Source: Candidatus Uhrbacteria bacterium GW2011_GWF2_39_13
Lineage (GTDB): Bacteria > Patescibacteriota > Patescibacteriia > UBA9934 > GWF2-40-263
DNA length: 44,453 nt
Direction: 5' to 3'
Assembly: GCA_000993535.1 (NCBI GenBank)
Contig: LBWG01000009.1
Coordinates: 1 to 44,453, forward strand
Part shown: one piece after another, positions 1-44,453 of the stretch
Layout of the letters: each line of letters begins with the position of its first letter
How positions within the stretch are numbered: the first letter of the stretch is position 1
The notes under the pieces: generated by a model
Databases searched by the model: none
The model's input: only the letters and a program-made list of their open reading frames with translations
What the model was told of the DNA's origin: nothing
Program-made: the position numbers and the translations under genes

Positions 1-43
1 GATAAGACGCAAGAAGGTAATCAACTCGAGATGAGGTGGGTCT

Positions 44-90
44 AGCCCCTTTGCAGGGGCTTTCCTGACGCTACCGGCTTTGCCGGTAGC
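44..90. terminator. two adjacent GC-rich hairpins
   Basis: Two perfect hairpins follow each other: GCCCC/GGGGC (45-49 and 56-60, followed by TTT) and GCTACCGG/CCGGTAGC (70-77 and 83-90, followed by TTGTT). They look like terminators of a gene lying before the window. The T-runs are short, so strength is uncertain. Confidence 0.5.
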
Positions 91-98
91 TTGTTACT

Positions 99-200
99 CG
101 TGATAGCTAAAAGTGATAGCTAAAAGAATGATAGCTAAAAGAACAGTCAGGGTTAGATTATTAAATCGGTTGACACGTGTTTCGTAATGGTTTCGTAATG
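99..200. repeat. short tandem repeats
   Basis: A 12-13-nt unit with core TGATAGCTAAAAG occurs three times in tandem (about 101-142). Further on, TTTCGTAATGG occurs twice (about 180-200). No gene is visible in 1-228 apart from these repeats and the terminators at either side. Confidence 0.7.
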
Positions 201-202
201 GT

Positions 203-230
203 TAAATAAAAAGAGATGCGTGTGCATCTC
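203..230 (-). terminator. terminator of the helicase-methyltransferase gene
   Basis: GAGATGC (213-219) pairs with GCATCTC (224-230). Read on the minus strand it is followed by a T-run (TTTTTATTT). The stop codon of the upstream gene overlaps the stem. Confidence 0.8.
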
Positions 231-3200
231 AGGTAAACGAGATAATACCCCGTTTTTGAAGTTGCTGAAGGATTCTCCAATCGGTTCCAAAGAGTTCTGT
301 TACCTGCTGGGAGATCTCAATGGGTTTCCCTTCGATTTTGCTCCAGCGCGTGAGTTCTGTAAGCAGTGTCTGGCGAACACCCACGGTGTCGGACGTTTCA
401 TACGCTTCAGGATTTTTGATCACGAACCGTTCATAACAGGCCGGTTCCAGATCCTTTGAGAATTTAGAAGAATGACCTGTTTTTGCCTGCTTGTATTTCA
501 TCTGTTCGAGCTCAAACCGAAATCGGAAAGATAAAGGGTCAAGAGGGGTCAGATGATGTCCAGCGGCAGTGAAGACGATTGACCAGAATGCGAAGTCGGG
601 TCTCTTTTTTCCTGCGTGTTCCACAGGGACGATCAAACCTGTCAGCGGCGAGAGTTCACAACCGCTTTTTTTGAGCGCTTGTGTCCACGCCTTGAACAAT
701 GATTCGTCCAGAGCTTTTTCATTGAACGTCAGCCAGATAAGGCCATGGGGATCTGTGACGCGGATGAGTTCTGTAAGAGCTTTGACCCGTTGTGAGTCCA
801 CAACGGTTCCCAACTGTGTCCAATCTAGAACCATCGAACAGACGCTCAAACGGAAACGTCCTGTCCAAGATGCAGGAAGCTGGCTCACGGTTCCAATCTG
901 GCAGTTGAGCGCGAGCTCTGGGGCTGCTTCGCGTGCCACGTCGATCATCCACGGGTTAAGATCCACGCCTGTTACAGGCATGTTAAGCATTCGCGCCAGT
1001 GTGGCCGGTCCGCACCCTGCATCCAAAATCCGCGTCGGGTCTGTGAGAATCCCTCCGGGGATCAAGCCTTGTTGCACAACGTAGCGCATATGGCGGGCGA
1101 TGTGACCGGAAGCCATAGACTCCTGAGAGGCAAGAAAACTTCTTGCAAAAAGTTCTCCTTGAGTGGAAAGACCGCTTTCTTTATCCAGATAACACCGGGC
1201 TGCTTCCTCGCCAATTCCGCGGACATCGTTATTGACGATGCTTACCCATTCTTTGGGCGTACGCATGAGATCTGAAAGCGTTGCGCTGTCGGATTTTGTA
1301 TAGTCGTCCCATTCCTCTTGTGTGGGAGGAACGCGGGAACGGAAACGTGTAAGCGAATTCCACTTACGACGGTTTAGTTCCATCCGGGCTTCGTCTATCG
1401 TGCCTTGCAGCACAGGACAGACGTAACGCATGGGGACACGCAGTCCTTCACGCCAGAATCGTCCAAGGAATTGCTTCCAAGGCTTCCAGTCCAAAGCGAA
1501 TCCGATCACCAGCAGTTCTTTAAGAGTCGCGTCACTTTCAATAGTGACAGACAGATTGATCGAATCAGGACAAGTTTTCATGGAGACAAGCAGGATCCGG
1601 GCGGACTCTTGTGTCCGCCATCGTCTGATTACATCGTTTCGATCATCTCCAATGGCTACGTCCCCATCTAAGATCAGGACGGTATTTTCTCCATACCATT
1701 CCTGTAACTGGCGTCCGATCCAGAAAATTTCTTCATCGCCTTTGATGGGTTTGGTGATGCCAGAGACATACATTCCAGAGGCCACCACGATTTTTGCTGT
1801 TCCTATGTTTTGATCGCATTGATCTTTTAACCACACCAGTTTGGCAGAGAGATTCCAGTGTTCAAACGCCTCTTCTATCTGGGGAGGCCAGTCGTATTCT
1901 GCTACTCGCGAGAGCACGTGAGGCATATCGCAGGCATACAAGAGGTAGCGAACCTTTTTGCTTCCATCGACTCCATTAACGATTTTAAGGGAATCTTCCT
2001 CATCTCCCTGATCGGGTATCTGATGCAACAGATGTTGATAAAGTGTCGCTTGAGCAGACGTCATCTCAAGGGCAATAGGGTTAAATAAATCTTCCCAAGG
2101 TTTTGGATCAATAGAGGGAAGCTCACGGACTTCATGGAGCCCAATGTCCAGAATACAAGTCTCAAATAATGCTCTGAGGAATCTTGGACTGGCATAGGCG
2201 CCTGAGCGCAGAAAATCCCGAGGATTTGGAAACAGTTCAGGTCGCAGGATGCAGGCGAGAGCCGCGATTTCTTCCGGACTGTTTTCCCAAGGCGTAGCAG
2301 AATTGGCCACGATTTTTTTGAGATTGGGAACATGGGTCTGAATAATTTCTAGTGCTCCCAACGCGCGTTTTGCGGGAGTGGTTCCTACCACGTTTTTTCC
2401 ATAATGGCTTTCGTCCCAAATGATTCCATCGATTTTTTGTTCTTTGAGCATTTGGATAATGCGTCGATGAACAAGTGTGGTGTAAGCCACGATAATGAAC
2501 TCTGCGTTATCGGCGAGTATTTTATCGGTGTTTTGCAGGACTTCTACTCGGCCGACCCCGCGCAGATGAGGCAGATAGAGCTTTAACTCCTGTTCCCAAT
2601 TTTGTCTGGCGTTGGCTGCACAGAAGATAAGCACTTTGCCCGCGCGCGCCTGTCGCATCGCAAGCACGGAATAGCTGGTCTTATAGGTTCCTGTATCTCC
2701 AATATTGAGAACGCGCGTTTGCGTGGCAGAGCGATCCAGCCACCAATGCACATGCATCGCGGGAAACAGCCGATCATTTATTCTTGAGACGGTTTGCGGG
2801 AAAGATTCTTTGAGATAGCGATCCAGATGCGTTCGAGCCAAATTCCATACCTGTGCTTCATAAGAATCTGCACAGAGGATCTGTTCTTGGACATATTCCA
2901 CTCCCAATTCTGGATCGCGCGAGTACCAATACAAAAGTTCTCGGATACGGCATTCCACATCAAGATCCTGAACTTCGCGAGGGATTGACTGAAGGAGTTT
3001 CTCATCAATAGCAACGGTCAGCCGGTTCGTCGCATTTCCTGCTCCATTTCTTGGCGCTACGGTGATCATTCCGAGTTCTGTACCCAGACGCTTATCGCTT
3101 TGAAGGCGAATAATCAGACGCGTTACCCATTGTGGGTTTCCATAGAAGAGTTCTGGACACACACGCACAAGCGCTCTGGCGAGCGCTTCTGGGTAAGCCT

Positions 3201-3414
3201 GAAAACGGTGCCAGAGATATTTGAGCAAATCATTTTTTGTGATCTGTTCAAAATAATAGCGCGGGTTGCGTTGGATCGACTGCACGAGAAGCTGATACAG
3301 GTCATGCTCAGTGAGTTCCCCTCGTTCAAACAGATATTTGAAGAACTCGAATTTACGCTCCCCATCGGTCATGCCCGAGAGAAGATCCAACATTCTTTTT
3401 TGGGTGACGGACAT
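229..3414 (-). CDS. SF2/SNF2-like helicase fused to a class I SAM methyltransferase
   Basis: 1061 aa with no recognisable domain in about residues 1-220. A helicase-like core follows: a Walker A-like GDTGTYKT (239-246), a DESH box (334-337), SATPWENSPEE as motif III (372-382) and QFLGRFWREG as motif VI (648-657). After a linker comes a class I methyltransferase with DAGCGPA (798-804), GVDLNPWM (816-823) and a post-motif strand CSMVLDW. No NPPY or DPPY motif is seen, so the target is more likely RNA, protein or a small molecule than DNA bases. The glycine before the Walker A lysine is replaced by Tyr244, confirmed in the codons, which may weaken ATP hydrolysis. A GAGGG Shine-Dalgarno precedes the ATG. 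The 609-aa gene lies upstream on the same strand behind a terminator. A role in defence or nucleic-acid remodelling is inference. Confidence 0.8.
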   Translation of the reverse strand: MSVTQKRMLDLLSGMTDGERKFEFFKYLFERGELTEHDLYQLLVQSIQRNPRYYFEQITKNDLLKYLWHRFQAYPEALARALVRVCPELFYGNPQWVTRLIIRLQSDKRLGTELGMITVAPRNGAGNATNRLTVAIDEKLLQSIPREVQDLDVECRIRELLYWYSRDPELGVEYVQEQILCADSYEAQVWNLARTHLDRYLKESFPQTVSRINDRLFPAMHVHWWLDRSATQTRVLNIGDTGTYKTSYSVLAMRQARAGKVLIFCAANARQNWEQELKLYLPHLRGVGRVEVLQNTDKILADNAEFIIVAYTTLVHRRIIQMLKEQKIDGIIWDESHYGKNVVGTTPAKRALGALEIIQTHVPNLKKIVANSATPWENSPEEIAALACILRPELFPNPRDFLRSGAYASPRFLRALFETCILDIGLHEVRELPSIDPKPWEDLFNPIALEMTSAQATLYQHLLHQIPDQGDEEDSLKIVNGVDGSKKVRYLLYACDMPHVLSRVAEYDWPPQIEEAFEHWNLSAKLVWLKDQCDQNIGTAKIVVASGMYVSGITKPIKGDEEIFWIGRQLQEWYGENTVLILDGDVAIGDDRNDVIRRWRTQESARILLVSMKTCPDSINLSVTIESDATLKELLVIGFALDWKPWKQFLGRFWREGLRVPMRYVCPVLQGTIDEARMELNRRKWNSLTRFRSRVPPTQEEWDDYTKSDSATLSDLMRTPKEWVSIVNNDVRGIGEEAARCYLDKESGLSTQGELFARSFLASQESMASGHIARHMRYVVQQGLIPGGILTDPTRILDAGCGPATLARMLNMPVTGVDLNPWMIDVAREAAPELALNCQIGTVSQLPASWTGRFRLSVCSMVLDWTQLGTVVDSQRVKALTELIRVTDPHGLIWLTFNEKALDESLFKAWTQALKKSGCELSPLTGLIVPVEHAGKKRPDFAFWSIVFTAAGHHLTPLDPLSFRFRFELEQMKYKQAKTGHSSKFSKDLEPACYERFVIKNPEAYETSDTVGVRQTLLTELTRWSKIEGKPIEISQQVTELFGTDWRILQQLQKRGIISFT

Positions 3415-3511
3415 GGGTGAGACCCTCTTAAGATGTAAGGAACTTCACTTCAGAGAAAGATTTCCAAAAGTGACCCCTGTTTTTAGCAAAGACGAGCCGT
3501 TTTGTCTATAG

Positions 3512-3539
3512 AAAAACCCGTTCCTGATAGAGGAACGGG
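3512..3539 (-). terminator. terminator of the 609-aa gene
   Basis: CCCGTTCCT (3517-3525) pairs with AGGAACGGG (3531-3539), and a T-run follows on the minus strand. It separates the 609-aa gene from the helicase gene, so the two are not a simple read-through operon. The helicase gene may have its own promoter in 3415-3511. Confidence 0.8.
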
Positions 3540-3557
3540 CTGTAATGGGCAAGAGAA

Positions 3558-5387
3558 CTAGGAGGAGATTTCATCCAGTAGACCTTGGATTTCTGCTTGC
3601 AGTTTCATCAGGTCAGCTTTCAAGGAAGGATTTTTATCATCCTTTAAGGCTTCGCTGGTGAGAGTATCCAATTGCCTCTTAAATTGTCGGCGCATGATAC
3701 CGGCGGGAAGCTGTTTGAGTTTTCGTTGGGTTTCATCAACAAGCATTCCTAATTTCCCTTCAGGAATTTCAGGAACTTTTTTTGCTTGTAGATCCTCAAC
3801 AGGTACCTGCTCGTGTGCAGGAGGACTCGTTTTTTGGGTTTCTTCCAAAACTTCAGCAGGGGTCGTTGTCAGAACTATTCCTTGTTTAAGACGTTCATCG
3901 AGTTTTTTGATTCGCTCGCGAATGGGATCTATCCATACGGACCATTGATCGAGAACTCCCTCGACATCTCCCAAAGAGGCACGTCGCAAAATGATTTCAA
4001 TATTATTTAACTCTTGATGCAAAGCAAGAAGATCAGGATCTGCAGGAAGAGAAGATTGTGTTTGAGAACAGATGTCTTCTTTAATCAAGTAGAGAACATC
4101 ATTCCATGGATTAACAGCCACAGATTCTGGCGGAGGAGTTTGTTCCTCTTTCGAAGTGAACAAGTAAGGATCATCCAACAAACAAGAGCAGAGTTCCGCG
4201 CGCCGCATCCATGCAGCAAGCGCGTCCTCACAGAACGCTTCGTGTTTCTTATCTACATTCCCTAGTGATAACTCCTTACATTCTTCTTTCGGAAGAGTTT
4301 TTTCTTTTGGAGATGATACGATAATAGGATCAGGGACAAGTACGAGTGCGTTAGAGGGTTTATAAAGACCTGGTGCGTATGCGTGATCAGGAAAATGAAT
4401 AGATCCTTTAGACTGCTTTGTGTTGTTCCAGATATTGATGATGGATGAAATCAACCGAGGATTCTCCAAGACTTCATCGTCGACTTTTTTTCCATCTGGA
4501 AGAGCATTCGGATACAATTCATGTCTGATAGATTGAGCAAAGACGAGAAGCTTCGTTTTTCTTCCAGAATCTTTCCATTGTCTGAAGAGATGCCGAATTC
4601 CTTCGTAAGAAAGGGCACGAATGAGTTCCGGATTATTTAGGAAGAGGTAACACGTTTTCGATGTGAGGATTTCATCAGCGATGAGCTGAATAAAATCGTC
4701 TATTCGCATGGGGACATGAGTCAGAACAAGACGTTCTATATGCGGCAGTTCTATTCCTGCCTGATAAGCCGTTTTGACAAGATGAAAGATTTTACAGGGA
4801 GGGACATTACTCATGAGCTTGTAAGTAATCTCAAACGTCTGGATGGTGATTTGCGCTGATTGGATGGGGATTGTTCCCTTTTCAGTACAGAAACATCCCC
4901 AATGATCTTGGAAAAATTCAAAGAGCTGACAGCTTATCAAATAAACATTTTTCCAAAAATAATTGTCTTTGATCACACGCCCGCTTCGGCGACCTTGCCT
5001 TCGAGTGTCTTGTTGTCCCAGTTCATCTTCTATCTTTTTTTGAATCCAAAAAAACAGATGTAGGAGTTGATTCAGATCATCAAAATAGAGATGGTGAGTT
5101 TCTGTTTCTTCCAAAAAAGGAAGAATTTCTGGTCGTGCTCTTTTAATGAGTTGTTTGGCTAATGTTTGCAAAAGCTCCTCTTCTGAAAAGGAACTTCCTT
5201 GCTTTTTTTCTTTTTTGACCATGCGCATGAGCACTTGCTCTATCAGCTGAACATCCTTGACGACAGTAATCCCCGTGTTTTCTAGGAAGCGTTGAGTTTC
5301 AATTAACCTTATGTCATTCCAATCAAACGTCGCACGTGTCAGAGCAATCTGTCTAGTGAGTTTACTTAATGCAACTTTTTTTGTCAT
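3558..5387 (-). CDS. 609-aa protein of unknown function
   Basis: I do not recognise this protein. It is soluble, with no signal peptide or membrane segment. The N-terminal two thirds look largely alpha-helical with scattered Cys and Trp residues. Around residues 355-470 it is proline- and glutamate-rich, like a linker. The C-terminal 150 residues are charged and helical (KLDERLKQG, ETQRKLKQLPAG, ADLMKLQAEIQG), compatible with a coiled coil. It lies upstream of the helicase-methyltransferase gene on the same strand, 143 bp away with a terminator between. A functional partnership is possible but rests only on position. Confidence 0.75.
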   Translation of the reverse strand: MTKKVALSKLTRQIALTRATFDWNDIRLIETQRFLENTGITVVKDVQLIEQVLMRMVKKEKKQGSSFSEEELLQTLAKQLIKRARPEILPFLEETETHHLYFDDLNQLLHLFFWIQKKIEDELGQQDTRRQGRRSGRVIKDNYFWKNVYLISCQLFEFFQDHWGCFCTEKGTIPIQSAQITIQTFEITYKLMSNVPPCKIFHLVKTAYQAGIELPHIERLVLTHVPMRIDDFIQLIADEILTSKTCYLFLNNPELIRALSYEGIRHLFRQWKDSGRKTKLLVFAQSIRHELYPNALPDGKKVDDEVLENPRLISSIINIWNNTKQSKGSIHFPDHAYAPGLYKPSNALVLVPDPIIVSSPKEKTLPKEECKELSLGNVDKKHEAFCEDALAAWMRRAELCSCLLDDPYLFTSKEEQTPPPESVAVNPWNDVLYLIKEDICSQTQSSLPADPDLLALHQELNNIEIILRRASLGDVEGVLDQWSVWIDPIRERIKKLDERLKQGIVLTTTPAEVLEETQKTSPPAHEQVPVEDLQAKKVPEIPEGKLGMLVDETQRKLKQLPAGIMRRQFKRQLDTLTSEALKDDKNPSLKADLMKLQAEIQGLLDEISS

Positions 5388-5463
5388 GATGTTTCTCTTG
5401 TGTGTAAGTTGTAAAAGAACGAGGGAAGAGCTTATGTTTTGAAGGTCAAAAAGTCAAGAATAC

Positions 5464-5492
5464 TTGACAAAAATCGATTTTTGTTTTATTCT
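5464..5492 (+). promoter_or_regulatory. sigma70-type promoter for the DUF4419-like gene
   Basis: TTGACA (5464-5469) is separated by 17 nt from TATTCT (5487-5492). The predicted leader before the ATG at 5559 is about 60 nt and carries GAGGTG at 5549-5554 as the ribosome binding site. Confidence 0.75.
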
Positions 5493-5558
5493 TCCCACGA
5501 CTTGGAATTGTCTATTGGCGACTCCTTGTGATCGGAAAACCAAAAAATGAGGTGTACG

Positions 5559-6782
5559 ATGATTGATGTACAGGTTCAGGATAGTGGTCGTCAGATTCCC
5601 AGCGTCTGGCAGCCAGGTGATGAGATCCCGGTTTGTCGGGAAATTTCCGTCCAGATCCCCGAGTTACAGAATGGGTGCCCTACAAGACGCTATATCGTAG
5701 AGACGTCGGTCGGTACGGGTATCAAGCCCGTTGCCGATTACGTCAATGCTCTGGTTCCGGGTGGGGTCATCGAGCACCTGGGGCGTCGTGAGATGTTGAG
5801 CTTTGCACAGTCTGGTCTGAGTGGCATGGATGATTTCAGTGGTTTCAATCCACTCTCGATGTCCAGGGGAGTTAATACTTCTTCGCTCTTTTTCCAGGCT
5901 GTCCACTCATGCTTTGCCGATCACTATCCCCTGGCTCTTCGGCCTGAGGTGCTCATGCAGCTGGTGTTGAGCCAGATTGCCGAAGCTGTGAAGCAGAACC
6001 CCGAGCGTTATCGAGATCTGTTTACGACTAATGGTGAAAAGGAGAATATTGAGATCGAGCATAACGGTCTGGTCCGAGGGAGCCTGAGCCCCTGGCATGA
6101 GGCCATCGAGCTGTTCTGTCCCGCCCTGCAGGAGAAGGTTCCTTCCATGCTCATGCAAGACATGCTCGCTCCGTTTTCGACGGACACCATGGAAGCCCAG
6201 CTCGCGAGGCTGGTGACGTTCATGGACGCGGCATCGCCGTTCTATGAATATAGCGTCAGGACGCTGTGCGGGATACCCCGTGTCCGGATGCTCGGAACGG
6301 CGGAAGATTGGCAGATGCTGGCCACTTCCGTTGCGAACCTGAGTCGGTTCTTCGGGGATACCCTGGAGAAGTACTTCCGTTACCTGATTCCGGTCACCGA
6401 TAAGCTGGCCGCTCAGGCCGCCGGTCAAGCTCACGATAATACTTTCTGGGTCTCGCTCTACAAGTATAAGAGCGAGTCTGGAGGCGCTAAGTGCAACGGC
6501 TGGATCACAGCCTTCTTGAACTTCATTTTCGATTCCGAGAAAAACGTGGTCGAAAAACGCGACAATGCCTACGACTGGACCACTGAACATAAATATTTCA
6601 TGCCAGGCATAGGTCACGGTAGTGTTCCCTCCCTGGTCTCCAGTGTTCCATTCGTTTGGAAGTATCTGGGAACCAAGATCGATATGAGGTTCTTAGGAGG
6701 AGTCCTGGGTGTCGACCTAATCGACGGTTGTGTAACTCCTGCACTTTCTTACGCGGTGGTACAGTCACCTTCCGTCAACTGA
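5559..6782 (+). CDS. DUF4419-like protein
   Basis: About 407 aa. I chose the ATG at 5559 over the one at 5547 because GAGGTG lies 4 nt upstream of it. The central and C-terminal parts resemble the DUF4419 family as I know it: a segment after LALRPEVLMQLVLSQI, the phase FSTDTMEAQLARLVTFMDA, then GIPRVRMLGTAEDWQML, a FW-x4-YK stretch and GWITAFLNF. The function of the family is unknown. No signal peptide or membrane segment is seen. Base composition is richer in G and C than neighbouring hppA or rnhB. The gene is a self-contained unit with its own promoter (5464) and terminator (6801), which suggests acquisition as a single-gene cassette. Confidence 0.75.
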   Translation: MIDVQVQDSGRQIPSVWQPGDEIPVCREISVQIPELQNGCPTRRYIVETSVGTGIKPVADYVNALVPGGVIEHLGRREMLSFAQSGLSGMDDFSGFNPLSMSRGVNTSSLFFQAVHSCFADHYPLALRPEVLMQLVLSQIAEAVKQNPERYRDLFTTNGEKENIEIEHNGLVRGSLSPWHEAIELFCPALQEKVPSMLMQDMLAPFSTDTMEAQLARLVTFMDAASPFYEYSVRTLCGIPRVRMLGTAEDWQMLATSVANLSRFFGDTLEKYFRYLIPVTDKLAAQAAGQAHDNTFWVSLYKYKSESGGAKCNGWITAFLNFIFDSEKNVVEKRDNAYDWTTEHKYFMPGIGHGSVPSLVSSVPFVWKYLGTKIDMRFLGGVLGVDLIDGCVTPALSYAVVQSPSVN

Positions 6783-6800
6783 GGTGTTTTCAGTCCGCAT

Positions 6801-6828
6801 CCGATTCTCGTTTGAGAGTCGGTTTTTT
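6801..6828 (+). terminator. terminator of the DUF4419-like gene
   Basis: CCGATTCTC pairs with GAGAGTCGG (one G-U pair) around a short loop and is followed by six T. Confidence 0.85.
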
Positions 6829-6846
6829 AATTACTTTCACTTCAAT

Positions 6847-6887
6847 GAAAAAACACCTCAGCTTTTTAGTCGAGGTGTTTTATTTTT
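6847..6887 (-). terminator. terminator of hppA, possibly bidirectional
   Basis: AACACCTC pairs with GAGGTGTT. There are A-runs on the left and T-runs on the right, so it can work in both directions between the convergent DUF4419-like and hppA genes. Confidence 0.8.
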
Positions 6888-6893
6888 AATCTT

Positions 6894-8885
6894 TTAAACA
6901 ATGAGAGCCACGATCAAGAGGGCGACGATATTGAGAATTTTGATCATTGGGTTGATGGCAGGACCGGCAGTGTCTTTGTAGGGATCGCCGACCGTATCAC
7001 CTGTGACAGCAGCTTTGTGAGCATATGATCCTTTTCCTCCGTAGTTTCCTGCTTCAATGTATTTTTTTGCATTGTCCCAGGCACCTCCTCCGGTGGTCAT
7101 GGAAATAGCAACAAAGAGTCCTGTAATAATGGAACCAATAAGGAGTCCACCAAGGGCCTGTGCTCCTAATCCAAATCCGACGATCACAGGAGAAAATACA
7201 GCTAAGAGTGAAGGAGCAATCATGTATTTGACGGCCGAGGCTGTCACGATATCAACGGCTTTTCCATATTCTGGTTTAGCCGTTCCTTGCATGATACCTG
7301 GAATTTCACGGAACTGACGTCGGACTTCTTCCACAACGGCACCAGCCGCTTTTCCCACGGCCTCCATAGCCATAGCTGCGAAAAGATACGTAATAAGTCC
7401 TCCGATAAAGAGTCCTGCAATCACTTGTGGGTCTACAAGACTAAACACAATTTTTGCACCGGTGGCTTCAATGGTATGAACATAGTCTCCAAACAACACG
7501 AGCGTGGCAAGACCTGCTGAACCGATAGCATAAGCCTTGGTTACCGCTTTGGTGGTGTTTCCAACCGCGTCCAATGGATCGGTGACCGCACGCACTTCGG
7601 GAGGCAAGTCACTCATTTCTGCAATTCCACCAGCATTGTCTGTGATAGGACCATAGGCATCCATAGCCACAATGATTCCTGTCAGAGACAACATAGCCAC
7701 GGCAGTAATAGCAATTCCGTATAGACCCGCAAGATCGTAAGCAATTAAGATTCCCGCAATGATAGTGATCACTGGAAGAGCTGTTGATTTCATCGAAAGT
7801 GCCAGACCAGCAATAATGTTGGTTCCGTGTCCTGATTGTGAAGCCTCTGCGAGTTTTTGAACTGGTTTATAGTGAGTTGCTGTGTAATATTCTGTGATGA
7901 TAATCAACAATCCTGTGATAACAAGTCCTAAAAGGGCTGACCAGAATAAAGACATTGTTTCCATTCCTGTTCCAGAGAAATCAAATCCTTTTGTGATGAA
8001 CCAAAATCCAACAGCCGCCAGAGCTCCTGCAGCCGCCAGGCCTTTATATAAGGCGCCCATGATGTTTTGGCTTTTGTCTAGTTTGATGAAAAAGGTTCCG
8101 ATAATGGAGGCAACAATAGCAATAGATCCAAGAGCAAGAGGATACATCACCAAGACGTCAGAGTTTGGAGTAAGAAGATTTCCTAAAACCATTGTGGCAA
8201 CAAGGGTCACCGCATAGGTTTCAAACAAGTCAGCGGCCATTCCAGCACAGTCTCCGACGTTATCACCAACATTGTCGGCAATCACGGCTGGGTTGCGTGG
8301 ATCGTCTTCTGGGATATCAGCTTCTGTTTTTCCAACAAGATCTGCTCCTACGTCTGCTGCCTTTGTGAAAATTCCTCCACCAAGTCGGGCAAAGACGGAA
8401 ATGAGAGATCCACCGAATCCAAGACCTATCAATGCGGAAATGTCCATGGTAGCGGCATAGAATCCCGTGACTCCCAAAAGCGCCAAACCTACCACTAATA
8501 ATCCAGTAACGGTTCCGCCACGTACTGCCACGTCAAGTGCTTGAGAGAGCCCTGTTTTTGCCGCTTCTGCGGTGCGTACATTTGCTCGTACAGAGACAGA
8601 CATACCAATATATCCTGCAAGTCCAGAGAGGATAGCTCCAACAAGAAAACCAAGGGCAAGGGTCCAGGTAAGCGTAAAACCAAGAATCAGGAAGATGATT
8701 GCTCCAATAAGAGTGATCATTTTATACTGGCGGGCCATGTAGGCGTTTGCTCCTTCTTGGATCGCAAGGGCAATGCCTTTCATTTTTCCTTCTCCTGCGG
8801 GACGCTTAAGAATCCATTGGGTCAGAACAGCGCCCCAGGCAATAGCAAGGACTCCTGCGGCTAAAGCGTACTGTATAATGGTCAT
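6894..8885 (-). CDS. hppA: membrane-bound proton-translocating pyrophosphatase, K+-independent type
   Basis: This integral membrane enzyme couples pyrophosphate hydrolysis to H+ export. About 663 aa from the internal ATG (MTIIQYAL). An upstream in-frame extension to 8939 is possible but looks non-native. Many transmembrane helices are visible. The substrate loop [18 protein letters not shown] is present, followed by [20 protein letters not shown] second acidic motif occurs at the C-terminus (AWDNAKK ... [15 protein letters not shown]). The GNTTKA motif has Lys where K+-dependent enzymes have Ala, which by the known rule marks the K+-independent H+-pumping class. Upstream on the minus strand a small palindrome (GATCGT/ACGATC) sits in the leader. 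rnhB is divergent. Confidence 0.96.
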
Positions 8886-8962
8886 AGTAAATATGGATAT
8901 AAAAGATCGTTGAACGATCCTGATAAAGAAATACGCCAATATATTAGGAAAAATTGAGTTTT

Positions 8963-9565
8963 ATGTCAATCAAACCGATCCCGACATTTAAATATGAACG
9001 AATGCTTGCTTGTCAGGGATACCAAAGAATTGCCGGCACAGACGAAGCAGGATGCGGAGCACTTGCAGGTCCTGTAGTGGCAGGAGCGGTTATTTTACCC
9101 TTAAACTCTCGTATTGGAGGTATAAGGGATAGTAAGCTTTTACGAGAATCTCAACGTGAAGAGCTTTATGCGTTCATTACTAGCCGGGCTGTTGCTTGGA
9201 GTATTGGGAGTGCAAGTGTGGAGGAAATTTATACGTTGGGTATCCGACAAGCAAATTATTTAGCTATACGTCGAGCGGTGGAGGCTCTTTCAGAGATTGA
9301 TTATGTTTTGGTAGACGCTTGGACGATTCCCAATCTTTCTTGTCCTCAAAAAGGGATTATTCGCGGAGACCAATCGATCAAGTCTATTGCCGCCGCTTCC
9401 ATCATTGCTAAAGTGACTAGAGATCGGATGATGAAGGTACTTTCTGAACAATATCCCGAGTATGGATTTGAGAAACATAAAGGATATGGAACTGTTTCCC
9501 ATAAAAAAGCGATACATATACACGGTCCCTGTGCTATTCATCGATTAAATTTTCATTCGTCATGA
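8963..9565 (+). CDS. rnhB: ribonuclease HII
   Basis: Cleaves the RNA strand of RNA-DNA hybrids and single ribonucleotides in DNA. About 200 aa from ATG 8963; a TTG at 8954 is an alternative start and has AGGA just upstream. The signature GTDEAGCG supplies the Asp-Glu metal pair near residues 27-28, a DSK loop follows, VLVDAW supplies the third Asp, and KVTRDRMM the fourth. GFEKHKGYGTVSH and HRLNF complete the family pattern. Length is typical. It is divergent from hppA with a short shared intergenic region. Confidence 0.95.
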   Translation: MSIKPIPTFKYERMLACQGYQRIAGTDEAGCGALAGPVVAGAVILPLNSRIGGIRDSKLLRESQREELYAFITSRAVAWSIGSASVEEIYTLGIRQANYLAIRRAVEALSEIDYVLVDAWTIPNLSCPQKGIIRGDQSIKSIAAASIIAKVTRDRMMKVLSEQYPEYGFEKHKGYGTVSHKKAIHIHGPCAIHRLNFHSS

Positions 9566-9685
9566 ATCGTTGACAAATATGGTGTATTGTGGTTTCTTTA
9601 TTAAAGTTCCAAAGGTGGTCTTTGCTGTTTTTGTTTAAAATTCAGCGAGACTTTTTTCAAAAAGCACAAACAAAGGGGACTGACC

Positions 9686-10327
9686 ATGTCAAAAGACATG
9701 CTCGGTATTGCCGTGAGAAAGCTCGTGACGCTCCCCGTTTCGTCTTTGGGGATCATCTGCGACCTGCTCGAGAAGATCAGCGATCCACAGTGGGTGGAGG
9801 CGACCAAGAGGTTTCTCCGAAAGGAGAATCCTTGGGTCAAGCAGTGGCTTTGGCGAAAAATCGATGAAAACACCATTGAGGTGAATCTCGATTTTCCTGT
9901 CAAACTTCCGTTCGAGGAAGCTGAGCTGCGGGTGTGGAAGAAGTGCTCAGGTCTTGTGATCGTCAAACGAATAGGTGAAGATCTGTTCATTGACGATCGC
10001 AAGATTATTTTACACTTCGAGATTGAACAGAACTCAGGGACGATTCCAGGTTCCACCTTGCTTACGAGGCTTGTTGAGAAGGATGTTTTGCATCCCAACA
10101 TCCTTGATGCATTGTTGGAGAACACACATCTCATCCCGAATTCCTTCAAGAAGGATAAGGACGGAAACATCCAGATTGTATTCTTCTGGGCAGTAGGTTT
10201 TCGGGATGGCAATGGCGTCGTGTGCATCCGTTGCCTCCACTTCGATGACGGTCGATGGGGCTGGGACTACGGCTGGCTTGACAATGGCTTTGACGATCAG
10301 TGCCCTGCCGTCCTGCTGGCGAGTTAG
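9686..10327 (+). CDS. conserved hypothetical protein, soluble
   Basis: 213 aa starting MSKDMLGIAVRKLV, with GGGG 8-9 nt before the ATG as a plausible Shine-Dalgarno. No membrane segment or known catalytic motif is visible. The N-terminal 50 residues form an amphipathic helical region that ends in FLRKENPW. The C-terminus has an aromatic, acidic motif (DDGRWGWDYGWLDNGFDD) ending in CPAVLLAS. I have an impression of similar short proteins in CPR genomes but cannot name a family. It stands alone between rnhB and the M23 gene, with a private terminator. Codon use looks GC-richer than the neighbours. Confidence 0.7.
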   Translation: MSKDMLGIAVRKLVTLPVSSLGIICDLLEKISDPQWVEATKRFLRKENPWVKQWLWRKIDENTIEVNLDFPVKLPFEEAELRVWKKCSGLVIVKRIGEDLFIDDRKIILHFEIEQNSGTIPGSTLLTRLVEKDVLHPNILDALLENTHLIPNSFKKDKDGNIQIVFFWAVGFRDGNGVVCIRCLHFDDGRWGWDYGWLDNGFDDQCPAVLLAS

Positions 10328-10332
10328 TGCTT

Positions 10333-10444
10333 AGGGCTTTGGAACTTAGAATCCTGTGTGCTTTGTTCCTTAGCCCTTAGCTCTTTGTTCTTTCTCTACG
10401 ACAGAGTCTTCCACGTGTTCATCGTGGCGAGGCTCTATTTTTTT
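10333..10444 (+). terminator. double hairpin after the 213-aa gene
   Basis: An imperfect hairpin (AGGGCT and GGAAC at 10333-10345 pairing with GTTCC and AGCCCT at 10365-10377) follows the stop codon. A second stem (AGAG..CCACG with CGTGG..CTCT, 10403-10436) follows it and is succeeded by a T-run. The second is the likely terminator. Confidence 0.7.
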
Positions 10445-10498
10445 ATTCAAATTTTTATATGTTTATATGAAGCAAGGGCGACAGCAAGGGCGACTTGA

Positions 10499-10527
10499 TT
10501 GACAAAATCCTTATTTTCTTGTATATT
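10499..10527 (+). promoter_or_regulatory. sigma70-type promoter for the LysM-M23 gene
   Basis: TTGACA (10499-10504) is separated by 17 nt from TATATT (10522-10527). The start codon at 10554 lies about 20 nt after the expected transcription start. Confidence 0.75.
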
Positions 10528-10553
10528 TTTGTTTAAAATTAACATAGATTCTT

Positions 10554-11864
10554 TTGAATCTCACGTTTAAACAATTTATCGTTCGTTTGCTCTTGGGCTT
10601 TTTGCGCGGGCTTATTTTTATAAAGCGCCACAACGGCTCTTTTTTAAAAAGACTAACTACGCCATTAAAAAAGACAGGTCTATTTTTTGCGCGTTGGGTA
10701 GGGATTCCTTCTTATCGTCTTCTTTTTTTTATTCGTCGTTATGTGCATAAAGTCTTGCTTCCGGCAAAACATCGTATTGTGTTTATTATTTCCAATCGCT
10801 ATACGGTTCACATCATGATGAGTTTTATTGTATTGGGAGTGGCCTGGGTAAATTTATCTGCTCGAGATGTGCGTGCAGAAACGTTTGGTCAACAAAGTTT
10901 GTTGTATCACTTAGTCGTTCAAGATGATTCCTCTCTTTTGGAAGTGGTAGAAGCAGGAGCCCTAGCGGTAAATACCGCCTCAACCTCTTCTTATCTTACT
11001 GATACGATTTTAGATGCCCAGCGACATATTGATCTTGATTATTTGGAGGAAACTTACACTCCTCTTACAGGAGAAGAGGCTCCATCGAGCGAACTATTGG
11101 TTTCCACACGCACACAGATTGAAACTTATATTGTTGCCGATGGAGATACTCTTGGGAAAATTGCTCAGTCTTATGGTTTGAGTTTAAGTACACTTCTTTG
11201 GAGTAATGGGTTAACGTATGCCAGTACTATTCGTCCAGGGCAAGAACTCAAGATTTTACCAGTGGATGGTTTGCTCTACAGTGTAAAAAATGGAGACACT
11301 CTTTCACGTATTGCAAAAAATTATTCGGTTGATGTAGAGACCATTATGAATCAAAATGGTCTGACCAGTGCCGATACCCTTTCCATAGGTGATGAATTAC
11401 TGCTTCCAGGTGGTGAACCTCCTACTCCTATTGCCACAGTTCGTGCAAACGTTTCCATTGGTAATCTTTTTACTGCTCCACAAGTGAGTGCTCCAAACGA
11501 AGTTGTTGGTGGATGGGTGTGGCCAACGGATTGGCATAGTATTACTCAATATTATGGGTGGAAACATACAGGAGTGGATGTTGATGGAGATTATTCAACC
11601 TATAGTTATGCTGCGCGAGATGGGGCGGTAATCTACAGTGGTTGGAGAAACGGATATGGATTTACCGTGGAGGTGGATCATGGAGACGGATACGTTACTC
11701 GTTATGCCCATCATTCAAAGTTGTTTGTGTCTGTGGGGGACGTCGTTACAGCTGGACAAGCCCTTGCTCAGACGGGTTCCACAGGAAGATCGACCGGAAC
11801 ACACTTACACTTTGAAATCATTCGAAATGGAAAATTTCAAAATCCACTTGATTATATAAGATGA
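10554..11864 (+). CDS. membrane-anchored LysM / M23 peptidase
   Basis: A predicted cell-wall endopeptidase acting outside the membrane. 436 aa from a TTG start. The N-terminal 80 residues are basic and partly hydrophobic, and a membrane segment lies at about 84-101. Two LysM domains follow (190-237 and 241-287, both with the DGDTL/NGDTL pattern). The M23 domain occupies about 333-436 with zinc ligands in HTGVD (338-342) and HLHFE (417-421), plus YAHHSKL. All core residues are intact, so activity is expected. The unusual part is the long basic N-terminus before the membrane segment. It has its own promoter, and its terminator is interrupted by a repeat element. Confidence 0.92.
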   Translation: MNLTFKQFIVRLLLGFLRGLIFIKRHNGSFLKRLTTPLKKTGLFFARWVGIPSYRLLFFIRRYVHKVLLPAKHRIVFIISNRYTVHIMMSFIVLGVAWVNLSARDVRAETFGQQSLLYHLVVQDDSSLLEVVEAGALAVNTASTSSYLTDTILDAQRHIDLDYLEETYTPLTGEEAPSSELLVSTRTQIETYIVADGDTLGKIAQSYGLSLSTLLWSNGLTYASTIRPGQELKILPVDGLLYSVKNGDTLSRIAKNYSVDVETIMNQNGLTSADTLSIGDELLLPGGEPPTPIATVRANVSIGNLFTAPQVSAPNEVVGGWVWPTDWHSITQYYGWKHTGVDVDGDYSTYSYAARDGAVIYSGWRNGYGFTVEVDHGDGYVTRYAHHSKLFVSVGDVVTAGQALAQTGSTGRSTGTHLHFEIIRNGKFQNPLDYIR

Positions 11865-12001
11865 AAAACAGGCATACTTGAGGCTGTCCCAAAACTCGCG
11901 ATCTCAACTTTCACGGGCGCCCGTCGACCGCACTCTCCCTATTTTGAATAGGGTTCGTACGGCTCGACAGCCCGTTCAAGTTGAACGTAAGCCTGTTTTT
12001 T
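11864..12001 (+). terminator. terminator split by a palindromic element
   Basis: AAAAACAGGC (11864-11873) is complementary to GCCTGTTTTT (11991-12000). This is the stem of the terminator of the LysM-M23 gene, but the arms are about 117 bp apart because a repeat element occupies the loop. With the element removed, the arms extend further (ATAC with GTAA, one mismatch). Confidence 0.75.
11878..11986 (+). repeat. palindromic element, copy 1 (right arm missing)
   Basis: Contains the left arm (GAGGCTGTCCCAAAACTCG, then CGATCTCAACTT) and the core from CACGGGCGCCCG to CCCGTTCAAGTTGA. The core is essentially identical to the reverse complement of the copy at 34783-34887. The right arm, ATCTCATCGAGTTTT in other copies, is absent after TTGA. 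Confidence 0.85.
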
Positions 12002-12009
12002 GTTATACT
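11981..12009 (+). promoter_or_regulatory. promoter for the zinc-ribbon membrane protein
   Basis: TTGAAC (11981-11986), a 17-nt spacer and TATACT (12004-12009) with an extended -10 TG at 12001-12002. The -35 overlaps the end of the repeat element. The ATG at 12018 starts 8 nt after the -10, implying a leaderless mRNA. Confidence 0.7.
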
Positions 12010-12017
12010 GTTTTTAT

Positions 12018-12401
12018 ATGAATCGTGCTTGTCTTTTTTGTAAAAAACAGATTGAGGATTGGAATGAACACTGCATCGGATGTGGCTTCCATGTAGAACT
12101 TGTTCCTGATGAGAAAATAAAAGCGAGATATTTACGTGGACCGTCTCTTGGAGCTCTTTTCTTTACTCAAGGGTGGGCATATGGGGCAAGACTCTATGTT
12201 TGGTTTCTCCTCTCCCTTGTACCTGTTTTTGGAATCATTGTTTTATTTATTTGTCTTTTTTTTGGACGTCGTTTGAGTTGGAAACAAGGTGGATGGAATA
12301 GTTGGGAAGAATTTATTCATCGTATGAGAATGATGGATATTCTAGGTGGAATTTGGATTTTGTTATTGGGTGGGTTGTATGTTTATTTTCGTCTTAGATG
12401 A
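12018..12401 (+). CDS. small zinc-ribbon membrane protein
   Basis: About 127 aa from ATG 12018. The N-terminus has two CxxC pairs (CLFC and CIGC) 16 residues apart, a typical zinc ribbon. Two membrane segments follow (about residues 57-78 and 106-122) separated by a basic amphipathic loop (GRRLSWKQGGW). No family is recognised. It runs towards convergent comM. No Shine-Dalgarno is present, consistent with the leaderless promoter just upstream. Confidence 0.8.
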   Translation: MNRACLFCKKQIEDWNEHCIGCGFHVELVPDEKIKARYLRGPSLGALFFTQGWAYGARLYVWFLLSLVPVFGIIVLFICLFFGRRLSWKQGGWNSWEEFIHRMRMMDILGGIWILLLGGLYVYFRLR

Positions 12402-12425
12402 ATATGTGAACGTTTTTTCCTATTT

Positions 12426-13940
12426 TTAGGAAAGAGTGTTTCCCTGTTCTCTGTATTGAAGAGCTTCTGCTATGTGTTCTACGGTGATGATGTCACACTG
12501 AGCAAGGTCGGCAATGGTTCTTGCCACTTTTCGTACTCGCGAGAATCCTCGCGCTGAAAGATGATTCGATTGTAGAGCTATTTGTAAAAGAGTTTTTGTT
12601 TCATGCGTCAGAGAACATAATTGATCCAGTTGAGAAGGATAGATTTCACTATTGGTAAACAACCCAAAAGGTTTAAGGCGATTTTCTTGCTGTGTTCGTG
12701 CTTTTTCTATGCGATGGCGAATGTGTTCCGAAGATTCTGGTTTTTGGTCTGAAAGGAGTTTGTCATATTCAACAGAAGGGACTTCTACCATAAGATCGAA
12801 CCGGTCTAGCAAAGGTCCAGAAATTTTTTTCTGATAACGGTTTATTTGATAATCCGTACACGTACAAGGGTGATGAGGATTAGTAAGATGACCGCACGGA
12901 CAAGGATTCATGGCTGCGATCAGAAGGAAACGAGCCGGAAATTGAATGGAACCTAGAGCTCTTGAGATGATGACTGTTCCATCCTCAAGAGGTTGTCTTA
13001 ATTGTTCTAAAACATGACGGGAAAATTCAGGAAATTCATCCAGAAAAAGGACTCCACGATGAGCAAGAGAGACTTCTCCTGGTCTGGGCCAGGTCCCTCC
13101 TCCCACAAGAGATGCTGCCGAGGAACTGTGGTGAGGTGAGCGAAATGGACGTTGTTCTATCAGACCTGTGTGAGAGGTAAGAAGACCTGTCACCGAAGCG
13201 ATCGCTGTGACTTCTATTGATTCTTCATGGGTCAGTGGAGGAAGAATGGATGGAAGAGAACGGGCAAGAAGGGTTTTTCCTGCTCCAGGAGGACCTTTTA
13301 GAAGAATATTGTGTCCTCCTGCTGCTGCAATTTCAAGCGCTCTTTTTGCCCCTTCTTGTCCTTTGATAACAGCGAAATCATTTAGAGAATGTGTGTGTTT
13401 GTGTGTTCTTTTTTGTGCTTCATCAAGAAGATGAATTTCTTTGAGATGATCAACGAGGGTTTTGAGAGAAGATATTCCAAAGACATGTAATCCTTCGATA
13501 GCAACAGCTTCTTGTATATTGAACTCAGGAACGAAAATGAATGGTTTGTTTATTTTTTTTGCCATGACAGCGCTCGTAAGGGTTCCTTGAACAGCTCGTA
13601 CAGAACCATCCAGTGCTAGTTCTCCTAAAAAGACCTTTTCTTTAATAGAAGAACGCGGAATTTCCCCGGTTGCAACCAAAATAGAAAGAGCAATAGGTAG
13701 ATCATAGAGAGGTCCTTGCTTGCGTACGTCAGCTGGAGCAAGATTTACCGTCACTTTTCCTCGAGGAAAGGTATAACCGCTATTTTTGATTGCTGCCCGA
13801 ATACGATCACGTGCTTCTTTTACTGATGTATCTGGCAAACCAACCAGACAAAATGTGGTGAGTCCAGAGGAGATATCTGCCTCAACGGTTACAGGAATAG
13901 ATGTAATGCCAATGGTTGCACTTGTTGTAATATGAAACAT
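12426..13940 (-). CDS. comM: ComM/YifB family AAA+ ATPase
   Basis: 504 aa, the usual family length. ComM proteins are hexameric helicases that promote branch migration during natural transformation. The N-terminal lon-protease-like (ChlI) domain (residues 1-170; DLPIALSILVATGEI) precedes an AAA+ domain with Walker A GPPGAGKT, Walker B VLFLDEFPEF and the sequence AAMNPCPCGH, including the zinc-binding cysteines (CPCG ... CTCTDYQ). The C-terminal domain contains LSARGFSRVRKVARTIADL. It lies downstream of lspA; the ATG directly follows the T-run of a hairpin whose 3' arm also contains the only Shine-Dalgarno candidate (AAGGGG). Confidence 0.95.
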   Translation of the reverse strand: MFHITTSATIGITSIPVTVEADISSGLTTFCLVGLPDTSVKEARDRIRAAIKNSGYTFPRGKVTVNLAPADVRKQGPLYDLPIALSILVATGEIPRSSIKEKVFLGELALDGSVRAVQGTLTSAVMAKKINKPFIFVPEFNIQEAVAIEGLHVFGISSLKTLVDHLKEIHLLDEAQKRTHKHTHSLNDFAVIKGQEGAKRALEIAAAGGHNILLKGPPGAGKTLLARSLPSILPPLTHEESIEVTAIASVTGLLTSHTGLIEQRPFRSPHHSSSAASLVGGGTWPRPGEVSLAHRGVLFLDEFPEFSRHVLEQLRQPLEDGTVIISRALGSIQFPARFLLIAAMNPCPCGHLTNPHHPCTCTDYQINRYQKKISGPLLDRFDLMVEVPSVEYDKLLSDQKPESSEHIRHRIEKARTQQENRLKPFGLFTNSEIYPSQLDQLCSLTHETKTLLQIALQSNHLSARGFSRVRKVARTIADLAQCDIITVEHIAEALQYREQGNTLS

Positions 13941-13975
13941 AAAAACCCCTTACTTATTTTTAAGTAGGGGGTTTC
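13941..13975 (-). terminator. hairpin between lspA and comM, overlapping the comM ribosome binding site
   Basis: CCCC-TACTTA (13946-13956, one bulged T) pairs with TAAGTA-GGGG (13961-13970). Read on the minus strand it ends in GGGGTTTTT immediately before the comM ATG. It can act as the lspA terminator. The AAGGGG of its 3' arm sits 5 nt before the comM start and would be masked while the hairpin is folded. Confidence 0.7.
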
Positions 13976-13999
13976 TTTCTTTTTAGAGTAACGTTTCTT

Positions 14000-14512
14000 T
14001 TATTCTTTTGTCAATGTATGATCTTTATTTTTTGCGCGTCTTGAGAGCCAAAGAAGAAAAAAGACACCTGTCACAATAACGATATCTGAAAGATTGATCG
14101 CGGATCTTTCAAAAAGAATGATGTAATCTACGGTAAATCCATAAACGATTCGATCGTAGAGGTTTCCTAACGCTCCAATCAAGATCATGAGTGTTGCTAC
14201 TGTAATATTAGGATGCTGTTTCCAGTTTTTGTAAGCAGCATGGGCTAACCCCAATCCAATCAGAACAGAAAACAAGATAACTAGCTCTAATTTAAAGGGA
14301 ATATCGAAAGCAATGCCCCAGTTTTGATGGATGGCAAATTGAAGAATACCCTGACTAGCAACCTCTCCTTCTGTAGGGAGAGTGGTGATTCCTCGATATT
14401 TTAGGAATTCATCAAGAAGAACAATAAGAGTGACTGGAATCAAAGACCAATAGATGTGATGTGAAAATAATCTCACACTTCCTGTGTCAGAGTTTTTTTG
14501 CATTGAATGCAC
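14000..14512 (-). CDS. lspA: signal peptidase II (prolipoprotein)
   Basis: Cleaves lipoprotein signal peptides in the membrane. Up to 170 aa. Family features are LLDEFLK in the first membrane segment, NWGIAFD, GALGNLYDR (catalytic Asp120) and AINLSD (catalytic Asp143), with four membrane segments. The start is uncertain: ATG 14512, ATG 14503, or a GTG that overlaps the dksA-like stop by 4 nt. All but the last overlap the upstream gene by 30-40 nt. Translational coupling with the DksA-like gene is likely. Confidence 0.93.
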   Translation of the reverse strand: MHSMQKNSDTGSVRLFSHHIYWSLIPVTLIVLLDEFLKYRGITTLPTEGEVASQGILQFAIHQNWGIAFDIPFKLELVILFSVLIGLGLAHAAYKNWKQHPNITVATLMILIGALGNLYDRIVYGFTVDYIILFERSAINLSDIVIVTGVFFLLWLSRRAKNKDHTLTKE

Positions 14513-14847
14513 GAACTGGAAGTAGGACGAGCCATGAGACGTCGTTCATCAATTTGTTGTCCACAATATTTACAAGTTCCGTATGTCCCCTTTTTAATCA
14601 ATTCAAGAGCAGATTCGATATCTCGAAGACCTTTTTCCAGTTCATCTTCTAATGAAAGGTTATCTGAAAATTGAGCGACTTCAGAAGCGTTTTCATCTTC
14701 CTTGTCCCCCATGTTTGGGAAGTTTGTTTCAAATTCCGCAATCGTTGTGTTTGAATTTCGATGTGCAAATTGAGAAAGTTCCTTTTCAATACGTTTTTTC
14801 TCTTCCTCTAATTGATGTTGCATTTTTTGTATAAAACCAATTCCCAT
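14473..14847 (-). CDS. DksA/TraR family zinc-finger protein
   Basis: 124 aa. A charged, coiled-coil-like N-terminus (MQHQLEEEKKRIEKELSQF) is followed by ALELIKKGTYGTCKYCG and a four-cysteine zinc finger, CKYC-x17-CIQC. This matches the DksA/TraR C4-type family, whose better studied members bind RNA polymerase at the secondary channel. The first ATG at 14847 lacks a Shine-Dalgarno, and ATG 14823 is an alternative. It is directly followed by, and overlaps, lspA. Confidence 0.9.
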   Translation of the reverse strand: MGIGFIQKMQHQLEEEKKRIEKELSQFAHRNSNTTIAEFETNFPNMGDKEDENASEVAQFSDNLSLEDELEKGLRDIESALELIKKGTYGTCKYCGQQIDERRLMARPTSSSCIQCKKTLTQEV

Positions 14848-14989
14848 ATGATGTCGTTTAAAAACGAGTAATTTCCAGGTTACATCAAAAATAACAATAA
14901 AACAAGCTTAAAAAGAAAAAGAGGGCACTGCCCGCTCTATAATAAAATTTTCGGGTGGCCCTCAAGGGGCTGAAGTGTTGACCTGTCTA

Positions 14990-15037
14990 GGCGTTGGGTT
15001 TTGAAATCAAGTAAGATCAATTTCAAAACTCAACGCC
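14990..15037 (+). ncRNA. long perfect hairpin, unassigned
   Basis: GGCGTTGGGTTTTGAAAT (14990-15007) pairs with ATTTCAAAACTCAACGCC (15020-15037), 18 bp with one wobble pair and a 12-nt loop. There is no T-run after it, so it is not a standard terminator. It is followed 4 nt later by the ATG of a 36-codon ORF. Strand and identity are unknown. Confidence 0.4.
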
Positions 15038-15420
15038 CTTATGGCACAAACAAGATCCAGCCAAGAGTGGTTTACTCTGCCGTTTTTACCATTCATTGGT
15101 TTTGCTCACGAACGACCCAAAAAGGTACGTTATAGGTGTGTGCTAACCTAGAATTCGCTTTTGTTTTTGTTTTTACTTTCAGAACAGTAAAGACGGTAAG
15201 ACGTTCCCCGAAAATTCGCACAGGCGTGGGGTGCCCGTAACACAAGGTTAATGCGGGTTTCGGAAAACCTCCCAAGAGTTGGTGTGAAAGAACAACTTAC
15301 TTAAGTAGTGTATCAAAAAATTGACCTATGGTCAATCTATAAGATATTCTCTCAATTTAGCTTCTTTTTAGAAGTTTATAATAAATTTTGTGTTCATGTA
15401 TATAAAGTGATGATGTCTAT

Positions 15421-15460
15421 TTATCCACAGTTTTGTCTAATTATGAATAGTTTATCCACA
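15421..15460. promoter_or_regulatory. two perfect DnaA boxes
   Basis: TTATCCACA occurs at 15421-15429 and 15452-15460 in the same orientation, 31 bp apart, in an AT-rich intergenic stretch. Both match the high-affinity DnaA box consensus. Confidence 0.6.
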
Positions 15461-15461
15461 G

Positions 15462-16745
15462 TTAGTTAGAGCAGAGTTGAATATTCATTGAATACTTTTT
15501 AGTCTCAAATGAAATTAAGCTAAATTTAGAGAATATTTTTTCATAGACAGAAACAAGAGAATTAAAAGATTCTAATTGGATTTGGGAAAGAAGCACTTCA
15601 GGATTTAGATAATCATGCGTCTCACACAGGTTTTTTTTCTCATCAGATGATTGAGCGAGGTAATCCTCTATGAAGGTTTGGCTGTTTGAGAGAAGAAGTT
15701 CATTGTTTTTGAATAATGCCAAAATGAATTCATGAGTCCCTCCTGCTACACGATACAAATTTTCTTCGTTGAGTGAAATTTGTTCTACAGGAATAAGATC
15801 AGGAGAAACAATAATTTTGTCATAAGATGTTCCGTCAGGGAGTGGAACTTTTGCAAAGGAAGGTTTTGCCAAAGCCCCAATAATTTGGAGATTTCTGGTA
15901 ACGTCCTGTGTGGTAAATGAGTGATTTTTGAAAATAAGAAGCGTATCTGTGGACGTTTGTGTTTGTCTAAAAAGAACACTTATTTCCTGATCATTGAGCA
16001 GTAATGGTTTTGTCTCATCACCTTCCTTTAAAAAGAATGTGAATAAACGGTGCATTGATTTAACAGAAGAGACGTCATTTTCATTTAGAAATAGTTGATT
16101 TAAATAAAGATCAGCATTTTTAACGGATTTTTGTTCAGTAGATATTTGTTTTTTGGTTTTAAACTGTATAACGGTAGATGAGGCATTGTAATAGATCATT
16201 CCTTCTTGTTTTTCTTGGGGGATCATGACTTTTCCAAGCCATAGATTTTGAAGTAATGGGAAAAAAGATCTTCTGGAAGAAGTTAAAACACCAGTAATAG
16301 GTAACAATTTTTCGGAAAGAAGAATAAAATCTCCTTTTTCTTGAACGGAGATATGATATTTTTCCAGAAGCGTCTGAGGTAATTCATTTTTGGTTGTTCG
16401 AATAGCTACCGCGCGGTCGCCTTGTTGGGTAATAAACACAGCCAGTTCTCCGTGAGTGAATGGAATCAAATCTTTAATATCCAAACTTCTTTTTGAAATA
16501 AGAGGAACAGAATGAAGAAATTCTTGCCAAATAGGTTGTGTTTTTTTTGTTAGTTGAACTTGAACCGCAAGAACGGTTTCTTCAGGTGCTAAGGAAAATA
16601 TGGTATTTCGACTGAACCAAACGACTCCCACACGAGAAAGGAGGAATAAGCATATCAACAAAATCGCTCCTAATACCCAAACAACCCACCTTTGCCGGCG
16701 GGTTGTTTGGGTATGTCGAGAAAATGGAATGTGAAGTCTCTCCAT
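15462..16745 (-). CDS. membrane-anchored protein of unknown function
   Basis: 427 aa. A short basic N-terminus (HTQTTRRQRW) leads to one membrane segment at about 20-42. The remaining 385 residues are probably extracytoplasmic and rich in beta-prone stretches and polar residues. No catalytic motif is recognised. The ATG lies 1 nt after the pnp stop codon, so it is the last gene of a transcript with pnp. A functional link to RNA turnover is not implied by anything in the sequence. Confidence 0.75.
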   Translation of the reverse strand: MERLHIPFSRHTQTTRRQRWVVWVLGAILLICLFLLSRVGVVWFSRNTIFSLAPEETVLAVQVQLTKKTQPIWQEFLHSVPLISKRSLDIKDLIPFTHGELAVFITQQGDRAVAIRTTKNELPQTLLEKYHISVQEKGDFILLSEKLLPITGVLTSSRRSFFPLLQNLWLGKVMIPQEKQEGMIYYNASSTVIQFKTKKQISTEQKSVKNADLYLNQLFLNENDVSSVKSMHRLFTFFLKEGDETKPLLLNDQEISVLFRQTQTSTDTLLIFKNHSFTTQDVTRNLQIIGALAKPSFAKVPLPDGTSYDKIIVSPDLIPVEQISLNEENLYRVAGGTHEFILALFKNNELLLSNSQTFIEDYLAQSSDEKKNLCETHDYLNPEVLLSQIQLESFNSLVSVYEKIFSKFSLISFETKKYSMNIQLCSN

Positions 16746-16746
16746 G

Positions 16747-19026
16747 TTATTGCTGTGTTGGTTGAGTATGGTTGGGTTCCTGAGGTTTTCTTATAGGTGG
16801 TCGACCAGAGGGTCTTGTGTTGTTTTTTGAATAAGGAGGCCGTGGACTGCGTGGACGATCACCTTCTGGTTGAGCAGGAGGTCGCTCAGGGTAAACGTTT
16901 CCGGGAGCATCTTTCATGGAAAGACTGGTTCGTCCTTCTGATAATTCTACAATTTTTACCATGACTTCATCTCCCATTTTTACGATATCCGATACCGCAT
17001 TCACGCGCCAAGGAGCCAGCTGACTGACATGAACCATTCCATCTCGTTTTGGAAGGAATTCTACAATAGCTCCGAAATCCATAATACGTGTTACTTTTCC
17101 TTTGTAGATTTCACCTACTTTTGGTTCACGAGTAAGATTTTGAACCATTTCCAAAGCGGTTTGTGCGCCTTGAGCGTCTGTGGAGGTGATCATGACCAAA
17201 CCGTCATCATCAATATCAATCGCTTGAACGCCTGTTGCGGCAATAATACCATTGATTGTTTTTCCTCCAGGGCCGATCACGTTTCCAATAAGTTCTGGAT
17301 TGATCCGCAGAGAAATAATGCGAGGAGCGTAAGGGGAAAGTTCTGGTCGGGGTTGGGCAATGGCTTTGCTCATCTGATCAAGAATAGATAGGCGCGCCGT
17401 GCGGGCTTGGGAGAGTGTTTGTTTGACCATTTCTGGGGTAAGACCTTTTGTTTTTGTATCCATTTGGATGGCAGTAATGCCTGTGCCAGATCCAGCGATT
17501 TTAAAGTCCATTCCTCCTTTTCCATCTTCAAGATCCTGAAGGTCTGTAATAACTTTCCATCGGCCTTGCGAATCTGTGGCAATACCCATGGCAATTCCTG
17601 CCACAGGAGCTTTGATAGGAACTCCTGCATCCATCAGAGCAAGGGTTGATCCACAAGTGGAGCCCATAGAACTGGATCCATTTGATCCAAGAACTTCTGA
17701 AACTGCACGGATGGTATAAGGAAAGGTTTCTTTATCTGGCATCATTGGCATAAGGGCCTTTTCTGCAAGTCCACCGTGCCCAATATCACGACGAGAAGGA
17801 CCACGCATGGGTTTGACTTCACCTACGGAAAATGGAGGAAAGTTGTAATGATGGAAATAACGACGAGTTCCTACGGTTTCCATTCCGTCTAGCGTTTGTT
17901 CGTCTCCTGGAGCTCCCAACGTGACAACGGTTAGAACTTGTGTTTCTCCGCGCATGAAGAGTCCGTTTCCGTGAACCCGTGGAAGAACAGCCACCTCTGA
18001 AACGATGGTTCTTACTTCTTCTATTTTTCGTCCGTCTACGCGTTTTTCTTCTTCAATAATCGCACGCGATACTTCTGCTTCAAGGATAGACTCTACTTTT
18101 TCTACTCCATAGCGAAGATCGTCTTTTTCTATTCCTTTTTCTGTAAGAAATATTTTTGTTCTGGCTTTCACTTCTTTTTTCTGGAGACTTCTTTCTGTTT
18201 TAGTGGCGCGTGGAGTGGAATAAAAAAGTTCTTTTACTTGTTCAAGAATATAAGGAGCCGCTATAGCTTCTACTTCTTCTCTTCGCTTTTGTGCCAGCAG
18301 TTCTTCTTGTGTTTTCGGACTCAGGAGATCGCGCTTTTCTTTTCCAACAGCTATGCGCACTTCCTCAATAAGTTTAATTGGAGCGTCTATGTGTTTCTGA
18401 CCAAACCAAAAGGCGTTTAAGATTGTTTCCTCAGGAGCTTCATTGGCACCGGCTTCTACCATGAGGATTTTTTCGCTTGTTCCTGCAAAACTTAGATCCA
18501 AGAGAGAAGTTTCTCGTTGTGAGTAGGTAGGATTTAAGACAAAGGCTTCTTGTTCATGTCCTACACGTACACAACCAAGAGGACCATCCCAAGGAATATC
18601 GCTCATATGAAGAGCACAGCTTGCGGCAATAAGACCGATGATATCAGGATCATTTTCTCCATCAAAAGAAAGAGCTGTGACAATGACTTGAACTTCGTTG
18701 CGGATGCGATCATCAAACAAAGGACGCAGAGCACGATCAATGAATCGTGAAATAAGAATAGCCTCATCTGTTGGACGACCTTCTTTTTTCATGAAACGGC
18801 TTCCCTTGATACGACCTGCTGCGTAGAGTTTTTCTTCGTAATCAACCATGAGCGGAAAAAAGTCCATTCCTGTACGGCTTTCTGAACTCATAGTGGCAGT
18901 GGCTAGAACAATCGTCTCGCCGTATTGAACCAGACAGGATCCATTGGCCTGTTGTGCGTACTTGCCCACATCGATGGTAAGAGTACGACCACCCCACTGT
19001 GTGGTGAATTGTTTGTGTTGTGTCAT
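16747..19026 (-). CDS. pnp: polyribonucleotide nucleotidyltransferase (PNPase)
   Basis: Phosphorolytic 3'-5' exoribonuclease. 759 aa. Two RNase PH-like domains are present (about 10-220 and 320-545), the second with SSSMGSTCGSTLALMDAGVP and catalytic Asp501 and Asp507 in EDGKGGMDFKIAGS. An all-helical linker lies between them. The KH domain (about 568-630) has GNVIGPGGK, and the S1 domain (about 637-706) starts VGEIYKGKVTRIMDFGAIV. The C-terminal 50 residues are Pro/Arg/Gln-rich and probably disordered. A stable two-part hairpin in the leader (19040-19094) may control expression. Gene order rpsO, NYN, pnp resembles the common rpsO-pnp pairing. Confidence 0.97.
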   Translation of the reverse strand: MTQHKQFTTQWGGRTLTIDVGKYAQQANGSCLVQYGETIVLATATMSSESRTGMDFFPLMVDYEEKLYAAGRIKGSRFMKKEGRPTDEAILISRFIDRALRPLFDDRIRNEVQVIVTALSFDGENDPDIIGLIAASCALHMSDIPWDGPLGCVRVGHEQEAFVLNPTYSQRETSLLDLSFAGTSEKILMVEAGANEAPEETILNAFWFGQKHIDAPIKLIEEVRIAVGKEKRDLLSPKTQEELLAQKRREEVEAIAAPYILEQVKELFYSTPRATKTERSLQKKEVKARTKIFLTEKGIEKDDLRYGVEKVESILEAEVSRAIIEEEKRVDGRKIEEVRTIVSEVAVLPRVHGNGLFMRGETQVLTVVTLGAPGDEQTLDGMETVGTRRYFHHYNFPPFSVGEVKPMRGPSRRDIGHGGLAEKALMPMMPDKETFPYTIRAVSEVLGSNGSSSMGSTCGSTLALMDAGVPIKAPVAGIAMGIATDSQGRWKVITDLQDLEDGKGGMDFKIAGSGTGITAIQMDTKTKGLTPEMVKQTLSQARTARLSILDQMSKAIAQPRPELSPYAPRIISLRINPELIGNVIGPGGKTINGIIAATGVQAIDIDDDGLVMITSTDAQGAQTALEMVQNLTREPKVGEIYKGKVTRIMDFGAIVEFLPKRDGMVHVSQLAPWRVNAVSDIVKMGDEVMVKIVELSEGRTSLSMKDAPGNVYPERPPAQPEGDRPRSPRPPYSKNNTRPSGRPPIRKPQEPNHTQPTQQ

Positions 19027-19039
19027 AAGAAATAATTTT

Positions 19040-19094
19040 TCCTGTAGAAGCAGGAGATATCGAGTTTCCTCGAAATCTAAAAGTTTCTACAGGA
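19040..19094 (-). promoter_or_regulatory. stem-loop in the pnp 5' leader
   Basis: TCCTGTAGAA (19040-19049) pairs perfectly with TTCTACAGGA (19085-19094). Inside it a second hairpin TCGAG-TTTC-CTCGA lies at 19060-19073. On the minus strand it sits about 14 nt before the pnp ATG. PNPase in other bacteria autoregulates through a processed leader hairpin, so a similar role is plausible. Confidence 0.6.
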
Positions 19095-19110
19095 ATAATG
19101 AATAAAATAA

Positions 19111-19773
19111 TTAAAATTCAAGTCGACGAGTTCTACTTTCTTCTTGATCTGTCACAGAGTCTTCGGGATTCATAAAGAAACTAGAATTGATACTTTCTGT
19201 ATCTTCAAAATTTTCTAGATCCTCATCATCATCTTCCGATTCTTGGGGTTTTTCCTGTCCATGTTCGTTGAGTTTTGGACCGATCAAATAACGTCGTCTG
19301 TTTTCTGATAAATCTGTAAAATCATGTACAAGTCCTGTGAGTTTTGATGAAGTCGTTTTTCCAAATGCCATCAGCTCTACCATTCGTCCTCGACTTTGTA
19401 CATAATCTACCAGCGGTTGGAAATCTCCATCTCCAGAGACAATAATCACCACGTCAAGGGTATCAAGCATTTGAACAACATCAATTGCAAGACCTACATC
19501 CCAGTCAGCCTTTTTTTGACCGGAGGGATATTCCATGAGCGCTTTTTGGCGTGTTTCAATTCCTGCTTTTTCCAATGCATCGAAAAAAGGTCGTTCCTCT
19601 CTACCTTCGGTGCTCACAACATAGGCCATTGCGCGAATGAGCTTTCGACCTGCCACGGCATCTTCAACAATATTTTTAAAATTAACTTTGCGTTTAAAAA
19701 GATTTCGTGCGGAATAGTACATGTTTTGTGTGTCGATAAAAACGCCGACACGTTGGTCTAAATGTTTGAACAT
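19111..19773 (-). CDS. NYN-domain (PIN-like) putative ribonuclease, LabA/DUF88 type
   Basis: About 220 aa from MFKHLDQRVGVFID. Conserved acidic residues of the NYN fold are present: VGVFIDTQNMY, KKADWDVGLAIDVVQML and VVIIVSGDGDFQPLVDYVQ. The C-terminal 60 residues are acidic and low-complexity (ESEDDDEDLENFEDTE). An in-frame extension to 19821 (MVSKYG) exists, but its first codons come from a repeat-element remnant, so I prefer the internal start. It lies between rpsO and pnp on the same strand, a position that fits an RNA-processing role. Confidence 0.88.
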   Translation of the reverse strand: MFKHLDQRVGVFIDTQNMYYSARNLFKRKVNFKNIVEDAVAGRKLIRAMAYVVSTEGREERPFFDALEKAGIETRQKALMEYPSGQKKADWDVGLAIDVVQMLDTLDVVIIVSGDGDFQPLVDYVQSRGRMVELMAFGKTTSSKLTGLVHDFTDLSENRRRYLIGPKLNEHGQEKPQESEDDDEDLENFEDTESINSSFFMNPEDSVTDQEESRTRRLEF

Positions 19774-19813
19774 AAAATGATAAGTAGAATTTAAAAAAAG
19801 AATCCCGTATTTA

Positions 19814-19843
19814 GAGACCATTTTAAAACTCGATGAGATTTAA
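19814..19843 (-). repeat. palindromic element, isolated arm
   Basis: GAGACC (19814-19819), five A/T-rich bases, then AAAACTCGATGAGATTT match one arm of the dispersed element (compare 26776-26747 read in reverse). No second arm or core is present. It creates an ATG in front of the NYN gene. Confidence 0.65.
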
Positions 19844-19865
19844 AATAGTCCTTTTAAAGCCAAGA

Positions 19866-19889
19866 CCCCGCGGATAGCCGCGGGGTTTT
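19866..19889 (-). terminator. terminator between rpsO and the NYN gene
   Basis: CCCCGCGG (19866-19873), loop ATAG, CCGCGGGG (19878-19885). The stem is perfect. The T-run is clearer on the plus strand than on the minus strand, where TCTTGGCTTTT follows. Confidence 0.75.
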
Positions 19890-19895
19890 CTTGAA

Positions 19896-20159
19896 TTATC
19901 GTAATTTGAGCTCTTCTTTTATTTTTGCAAGAGCTGCTGAATCCTCGCGCTCTAAATATTTCATGAGACGGCGACGTTCATTCACTTTGTTAATAAGACC
20001 ACGACGAGAGGAGTTATCTTTTTTGTGATCTCTCAAGTGCTTGGTGAGATCTTCAATTTCGGCTGTTAAAATGGCAATTTGCACTTGTGGAGATCCGGTG
20101 TCGGAATCATGTGTGCGAAATTTTTTGATGAGGTTCTGTTTTTTTTGAACACTGAGCAT
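19896..20159 (-). CDS. rpsO: 30S ribosomal protein S15
   Basis: 87 aa from the internal ATG (MLSVQKKQNLIKKF). It has the S15 hallmarks HDSDTGSPQVQIAILTAEI, LTKHLRDHKKDNSSRRGL and RRRLMKYL. It binds 16S rRNA in the platform of the small subunit. An upstream in-frame extension to 20210 is unlikely given the fixed family length of 86-90 aa. Two overlapping TTGACT-based promoters with 17-nt spacers are visible upstream on the minus strand (about 20240-20278). Confidence 0.97.
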   Translation of the reverse strand: MLSVQKKQNLIKKFRTHDSDTGSPQVQIAILTAEIEDLTKHLRDHKKDNSSRRGLINKVNERRRLMKYLEREDSAALAKIKEELKLR

Positions 20160-20313
20160 AGAGAAAAAATAATTCGTGGCATGGTCCGAGTCGTAAGAGC
20201 TCAATCTCACAACCCAGAGGATGTCCTTTAAATAAAGAGAACAGATTAAGCGTAGTCAAAAAGAGAATAAAAGTCAAGAAATGACGCATTTTCTCAGTAA
20301 GAAAACCTATTGT

Positions 20314-20322
20314 TGGTATACT
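20314..20322 (+). promoter_or_regulatory. extended -10 promoter of the MFS gene
   Basis: TGG-TATACT (20314-20322) lies 9 nt before the ATG at 20332. No convincing -35 is seen. The spacing implies a leaderless transcript. Confidence 0.6.
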
Positions 20323-20331
20323 AGCTTTTGT

Positions 20332-21552
20332 ATGTCACAGATTCATCCAAATCAATCCTATCCATTTAGGCATCATCGCTACTCGCTGGCTCATACCGGT
20401 CCGCTTCCGCTATTGGCTTCTAATCGTTTATTGGCTTTTTGTGCGTCTACGATTGTAGGAGTATTTCTTCCCATCTTTTTTTACGAATTTTTTGATCTTT
20501 CTGTAAGAGCCGTTTTGTTGTGGTATATCATTAATTTTTCCATAAAATTTCCTTTTCAGGTATGGGGAGCCAAGATTTTTTCACGCATCGGTTTGGTTCC
20601 CAGTATGATTTTGGGAACATTTGGCGTCATGGTCTTTTTTTGGATGTTTTATCTTTTGGATGCGGGAAGCAGCATCCATCCGTATCTTTTAATGAGTGTG
20701 GGGATGCTTGGTCTTATTGTTGACACGGTTTTGTATTGGTCCCCTTTTCATATCAATTTTGCTGAATTTAGTTCTACAAAAACGAGAGGAAAGCAAATCG
20801 GCATTTTATATGCAGCTCAACAATTAGTGGCAGTCGTCGCGCCGATTATTGCGGGATGGGTCATTGTGCGCTACGGATTCAAGATTAATTTTTTCATAGG
20901 ACTTCTGATTTCTTTTAGCTCCATTGTCCCTTTGTTGTTTCTCCCTCCGTTTCGAGTTACGTACGAATTTGGATTTTGGCAAAGTTTTCGCGAGCTCTTT
21001 TCTAAAAAATTTCGTTTCATGTCCCTTTCGATGATGGCCTATGGCGCGGAAAATATCGTGGGGGTTGTTGTATGGCCTATCTTTTTATTTACGATTTTTC
21101 AGGGAAAGTATTTAGAAATGGGAACGTTTACTGCCATTATTGTAATTATGAGTTTTGCCCTTGAAGTGATTGTCGGGAAAAAGACGGATCAATATTCTCC
21201 GGCCAAACTGTTGAAGTTTGGAACAGGGATTTATGCTCTTGGTTGGATATGGAAAGGATTGGTTGGAACGGTCATGGGAGTTTTTGCTGCTTCGACCTTT
21301 CATAGTATTGGGGCCATAATGCTTCGTACCCCCATGGATGTATTGATGTATGAACAGGCGGCTGATTCAGGACATTACATTGATGAATATACTGTTTTAC
21401 GGGAGATTGCTTTGAATATGGGTCGAGTGATGATGCTTGTATTTCTTTTATTTGTGACCAATTTCTTTTCCTTAGGCGCTTCTTTTTTTGTCGCCGCCCT
21501 CGCTTCCCTTGGAATCAATTGGTTGGTTGGATATCAAACAAAACAAGTGTAA
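20332..21552 (+). CDS. MFS-type membrane transporter
   Basis: About 406 aa from ATG 20332 (MSQIHPNQSYPFRHH). Ten to twelve hydrophobic segments with short basic loops are typical of the major facilitator superfamily. There is a central loop after TYEFGFWQSFRELFSKKFR and a cytoplasmic-looking KFPFQVWGAKIFSRIGLVPSM near the first half. The substrate is not predictable. It ends at a bidirectional terminator that also appears in duplicate at 23098. Confidence 0.8.
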   Translation: MSQIHPNQSYPFRHHRYSLAHTGPLPLLASNRLLAFCASTIVGVFLPIFFYEFFDLSVRAVLLWYIINFSIKFPFQVWGAKIFSRIGLVPSMILGTFGVMVFFWMFYLLDAGSSIHPYLLMSVGMLGLIVDTVLYWSPFHINFAEFSSTKTRGKQIGILYAAQQLVAVVAPIIAGWVIVRYGFKINFFIGLLISFSSIVPLLFLPPFRVTYEFGFWQSFRELFSKKFRFMSLSMMAYGAENIVGVVVWPIFLFTIFQGKYLEMGTFTAIIVIMSFALEVIVGKKTDQYSPAKLLKFGTGIYALGWIWKGLVGTVMGVFAASTFHSIGAIMLRTPMDVLMYEQAADSGHYIDEYTVLREIALNMGRVMMLVFLLFVTNFFSLGASFFVAALASLGINWLVGYQTKQV

Positions 21553-21564
21553 TTCAATTAAATA

Positions 21565-21596
21565 AAAAACAGACCATTTTTTCGGTCTGTTTTTTG
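21565..21596. terminator. bidirectional terminator, copy A
   Basis: AAAAACAGACC pairs with GGTCTGTTTTT around a short loop. It serves the MFS gene on plus and the genes on minus. Confidence 0.85.
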
Positions 21597-21605
21597 ATAA
21601 CCGTT

Positions 21606-21660
21606 TTATTTTAGAACACTGTCGATAGCGGCTTTGACGGAATCGTATGGGAGAGCTCCT
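21606..21660 (-). pseudogene. C-terminal remnant of a DsbA-like gene
   Basis: The minus strand encodes GALPYDSVKAAIDSVLK and a stop, identical to the C-terminus of the intact gene at 23139-23924. Nothing of the rest of the gene is present; the 394-aa gene's stop codon begins 4 nt away. This is a fragment produced by the duplication. Confidence 0.85.
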
Positions 21661-21661
21661 A

Positions 21662-22846
21662 TCAGGCAATCCGTAGGCTCTTTTTTGGATATGTACCTAG
21701 TAGTAATTGATCTTTTCCATATTTCGTCAATGCTTCATTATATGCCACCTTCATAGAAGTACCCACGCCTAAAATAGTGTCATCAAAAGGGATGGCCAGT
21801 GTTTGTTTTTTTGTGCGTCCAAATGTGTTTGAACTTATGAATTTTTTAATAGGAAAAAGTTGAGGATCAAACTTTACCCACCTGGACAAATCTGTTTTTT
21901 TTTCCTCTTTAAAATGTTTTCCTTGTCTGATAGCTGAGGCGATTGCATCATCATCCATTCCCTCTGTCTCCTTTTGGGAAACAACTAGAGATCTGGTACT
22001 CGATTTACTAAAAATTATAGGATCTATAACGGTTGGAATGTGCAAAAAGGTATTCATGTAGTACGCAACAATACCAGCTTCAATGATTCCAGAACTTGCA
22101 TTTGCTACCAATACAATCACATTCCCTTGAGATTGATCTGTAAAAGTACGCAATTGGTTAATATCAATACCTTTAAGATACGAATGTTGACCAAAATGAT
22201 CTCCCAAGTCATTGCCCAGAGATAGAAGTTTTTCCGGTATGGGTCGTGTATCTTGATTCCATTTAAAAACGTAGTCTAATGTGCTTACTATATCATTACT
22301 ATACTCTTGATATAGATTCGGATCCTCTATTGGAGCCGTTTTTTTTACGATAGAATCTTTTTCTCTAAATAATGGTTCCATGTCTTCTTTTTGAAGATTG
22401 CCAGATTCAATATTTCTCGTTAATTGAGGATCCCAATATAATCCCCCAATTTTTTCTGCGAAATGTGCAACATGTTGGAACAGCGGATTAATATCATCAA
22501 GAGCTAGACGCTCATTAATGGGTAATGGATGAATTTTTTCGACGGCTTGAACCAAAGGATCTGTTATAAAACTGGCAACAACTATCCCTCTTACCCTGCG
22601 TATGTCTTGAATCGCATTTTGGAGCATTATGTTATTGGCACTATAATCAAGTCCGTATTTTTCACGAATGCTAGTTATTTTATTTAAAATAGTGTCACAC
22701 TTCCAGCTGTCTTTTATATCAAGCTTTGTAAAATACTTTTTTTGTTGCTCAGATAATATGTGGTATTCAACTGATTCTGGTTTTCTGGATATTTGCGTTT
22801 CTATTAGAGCGCTCTGTGGTTGGTATCCATATTCGTTTCTCACCAT
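21662..22846 (-). CDS. 394-aa protein of unknown function
   Basis: I do not recognise this protein. It looks soluble and helical in the first 230 residues. A hydrophobic beta-alpha segment follows (NVIVLVANASSGIIEAGIVAYYM, then IPTVIDPIIFSKS) that resembles a nucleotide- or phosphoribosyl-binding Rossmann-like core. No signal peptide is seen. It sits between two nearly identical 100-bp direct repeats, so it was inserted next to the DsbA-like gene. The 246 bp upstream (22847-23092) hold no visible gene and probably came with it. Confidence 0.7.
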   Translation of the reverse strand: MVRNEYGYQPQSALIETQISRKPESVEYHILSEQQKKYFTKLDIKDSWKCDTILNKITSIREKYGLDYSANNIMLQNAIQDIRRVRGIVVASFITDPLVQAVEKIHPLPINERLALDDINPLFQHVAHFAEKIGGLYWDPQLTRNIESGNLQKEDMEPLFREKDSIVKKTAPIEDPNLYQEYSNDIVSTLDYVFKWNQDTRPIPEKLLSLGNDLGDHFGQHSYLKGIDINQLRTFTDQSQGNVIVLVANASSGIIEAGIVAYYMNTFLHIPTVIDPIIFSKSSTRSLVVSQKETEGMDDDAIASAIRQGKHFKEEKKTDLSRWVKFDPQLFPIKKFISSNTFGRTKKQTLAIPFDDTILGVGTSMKVAYNEALTKYGKDQLLLGTYPKKSLRIA

Positions 22847-23092
22847 AGGTATTTGATGTTACTAGTGAATTTTCTTAATCCACACTCTAGAGTGTAAAAT
22901 TTTTCAGTGTGTTTTTCTTATTCCGTTATCGCCTCAATGGAGTATAGTCCTAATTCTCTTGAATAATCATAATTATTGGTTACAGCGTCTTTCTTTGCAA
23001 GACTGTTTTGTGTAGTACATCATTAATTGGTTTATAGATGATTACTGCAAAAGAACGTCAATTTTTCTTGGAAAGTTCCCAGAGGTTTCTCC

Positions 23093-23193
23093 AATAAAAA
23101 AACAGACCATTTTTTCGGTCTGTTTTTTGATAACCGTTTTATTTTAGAACACTGTCGATAGCGGCTTTGACGGAATCGTATGGGAGGGCTCCT
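23093..23193. repeat. roughly 100-bp duplication, copy B (parental)
   Basis: Second copy of the block at 21561-21660, here continuous with the intact DsbA-like gene, so this is probably the original position of the sequence. A terminator hairpin lies at 23098-23128. Confidence 0.9.
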
Positions 23194-23924
23194 TTGATAG
23201 GAATGGCGTTTCCGTCTTCATCAATCACGAACGAGCCAGGAGTTCCGCTTACCCCTGCGGCACTTCCTGCTTGTGCTTGGGCCTCAATTTTGTCTTGATA
23301 TTTGCTTGAGTCAAAACAATCTTGCCATTGAGTCGTATTTAACTTTAGGTCTGCTGCCACTTGAGCGTAATAATCCTTTCCTAGGCTTCCTTGGTTTTCT
23401 ACGAGAATATCGAGATATTCCCAGAATTTACCTTGTTCTGAGGCACATTCAGCTGCATTTGCTGAAGGAAGGGCTTCAGGATGAAATGAGAGGGGGAAAT
23501 GTCGATAAACCCAGCGGACGCTGTCTGAATAATCGGTCATGACTTGTTGCATGGTCGGATGAAATCGCGCGCAATAAGGGCATTGAATATCTGAATATAC
23601 GATAATGGTAATTTTTGCGTCTTTGTTTCCTCGAATATGATCATCATCTGTGACCACAGGAACTCCTGTGGGAGTTGGATCTGGGATAACACCTGCTCCA
23701 GGAGTTGGATCGACTGCATTCACTTGGATATTTTCTGCAAGAGCTTTATCGGCAACGGTTACCTTATTGATAGAGCAGTCTCCTCCCAAAATACATCCTC
23801 CTAAAAGGATAAATCCAACGGTTCCTAGGGAGAGAATAGCGGTAATGAATCCAAGCCAGAAGGCTTGTTTTGAAGGAATAGAGTCAAAAAAGTTTTTTGT
23901 GTGATGTTGTAATGGATTGTCCAT
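23139..23924 (-). CDS. DsbA-like thiol-disulfide oxidoreductase
   Basis: 261 aa. One N-terminal membrane anchor (residues about 20-45, GFITAILSLGTVGFILLGG) precedes a short linker (about 60-90) and a thioredoxin-fold domain with the active site CPYC (DIQCPYCARFHP). The helical insertion follows, and the cis-proline loop is GTPGSF. The domain probably acts outside the membrane in making or shuffling disulfides in secreted proteins. It lies downstream of a small membrane protein with two extracytoplasmic cysteines. A TATAAG near the ATG suggests a short or absent leader. Confidence 0.93.
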   Translation of the reverse strand: MDNPLQHHTKNFFDSIPSKQAFWLGFITAILSLGTVGFILLGGCILGGDCSINKVTVADKALAENIQVNAVDPTPGAGVIPDPTPTGVPVVTDDDHIRGNKDAKITIIVYSDIQCPYCARFHPTMQQVMTDYSDSVRWVYRHFPLSFHPEALPSANAAECASEQGKFWEYLDILVENQGSLGKDYYAQVAADLKLNTTQWQDCFDSSKYQDKIEAQAQAGSAAGVSGTPGSFVIDEDGNAIPIKGALPYDSVKAAIDSVLK

Positions 23925-23972
23925 AGGGTTTCTTATAAAGAATCATTAAAGTTTGGTCGTTTCATTAACAGA

Positions 23973-24344
23973 CTACCAATCATGTGTTGCGAACAAATAC
24001 GGTACAAAGACCCCACGAGGAACAGGACCCGAGCGAATCAGAGTGTGTGTCTGTCGCGTGATTCCTTTTCTGGGAGCTTTTTGTACGAAGATCCATTTGA
24101 GATGAGGTAGGAGTGTAAAAGCGACAAGAATCAACAAGAGGAATTTTGTTTCTATTATGAGAGGTGAATGAATGACTGACCAGAGTGTAGGTGAAGTAAG
24201 TGTTTCGCCTGCACAGATTCCTGCTGAAGAGAGCATGAGTGGTTCTGTTGGACACTGGGAAGTTTTTACGGAAACAAAAATACTAAAAACAAGAGAGAGA
24301 ATTATAAGCCAAATGAAGGATGTAGAAAAACCAACCATTTTCAT
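23973..24344 (-). CDS. small two-pass membrane protein
   Basis: 123 aa. Membrane segments lie at about 8-26 and 65-82. Between them is a loop with two cysteines (SQCPTEP and AGICAGE), and the basic C-terminus is probably cytoplasmic. No family is recognised. It is 48 bp upstream of the DsbA-like gene on the same strand. The paired cysteines suggest a redox partner or substrate, which is inference. It is divergent from the recombinase gene. Confidence 0.6.
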   Translation of the reverse strand: MKMVGFSTSFIWLIILSLVFSIFVSVKTSQCPTEPLMLSSAGICAGETLTSPTLWSVIHSPLIIETKFLLLILVAFTLLPHLKWIFVQKAPRKGITRQTHTLIRSGPVPRGVFVPYLFATHDW

Positions 24345-24384
24345 AACGGTTCTATCCTATCATAGAGACTTTCATCTCGCGATG

Positions 24385-24402
24385 GAGACCTCTGCAAAAC
24401 TC
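24385..24402 (+). repeat. palindromic element, arm remnant
   Basis: GAGACCTCTGCAAAACTC is identical over 18 bp to the left end of the copy at 27750. It lies in the short divergent promoter region between the membrane protein and the recombinase gene. Confidence 0.65.
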
Positions 24403-24404
24403 AA

Positions 24405-24413
24405 TGTTATACT
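24405..24413 (+). promoter_or_regulatory. extended -10 promoter of the recombinase gene
   Basis: TGT-TATACT (24405-24413) lies 8 nt before the ATG at 24422. No clear -35 is present. Leaderless transcription is implied. Confidence 0.6.
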
Positions 24414-24421
24414 GCTGATAT

Positions 24422-25354
24422 ATGCCTACTGTTCTTGAGAAATTGATTGTAGATTTTCTTGAATATCTTGAAGTGGAACGTGGACGTTCTGAAAAAACAA
24501 TTCAGAATTATCATTTTTATTTACGTCGTTTTGCCAAATGGGCAAATTATCCTGCCCCGCAAGATATTTCTGATAATCTGATTCATCGGTATCGTCTGTG
24601 GTTAAATCGATCGGTTGAGGGACGTGATGCAGAGCCATTAAAGAGATCAACACAGAATTATCATTTGATTGCTTTAAGAACTTTTTTGAAATTTTTGGCG
24701 CGTAAAGATATTCGTTCACTCGCTTCTGAAAAAATAGAGCTTGCTAAACAAGAACAACGAGAGGTTGAATTTTTGGAAGTCGATGAGTTAGATCGACTTC
24801 TTTTGCAACCAAAAAGAGTAAAAGAGGGTTTGATCGCTCTGCGTGATCAGGCGATTCTCGAGCTTCTTTTTTCAACAGGTTTGCGTGTGAGTGAACTTTC
24901 TAAACTCAAGATTGATCAAATCAATCTGAAACGAGATGAATTCACTGTTCGTGGAAAAGGAGGAAAACTTCGAGTCGTTTTTCTTTCTTCCACAGCCAAA
25001 GAGACTTTGAGAGAGTATCTTTCAAAACGCCGTGACCCTTGCATCTTTTTATTTGTGGGACACGATCGTGCCAAAGGTGGTCGCGAAACTGTTGAAGGGC
25101 TTACACCACGATCCATCCAGCGTCTGGTTGAGTTTTATGCAAAGGCAGCTGGAATTACCAAACACATTACTCCGCACACTTTGCGTCATACGTTTGCCAC
25201 TGATCTTCTGCTTGGAGGAGCCGACATCCGTTCTGTTCAGTCTTTGTTGGGACATGCCTCTATTACGACGACACAGATTTATACGCATGTTACCAATACG
25301 CAGATGAAAATGGTGTATCAAAAATTTCACGGGAAATCGAGAAAAAATGTATAA
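24422..25354 (+). CDS. tyrosine recombinase, XerC/XerD-like
   Basis: 310 aa, the usual Xer length. The N-terminal SAM-like core-binding domain spans about 5-100. The catalytic domain carries Arg155 (STGLRVSEL), Lys182 (GKGGK), His252 and Arg255 (HTLRHTFAT), His278 (LLGHASITTT) and nucleophile Tyr287 (QIYTHV). All six catalytic residues are present. It probably resolves chromosome dimers at dif. A role in mobilising local elements cannot be excluded, since an element remnant lies in its promoter. Confidence 0.93.
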   Translation: MPTVLEKLIVDFLEYLEVERGRSEKTIQNYHFYLRRFAKWANYPAPQDISDNLIHRYRLWLNRSVEGRDAEPLKRSTQNYHLIALRTFLKFLARKDIRSLASEKIELAKQEQREVEFLEVDELDRLLLQPKRVKEGLIALRDQAILELLFSTGLRVSELSKLKIDQINLKRDEFTVRGKGGKLRVVFLSSTAKETLREYLSKRRDPCIFLFVGHDRAKGGRETVEGLTPRSIQRLVEFYAKAAGITKHITPHTLRHTFATDLLLGGADIRSVQSLLGHASITTTQIYTHVTNTQMKMVYQKFHGKSRKNV

Positions 25355-25369
25355 AAGATGACATTTCAC

Positions 25370-25398
25370 TTGACTAAATTGTTATTTTTGGTTTAATA
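25370..25398 (+). promoter_or_regulatory. promoter of the receiver-domain gene
   Basis: TTGACT (25370-25375) with TTTAAT (spacer 16) or TTAATA (spacer 17). The leader carries AAGGAG at 25438-25443, a strong Shine-Dalgarno before ATG 25451. Confidence 0.6.
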
Positions 25399-25450
25399 GC
25401 AGGTCTTTTTGATCTAGTGGCTTCAAAGTTCATAAAGAAGGAGATCGAAA

Positions 25451-26374
25451 ATGTACAAAACGATCGTAGAAGAAAATCAGTCTGCGCTAGGATTTTGGTT
25501 CAAGACGGCTTTGGATGTGGCGGTTATCCTTGATCATCCTGTCACACAAATGAAGAGGAATGATCATGGATGGTCTGGACCTCTTGAGGAGAGAATTCGC
25601 GCGTTCAACCTTTTGTGTGCCATCTTTGTTAAGGTAAGTCTTGAACCATCTGTTATGGAGGAAGCACTCTGGCGTGCTTCGCTTCCACATGTATGGGATG
25701 CGAAGAAACATGAACAGGCGACGGAGAGGGTTAAGGGCGTGAGATCTGTTGTCCATAGACACCTCAAGGGAAATAAAAATGCAGCAGCTCTTCAGGCGCG
25801 TGCGCTTATGGAAACCCTAGTGCTTTTCCCAGAGTGTAGTGGATATAATGGTATTAACATGGCTAATATTATGGCTATGTTGAATCGCCTTGTAGTGGAT
25901 GAATTAGGGCTTGATCCGATCAGGCCAGATTACGCACAGATAGGTATTCCTCAGCCAATAAGCGAAGGACCCAAAACAGCGTCCTGTGTGCTCGTTGTTG
26001 ACGATAGAGTTCCAGAGCTCATTAAGTCAGCTCTCGCCCTTGTTGGGATTCCAAATCTTGAGGTGCAGTTTTTGCACTATGAGACGTATTCGTTCTCAAA
26101 ACTTCTTGGAAAGGCGCTTGATGACAAGCTTGAGGAGCTTGCAAACGCCGTTGGAAGCCTTAATCCGAATATCGTTCTTATGGATCAAGGGCTTGGGGAT
26201 ATTGAGGGGTCTCAGCTTGTCGCAAAGATAAAGGATTTAGGTGGTAAGCAGCCGATTTTTGTCGCCAACACTGGTGGCGATCAGGAAGCGCTCCGACGAG
26301 TTGGTTGTTACGAGAATTTTGAGAAAGGTATCAATCCGCGAGGATTGTTGATGGCTCTAAGAGGATTGGATTGA
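25451..26374 (+). CDS. protein with C-terminal response-regulator receiver domain
   Basis: 307 aa. Residues 1-170 are helical and of unknown type. Residues 178-305 form a CheY-like receiver with the acidic pair Asp184-Asp185 (VLVVDD), phosphoacceptor Asp245 (IVLMDQG), Thr274 (VANTGG) and Lys292 (FEKGINP). The segment between the first and third strands is longer than usual (a 60- instead of 44-residue gap). No DNA-binding or enzymatic output domain follows. No histidine kinase is encoded nearby. The gene has a strong Shine-Dalgarno and private terminator, making a single-gene cassette. Confidence 0.82.
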   Translation: MYKTIVEENQSALGFWFKTALDVAVILDHPVTQMKRNDHGWSGPLEERIRAFNLLCAIFVKVSLEPSVMEEALWRASLPHVWDAKKHEQATERVKGVRSVVHRHLKGNKNAAALQARALMETLVLFPECSGYNGINMANIMAMLNRLVVDELGLDPIRPDYAQIGIPQPISEGPKTASCVLVVDDRVPELIKSALALVGIPNLEVQFLHYETYSFSKLLGKALDDKLEELANAVGSLNPNIVLMDQGLGDIEGSQLVAKIKDLGGKQPIFVANTGGDQEALRRVGCYENFEKGINPRGLLMALRGLD

Positions 26375-26403
26375 TATCTGTGCAAAAGTTCAAGAACCTT
26401 CGT

Positions 26404-26432
26404 GCGATCAATCCTGATCGCTTTTTCTTTTT
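26404..26432 (+). terminator. terminator of the receiver-domain gene
   Basis: GCGATCA, loop ATCC, TGATCGC and a long T-rich run. The stem is perfect. Confidence 0.9.
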
Positions 26433-26482
26433 TCAAAGATTAGTTATGATGCGCTGCGTGAGGATCATTAGGTGTAGTGTAT

Positions 26483-26566
26483 GAGGTTGTTTCAAAATTT
26501 GATGAGATTGCCTTGAACGGGACGGGCGTCCGTGAAAGGCAAGATCGCGAATTTTGAAACAACCTC
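26483..26566 (-). repeat. palindromic element, copy 2 (short form)
   Basis: 84 bp. The outer arms GAGGTTGTTTCAAAATT and AATTTTGAAACAACCTC are perfect inverted repeats. Inside, GATGAGATTGCCTTGAACGG and CCGTGAAAGGCAAGATCGCG carry the two family-specific inner arms, with a shortened core. It ends 5 bp before tRNA-Arg(UCU). Confidence 0.85.
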
Positions 26567-26571
26567 CTTGT

Positions 26572-26646
26572 GTCCCTGTAGCTCAACGGATAGAGCAGGG
26601 CTCTTCTAAGGCCTTGATGCAGGTTCGATTCCTGCCGGGGACACCA
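26572..26646 (+). tRNA. tRNA-Arg (UCU)
   Basis: The acceptor GTCCCTG pairs with CGGGGAC. The D arm GCTC/GAGC, anticodon loop CTTCTAA (anticodon TCT) and T arm GCAGG-TTCGATT-CCTGC are complete, and the CCA is encoded. A repeat element lies on each side. Confidence 0.95.
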
Positions 26647-26776
26647 GAGACCTTTGCAAAACTCGCGACCTTTGCTTTCACGGGCGCCCGCTGACCCCAC
26701 TCTCCCTACGGTGAGTAGGGTTCTCGGGGCGAAGCCACCCGTTCAAGCAAATCTCATCGAGTTTTGCAAAGGTCTC
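26647..26776 (+). repeat. palindromic element, copy 3 (full form)
   Basis: 130 bp with perfect 19-bp inverted ends (GAGACCTTTGCAAAACTCG and its complement). The inner arms TTTGCTT/AAGCAAA and a core with CACGGGCGCCCG and CCCTACGG-TGAGTAGGG are present. CACCAGA occurs at both borders (26642-26648 and 26776-26782), which looks like a target-site duplication that includes the tRNA CCA end. Confidence 0.88.
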
Positions 26777-26788
26777 ACCAGAATAAAA

Positions 26789-26822
26789 ACAAAAAACACC
26801 AAAAATGGTGTTTTTTGTTTTT
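26789..26822 (+). terminator. terminator of tRNA-Arg(UCU)
   Basis: AAAAAACACC pairs with GGTGTTTTTT. It lies beyond element copy 3, which has been inserted between the tRNA and this terminator. Confidence 0.75.
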
Positions 26823-26872
26823 CAGATGTTTAAAGATTCCTTATTTATAAATTTGGGTTTTAGATCAATCTA

Positions 26873-26901
26873 TTGACGGAATGATTCATTTTCAGTATGT
26901 T
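26873..26901 (+). promoter_or_regulatory. promoter of the 158-aa gene
   Basis: TTGACG (26873-26878) is separated by 17 nt from TATGTT (26896-26901). AAAGGAG follows at about 26964-26970, before ATG 26979. Confidence 0.6.
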
Positions 26902-26978
26902 TTCACGTTGTTTACTAACAACAATCAAGTGTCTATTAGACAAAAATAGGTTTCTGGTAGCGCAAAGGAGACAATCAA

Positions 26979-27455
26979 ATGACCAATCCGTTCGAGATTT
27001 CCGTCGAGGAGTCGATTAAACGCTTGCGAACCGAGTTCGATCAGACCTTTTGCCCACGCGGTGCCAAGGAACCGAGCTTATCTGATCTTACACACCTTGA
27101 GCGTATGGCTCCCGATTGGCCCAAGGGCAATGACGCGTTTCGTGGCATTCGAGTGCGACCGAAGGGTTTTGGTAGTGAACGTTACGGCATGATCGCGACC
27201 TTCGAGGCACATTGTGCGGCTGTGAAGCGCGTTCATTCTAAGTTTTGGCGATGCGAAGAGCTTTTATCCGGAAAGCACCATTATCATGAAGCTGACGGTA
27301 AGATCGTGGATCGACTACGGCTTCTGGGTGGGAACGAGCGCCACAGGCCTGCTCTCAAGTGGTTTGTGACCGATCTATCATCCAAATGCAAACGCGAGCG
27401 AATCACGTTGAATACCCCTGGCCATTCGGTGCCTCTCCTCCTAAGGAAGAGGTAA
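26979..27455 (+). CDS. hypothetical cassette protein
   Basis: 158 aa, soluble, rich in Arg, His and Lys. Visible features are SDLTHLERMAPDWPKGNDAFRGIRV near the middle and SGKHHYHEADGKIVDRLRLLG towards the end. No known motif is recognised. The coding sequence is clearly GC-richer than flanking DNA. It has a private promoter (26873), a strong Shine-Dalgarno 8 nt before the ATG and a private terminator, like the other single-gene cassettes in the window. Confidence 0.7.
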   Translation: MTNPFEISVEESIKRLRTEFDQTFCPRGAKEPSLSDLTHLERMAPDWPKGNDAFRGIRVRPKGFGSERYGMIATFEAHCAAVKRVHSKFWRCEELLSGKHHYHEADGKIVDRLRLLGGNERHRPALKWFVTDLSSKCKRERITLNTPGHSVPLLLRKR

Positions 27456-27465
27456 GATTTTTCTA

Positions 27466-27502
27466 CCATTTTGTTTTAGACAAAATGGTTTTTCTTTTTT
27501 TT
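27466..27502 (+). terminator. terminator of the 158-aa gene
   Basis: CCATTTTGT pairs with ACAAAATGG and is followed by a long T-rich run. Confidence 0.88.
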
Positions 27503-27636
27503 GGATCCAAATGTCCACAGCACCATTTGCCAAAAGAACTCTTTTTGTTCTACCTTGTCATATAGATATGTGATCCACATTTGCAGGTAAGGGGGATTCC
27601 TCCTTACCATTCCCCGTTCGATTCCTGTTGATCAAC

Positions 27637-27668
27637 AAAAAAACCTCTCTATTCGAGAGATTTTTTTG
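27637..27668 (-). terminator. terminator of tRNA-His
   Basis: CTCTC-TATTC-GAGAG is flanked by A-run and T-run on both sides. It lies directly downstream of tRNA-His on the minus strand. Confidence 0.8.
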
Positions 27669-27744
27669 TGGGGCGGCCAACGGGAATCGAACCCGTAATA
27701 GAGGTACCACAAACCCCTGTGATAACCGTTTCACCATGGCCGCC
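27669..27744 (-). tRNA. tRNA-His (GUG)
   Basis: Encodes the extra G-1 paired with C73, the hallmark of tRNA-His. The acceptor GCGGCCA pairs with TGGCCGC. The anticodon loop is TTGTGGT (anticodon GTG), the T arm CGGG-TTCGATT-CCCG, and the CCA is encoded. Confidence 0.95.
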
Positions 27745-27749
27745 ATATT

Positions 27750-27904
27750 GAGACCTCTGCAAAACTCGCGATCTTTGCTTTCACGGGCGCCCGCTGACCC
27801 CGCTCTCCCTATGGTGAATAGGGTTTCGTGGGGCTCGACCCGCCCGAACGAACGTTCGACGGTCGGGCGGGCAGTCCGTTCACGCAAATCTCATCGAGTT
27901 TTGT
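27750..27904 (+). repeat. palindromic element, copy 4 (with an extra internal hairpin)
   Basis: The left end GAGACCTCTGCAAAACTCG and the core CACGGGCGCCCGCTGACCCC are intact. The inner right arm ATCTCATCGAGTTTTG is followed by TAACTC instead of the expected complement, so the right tip has decayed. Within the core an additional GC-rich hairpin (CCCGCCCGA/TCGGGCGGG, about 27839-27872) is absent from the other copies. It lies directly upstream of tRNA-His. Confidence 0.85.
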
Positions 27905-28058
27905 AACTCACAGCATAAGTAAACCATTTTCAAAAATTTGCACGATCTTTATCTAGTCAAATTTTGAGAACGGTTTCTCTTTATATTGAACGAGGCAAAC
28001 TGTAACGTATTTTCTTTTTTTGATCAAGATAGTTAGTGTGATAGATAGTTAGTGCAAA

Positions 28059-28085
28059 ATAAAAACCCGAACGTCTATCGGGTTT
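28059..28085 (-). terminator. terminator of the 422-aa gene
   Basis: AACCCGA pairs with TCGGGTT, and a T-run follows on the minus strand. The stop codon of the gene lies in the stem. Confidence 0.75.
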
Positions 28086-29352
28086 AAATGATCTGATTGA
28101 TGCGCCAATGAGTCAAGCGCTCTTGTGCTTGTTGTGAACCCCAGTCTACTCCGTAGTGAGGAGACCTGAAGTTTGAATGCTGTTGGTAACGTGTTCCACT
28201 ATGCGGAAACCAGAGTTCGCACAGATAGTTGTCAATCTGTTTTGCTCGATACAGCTCGTGATTCACACTTGACCTGGCATAGCTTGCATTCAAGTCATCT
28301 TGAACCGTTGTCACCAGCTGTTCAGCAGGACCTGCAATAATGCGTCCTTGATGTTGCTTGTGATACGTACCAATGACTTTACAATCCCAGTAGGTTATAT
28401 CCCTATGCGGGTTTGGAGTCGTTGAATTCTCTTGAGGGACAAGGGGGTATTTCCACAGGATGTTTTGTGTGTGAGAGAGGAATGTCTCTGCATCTTCCCG
28501 TGTGGCTACACGAAGCTTACCCCGTTGCTCAACCCCTACGACAACATATTTCCATCCACGTCGATCAGACAACGAACGTCCTCGTTCGAGTTTGAGAACG
28601 CTTGCAAACATGCGTTTGCGTCTGGGATCGGCGTACACGATATAGGTTGAATGTCCTACTTGAGCCACCCGGCACATGAAGGCTTCCCCATACGGGAGGA
28701 TGTGCTCAGGGACTGGTCCCATTTGTCGTCTCGCCGTTTCCTCATCATCGAAGAAAAGGACACAAACAATTTGATGTTCTTTATGGGTATCCTGCAACCC
28801 CACCACCCAAATGTCTCGCGAGACTCCGGAAAGAAAAAGTTTTTCGCGTGAAAGAGTATCAATTTGTGTCAGATCTTCCGCTACCCCCAGACTATTGTCT
28901 GCTTCTTCAATAGCAAACAGTTGCAAACCAATACCAAGTTGTCGACGAGATTCGAAATACAGTCGTTTTTGGAGGGAGGAAGCTTTAGGTCCAGGATCGC
29001 TCCCTGCCATGATTAGCATTTGAATAGGGTCAAGACAGTTCGCCACCATGTTGTGAGCAGCTAAACTTCTTTTAAATGGTTTCAGGTAATCTGAGATCAC
29101 GGATTCGACCATGTTCATCGCCATGCGTAGATACTCTGACATCCGTCGATGAAACTCGATATGTCCCACCGACGTGGCAATGCCGTACTCTGTTTGGTGT
29201 GTTCTGACATATGATTCATAGAATGCCTCTTCAGGAACAAATCCACGATCTATCTGTCGATGGTAAATACGGTACATCTCCTCCAGAACGATCATCTGCT
29301 CTGGAAGAGGTCGAAAAATCAAAAATTTTTCTGGGTGGAACAGTGGTAGCAC
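28084..29352 (-). CDS. 422-aa protein of unknown function
   Basis: I do not recognise this protein. It starts at GTG 29350-29352, with GGAG 5 nt upstream. It is soluble and lacks a signal peptide or membrane segment. The N-terminal 110 residues look helical. The middle part has alternating beta-like segments (DIWVVGLQDTHKEHQIVCVLFF, STYIVYADPRRKRMF, WKYVVVGVEQRG), compatible with a mixed alpha/beta fold. The C-terminus is rich in aromatic residues, His and Arg. Composition is richer in G and C than the HEAT-repeat neighbour. No operon partner is evident. Confidence 0.7.
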   Translation of the reverse strand: MLPLFHPEKFLIFRPLPEQMIVLEEMYRIYHRQIDRGFVPEEAFYESYVRTHQTEYGIATSVGHIEFHRRMSEYLRMAMNMVESVISDYLKPFKRSLAAHNMVANCLDPIQMLIMAGSDPGPKASSLQKRLYFESRRQLGIGLQLFAIEEADNSLGVAEDLTQIDTLSREKLFLSGVSRDIWVVGLQDTHKEHQIVCVLFFDDEETARRQMGPVPEHILPYGEAFMCRVAQVGHSTYIVYADPRRKRMFASVLKLERGRSLSDRRGWKYVVVGVEQRGKLRVATREDAETFLSHTQNILWKYPLVPQENSTTPNPHRDITYWDCKVIGTYHKQHQGRIIAGPAEQLVTTVQDDLNASYARSSVNHELYRAKQIDNYLCELWFPHSGTRYQQHSNFRSPHYGVDWGSQQAQERLTHWRINQII

Positions 29353-29451
29353 ACAAACTCCATTGAGTGGAAGGTTTTTCTAAGGGATTTTTCATAAACC
29401 CTAAAGATCTAAACAAAAAATACTCATTACGTCAATAAATGTGTTATTCAA

Positions 29452-29486
29452 AAATCACCTTTCGACAAGCTCAGGATGATTTTTGA
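29452..29486. repeat. small inverted repeat containing a REP-like motif
   Basis: AAAAATCA and TGATTTTT flank CCTTTCGACAAGCTCAGGA. The inner sequence resembles a short motif I have seen often in intergenic DNA of other bacteria. It sits just downstream of the HEAT-repeat gene and may act as its terminator. Confidence 0.5.
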
Positions 29487-29493
29487 GATTAAG

Positions 29494-31020
29494 CTATTTA
29501 CCCAATGATACAGCTTGATCAAAATCAATCACATATACTCTGGGTGGTTTATCGAGAATAGGTTCGCCTTGTTCATCACGGTCAAAATAGACGATGAAAT
29601 TATTATCATGAGTATGTCCATGAACGACCCCTAGGGATTCTAAAGCTTTTTTAATTTTTTCTCTTTGATCATAAATACATTGTGCATAAAGCCCAGATAG
29701 CATTTCCCATATTTCCGAAGGAGGACCTTGTAAAACACGAGTCGCCACATCAACTCGATATGTTTTTGGATTAAGACTAGCTTTCACAATTGGTTCAATT
29801 GGAACATACTCGAATCCTTGTTTTTTCCAAAATTCTACATCTTCATATACTCGTTTCCATTCTTGATACGGCCCCACATCAATATGACGAATAATAACTC
29901 TCTCTCGCAAAGATAATTCTGTTCCAGGAACTTTATCCAGAAGCGTGGTTCCTGAACCCGTTTTTGAAAATGCTTTATGAAAAAAGGGATGTTGAACATC
30001 TGTATAGAGTGGAATAAATTTGGCTAATGTTTTCCATCTTTGTTCTTGTTCAAATCTTATCTGAATGAGATGTTTCCGTTGTTGAGAATCTTGAATATAT
30101 TCAATTAAACCAATAATATTTTTTAATGAAAACCCTGTTATTTTTTTCCCTTTGAGAGCTTGTTCAATTAAAAGTATTCGTTCTTTCTCTGAAACAGAAT
30201 AGATGTATCTCGTTGCTAAAAGACGAATTTCTACCTCATCATCTTCAAGAGCTTGTTCAAGTAACTTAAATCGATATGATTTTGGAATCTTATCAATACA
30301 TTTTGCTGCAGCCAAACGAACATTCATATCACCATCTTTCAAGGCCTGTTCTATCAATCTTGGCTGATCTGATTTTGAAGCTTTCATTATTTGTTTATCA
30401 CCAATAAAAGAAATCTGATTTTTCCACTTTATACCCCCTTGGTTGTGTAACGGTCGATCAATTGATTCAGCAGCCAGACGAACTTCTCTATCTTTATCTT
30501 CAAATGCTTGATTAAGTATTTTGGCTCGATCTGGTTCTGAAATTTTATCAACATACTTTAAAACAGCTTTACGAGCTTCTGAACTTCCACTAATAAAAAC
30601 TTGGTTAATTAAAAATACGCGATCTTGTTCAGAAATTAACGGAAACAACTTTAAAGTTTTATGAAGTAAATGAAGAAATTCATTATCAAAACGTCTTAAA
30701 TCCAGAACCTCTTTTATCGTGGGAAGAATTTTCTTTCTTATTTCTTCTTGTTGATCTTCTGGAACTTGAGCTAAAACCTCAATCATTCCTAAACGTGCGG
30801 AGAGATCTCCGTGTTTTAAACCCTGAATAATAAAAGCTGGAATCTCCTTTTGAATTCGCTCTTGGCTTTTTTGGTAACGCTCAAAATCTCTTGGGGTGAG
30901 TTCTGGATCACCAGAGAGGTGATAAAAAGAAGCGTTTTCTTGAAAACGTTTATAGTGTTCAGAGACCGTTTTTGAGTTTTCCTCTAAACCTTCATGTCTT
31001 ACGAAACCTTCACCAATCAT
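29494..31020 (-). CDS. HEAT-repeat protein with a degenerate kinase-like C-terminus
   Basis: 508 aa, soluble. Residues about 60-320 contain repeated helical pairs of the HEAT/PBS-lyase type, seen in LIEQALKDGDMNVRLAAAKCIDKI and LLEQALEDDEVEIRLLATRYI. The C-terminal part resembles an aminoglycoside-phosphotransferase-like lobe. VVHGHTHDNNFIVYF (about 467-481) matches the catalytic loop HGDxxxxN with Asp replaced by His, and VYVIDFDQAVS (about 494-504) matches the DFG-like metal motif. Loss of the catalytic Asp suggests a pseudokinase or a different chemistry. The gene is divergent from polA. Confidence 0.75.
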   Translation of the reverse strand: MIGEGFVRHEGLEENSKTVSEHYKRFQENASFYHLSGDPELTPRDFERYQKSQERIQKEIPAFIIQGLKHGDLSARLGMIEVLAQVPEDQQEEIRKKILPTIKEVLDLRRFDNEFLHLLHKTLKLFPLISEQDRVFLINQVFISGSSEARKAVLKYVDKISEPDRAKILNQAFEDKDREVRLAAESIDRPLHNQGGIKWKNQISFIGDKQIMKASKSDQPRLIEQALKDGDMNVRLAAAKCIDKIPKSYRFKLLEQALEDDEVEIRLLATRYIYSVSEKERILLIEQALKGKKITGFSLKNIIGLIEYIQDSQQRKHLIQIRFEQEQRWKTLAKFIPLYTDVQHPFFHKAFSKTGSGTTLLDKVPGTELSLRERVIIRHIDVGPYQEWKRVYEDVEFWKKQGFEYVPIEPIVKASLNPKTYRVDVATRVLQGPPSEIWEMLSGLYAQCIYDQREKIKKALESLGVVHGHTHDNNFIVYFDRDEQGEPILDKPPRVYVIDFDQAVSLGK

Positions 31021-31107
31021 ATCGTCAAAAGATTATTTTTGTTTTACTCGTTCTTCATTTTATAGGAAAAGACCGTATTTGATTAGCTAGCTTTTGTAGA
31101 GGCTGAT

Positions 31108-31116
31108 TGATACACT
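31108..31116 (+). promoter_or_regulatory. extended -10 promoter of polA
   Basis: TGA-TACACT (31108-31116) lies 8 nt before the ATG at 31125, again implying a leaderless mRNA. TTTGTA about 17 nt upstream is a weak -35 candidate. Confidence 0.55.
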
Positions 31117-31124
31117 TTCCTTAC

Positions 31125-33737
31125 ATGTCTACACAAGAAACAATTATTTTATTGGATGGAAATGCTCTGTTACACCGCGCGTGGCATGCCATTCCTCCTT
31201 TGACCACGAAAAAGGGAGTTGTTGTAAACGCTGCTTATGGTTTTGCCATGGTGGTGGAAAAAATGCTTGAGACCTACAAGCCTGAATACATAGCTGTTGC
31301 CTGGGACTTGCCTGGAAAAACGTTTCGGCATGAGCTGTATGAAGCGTATAAGGCTCAACGAGAAAAAAAGGAACAAGAGCTTTATGATCAGATTCCTCTC
31401 ATTCAGAATATTCTTGAGGCTTTTGGGATTCCCAGTCTTGAAGCTCCTGGGTTTGAGGCAGACGATATTATCGGAACCCTCTCTAAACAGTCGGCAGAAA
31501 GAGGATTAAAGACGCTCATTGTGACCGGAGATCTCGATAGCTTGCAGTTAGTGGATGAAAATACTCATGTTATTTTTTTTCAAAAAGGGATTAGTGAAAC
31601 AAAGGTGTATGACGCAGTATCGGTCAAAGAACGCTATGGACTCACACCGGATCAACTCATTGATTACAAAGCCCTTCGTGGCGATCCATCAGATAATATT
31701 CCAGGAATTGCAGGCATCGGCGAGAAGACGGCAACGATGCTTCTTCAAGAATACGGAACGATCCAGGGAATTTTGAAAGCATTAGATCGTATCGAAGAAA
31801 AATATGCGAAAAAACTGCGTGGACAAGAACAGCTCATTACCCAATCTTTGACATTAGTAAAGATTGTCCGTGATGTTCCTTTGAAATTTTCGTTTTCGTC
31901 TGCTGTTGTGGGTCAGCCAGATCTTGAAAAATTATTGCCTTTATATCGAGAACTTGAATTTAGAACATTACTTAAAAAGTATCAGGAGCACACATCTGTT
32001 TTAGAGAAAAAATCAAAGGAATCAAAAGTCATCGTTCAGATCGTACGTGAGGCGCAATTATTTATAGACGTATTTTCTTCTTCCTCAACGCTTGGTGTTC
32101 TTCTTGCACAACAACCAGCAGATTTATTTGGGGCTACTCTTGCAGCGATCGCTTGCTCTGACGGAACACAGACTCTCGTTCTTCCTAATCCTTCAAAAGA
32201 GGCTTTAGAAAAAATAAGTTTCCTTCTTCTCAAAACGAAAAAGGTAGTAAGTCATGATCTTAAACATCTCATGCATCATCTTGGAAAATCTCTGACGGGT
32301 TCATTGTTTGATACGATGATCGCCTCTTATCTGCTTCATTCTGGCAGTCGTGCGCATGATCTTGCAGGTGTCGTTTTTCAATCGTTGGGTCGTGCGGTTC
32401 CTGAAGTTCCTATAACATTTTTAAAAGAAAAAGATTACGAACGATTTGGTCAGATTGTGGCTATATTGCCAGAGTTATCTGAAAAGATGGAAATACAGAT
32501 GAAACAAATCGGAGCTGAAAAGGTGTTTGAAGAGATTGAAATGCCACTTCTTTGCGTGCTCTATCGCATGGAGGTTGAGGGAATCGAGCTTGATAGTGCG
32601 AGTCTCACCTCTTTTTCTCATACGATTCAAAAACGAATGAGTGAATTAACTCTCCTCATTACAAAATTAGCAGGGGTTGAGTTCAATCTCAATTCTCCTT
32701 CCCAGCTGGCAGACGTGCTGTTTGAGACGCTTCAGATTTCAACAAAAGGAATTAAAAAAACCAAAACAGGATTTTCCACAGCCGCTCCTGAATTGGAGAA
32801 GTTGTGGGAAGTTCACCCAATCATTCCATTGTTGAGTGAATATCGAGAGCTTTCAAAATTACAATCCACCTATGTGGAGGCTTTACCCAAACTTGTTGAT
32901 AAAGATGGTCGTGTCCATACAACGTTTAATCAAGCGGTGGCATCAACCGGTCGGCTCTCTTCCTCGGATCCAAATCTTCAAAATATTCCAATCAAAACAG
33001 AACTTGGTCGTGAAATTCGTAAGGCATTTGTTGCCCCTCACGCAAGCGTTCTTTTGGCGGCAGACTATAGTCAGATCGAGTTGCGCCTTGTTGCTGTTAT
33101 TGCCAAAGATCAACCTTTCATTAAAGCTTTTCAAGAAGGAGCAGATATTCACACGCGTACAGCTTCTGAAATTTGGGAAGTCTCTGAATCAGATGTAAAC
33201 AAAGATCAGCGACGAGCGGCTAAGGCTATTAACTTTGGTATCCTTTATGGAATGGGTCCTCGTTCTCTTTCGCGTTCGACAGGTCTCACGATCAATGAGG
33301 CTAAGCAATTTATTGATCGTTATTTTGAAATTCATCATGCCATAGCTGTGTATCTGGATGAGACAAAAGTGAAAGCTCATCAAGACGGTTATGTAGAGAC
33401 ACTTTTTGGTCGTCGACGATATTTACCCGATATTCATTCTGGAGTTCCTATGCTTGTGGCTTCTGCCGAACGGATGGCAATCAATATGCCTGTTCAAGGA
33501 ACAGCAGCTGATATCATTAAAATGGCTATGTTGCGTGTTGATGGTTGGTTAAAGACAAGCGAGTGGCCTGCGAAATTATTGCTGCAAGTGCATGATGAAT
33601 TGGTTCTTGAAATAAAAAAAGAGGCAGTGGAGCCTGTGAAGCTTGGAATACGGGAGATGATGGAAAGCGTGGCGTCGTTTGAAGTTCCACTTGTTGTAGA
33701 TATAGAGGTAGGAAAAAATTGGGGAGAACTTAAGTAG
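31125..33737 (+). CDS. polA: DNA polymerase I
   Basis: About 870 aa from ATG 31125 (MSTQETIILLDGN); an upstream ATG at 31107 is less likely. A 5'-nuclease domain is intact (FEADDIIGTL, VTGDLDSLQLV, GDPSDNIPGIAGIGEKTA). The middle domain has lost the 3'-5' exonuclease residues: no FDTET-like motif, and HDLKHLMHH where NLKYD is expected. The polymerase domain has motif A DYSQIELRL, motif B RRAAKAINFGILYGMG and motif C LLQVHDELVLE. It should polymerise and process Okazaki fragments but not proofread. holA follows 32 bp later. Confidence 0.97.
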   Translation: MSTQETIILLDGNALLHRAWHAIPPLTTKKGVVVNAAYGFAMVVEKMLETYKPEYIAVAWDLPGKTFRHELYEAYKAQREKKEQELYDQIPLIQNILEAFGIPSLEAPGFEADDIIGTLSKQSAERGLKTLIVTGDLDSLQLVDENTHVIFFQKGISETKVYDAVSVKERYGLTPDQLIDYKALRGDPSDNIPGIAGIGEKTATMLLQEYGTIQGILKALDRIEEKYAKKLRGQEQLITQSLTLVKIVRDVPLKFSFSSAVVGQPDLEKLLPLYRELEFRTLLKKYQEHTSVLEKKSKESKVIVQIVREAQLFIDVFSSSSTLGVLLAQQPADLFGATLAAIACSDGTQTLVLPNPSKEALEKISFLLLKTKKVVSHDLKHLMHHLGKSLTGSLFDTMIASYLLHSGSRAHDLAGVVFQSLGRAVPEVPITFLKEKDYERFGQIVAILPELSEKMEIQMKQIGAEKVFEEIEMPLLCVLYRMEVEGIELDSASLTSFSHTIQKRMSELTLLITKLAGVEFNLNSPSQLADVLFETLQISTKGIKKTKTGFSTAAPELEKLWEVHPIIPLLSEYRELSKLQSTYVEALPKLVDKDGRVHTTFNQAVASTGRLSSSDPNLQNIPIKTELGREIRKAFVAPHASVLLAADYSQIELRLVAVIAKDQPFIKAFQEGADIHTRTASEIWEVSESDVNKDQRRAAKAINFGILYGMGPRSLSRSTGLTINEAKQFIDRYFEIHHAIAVYLDETKVKAHQDGYVETLFGRRRYLPDIHSGVPMLVASAERMAINMPVQGTAADIIKMAMLRVDGWLKTSEWPAKLLLQVHDELVLEIKKEAVEPVKLGIREMMESVASFEVPLVVDIEVGKNWGELK

Positions 33738-33769
33738 AGTTTTTGTAAAAGATTTAGAGAATTAAAAGT

Positions 33770-34747
33770 ATGTTGATTTTTGTTTACGGAGATGACACTT
33801 TTCGGGTGCAAGAAAAAGTTCGACAGATGATAAAAGCATTTCGAGAAAAATTCGATCCTTCAGGATTAAATGTTTCGGAGTATTCCTTTGAAGGAACAAA
33901 AAAAGGAATACTGGGTGAGATATTAGGTTCAGCTCGCACTCTTCCTTTTTTTGGAAAAAAACGAATGATCATCGTAAGACAATTAATTTCTGAAGTTAAA
34001 ACCCCTGAGGTACAAGCTTGGGTTACGGGATTTATTGATCTTCCTGAATCTAGCATTGTAATTTTTTGGGAAACACTTGAACCTAAAGCATTAGAAAAGA
34101 GACCTTTATTTAAAAAGTTATCTGAAATAGCTGAGGTTCATTCGTATACATTTCCTCAACTTCATGGCAGTGCGCTTAATAAATGGGTTCAGATTCGTTT
34201 GAAAGAACGAGGAGCAATCATGGAAACCGAGGCTTTATCTTCTCTTGTCGAACGTGTTGGTCCTGATTTATGGCGTATGGATCAAGAAATAGGAAAGCTT
34301 GTTGCCTATGCTCATGACAAACCGATTACCCTTGAGATGGTTCAAAAACTCGTTCATGAGAATTTTGAAGGAAAAATTTTTACCCTTATTGACGCTATTT
34401 CTCAACGTCATCCTTTAGAAGCCTTTCGTCTGTTACAAGAAGAGCGTTTGTCGGGTACGGATGATCATTATTTACTTACTATGCTTGGCAGACAGGTACG
34501 TATTTTATTAGGAATTCGTGCGATGTTGGAAGAGAATACTCATGTAAATAAACAGGAGATTGCTCAAACACTGGGGATACACCCATTTGTCGCACAAAAA
34601 GGAATGAGTCAGGCTCACGGATTTACTCTGGATCAACTCAAGAGAGTGCATGATTTATTGTTTCAATTTGATTATCAGTTAAAAACAGGCCATCTTGATG
34701 CACAAATGGCTGTTGATTTAACCACGATTGAATTGATTCACTCCTGA
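33770..34747 (+). CDS. holA: DNA polymerase III delta subunit
   Basis: 325 aa, a typical length. It opens and loads the sliding clamp as part of the clamp loader. The family pattern starts MLIFVYGDDTFRVQEKV, followed by the strand-helix region with TLPFFGKKRMIIVR. Later come ALSSLVERVGPDLWRMDQEIGKLVAY and LLTMLGRQVRILLGI, and a C-terminal AHGFTLDQLKRVHDLLFQFDYQLKTG matching the delta collar region. It shares a transcript with polA and converges on rpsT at a terminator interrupted by a repeat element. Confidence 0.93.
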   Translation: MLIFVYGDDTFRVQEKVRQMIKAFREKFDPSGLNVSEYSFEGTKKGILGEILGSARTLPFFGKKRMIIVRQLISEVKTPEVQAWVTGFIDLPESSIVIFWETLEPKALEKRPLFKKLSEIAEVHSYTFPQLHGSALNKWVQIRLKERGAIMETEALSSLVERVGPDLWRMDQEIGKLVAYAHDKPITLEMVQKLVHENFEGKIFTLIDAISQRHPLEAFRLLQEERLSGTDDHYLLTMLGRQVRILLGIRAMLEENTHVNKQEIAQTLGIHPFVAQKGMSQAHGFTLDQLKRVHDLLFQFDYQLKTGHLDAQMAVDLTTIELIHS

Positions 34748-34763
34748 CTTATTTTTTTCAAAT

Positions 34764-34905
34764 AAAAAAGAGACCTGATTTGAGGTTGTCCCAAAACTCG
34801 ATGAGATCAACTTGAACGGGCTGTCGAGCCGTACGAACCCTATTCAAAATAGGGAGAGTGCGGTCGACGGGCGCCCGTGACAACCTCGATTTGGGTCTCT
34901 TTTTT
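34764..34905. terminator. holA/rpsT bidirectional terminator with an element in its loop
   Basis: AAAAAAGAGACC (34764-34775) is the exact complement of GGTCTCTTTTTT (34894-34905). The arms are 118 bp apart because an element fills the loop. GATTTG occurs on both sides of the element (34777-34782, 34888-34893). Removing the element and one repeat yields a normal hairpin with the 7-nt loop TGATTTG. Confidence 0.88.
34783..34887 (-). repeat. palindromic element, copy 5 (left arm shortened)
   Basis: Arms AGGTTGTC/GACAACCT; inner arm CCAAAACTCGATGAGATCAA. The core matches that of copy 1 in reverse complement. The other inner arm (AAAACTCGCGATC) is missing. The element lies between 6-bp direct repeats within the terminator loop. 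Confidence 0.88.
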
Positions 34906-34906
34906 A

Positions 34907-35176
34907 TTATACGCTCAAGAGCGTATGAAGTTTTTTCATGAGCCGGGACTTGTAGCGAGCAACGGTATTTTGTTTGAAGACTTTCTTTTGAACCGCTTTA
35001 TCAAGTTTTTTGCCTACAAGTTGCACAAGGTTTTTCGCTTCGTCCATTTGCTTGCTTGTAAAGGCTTTTCGTACCTTAACACGAAGCGAATGTATTTCTG
35101 CTTTTATCACTTTATTACGCTGAGCATTCTTTTCGTTTTGACGAAGAGCTTTTTTTGCATTGTTGAGCTTTGGCAT
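34907..35176 (-). CDS. rpsT: 30S ribosomal protein S20
   Basis: About 89 aa from the ATG at 35176 (MPKLNNAKKALRQNEKNAQRNK). It is highly basic and helical, with the S20 pattern ALRQNEKNAQRNKVIK, KLDKAVQKKVFKQNTVARYKSRLMKKL. It binds 16S rRNA. A strong minus-strand promoter lies upstream at 35232-35259, giving a leader of about 50 nt. It converges on holA and shares its terminator. Confidence 0.95.
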   Translation of the reverse strand: MPKLNNAKKALRQNEKNAQRNKVIKAEIHSLRVKVRKAFTSKQMDEAKNLVQLVGKKLDKAVQKKVFKQNTVARYKSRLMKKLHTLLSV

Positions 35177-35231
35177 AGAAAACAAAAGGTGTTGAACGAG
35201 TGAATGTTGAACTGTGCATTAAGACCAGATT

Positions 35232-35259
35232 AGTATAGCGATCTTTTTTAAAATGTCAA
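35232..35259 (-). promoter_or_regulatory. promoter of rpsT
   Basis: On the minus strand TTGACA (35254-35259) is separated by 16 nt from TATACT (35232-35237). Confidence 0.75.
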
Positions 35260-35289
35260 AGGAATCTTTCCTCAATTTAAAATTTACGC

Positions 35290-36414
35290 TTAATCCTCTT
35301 GTTCTTCTGCATTTGAATATACAAGTTCCAGAGGATCCATTTGTTTTCCAGAAATTCCTTCTGTGACGTGGTAGATATCCTTATCAATTTTTTTAAGCTC
35401 TTGAGAGGAGGCTGAATAAGCACGAACCGTTGTTTCAAGATGTTTTCCTAATTTATTATGGTGATCTTCATACGCCTTCATATGACGCATGAGATTCTCC
35501 GCTTGTTTTTGAATATCTTTAACTGATTCTTCAATTTGAAGGGCTTTTAGTCCCAAAATAACCGTTTGAAGGTAAGCAAAAAAAGAAGTGGGAGAAACGA
35601 TCATTACCCTTTTTTCAAAAGCATATTCAATGAGATTTCGTGAGTTTACCTTTACAGTTCCTACCGTTTGACTAATGAGATTATGATAAACTCCTTCAGC
35701 AGGAATAAACATGAAGGCAAAATTAGTTGTTCCTTTTTCTGTTTGAATATATTTGGATGTTTCATCAATACGTAGTTTTACGTCTGATTTAAATTCTTTT
35801 TCCAGTTGTTCGCGACGTGTAGGATCGTTTTCTATCGCTATTCTATTGTAATTTTCAAGTGAAAATTTTGCGTCAATAGGTATCAACATTTCACGAATAA
35901 AAATAACGGCATCAGGAATAAGAGATTGCTTGGTATTCTCATCTATTCCTAGTGAATATTGCATTTGATACTGACCTGGTGGAAGGACTTGATTTAATAA
36001 GGTTTCAAGCCAATATTCACCCAATATTCCTCTTTGTTTAGGATTTTTTAAAATATTTTCTAAACTCTGGAGCTGTCCTGAAAAATTAAGCACCTGTTTA
36101 TTAGTTTCATCCAATTTTGTTAACTTTTCTGTTACGTCTCGGATAATTCCAGAGGTATGACTAAAATGTTTTTGGAGTGTTGAGGAAGATTCCTGCATAT
36201 TTTGAACAAGTCGTTCGTGCATGAGATCTAATTTTCCTTCCATTTCTTTTCGTTGTGTGGTGGTTGTCTGTTGAATTTCCTTTCGAACATCGTTGAGTAG
36301 TCCCAGAAGTTGTGGATCAAAGGACTGAGTTTCTTGTTTTTTACGGACGGATAGATAAATGATTGTTAGTACAGTTAAAAAGAGAGTAATAATAAGAACC
36401 AGTTCGGTAGTCAT
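35290..36414 (-). CDS. rmuC: RmuC family DNA recombination protein
   Basis: About 374 aa from ATG 36414 (MTTELVLIITLFL); ATG 36441 is an alternative. An N-terminal membrane segment (about 5-20) is followed by a coiled coil (about 30-120). The RmuC domain starts near GILGEYWLETLLNQVLPPGQYQ and continues through IPIDAKFSLENYNRI and FAFMFIPAEGVYHNL to LGLKALQIEES. The family is linked to limiting recombination at inverted repeats and contains a predicted nuclease-like fold, which is of interest given the many palindromes here. An extended -10 (TGC-TATACT) lies at 36461-36469 on the minus strand. Confidence 0.92.
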   Translation of the reverse strand: MTTELVLIITLFLTVLTIIYLSVRKKQETQSFDPQLLGLLNDVRKEIQQTTTTQRKEMEGKLDLMHERLVQNMQESSSTLQKHFSHTSGIIRDVTEKLTKLDETNKQVLNFSGQLQSLENILKNPKQRGILGEYWLETLLNQVLPPGQYQMQYSLGIDENTKQSLIPDAVIFIREMLIPIDAKFSLENYNRIAIENDPTRREQLEKEFKSDVKLRIDETSKYIQTEKGTTNFAFMFIPAEGVYHNLISQTVGTVKVNSRNLIEYAFEKRVMIVSPTSFFAYLQTVILGLKALQIEESVKDIQKQAENLMRHMKAYEDHHNKLGKHLETTVRAYSASSQELKKIDKDIYHVTEGISGKQMDPLELVYSNAEEQED

Positions 36415-36541
36415 AGATTTTGACGATGTGTATGTACTCACGTACTATTGTGATGCGTATAGTATAGCAAAAATGAAGTAACTCTTCGCCTTTTGTTTAG
36501 ATAGAGATTGCAGATAGTATTATTTTACGACACTTATTTAT

Positions 36542-36613
36542 GAGATCTCTTCAAAACTCGATGAGACCTGTCTATTGACAGATAGGTAAGATCGCGAGTT
36601 TTATAAAGATCTC
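36542..36613 (-). repeat. palindromic element, copy 6 (minimal form)
   Basis: 72 bp with arms GAGATCTCTTCAAAACTCG and CGAGTTTTATAAAGATCTC (imperfect). Inner ATGAGACC and GATCG are family-like, but the core is replaced by a small hairpin (ACCTGTCT/AGATAGGT). It lies 5 bp upstream of tRNA-Arg(CCU). Confidence 0.8.
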
Positions 36614-36617
36614 CAAT

Positions 36618-36693
36618 GTCCTTGTAGCTCAACTGGATAGAGCGGCAGCGTCCTAAGCTGAGGATGGGGGTTCAAGTCCCTCCTGGGACACCA
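36618..36693 (+). tRNA. tRNA-Arg (CCU)
   Basis: The acceptor GTCCTTG pairs with CTGGGAC with one mismatch and one G-U pair. The D arm GCTC/GAGC is intact. The anticodon loop is GTCCTAA (anticodon CCT). The T arm GGGGG-TTCAAGT-CCCTC is present and the CCA is encoded. Confidence 0.92.
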
Positions 36694-36700
36694 ATTTTAA

Positions 36701-36724
36701 AAATTGTTTCATATGAAACAATTT
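36701..36724. promoter_or_regulatory. 24-bp perfect palindrome, parS-like variant
   Basis: A perfect 24-bp palindrome centred on TGTTTCATATGAAACA (36705-36720). It differs from the classical parS only in the two central bases (TA instead of CG). It lies between two tRNA genes and could also act as a terminator or processing hairpin. Confidence 0.4.
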
Positions 36725-36743
36725 GTTTTTTAGAAGTAAGTTT

Positions 36744-36819
36744 GGGCCTGTAGCTCAGTTGGTAGAGCGTTGCATTCGCATTGCAAAGGTCAGGGGTTCG
36801 ACTCCCCTCAGGTCCACCA
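36744..36819 (+). tRNA. tRNA-Ala (CGC)
   Basis: The acceptor GGGCCTG pairs with CAGGTCC. The D arm GCTC/GAGC and anticodon stem TTGCA/TGCAA are intact, and the loop TTCGCAT gives anticodon CGC. The T arm AGGGG-TTCGACT-CCCCT is present and the CCA is encoded. Confidence 0.95.
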
Positions 36820-36825
36820 TAAAAA

Positions 36826-36852
36826 ATATCAGTTGTATCTGGTGTTTTTTTG
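36826..36852 (+). terminator. terminator of tRNA-Ala
   Basis: ATATCAG pairs with CTGGTGT (two G-U pairs) and is followed by seven T. Confidence 0.65.
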
Positions 36853-36904
36853 TATGTACATTTTGTGATTTTGAACTGTTATAATTATAAATACGAGCTA
36901 AAGA

Positions 36905-37345
36905 ATGTATATGCAAACAAAAAATTTGTATCATATCCCAATCAATCTCTTGAAGGTAACAAATGTTTCAAAAATTGGGATTGCACATGTTGGAGATCTC
37001 GTTCATTCGATTGATTATGATGCTCCAGAAGGTACGCCCATTATCGCTGCATTAGATGGAATCATTGTTTCTGTTAAAGACGATTCTCAACTTGGTGGTG
37101 ATGATCCAAAATTTGAAACTGAAGGAAATTTTATAGAAATTCTCCATGAACACGATGAGATATCTGAATATGAACATATTCAATATCAATCAGCGAAAGT
37201 TCGTGTTGGTGATATTGTGAAAGTATGTCAAGAAATTGCTGAGGTTGGAAATACAGAATGGAGTGAATGTCCACATTTGCATTTTATGATTTATCCAAAA
37301 GGACAAGAATATAAAACGATAAAAATTCGATGGATAAATCAATAA
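36905..37345 (+). CDS. M23-fold peptidase-like protein without a signal peptide
   Basis: 146 aa (or 144 from the second ATG). It has the M23 core: VHSIDYDAPEGTPIIAALDGIIVSV, then GGDDPKFETEGNFIEILHE, then VRVGDIVKV, then CPHLHFMIY. The HLHF motif and the first Asp are conserved. The first histidine is one position nearer the Asp than in classical HxxxD, as in a subgroup that has SxDxxxPxGT instead. No signal peptide or membrane segment is present, so the location is unclear. TATAAT at 36880-36885 is a good -10. Confidence 0.8.
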   Translation: MYMQTKNLYHIPINLLKVTNVSKIGIAHVGDLVHSIDYDAPEGTPIIAALDGIIVSVKDDSQLGGDDPKFETEGNFIEILHEHDEISEYEHIQYQSAKVRVGDIVKVCQEIAEVGNTEWSECPHLHFMIYPKGQEYKTIKIRWINQ

Positions 37346-37430
37346 AAGCAAATTTAATAAACACTTTAGACATTTTATTAATTTTTCAATTTTATCTAAT
37401 TTTGATTTGAATTTGATTCTTGAAGTTAAA

Positions 37431-37459
37431 AATACCAGATGTTATTCTGGTATTTTTTG
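37431..37459 (+). terminator. terminator of the M23-fold gene
   Basis: AATACCAGA, loop TGTTAT, TCTGGTATT and a T-run. It lies about 85 bp after the stop codon. The remaining sequence to 37795 is AT-rich with no gene seen apart from a doubtful 18-codon ORF at 37606. Confidence 0.85.
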
Positions 37460-37473
37460 TTTCACGTGAAATA
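37458..37473. promoter_or_regulatory. parS-like site
   Basis: TGTTTCACGTGAAATA differs at one position from the classical ParB binding site parS (TGTTTCACGTGAAACA). It overlaps the end of the preceding terminator. Confidence 0.55.
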
Positions 37474-37795
37474 AATTTAAGTTTAAATTTTCGTTTGTGT
37501 TTTTAGAATTCGAGTAAGTTTTATATTAGTATATAAAAAAGTTACTTAAGTTAAGATAATAGACCTATCGACTTGTCATAGACTCCTCATTCAGGGAATA
37601 TAAAGATGAAATTCACTATGGATCGTATTACTAAAGTATGTAGTTTATACATATTTGTCTAAACTAGTGTAGCCAAATATAGATATTGTGGATATTTCTT
37701 ATTTTTTTTGAGTCGTTATCAATTATTTAAGTAAATTCTAAGGAGATTAGTCTTTTTTACTTCATTTTTTTAGCTAAAATTAGATAAAAAAAGGA

Positions 37796-37824
37796 TTGAC
37801 GACATTTGGTATTCATGCTATACT
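37796..37824 (+). promoter_or_regulatory. promoter of the surface-protein cluster
   Basis: TTGACG (37796-37801) is separated by 17 nt from TATACT (37819-37824), with an extended TG at 37816-37817. AAAGG in the leader precedes ATG 37845. Confidence 0.85.
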
Positions 37825-37844
37825 ACTGCTGTAAAGGTAAAGAT

Positions 37845-38750
37845 ATGCATAAAAAAGTTTTCACCTTTGCAGTTGTGGGGTTTTTTGTTTGGGGCTCGTT
37901 TGCTCAAGCTCAAATGTCCTCAACAAATTTCAAGATTCGATGGGACTCCGTGAGTACAGGAGGGTCAGATACTTCATCTTCAGCCAGTTACCTCTTAAGG
38001 GATACGACGGAAGCTGCTGTGGCGGGATCCTCTACAAGCGTGTCTTATCGACTCGATCAAGGATATAGATCAGGCATTGATGAACAGATTATCTCCTTTG
38101 ATGTATTTGTGCAGGACCTCTCTTTGGGGCGTTCCGCGACTGCTTTGGCTGGTACAACGGTTTCGACCGATACAACAAGTCTTTCAATCAACGATTATGT
38201 TGGTCTGATACAAGACGTTGGATCTGGGCAGGTGTCCATGATCGGCAAGATTCAATCCATTGGATCAGGAACCGTGACCGTCGATGCTTGGAAACACGGC
38301 GGTACGCTTGCGGTGATTGATGGAGTGAATGATTTTCTCTATCCCCTTACCAGTTCTGCGATTTCTTTCGGACAGCTTAGTTCATCTTCTCTAAAAACAG
38401 CCCTTATTGCCTTCGAGGTCACATCTGCCAATGACAACGGGTATGTGGTGCAAGTCTATGAGGATGGGAATCTTCGTAGCGGGAGTAATGAAATTTCTGA
38501 TGTGGCAGATGGATCTGTCAGTGTCGGCTCTGCAGAATATGGAGCACGATCCTCAGATACTTCTTTGAGTGATTCTACCTTTGATACTTCTGATACGGCC
38601 CTAACGTCTGCTTTTCAAACCGTTGCTTCAGAAAACACGGCTAGTTTTGCAAGTAGAAATTTTCTTACCTTAAAAACGGCTGTGGATTCTATTGCTTCTT
38701 CCGGAAGTTACGCGCATACGATTTCTTTTATCGCTTCTGGTAACTTTTGA
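37845..38750 (+). CDS. secreted surface protein of unknown function
   Basis: About 301 aa from ATG 37845. It has a clear signal peptide (MHKKVFTFAVVGFFVWGSFAQA, cleavage after AQA). The mature part is Ser/Thr/Gly-rich and beta-prone (SSTNFKIRWDSVSTGGSDTSSSASY), without a C-terminal anchor. No catalytic motif is recognised. First gene of a same-strand cluster; the next gene starts 4 nt after its stop codon, so the two are probably co-transcribed. Confidence 0.82.
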   Translation: MHKKVFTFAVVGFFVWGSFAQAQMSSTNFKIRWDSVSTGGSDTSSSASYLLRDTTEAAVAGSSTSVSYRLDQGYRSGIDEQIISFDVFVQDLSLGRSATALAGTTVSTDTTSLSINDYVGLIQDVGSGQVSMIGKIQSIGSGTVTVDAWKHGGTLAVIDGVNDFLYPLTSSAISFGQLSSSSLKTALIAFEVTSANDNGYVVQVYEDGNLRSGSNEISDVADGSVSVGSAEYGARSSDTSLSDSTFDTSDTALTSAFQTVASENTASFASRNFLTLKTAVDSIASSGSYAHTISFIASGNF

Positions 38751-38754
38751 CGAT

Positions 38755-39747
38755 ATGAAAAACGGGATCTCTTCAACATGTGCCATCAAGGCAATCTCAT
38801 CAAGTTTTTCAAAGATCTTTCGTATTCTTTCTGTAGGATGTTGTTCGCTCGCTCTCTTGTTGATTTCTTTTGGAGCTCATGCGGCTGTCATTTCTCCCAG
38901 CATGTTGGAAATTTCTTCCGCGCGCGGCGAAGTGATTCATGAGACATTTACGATTCTCAACACGGGATCCAGCGAGCAAACGTATTTTTTCGATCGGGTA
39001 GCCTTTAAACCGATGGAAGAATCAGGAACTCCGTTGTTTTCTCAGGAAACAAAAGAGGCCAGCGCACTCACCTCCTGGATTTCTTTTCCAGAAACACAGG
39101 TGCGGGTCTTACCTGCGTCAAAAGCAGATGTTCCTTTTGAAATAGCGATTCCTGATGATATTGCCTCGGGTGGATATTATGCTGCCATTACTGTTTCACC
39201 TACGCCCACAGATATTGTCACAACCAATGGCGCGATTATTGATGCCAAGACTGCCATTCTCGTGCTGTTGACGGTTGAAGGTGAGACAACACAACAACTT
39301 CAGTTGCTTGATTTTCATGGGGCACTCCTTTCTTCTTCTCTTCCTTTTAGCTCATTTCAATTCAGAGTCCAAAATCAAGGAAACGTGCATGTAGTTCCTC
39401 GTGGTCAAATCACTCTTAAAGGGTTTTTTGGTCAAACCATCCAAGTGATCGAAGTAAATACGGTTGAGGGAAGAGTCTTGCCATCCTCTACAAGACAGTT
39501 TGAAGCGCAGTATCCCCAAGAGACACTTAGCTGGTTAGGCAAGGCTGGATATCAACTGAGTCATCTTTCCATTGGTCCTATGACGGCAGATCTGGCGTTA
39601 AGCTACGGATCAGAAGGAACTCTTTTTTCTTCTCTCACCTTTTGGATCGTTCCTTGGGAGCTTATCTTGGTTCTTGCGGGTGTTATCGGAATTATTCTTG
39701 CGTGTTACTACGGAATACAAAAAAAAATTAAATCAAAAAGATTATAA
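38755..39747 (+). CDS. membrane-anchored protein with Ig-like fold, DUF916-like architecture
   Basis: About 330 aa from ATG 38755. The signal segment runs to AHA (residues about 24-43). Beta-sandwich sequence follows, beginning ISPSMLEISSARGEVIHETFTILNTGSSEQTYFF, typical of alpha-macroglobulin- or DUF916-like domains. A C-terminal membrane helix (about 301-322) and a basic tail (KKIKSKRL) complete it. The similarity to DUF916 proteins that pair with cell-wall proteins is architectural only. Its first 22 codons include a stretch matching the repeat element, so the N-terminus may be element-derived. Confidence 0.8.
   Translation: MKNGISSTCAIKAISSSFSKIFRILSVGCCSLALLLISFGAHAAVISPSMLEISSARGEVIHETFTILNTGSSEQTYFFDRVAFKPMEESGTPLFSQETKEASALTSWISFPETQVRVLPASKADVPFEIAIPDDIASGGYYAAITVSPTPTDIVTTNGAIIDAKTAILVLLTVEGETTQQLQLLDFHGALLSSSLPFSSFQFRVQNQGNVHVVPRGQITLKGFFGQTIQVIEVNTVEGRVLPSSTRQFEAQYPQETLSWLGKAGYQLSHLSIGPMTADLALSYGSEGTLFSSLTFWIVPWELILVLAGVIGIILACYYGIQKKIKSKRL
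38766..38817 (+). repeat. possible element remnant inside a coding sequence
   Basis: AAGGCAATCTCATCAAGTTT (38788-38807) resembles the reverse complement of the inner arm of copy 2 (AAGGCAATCTCATCAAATTT). GATCTCTTCAA upstream and TTCAAAGATC downstream resemble the outer arms. The stretch is translated as part of the n-region before the signal peptide. Confidence 0.45.
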
Positions 39748-39756
39748 GTCTCATGT

Positions 39757-42700
39757 GTGTGTATTTTTAGGAGGATCATTCGAACCATCGCAACAGTCGC
39801 TGTCATCATTACGGCGTCTGTTGCGGTTGTTCCAACAACCTTTGCTGCGACTCTTTCGATGGCAAACGATTATCCTTCGACGCTAGAAACTTCGCAGGTT
39901 GCCAATCACACATTGTTCTTTACAACTCCAACAAGCATTACAGAAGGTTCCACGCTTACCCTCACCTTTGCTTCCGCTTTTGATACCAGCTCTCTTGTTG
40001 AGGACGATATCGATCTTGCCGATGATGGCGTTGATCTCACCACAGCAACGGATTGTTCTGGAACTGAAAAAGCTTCCGTTTCTATTGTTGCTGACGTCAT
40101 CACTCTCACAGTGTGTCCAGGTGACGCAGGAACCATTGCCATTTCAAGCGTCGTGACGGTGTCTATAGGAACCAACGCCACAAACTCGGGAACGGGTGTA
40201 AACAAAATCACCAATCCTTCCAGCGCGGGAGATTATTTTGTCTCCATTGCCGGAACCTTTGGCGGGTCTGGATCCATCATTCTTCCTATTGGAGGAGATG
40301 ATTCAATTGAAGTGACCGCAACCATTCCTTCTTCTGGCGGAGGCGGCGAGCAAGGAACAGGCGGCAGCGGAGCTCCTGCAGACAGCACTGCTCCAGTGAT
40401 TTCTCAGATTGTGGTGTCGGGTTTAACCACCACAAGCGCCACGATCAGTTGGTCAACCAATGAACCGGCAATTCAGGCTCTTTCTTATGGATTAACGTCT
40501 GGTCTTGAATTAGGAACCAAATCAACCAGTTCCTACTTTAACTCTTATGCCGTGATGTTGGATCAGCTCAATGAAGGGACAACCTATTATTTTCAGATTA
40601 AGGCTTCAGACATTACTGGAAATCAGGCGAGTTCTTCTATTGCCACCTTTACGACGCTGGATGAGACAGCACCCGTCATCAGCGGAATTCAAGTTACGGA
40701 TATCACTACAACCTCTGCACGGGTGATTTGGACGACCAATGAACCTGCCAATAGTGTTGTTTCTTATGGGACGACAAGTGCGTATTCGAATACTGTTTCA
40801 CAAGGAAGTTTTGTCACGGCGCATTCCCTTCTTTTGACAGGGTTGACTCAGAGTACGCGTTATCACTTTCAAGTGTTATCTGTGGACTCATCGTTGAATC
40901 AGGCTTTTTCTTCTGATCAGACGTTTGTGACCGATATAGACGTGCCTCCGGCAAATGTTTCCGGTTTAACAGCCGCTCCAGGAGATCGTCAGGTGATTCT
41001 TTCATGGACAAATCCAACCGATGAAGATCTTTCAGGAATTCGTGTACTGCAATGCTTGAATAGATATCCAACAGGATCCACAGATTCTACCTGTGAGGTT
41101 ATTGGAGATGGTCTAATGACTTCATTGGTTCAGACAGGCCTTTCAAATGGAACCACTTATTTTTTTGGAGTTTTTGCTTACGATCAATCAGGGCAGTTTG
41201 CTTCTGGAGCACTTGTGTCTGCCACACCCAGTGCTTCAGAAGAAGAGGTGCCCTTACCGGAACCTCCGGAGGAATTGCCTCCTGAGAAACCTCTTCCACA
41301 GGAACCTCCTGTGGAACCACCACAGCAGACAGAACCTTCAGAATCAGAATCTACGGGTACAGAACTTCCACAGGGATCGGCGGTTTCCTGCGGAGATACT
41401 CTTTGCTCGCAGACTGAATCGACAGTGTCTTGTCCGCAAGATTGTGGTGAACCTTCTGAAGAACCGACTCCTTTAGGTGAAGGAGAAGGAACCTTCAGTG
41501 AGGCCGATATCCGTTATTTGGTTGCAGATGGATCGATCGCGCTTAAGGCCACCAGCTCCGGTGTGGTTGATGTGCTCCCCACAAGCACAGTGCGTGCGAC
41601 AATCCCCCGTTTTGCTTTATCCGACAACGTAACGTCTGTTTATTTCACCGTAGGGTCGGACACTTACCTCATGCGTCTTGATGACGCTCTCGCTCTTTAT
41701 GTGTCGGATCTCACTATTCCAACAGTGTCTACCGTTCTTGACGTGATGGTGCTTATCACGTTTGAGGATGCATCGACACAATCTGTTTCTTCATACCTGA
41801 GGGCTGTCGTGCCCGGTTCCATTTCTCAGGTCATCGATGGTGAAGAAGCGACCGTGAGTTCCGCAATGATTTCGCTCTTTGAACGTTCTAGGAATGAATT
41901 TATCGTATGGGATGGGTCCCCGTACGCGCAGTTTAATCCCACACAGACAACGTCCGATGGGTTTTTTGGATGGTATGTCCCAAATGGGATGTACGTTGTC
42001 CGAGCCCAGTTGGATGGATATGAGTTTTCGCAAACAGAAACACTCATTGTCACAAATAACATTGTGAATCCTCACTTAGCTCTTGCCTTGATCACACAAG
42101 AACAACAGGAGGTTTCACAAGAACCAGTCATTGGTTCCACAACAGAAGAATTTTCTTTCGTATCTTCCGTTCAAGCAGCGCTGGGCGCGCCTCTTGAGAG
42201 TACACAGGAAATTCTGACCGTTATTCGAGAAACGCCAGGAGTACAAGAAACAGCAGAGATTTCTCTTCCTGCTCTTGCTCTTACAGCCACAGGCAGTCTT
42301 ATCGTTCTTTCAGCTGTTTTTGATCTTCTCCCTCTCCTTCAATATTTTTTTACCGCGCCTATTCTCTTTTTTGGGCGTCTTCGAAGGAAGAGTTATGGAG
42401 TCGTCTACAACGGTATTGCAAAGACTCCGGTGGATTTGGCTGTTGTTCGTTTGTTTCAGACAACACTAGAAGATCTCACCCTTGGTAAACCTGGTCGGCT
42501 TATTCAAAGTCGAGTCACGGATAAGGGAGGTCGGTATTTTTTCCTGGTTCAGCCAGGAGTGTACCGTATTGGGGTCACCAAAAATGGATTTCAATTCCCT
42601 TCAGATTATTTGCACGGAACAAAGATAGATGGAGCGTATCTGGACGTCTATCATGGCGAACTGATTAACGTTACCTCTGATGATGCTGTCATTACAGCCA

Positions 42701-43194
42701 ATATTCCTCTTGATCCGTCCCAAGCAGATAAATATCACACACCAACAACGATCGCTCGCAAAAATACCTTACGAAAGTTTCAACATGTCGTTGCTTTCTC
42801 TGGAGTATTCTCCTCTATTATTTTCGCGGTGATTCGTCCTAACGTTCTTTCTCTCTCAATGATTCTCATACAAGGAGTGATTTATCTTTTTGTTCGAAGA
42901 TTAGCAACTCCTTATAAACCGATGAGTTGGGGAATTGTCTACGATAAAAAGACGGGTCGACCCTTATCTCAAGTGGTCGCACGTATTTTTGAGCCAAAGT
43001 ACAACAAATTATTAGAAACACAGGTAACAGATTCCAGAGGACGTTATGCCTTTATGTTAGGTCCTAACCTGTATTACGCGGTCTTCCAAAAACCAGGATT
43101 CAAAAAAACAGAAATTAATCCCATTGATTATTCACATTCGGAAGAACCAAAGGGTTTCTCTGAAAAAGTTTCTCTGGAAACAGAGGACAGCTAG
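39757..43194 (+). CDS. large multi-domain surface protein (Fn3, carboxypeptidase-regulatory-like domains)
   Basis: 1145 aa from GTG 39757. AGGAGG at 39769 lies within the reading frame, so a downstream non-canonical start cannot be excluded. Signal peptide 1-30 (AXA site TFA). Residues 32-190 form a beta-rich domain, with a Gly-rich linker at 193-204. Three Fn3 domains span about 212-300, 304-394 and 397-490. A Pro/Glu-rich linker follows (496-535), then a Cys cluster (545-563). Carboxypeptidase-regulatory-like domains are at about 690-765, 880-945 and 1058-1125. Membrane segments lie at about 838-872 and 1011-1045. The last two regulatory-like domains flank these segments, so topology is unusual. 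Confidence 0.85.
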   Translation: MCIFRRIIRTIATVAVIITASVAVVPTTFAATLSMANDYPSTLETSQVANHTLFFTTPTSITEGSTLTLTFASAFDTSSLVEDDIDLADDGVDLTTATDCSGTEKASVSIVADVITLTVCPGDAGTIAISSVVTVSIGTNATNSGTGVNKITNPSSAGDYFVSIAGTFGGSGSIILPIGGDDSIEVTATIPSSGGGGEQGTGGSGAPADSTAPVISQIVVSGLTTTSATISWSTNEPAIQALSYGLTSGLELGTKSTSSYFNSYAVMLDQLNEGTTYYFQIKASDITGNQASSSIATFTTLDETAPVISGIQVTDITTTSARVIWTTNEPANSVVSYGTTSAYSNTVSQGSFVTAHSLLLTGLTQSTRYHFQVLSVDSSLNQAFSSDQTFVTDIDVPPANVSGLTAAPGDRQVILSWTNPTDEDLSGIRVLQCLNRYPTGSTDSTCEVIGDGLMTSLVQTGLSNGTTYFFGVFAYDQSGQFASGALVSATPSASEEEVPLPEPPEELPPEKPLPQEPPVEPPQQTEPSESESTGTELPQGSAVSCGDTLCSQTESTVSCPQDCGEPSEEPTPLGEGEGTFSEADIRYLVADGSIALKATSSGVVDVLPTSTVRATIPRFALSDNVTSVYFTVGSDTYLMRLDDALALYVSDLTIPTVSTVLDVMVLITFEDASTQSVSSYLRAVVPGSISQVIDGEEATVSSAMISLFERSRNEFIVWDGSPYAQFNPTQTTSDGFFGWYVPNGMYVVRAQLDGYEFSQTETLIVTNNIVNPHLALALITQEQQEVSQEPVIGSTTEEFSFVSSVQAALGAPLESTQEILTVIRETPGVQETAEISLPALALTATGSLIVLSAVFDLLPLLQYFFTAPILFFGRLRRKSYGVVYNGIAKTPVDLAVVRLFQTTLEDLTLGKPGRLIQSRVTDKGGRYFFLVQPGVYRIGVTKNGFQFPSDYLHGTKIDGAYLDVYHGELINVTSDDAVITANIPLDPSQADKYHTPTTIARKNTLRKFQHVVAFSGVFSSIIFAVIRPNVLSLSMILIQGVIYLFVRRLATPYKPMSWGIVYDKKTGRPLSQVVARIFEPKYNKLLETQVTDSRGRYAFMLGPNLYYAVFQKPGFKKTEINPIDYSHSEEPKGFSEKVSLETEDS

Positions 43195-43217
43195 ATCCAT
43201 TTACACGGATTCATTCT

Positions 43218-44453
43218 ATGCTTCATACATGGAGGAAATTATTAACCTTCGTGTCCTTGATCACGATCATGTTGGGCGGGGTTGTTGCCACGCAAGCTGC
43301 AGCTCCCCCCAATATTGTGACTTATCAAGGACGCGTTCTGAACACCAATGGTGTTCCGGTTTCGGATTCTTCCGTCAGTATGAAGTTCGCTCTTTACAAT
43401 TCGCTTGCGGGGGGAACATGTCTTTGGTCTAACGATTCCTCTGATTGTTATACTAACACCCCCGCTTCTATTGTGGCTCGAAGTGTTACATTGACCTCAG
43501 GTTTATTTACAGAAAATCTTGGAGATACCACAAATTCTTATGCAGCGATTTCTGATACCGTTTTTGCTGATAACAACGGCGTGTATTTGGAAGTGATCAT
43601 TGCAGGAGAAACATTAACTCCGCGTCGTCGTTTGACCGCCGCCCCCTATGCCTTGAATGCCCAACGGTTAGATGGGATTGATTCAACAGGATTTCTTGCC
43701 GCAAATGGCGATACTGCCACAGGTGAATATGATTTAAGTGGTGCTGAGCTTGTCGGCGCATCACCTCTTGTCTTTGAGGGCGGCTCAAACGATGGAAATA
43801 CGGTTGCTTTTAGTTTTACTGATCCAAGCGCGGATCGTACGATTACTTTTCAAAATGCGTCCGGAACCGTTGCGTTTACCAGTGATATCACTTCCAGCCA
43901 ATGGGAAACGGGCGTCAATGGCATTTTTGAAGATGATGCCGCAATCATTGTGGGAATAGACACGGGTTTTACTTATAGCAGCGCAGGTGTAGGAGATATG
44001 CGTATTGCTGATGAATTGGAAGTTCTGGGCGACGGATTTATAGATAACGATTTAGTGATTGGTGCTTCTACTTCATCCACAGAAACGCTTGCGCACCCAA
44101 CATTTGCTCTTGGGGGTGATGATTTATTTGTTGCCGGAACATTGGGTGTAGAAGGAATGGTCTATTCCGATGGCGGTTTTACTGCTGGAACAGATACCGC
44201 TTTTGGTTCGGGAGCTGTTACAACAACAGGGACGACAGATCTTCTCTTGACGATTGCAGGAGGAGATTTGGCGTTCGCTCAAGCTACGACCATTGGTGAC
44301 GGCGGTGATGCTTTAGTTGTTAATTCCTCCGACTGGGACATTTCCGCTACCGGAGACCTCAGCGGTATCGGCACGTTGGTCTCAGATGGCATTGCCACCT
44401 TCTCCGCTAACCTCAACGCCAATGGAGGGATGGACGTGGACGATGCATTTGTG
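43218..44453 (+). CDS. secreted surface protein, partial (runs off window)
   Basis: The reading frame from ATG 43218 stays open for 412 codons to the end of the window. A signal peptide (MLHTWRKLLTFVSLITIM, then LGGVVATQAAA) is followed by NIVTYQGRVLNTNGVPVSD and PRRRLTAAPYALNAQRLDG, a pattern shared by many fibre- or adhesin-like bacterial proteins. The rest is a long Gly/Asp/Thr-rich stretch with short repeat-like segments (TATGEYDLSGAELVG, ISATGDLSGIGTLV, then ATFSANLNANGG) suggesting a beta-helical stalk. Function is probably structural at the cell surface. The C-terminus is not in the window. Confidence 0.85.
   Translation, partial: MLHTWRKLLTFVSLITIMLGGVVATQAAAPPNIVTYQGRVLNTNGVPVSDSSVSMKFALYNSLAGGTCLWSNDSSDCYTNTPASIVARSVTLTSGLFTENLGDTTNSYAAISDTVFADNNGVYLEVIIAGETLTPRRRLTAAPYALNAQRLDGIDSTGFLAANGDTATGEYDLSGAELVGASPLVFEGGSNDGNTVAFSFTDPSADRTITFQNASGTVAFTSDITSSQWETGVNGIFEDDAAIIVGIDTGFTYSSAGVGDMRIADELEVLGDGFIDNDLVIGASTSSTETLAHPTFALGGDDLFVAGTLGVEGMVYSDGGFTAGTDTAFGSGAVTTTGTTDLLLTIAGGDLAFAQATTIGDGGDALVVNSSDWDISATGDLSGIGTLVSDGIATFSANLNANGGMDVDDAFV

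What the first reader, a model, noticed from the sequence alone, without database searches (positions are those of the whole stretch)
229..3414. Single-chain SF2 helicase-methyltransferase with Walker A glycine replaced by tyrosine
The protein carries helicase motifs I, II, III and VI and a separate class I methyltransferase domain without a DNA-methylase catalytic motif. GDTGTYKT has Tyr where GKT glycine is expected, while Lys, Thr, DESH and the arginine motif remain. Helicase plus methyltransferase combinations occur in anti-phage systems such as DISARM, but as separate genes and with DNA methylases. A fusion to a methyltransferase of another type would be a different system, for example RNA- or protein-directed.
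Basis: partly seen in the sequence, partly recalled or inferred. Interest (0 to 1): 0.68.

Follow-up and report, generated by a model that had tools for sequence, protein, structure and literature searches.

The report
Helicase-methyltransferase with swappable DNA-reading subunits
In some tiny, uncultured bacteria a DNA motor fused to a methyl-group-adding enzyme sits beside partner proteins that look like DNA-repair and DNA-reading modules with a shared tail, which points to an undescribed, probably protective, DNA-targeting machine of unproven function.

Summary
GDTGTYKT is real and conserved. Of 13 homologues with a readable motif I, seven have Tyr, four Gln, two Gly; the other helicase motifs persist and dN/dS is 0.058. 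The family is patchy in Patescibacteria (10 of 380 class genomes) and absent as a full-length protein from the plasmid, phage and IMG/VR sets searched.

Its neighbours are more striking. Ten of 14 HelMT genomes carry an AAG/methylpurine-glycosylase-like partner; strong hits to it occur in 8 of 380 class genomes, all HelMT carriers. A ~60-aa C-terminal domain joins this partner to DNA-binding-like repeat-array proteins (64 HNH_repeat units in 15 proteins; an unrelated array in G666). In two distant homologues repeats are fused to HelMT itself. A DGQHR/DpdB-like protein accompanies HelMT in five genomes. In Uhrbacteria the island lies in a variable slot between hppA and tig/dnaA.

Best reading: a DNA-targeting, probably anti-mobile-element, modification/surveillance complex whose repeat arrays choose sites. 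Architecture is shown; function is inferred. DISARM, Dpd, MADS and type ISP each fail a tested defining feature.

The parts
229..3414 (-). HelMT: 1061-aa SNF2 translocase fused to a class I methyltransferase
1315..2784 (-). SNF2 motor lobes (about residues 211-700)
   Evidence: Pfam SNF2-rel 252-461; VIA-align Z 22.8 to SRCAP 9ca7_A, 2.9 A over 419 residues, model range 197-696
2677..2700 (-). motif I GDTGTYKT (residues 239-246); Tyr244 replaces the usual Gly
733..1026 (-). Methyltransf_11 core (residues 797-894), SAM motif LDAGCGP, no NPPY motif
3558..5387 (-). P0002: 609-aa protein directly upstream, no Pfam family; orthologues in the same place in G001, G004, G005, G032; its N-terminal part also in HelMT-less G031 and G039
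5547..6782 (+). DUF4419 protein (E 1.5e-53), in this slot only in this genome among those compared; probably hotspot cargo
6894..8939 (-). hppA (H+-pyrophosphatase): outer flank of the variable slot
1..228 (.). left contig end; the AAG-like, 120-aa and DGQHR partners of this genome lie on another contig (G000:C10 = L051:16162-16758, 15783-16142, 14623-15669, all minus), outside the window

Best explanation
HelMT is the core of a multi-subunit DNA-targeting complex. SHOWN: an SNF2-type motor fused to a class I methyltransferase; an AAG-fold partner encoded next to it; several kinds of partner (AAG-like, HNH_repeat arrays, a second kind of repeat array, short proteins) sharing a ~60-aa C-terminal domain that in the sampled class is found only in HelMT genomes; repeats in cis in distant homologues; a variable chromosomal slot in Uhrbacteria. 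INFERRED: the shared domain docks the partners on HelMT; the HTH-like repeat arrays choose DNA sites; the SNF2 motor remodels or moves along the DNA there; the methyltransferase modifies a base or a bound protein; the AAG-like subunit flips out and reads, or in members that keep the catalytic acid excises, the altered base. The net effect is probably marking or attacking incoming DNA (phage, plasmid). Tyr/Gln in motif I is probably a tolerated, lineage-specific variant of a working ATPase, since Lys, Thr, Asp-Glu and both motif-VI Arg stay fixed.
For: Fusion and fold. Purifying selection and fixed catalytic motifs. AAG-like partner: the G177 copy hits Pfam MPG at 6.6e-5, the G019 copy is over Pfam's cut-off (54.2 v 27 bits); the model's only Foldseek hits with E <= 0.001 are 4 chains of human AAG, prob 1.00; all 5 PDB profile hits are AAG, though weak, E 0.48-1.3. 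Co-occurrence: 10 of 380 class genomes have HelMT; the AAG-like profile gives E <= 1e-50 in 8 of 380, all HelMT genomes. Shared domain: one HMM links repeat arrays to AAG-like C-termini (E 1.4e-7 to 8.2e-7) and a 123-aa neighbour (2.7e-6); another links G019/G041 arrays to the different array of G666 (3.1e-18); found in 7 of 380 class genomes, all HelMT carriers, the 7th (G512, E 3.8e-4) weak and a distant HelMT genome. Arrays: 51 repeats in 13 proteins plus 13 in 2 more; the most variable columns are 42, 26, 49, 39, 27, 30, 38 of 56. Repeats in cis: about 7 N-terminal repeats in G720. DGQHR partner in 5 of 13 genomes tested, absent from HelMT-less G002, G003. Variable slot. SNF2 parts of the distant members score best against ZorD, HmaA, DpdE, DrmD among defence models.
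Against: No known defence gene was recognised in the islands or in the alternative cargo by PADLOC, bar SNF2/methyltransferase matches, weak GHKL matches and a weak DpdB match. No nuclease is certain. The slot is beside tig/dnaA, not in a recognised defence island. HNH_repeat is absent from the window's own genome (69% complete) and the G005 locus shows no array. The AAG catalytic-acid position is K/Q in 3 of 10. The DGQHR partner is missing in HelMT carriers G019, G041, G084, G177. In G000 the AAG-like gene is on another contig, with about 1.2 kb of other ORFs before that contig's end. The repeat kinds of G720, G666 and HNH_repeat are not shown to be homologous. No full-length homologue in phage or plasmid records argues against frequent mobility.
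Confidence: 0.45

Rival explanations
1. A programmable chromosome regulator: repeat arrays bring an SNF2 remodeller-methyltransferase to the cell's own promoters or origin, to remodel DNA-bound proteins or mark DNA for gene control.
For: SNF2 lobes are closest in structure to chromatin remodellers (SRCAP, SWR1, INO80, ISWI); location beside dnaA/tig in Uhrbacteria; arrays multiply in one genome (8 in G019).
Against: Loss or replacement in near relatives with the same flanks shows it is dispensable; AAG-like and DGQHR partners do not fit simple regulation; remodeller similarity is common to SNF2 proteins in general.
Confidence: 0.22
2. An alkylation-damage repair complex: the SNF2 motor clears or scans DNA for an AAG-type glycosylase, with methyltransferase and DGQHR protein as accessories.
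For: AAG-fold partner in 10 of 14 HelMT genomes; a Tag-type 3-methyladenine glycosylase (Adenine_glyco, E 9.8e-82) two genes from a truncated HelMT in G264; nfo (endonuclease IV) nearby (name given by eye from the sequence).
Against: nfo is also there in HelMT-less relatives; the catalytic acid position is K/Q in 3 of 10 AAG-like proteins; repair needs no sequence-reading arrays; weaker AAG-profile hits, probably ordinary AAGs, occur in 24 further class genomes; G264 is a single case.
Confidence: 0.14
3. The Tyr/Gln motif I makes the motor unable to hydrolyse ATP; HelMT is a DNA-binding scaffold for the methyltransferase.
For: The Gly before Lys is lost in 11 of 13; inactive SNF2 domains exist in other defence proteins such as PglZ (PMC12839542, passages read).
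Against: Lys245, Thr246, Asp334, Glu335, Gln648, Arg652, Arg655 are invariant in the 8-row alignment and dN/dS in the motor is 0.054; a dead motor would be expected to drift.
Confidence: 0.12
4. An RNA- or protein-directed helicase-methyltransferase.
For: The methyltransferase is of the BioC/UbiE-like group used on small molecules and proteins (substrate range recalled) and lacks a DNA-methylase motif.
Against: SNF2 motors act on double-stranded DNA (recalled), and the partners are DNA-type modules.
Confidence: 0.07

Closest known systems
DISARM (SNF2 helicase DrmD, methylases DrmMI/MII)
   Same: SNF2-type motor plus methyltransferase in one locus
   Different: one chain; methyltransferase without a DNA-methylase motif; no DrmA/B/C among the adjacent genes scanned; DrmD model far under cut-off
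Dpd 7-deazaguanine DNA-modification system (DpdB, DpdE)
   Same: SNF2 motor with weak DpdE matches and a DGQHR/DpdB-like protein in five genomes
   Different: TGT is an ordinary single copy outside the islands, also in HelMT-less G002; has methyltransferase, AAG-like and array partners
MADS (mad2)
   Same: mad2's methyltransferase part is the best PADLOC hit (4e-9)
   Different: match covers only positions 289-419 of 492, the generic methyltransferase fold; no other MADS gene hit
Type ISP restriction enzymes / phage P1 DarB
   Same: helicase and methyltransferase in one chain (recalled)
   Different: those have N6-adenine methylases (recalled); no NPPY-type motif and no nuclease domain found here
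Brig1 anti-phage DNA glycosylase (PMC11078745; passages read)
   Same: a DNA glycosylase in a presumed defence setting
   Different: Brig1 excises alpha-glucosyl-hmC from T4 DNA; the word methyltransferase does not occur in that paper; here the AAG-like protein is one subunit type beside a motor

Membership tests
SNF2 superfamily 2 translocases | two RecA-like lobes with motifs II-VI | tested here: met
   Pfam SNF2-rel over cut-off; VIA-align Z 22.8, 2.9 A over 419 residues; motifs II, III, V, VI present
SNF2 superfamily 2 translocases | canonical GxGKT in motif I | tested here: not met
   Tyr here; over the family Tyr in 7, Gln in 4, Gly in 2 of 13
DNA N6/N4/C5 methylases | (D/N/S)PP(Y/F/W) or PCQ motif IV | tested here: not met
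   motif IV position reads CSMVLDWT, CSLALHWS or ASLVLDFS
DISARM | DrmD-type SNF2 helicase at family score | tested here: not met
   NF038318 17.3 bits v cut-off 950
DISARM | DrmA, DrmB, DrmC nearby | tested here: inconclusive
   none among neighbours scanned with PADLOC, but the window's locus ends at a contig edge
Dpd | DpdB-type DGQHR protein | tested here: inconclusive
   DGQHR domain over cut-off in G004 (62.5 v 58.85 bits), just under in G000 (57.9); DpdB equivalog far under cut-off in G004 (24.6 v 300)
Dpd | DpdA (TGT-like) in the cluster | tested here: not met
   TGT in 10 of 12 genomes, one full copy each, away from the islands (G005 has a further 65-aa frame); none in G000 or G084
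MADS | full-length mad2 match | tested here: not met
   only positions 289-419 of 492 matched
MADS | other mad genes nearby | tested here: inconclusive
   no mad hit in the neighbours scanned; not every neighbour was scanned
Type ISP restriction-modification | nuclease + helicase + N6A methylase in one chain | tested here: not met
   no nuclease domain in Pfam, no N6A motif
AAG / MPG DNA glycosylase (partner) | AAG fold | tested here: met
   model pLDDT 88.8; Foldseek ranks 1-4 all human AAG, prob 1.00; G019 copy over Pfam cut-off
AAG / MPG DNA glycosylase (partner) | catalytic acid at the Glu125 position (number recalled) | tested here: inconclusive
   E/D in 7 of 10, K/Q in 3 of 10 (read by eye)
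Anti-phage defence system | lowers phage or plasmid success | not testable with these tools
   needs an experiment

The most novel reading that the evidence does not exclude
A protein-programmed DNA-attack system: variable repeat-array subunits (3-7 repeats each, up to eight different ones in one genome) dock through a common C-terminal domain onto one SNF2-methyltransferase motor and guide it to chosen sequences; there the methyltransferase alkylates a base and an AAG-type subunit recognises or excises it, so that foreign DNA is destroyed through abasic sites without a classical nuclease. Array genes would be the exchangeable memory, a protein counterpart of guide-based targeting.
Probability: 0.15. 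Interest if true: 0.95.

Novelty: new variant of a known kind. Interest (0 to 1): 0.66.

Why it matters
SNF2-plus-methyltransferase loci are a recurring theme of bacterial DNA defence and modification, but here the motor and a methyltransferase without a DNA-methylase motif are one chain, and its partners share a docking-like tail while carrying different DNA-reading heads, including an AAG glycosylase fold. If right, it would be a modular targeting machine in Patescibacteria, with repeat arrays whose DNA code could be tested directly. It also gives a natural series (Gly, Gln, Tyr) for asking what an SNF2 P-loop tolerates.

Tried and rejected
Plus-strand reading of the coordinates: full of stops. 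Phage or plasmid origin: no relatives in IMG/VR by patterns; in 72,556 plasmid and 50,697 phage records only the SNF2 part matched, in 2 and 4 Listeria records. Dpd: rejected on TGT. nfo as a system gene: it is also in HelMT-less relatives. Homology among the repeat kinds: hhalign gave probability 10% (HNH_repeat v G720), 25% (G666 v G512 N-terminus) and under 1% (HNH_repeat v G666, G720 v G666), so not claimed. P0002 v the tandem proteins of G512/G084 v G177 8219-9913: no convincing link. PADLOC on hotspot cargo of HelMT-less relatives: only weak GHKL-type hits. The VIA-align rows shown name no methyltransferase, as can happen with a multi-domain model; the methyltransferase domain alone gave only weak, mixed PDB sequence hits, best LahSB 3e-4. 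Literature: 10 searches turned up no description of this arrangement in the listings seen; the library holds only open-licence PMC papers.

Dropped or corrected rows: alignment A4 held one out-of-frame row (L020:3-1028) and was replaced by A5. G744 is an ordinary 831-aa SNF2 protein and is not counted as HelMT. G652, G264 and the G032 C15 and G041 C104 pieces lack motif I and are outside the '13'. G512 and G720 are counted as distant HelMT. The repeat-entropy figures are not corrected for relatedness and use the first 51 repeats only.
Full report
WHAT IS THERE. The finding's coordinates hold a 1061-aa gene on the minus strand, next to the left end of an 82,654-base contig of a 1.16-Mb, 69%-complete genome. 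An 89%-identical homologue lies on a contig named Candidatus Uhrbacteria, so the organism is a Patescibacterium of that group. Pfam finds SNF2-rel_dom (252-461) and Methyltransf_11 (797-894), both over cut-off. The AlphaFold2 model (15 sequences, mean pLDDT 75.7) matches SNF2 remodellers: 737 Foldseek hits with E <= 0.001, best Isw1 2e-17, and VIA-align Z 22.8 to SRCAP over 419 residues at 2.9 A. The methyltransferase resembles the BioC/UbiE group; its motif-IV position reads CSMVLDWT, not a DNA-methylase motif.

THE TYROSINE. Thirteen homologous proteins have a readable motif I: GDTG[T/S]YKT in seven, GDVGTQKT in four (two of them in G041), and canonical DEMSGGKS/DEMGLGKS in G512/G720. Lys245, Thr246, Asp334, Glu335, Gln648, Arg652 and Arg655 are invariant in the 8-row alignment. 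dN/dS against the nearest homologue is 0.058, similar in all domains. This is a lineage-wide, constrained variant, not an error. Whether ATPase activity is altered is unknown.

DISTRIBUTION. HelMT is patchy: 8 of 95 relatives, 7 of 72 in the order, 10 of 380 in the class, 2 of 379 in the phylum sample, 6 of 41 in the family of G720, one of these an ordinary SNF2 protein. These samples overlap and include the window's genome where it belongs. Within the window's genus 4 of 6 genomes have it. Fourteen genomes in all carry it; G652 and G264 are partial, at contig ends.

PARTNER 1, AAG-LIKE. A ~200-aa gene next to HelMT (in G000, on contig C10; in G019, in the same island) occurs in 10 of the 14 genomes: G000, G001, G004, G005, G019, G032, G084, G177, G652, G666. 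Its model (pLDDT 88.8) has four Foldseek hits with E <= 0.001, all human alkyladenine DNA glycosylase. The G019 copy is over Pfam's methylpurine-glycosylase cut-off. The catalytic acid position is E/D in 7 of 10 and K/Q in G666, G084, G652 (position read by eye). In 380 class genomes the profile has hits in 32: 8 with E <= 1e-50, all HelMT genomes, and 24 weaker (6e-11 to 9e-4), probably ordinary AAGs. The profile was built from these neighbourhoods, so the first part is partly circular; the absence of strong hits elsewhere is not.

PARTNER 2, REPEAT ARRAYS. G001, G004, G019 and G041 carry proteins made of 3-7 HNH_repeat units (PF18780): 51 units in 13 proteins and 13 more in two further G019 proteins, one on another contig. 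The seven most variable of 56 columns are 42, 26, 49, 39, 27, 30, 38, six of them in two short stretches that look like the helices of an HTH unit (helix assignment inferred from the pattern, not from a structure). G666 has a five-unit array of another kind. G720 has about seven, and G512 perhaps two, N-terminal repeats fused to HelMT itself. The kinds are not shown to be homologous.

A SHARED TAIL. A ~60-aa C-terminal domain is common to the arrays, the AAG-like proteins and 120-aa neighbours. An HMM from G001/G004 arrays finds AAG-like C-termini of G004, G000 and G005 at 1.4e-7 to 8.2e-7 (G032 only 0.05) and the G005 123-aa protein at 2.7e-6 (G000's copy 0.004); an HMM from G019/G041 arrays finds both ends of the G666 array protein at 3.1e-18 and the G005 AAG-like tail at 0.001. 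Across 380 class genomes it is found in 7: G000, G004, G005, G019, G084, G666, and weakly (3.8e-4) G512. All seven are HelMT genomes, though G512's hit is a 52-aa frame and probably noise; HelMT genomes G177, G652 and G720 gave no hit. I infer a docking function.

PARTNER 3, DGQHR. A DndB/DpdB-like protein (DGQHR domain, over cut-off in G004, just under in G000) is present in five of 13 genomes tested, all HelMT carriers (G000, G001, G004, G005, G032); HelMT-less G002 and G003 lack it, and so do HelMT carriers G019, G041, G084, G177. A paper on GmrSD describes DndB-superfamily proteins with this domain as likely to bind DNA and recognise modification sites (PMC4619093, passages read).

LOCUS. 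In Uhrbacteria the island lies between hppA and tig-(nfo)-(imp)-rnpA-dnaA. G006 has one 107-aa ORF there; G002, G008 and G031 carry a GHKL-type ATPase plus unknown partners, G036 and G039 other unknown genes. The tig of HelMT-less G002 is as close to that of G005 (76%) as those of HelMT-bearing G001 and G004 (76%, 77%), so the cargo turns over faster than the flanks. P0002, upstream of HelMT, also occurs as an N-terminal piece in G031 and G039 without HelMT.

READING. The parts fit a DNA-targeting complex with exchangeable recognition subunits. Defence is favoured because the slot turns over and because the SNF2 parts of the distant members score best against ZorD, HmaA, DpdE and DrmD among defence models, but no direct defence link was found. 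Regulation and repair remain live rivals. In the window's own genome no HNH_repeat was found, so there the AAG-like, 120-aa or DGQHR proteins would have to do the recognition, or arrays lie in the missing third of the genome.

NOVELTY. No named system fits: DISARM, Dpd, MADS and type ISP each fail a tested feature. Ten searches of an open-licence library turned up no account of it. I rate it a new variant of the SNF2-centred DNA-modification/defence kind rather than categorically new, because the function is untested.

Noticed in passing
L115:5499-6559 (G264 contig end): A Tag-type 3-methyladenine DNA glycosylase (PF03352, E 9.8e-82) and a DUF1428 gene follow a truncated canonical-branch HelMT: a second, unrelated 3-methyladenine glycosylase family beside HelMT. 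One case only.
   Followed up: partly
L087:7355-11303, L091:6165-9614, L088:5999-9319: In HelMT-less relatives the same slot holds a GHKL ATPase (HATPase_c_3 or HATPase_c), in two of three with a conserved ~480-600-aa partner without any Pfam family; possibly another undescribed two-gene system.
   Followed up: partly
window 5547-6782: A DUF4419 protein (E 1.5e-53) between P0002 and hppA, without a counterpart at this place in the compared relatives.
   Followed up: no
L055:12479-18714 and L059:8277-9644: Four tandem paralogues without Pfam families directly after the distant HelMT of G512; one relative of them stands next to HelMT in G084.
   Followed up: partly
L051:16759-17949: At the right end of contig C10 of the window's genome, about 1.2 kb with small unknown ORFs precedes the AAG-like gene where the close relative G005 has HelMT: an insertion or rearrangement between HelMT and its partner.
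   Followed up: partly
L078:4105-5694 and L053:7899-9476: Two array proteins carry the shared domain at both ends, so one array could bridge two docking sites.
   Followed up: no

Follow-up and report, generated by a model that had tools for sequence, protein, structure and literature searches.

The window, a stretch of 44,453 nucleotides of Candidatus Uhrbacteria bacterium GW2011_GWF2_39_13 (genome G000, contig LBWG01000009.1, forward strand), carries a convergent gene pair consisting of holA (33770–34747, plus strand), encoding the DNA polymerase III delta subunit (Pfam PF21694 and PF06144), and rpsT (34907–35185, minus strand), encoding ribosomal protein S20 (PF01649). Between the two genes lie the arms of a shared terminator, AAAAAAGAGACC on the left (34764–34775) and GGTCTCTTTTTT on the right (34894–34905), and between these arms lies a 106-nt inserted hairpin element, GAGGTTGTCCC...GACAACCTC (34782–34887), which is flanked by two copies of its target duplication, GATTT (34777–34781 and 34888–34892; all of these features are given on the plus strand). 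A single T (34776) stands between the left arm and the left GATTT, and a single G (34893) between the right GATTT and the right arm. The element begins with a left terminal repeat of the GRGGYTGTCCC end class (GAGGTTGTCCC, 34782–34792) and ends with a remnant of the right terminal repeat (GACAACCTC, 34879–34887). An earlier note had read the site as an element between complementary terminator arms with a readable empty site, and this reading is correct base for base; its 105-bp element with a 6-bp repeat, GATTTG, is the same as 106 bp with a 5-bp GATTT, one G being shared. As the note had also predicted, deletion of the element and one repeat restores a perfect terminator: the emptied site folds as a 16-bp spanning hairpin of approximately −19 kcal/mol (z −7.6 relative to shuffles), and the probability that a random position is spanned by a stem as good is 0.0008. 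When the occupied site is folded, the terminator stem still pairs and the element's own hairpin continues it; the element forms a hairpin in its own right, which would allow the arms to pair below it. The claim that the insertion does little harm to the flanking genes draws on this predicted fold, according to which termination in both directions may survive.

To compare empty sites, we read the junction in eight relatives that have the convergent holA-rpsT pair, G005 and seven others. In G005, the closest relative among the genomes compared (HolA 84% identical), the junction is an uninterrupted terminator, AATAAAAAAGAGATCCATACGGATCTCTTTTTTATTATGCGC; likewise, the holA-rpsT junction of G002, G003, G004, G006, G007, G009, and G012 holds an unbroken hairpin that has a T tail. 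Because the same junction is uninterrupted in all eight, the split hairpin is not a product of chance, and the element is derived in the window genome, where it interrupted an ancestral terminator. The comparison that the earlier note had proposed thus came out as it had expected.

The window element belongs to a dispersed family. The genome that carries it contains 19 matches, among them one (C10:2719, on another contig) that is 100% identical over 99 nt. The core pattern was matched 20 times in G000, 50 times in G005, 24 times in G009, 8 times in G018, and twice in G003; the reversed core pattern, used as a control, gave zero matches. In a collection of named genomes, the matches listed include many Ca. 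Uhrbacteria records (e.g., JACPHU010000002.1), and the remaining listed matches are scattered over unrelated phyla. A typical copy is a non-coding hairpin MITE of ~130 nt with 14-nt complementary ends and target duplications of 4–5 bp, and the commonest end class is GAGACCTCTGCAAAACTCG. Among 93 aligned copies, the arms are complementary to 13–14 nt outside the ACTCG core and fall to background beyond that, and target duplications are in excess at both 4 bp (15 vs. 1.2 expected) and 5 bp (5 vs. 0.3 expected). We also considered the variable outer arms as pre-existing target hairpins and rejected this, since the complementarity ends abruptly at 14 nt and the target duplications are external to the arms. 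The family has these features of a MITE: it is short and non-coding, with terminal inverted repeats (the right one shortened in the window copy), target-site duplications (GATTT in the window and the 4–5 bp excess family-wide), dispersed copies, and empty sites in relatives. No autonomous IS with the same ends was found in G000, whose assembly is 68.6% complete, and an Rfam search with the window and eight family loci matched no family for the element. Two copies in the window (26483–26566 and 26647–26776) flank a tRNA gene (26572–26643), and many copies in relatives also adjoin tRNA genes.

C11:37934 and C1:23122 are full-length sisters of the window copy; relative to them, its right arm is short by ~24 nt, missing between GTGA and CAACCTC. 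The right end of the window copy is complementary to the left end of the same copy (GAGGTTGTC) and departs from the right end of the sisters (GAGGCTGTC). Fold-back copying of the left arm possibly produced this right end, which one substitution plus a deletion would also explain. Three copies with identical cores (C9:34782, C9:11880, and C10:2719) each lack part of one arm, at different places. Across the family, the outer arms vary widely while their complementarity is kept. At orthologous sites in G000 (C9:70908, L112; C3:18385, L107; and C7:28449, L111) and G005 (L092, L084, and L103), several paired changes in the outer arms preserve complementarity; for example, paired changes between the two genomes are seen on both sides of C9:70908 (GGTATTCTTTAAA vs. 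GGAATTTCTTAAA). Inverted repeats are known to become homogenised, and short spacers inverted, when the template switches from one arm to the other (PMC8604942), and the paired changes may reflect either such switching or selection on structure. The element at C3:29286 (G000, L107) and its ortholog in G005 (L084:13120–13400) lie in opposite orientation and have different arms, which would fit either spacer inversion or independent replacement. The element at ~36539–36613 of the window and that at L077:7011–7245 of G005 have the outer stem in common, with cores of ~50 and 206 nt, respectively, and the apical part of the family hairpin looks modular. C11:37945, C1:23133, C7:28449, and window 27781–27902 each contain, at a shared inner position, a 33-nt palindrome, CCCGCCCGACCGTCGAACGTTCGTTCGGGCGGG, as a hairpin within a hairpin. 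In an alignment of 72 copies, GA/GA internal loops are conserved between covarying helices, and on the written strand G-U is commoner than A-C in the helices, the copies being related and in mixed orientation; the loops and the G-U excess hint at selection on an RNA.

These data bear on two alternative histories of the holA/rpsT site. Instead of transposing, the element might have grown within the terminator through template switching or palindrome accretion, in keeping with arms that evolve together and hairpins nested within hairpins, both of which the family shows; however, such growth does not fit with a copy identical over 99 nt on another contig, with the GATTT that flanks the element, or with the 4–5 bp duplications found family-wide, and we regard it as very improbable. 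An element-containing ancestor, with loss of the element in the relatives, has an even poorer chance of being true. Short repeats could in principle allow precise excision, but the element is missing, and the terminator ordinary, in at least eight relatives from several genera, and the holA/rpsT copy is young, because its sister copy elsewhere in the same genome is 100% identical over those 99 nt. We therefore retain transposition into an uninterrupted terminator as the history of this site.

The earlier note had further suggested a target preference for hairpins. When insertions were catalogued against hairpins and terminators, enrichment was seen in the GRGGYTGTCCC class and not among copies with other ends. 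Seven of the nine two-sided insertions of this class lie in hairpin loops, mostly those of terminators (P = 4e-5 for hairpin-loop sites relative to other copies, with few sites in the class and related copies counted as independent), whereas the empty sites of ~90 family copies with other ends are no more hairpin-like than random positions. The preference thus holds for GRGGYTGTCCC ends, and hairpin targeting by the whole family is rejected. Duplications are present at five of the seven hairpin-loop sites (GATTT, CATTT, GTTTA, CCTCA, and TGTA). A second case in the window (11864–12000, minus strand; C9:11880) is a related element with one arm truncated, which sits in the terminator AAAAACAGGC/GCCTGTTTTT; G005 has this terminator without the element. 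In reconstructed empty sites, C1:23122 sits in the hairpin AAAACCCCTC/GGAGGGGTTTT, C11:37934 in an imperfect hairpin (z only −1.4), the G003 C15 copy in CACCCC/GGGGTG, and the G039 C45 copy in AAACGGG/CCCGTTT, with no target duplication. For G012, an IS insertion site pieced together from two contig ends gives the hairpin AAAACCATC...GATGGTTTT, contigs 39 and 57 being, we infer, the two sides of one insertion. The exceptions within the class are C10:2719, whose site is weak, and G039 C28, whose site has no hairpin; in addition, the old copy at window 26483–26566 begins GAGGTTGT yet lies outside any terminator. In G012, G013, G036, and G048, 13 of the 14 IS termini of this class that lie at contig ends are immediately preceded by an AAAA run; for copies of other classes the figure is 31 of 176 flanks (P = 1e-8), and for random positions it is 12.6%. 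This run resembles a bidirectional terminator's left arm.

We searched for the helper transposase by Pfam family, transposase protein, end DNA, and end pattern. None of these routes recovered a whole IS with GRGGYTGTCCC-class ends (GRGGCTGTCCCAAAACTC); they yielded only contig ends of this class, at which the assemblies break, and one frameshifted copy of another end class. A scan of viral contigs for the end pattern turned up one match, again at a contig end, and PF13751 had zero matches in the window genome (assembly 68.6% complete). The frameshifted copy is in G045, where the transposase gene occupies two frames with PF01609, PF13751, and PF05598. Its best NCBIfam model is IS1182, at 109 bits against a curated cut-off of 270, and it matches IS5-type models more weakly. 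The G045 IS is bounded by GAGACCACTGCAAAACTC repeats, which are near the commonest family end class and not of the GRGG class. In G013, a stretch beside an IS end, read by eye as ...LISMAHNLKKML followed by a stop, resembles the G045 C-terminus, ...AAIAHNIKIM, a likeness that is short and suggestive only. From these data we infer, with moderate strength, that the helper is an IS1182-type transposase.

Two further explanations concern the targeting and its agent. Insertion might be random among intergenic sites, with terminator loops merely being where insertions survive without harm to genes. The genomes are compact and the other-end copies are mostly intergenic and near stop codons, as this would predict; however, other end classes in the same genomes and under the same selection are absent from hairpin loops, and the GRGG-class IS ends repeat the pattern in four other genomes, making survival by itself an improbable cause. 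As to the agent, the terminator-targeting element might be moved by a transposase other than an IS1182-like one, e.g., IS5- or ISNCY-like, given that the G045 protein has its weaker matches to IS5-type models and that the GRGG-class helper is unseen. This is unlikely, as IS1182 is the best model and known terminator targeting belongs to the IS1182 family (PMC4923244).

Taken together, these results make it likely that the holA/rpsT insert is a non-autonomous hairpin MITE with IS1182-like terminal repeats, lodged in the loop of an ancestral terminator. The evidence comes from a metagenome assembly, 68.6% complete, and the points against this explanation include the failure to recover any GRGG-ended IS in full, the zero PF13751 matches in the window genome, and the fact that the sole transposase found is of another end class, frameshifted, and below the IS1182 cut-off. 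The missing target duplication of IS1272 and the departing sites C10:2719, G039 C28, and G039 C45 count against it as well. We propose that an IS1182-type DDE transposase, acting as a helper, would choose hairpins, and that both staggered strand transfers would fall within the loop, so that 4–5 loop nucleotides would be duplicated and both stem arms would survive. The insertion would be nearly neutral, and hence kept, since the terminator arms would pair below the element. After insertion, the window copy would have lost its ~24 nt of the right arm, possibly via fold-back copying of the left arm. More tentatively, and with a chance well short of even, the whole could be a mobile-hairpin family in which shape, and not sequence, maintains the terminal repeats, and in which one end class lands on terminator hairpins, with the loop duplicated and the terminator still capable of folding; fast-drifting arms that stay complementary through template-switch copying or structural selection would be part of the same doubtful reading. 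The sites described here provide clean before and after states of loop-duplicating terminator insertion, a branch earlier drawn only as a hypothesis for IS1272-like transposition. Such insertion may offer mobile DNA a route to spread in the compact genomes of Patescibacteria with little harm, and the naturally varied hairpin ends of the family could be used to ask whether a transposase reads structure or sequence.

Among known systems, bacterial MITEs such as the QMITEs of Coxiella have many intergenic copies and stable stem-loop transcripts (PMC10969869). The Uhrbacteria family is similarly short and gene-free, with terminal inverted repeats, target duplications, and many intergenic copies; unlike the QMITEs, its outer repeats diverge strongly between copies without losing complementarity, and one of its end classes is associated with terminator loops. 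SPRITE, RUP, and BOX of Streptococcus pneumoniae are small interspersed hairpin repeats, of which SPRITE is terminator-like (PMC10969869). By description, the Uhrbacteria family is also made up of small interspersed hairpin repeats, but its element inserts inside an existing terminator, whereas SPRITE itself resembles one. IS1272 and TnSha1, of the IS1182 family in Staphylococcus, insert into hairpins without primary sequence specificity, and RNA-seq confirmed several of their target hairpins as terminators; their insertion removes part of the hairpin (the tip) and makes no target duplication (PMC4923244, PMC5678879). The Uhrbacteria element shares with them insertion sites in hairpins, several of which are terminators, here for the GRGGYTGTCCC end class only. 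It differs in that its insertion keeps the stem and duplicates 4–5 loop nucleotides, as seen in the window, where the stem is intact and GATTT is duplicated. It also differs in having no transposase; the window element, at 106 nt and non-coding, is at most a non-autonomous derivative. Among the possible branches, Wan et al. listed one in which the loop alone is duplicated (pathway c, Fig 13; PMC5678879), and the Uhrbacteria insertions look like this branch. By analogy, the element would work like an IS1182 hairpin-targeting element and is at most a putative member of that family. Terminator targeting by IS1182-family elements is already known; what differs here is the 4–5 nt duplication and a terminator left foldable.
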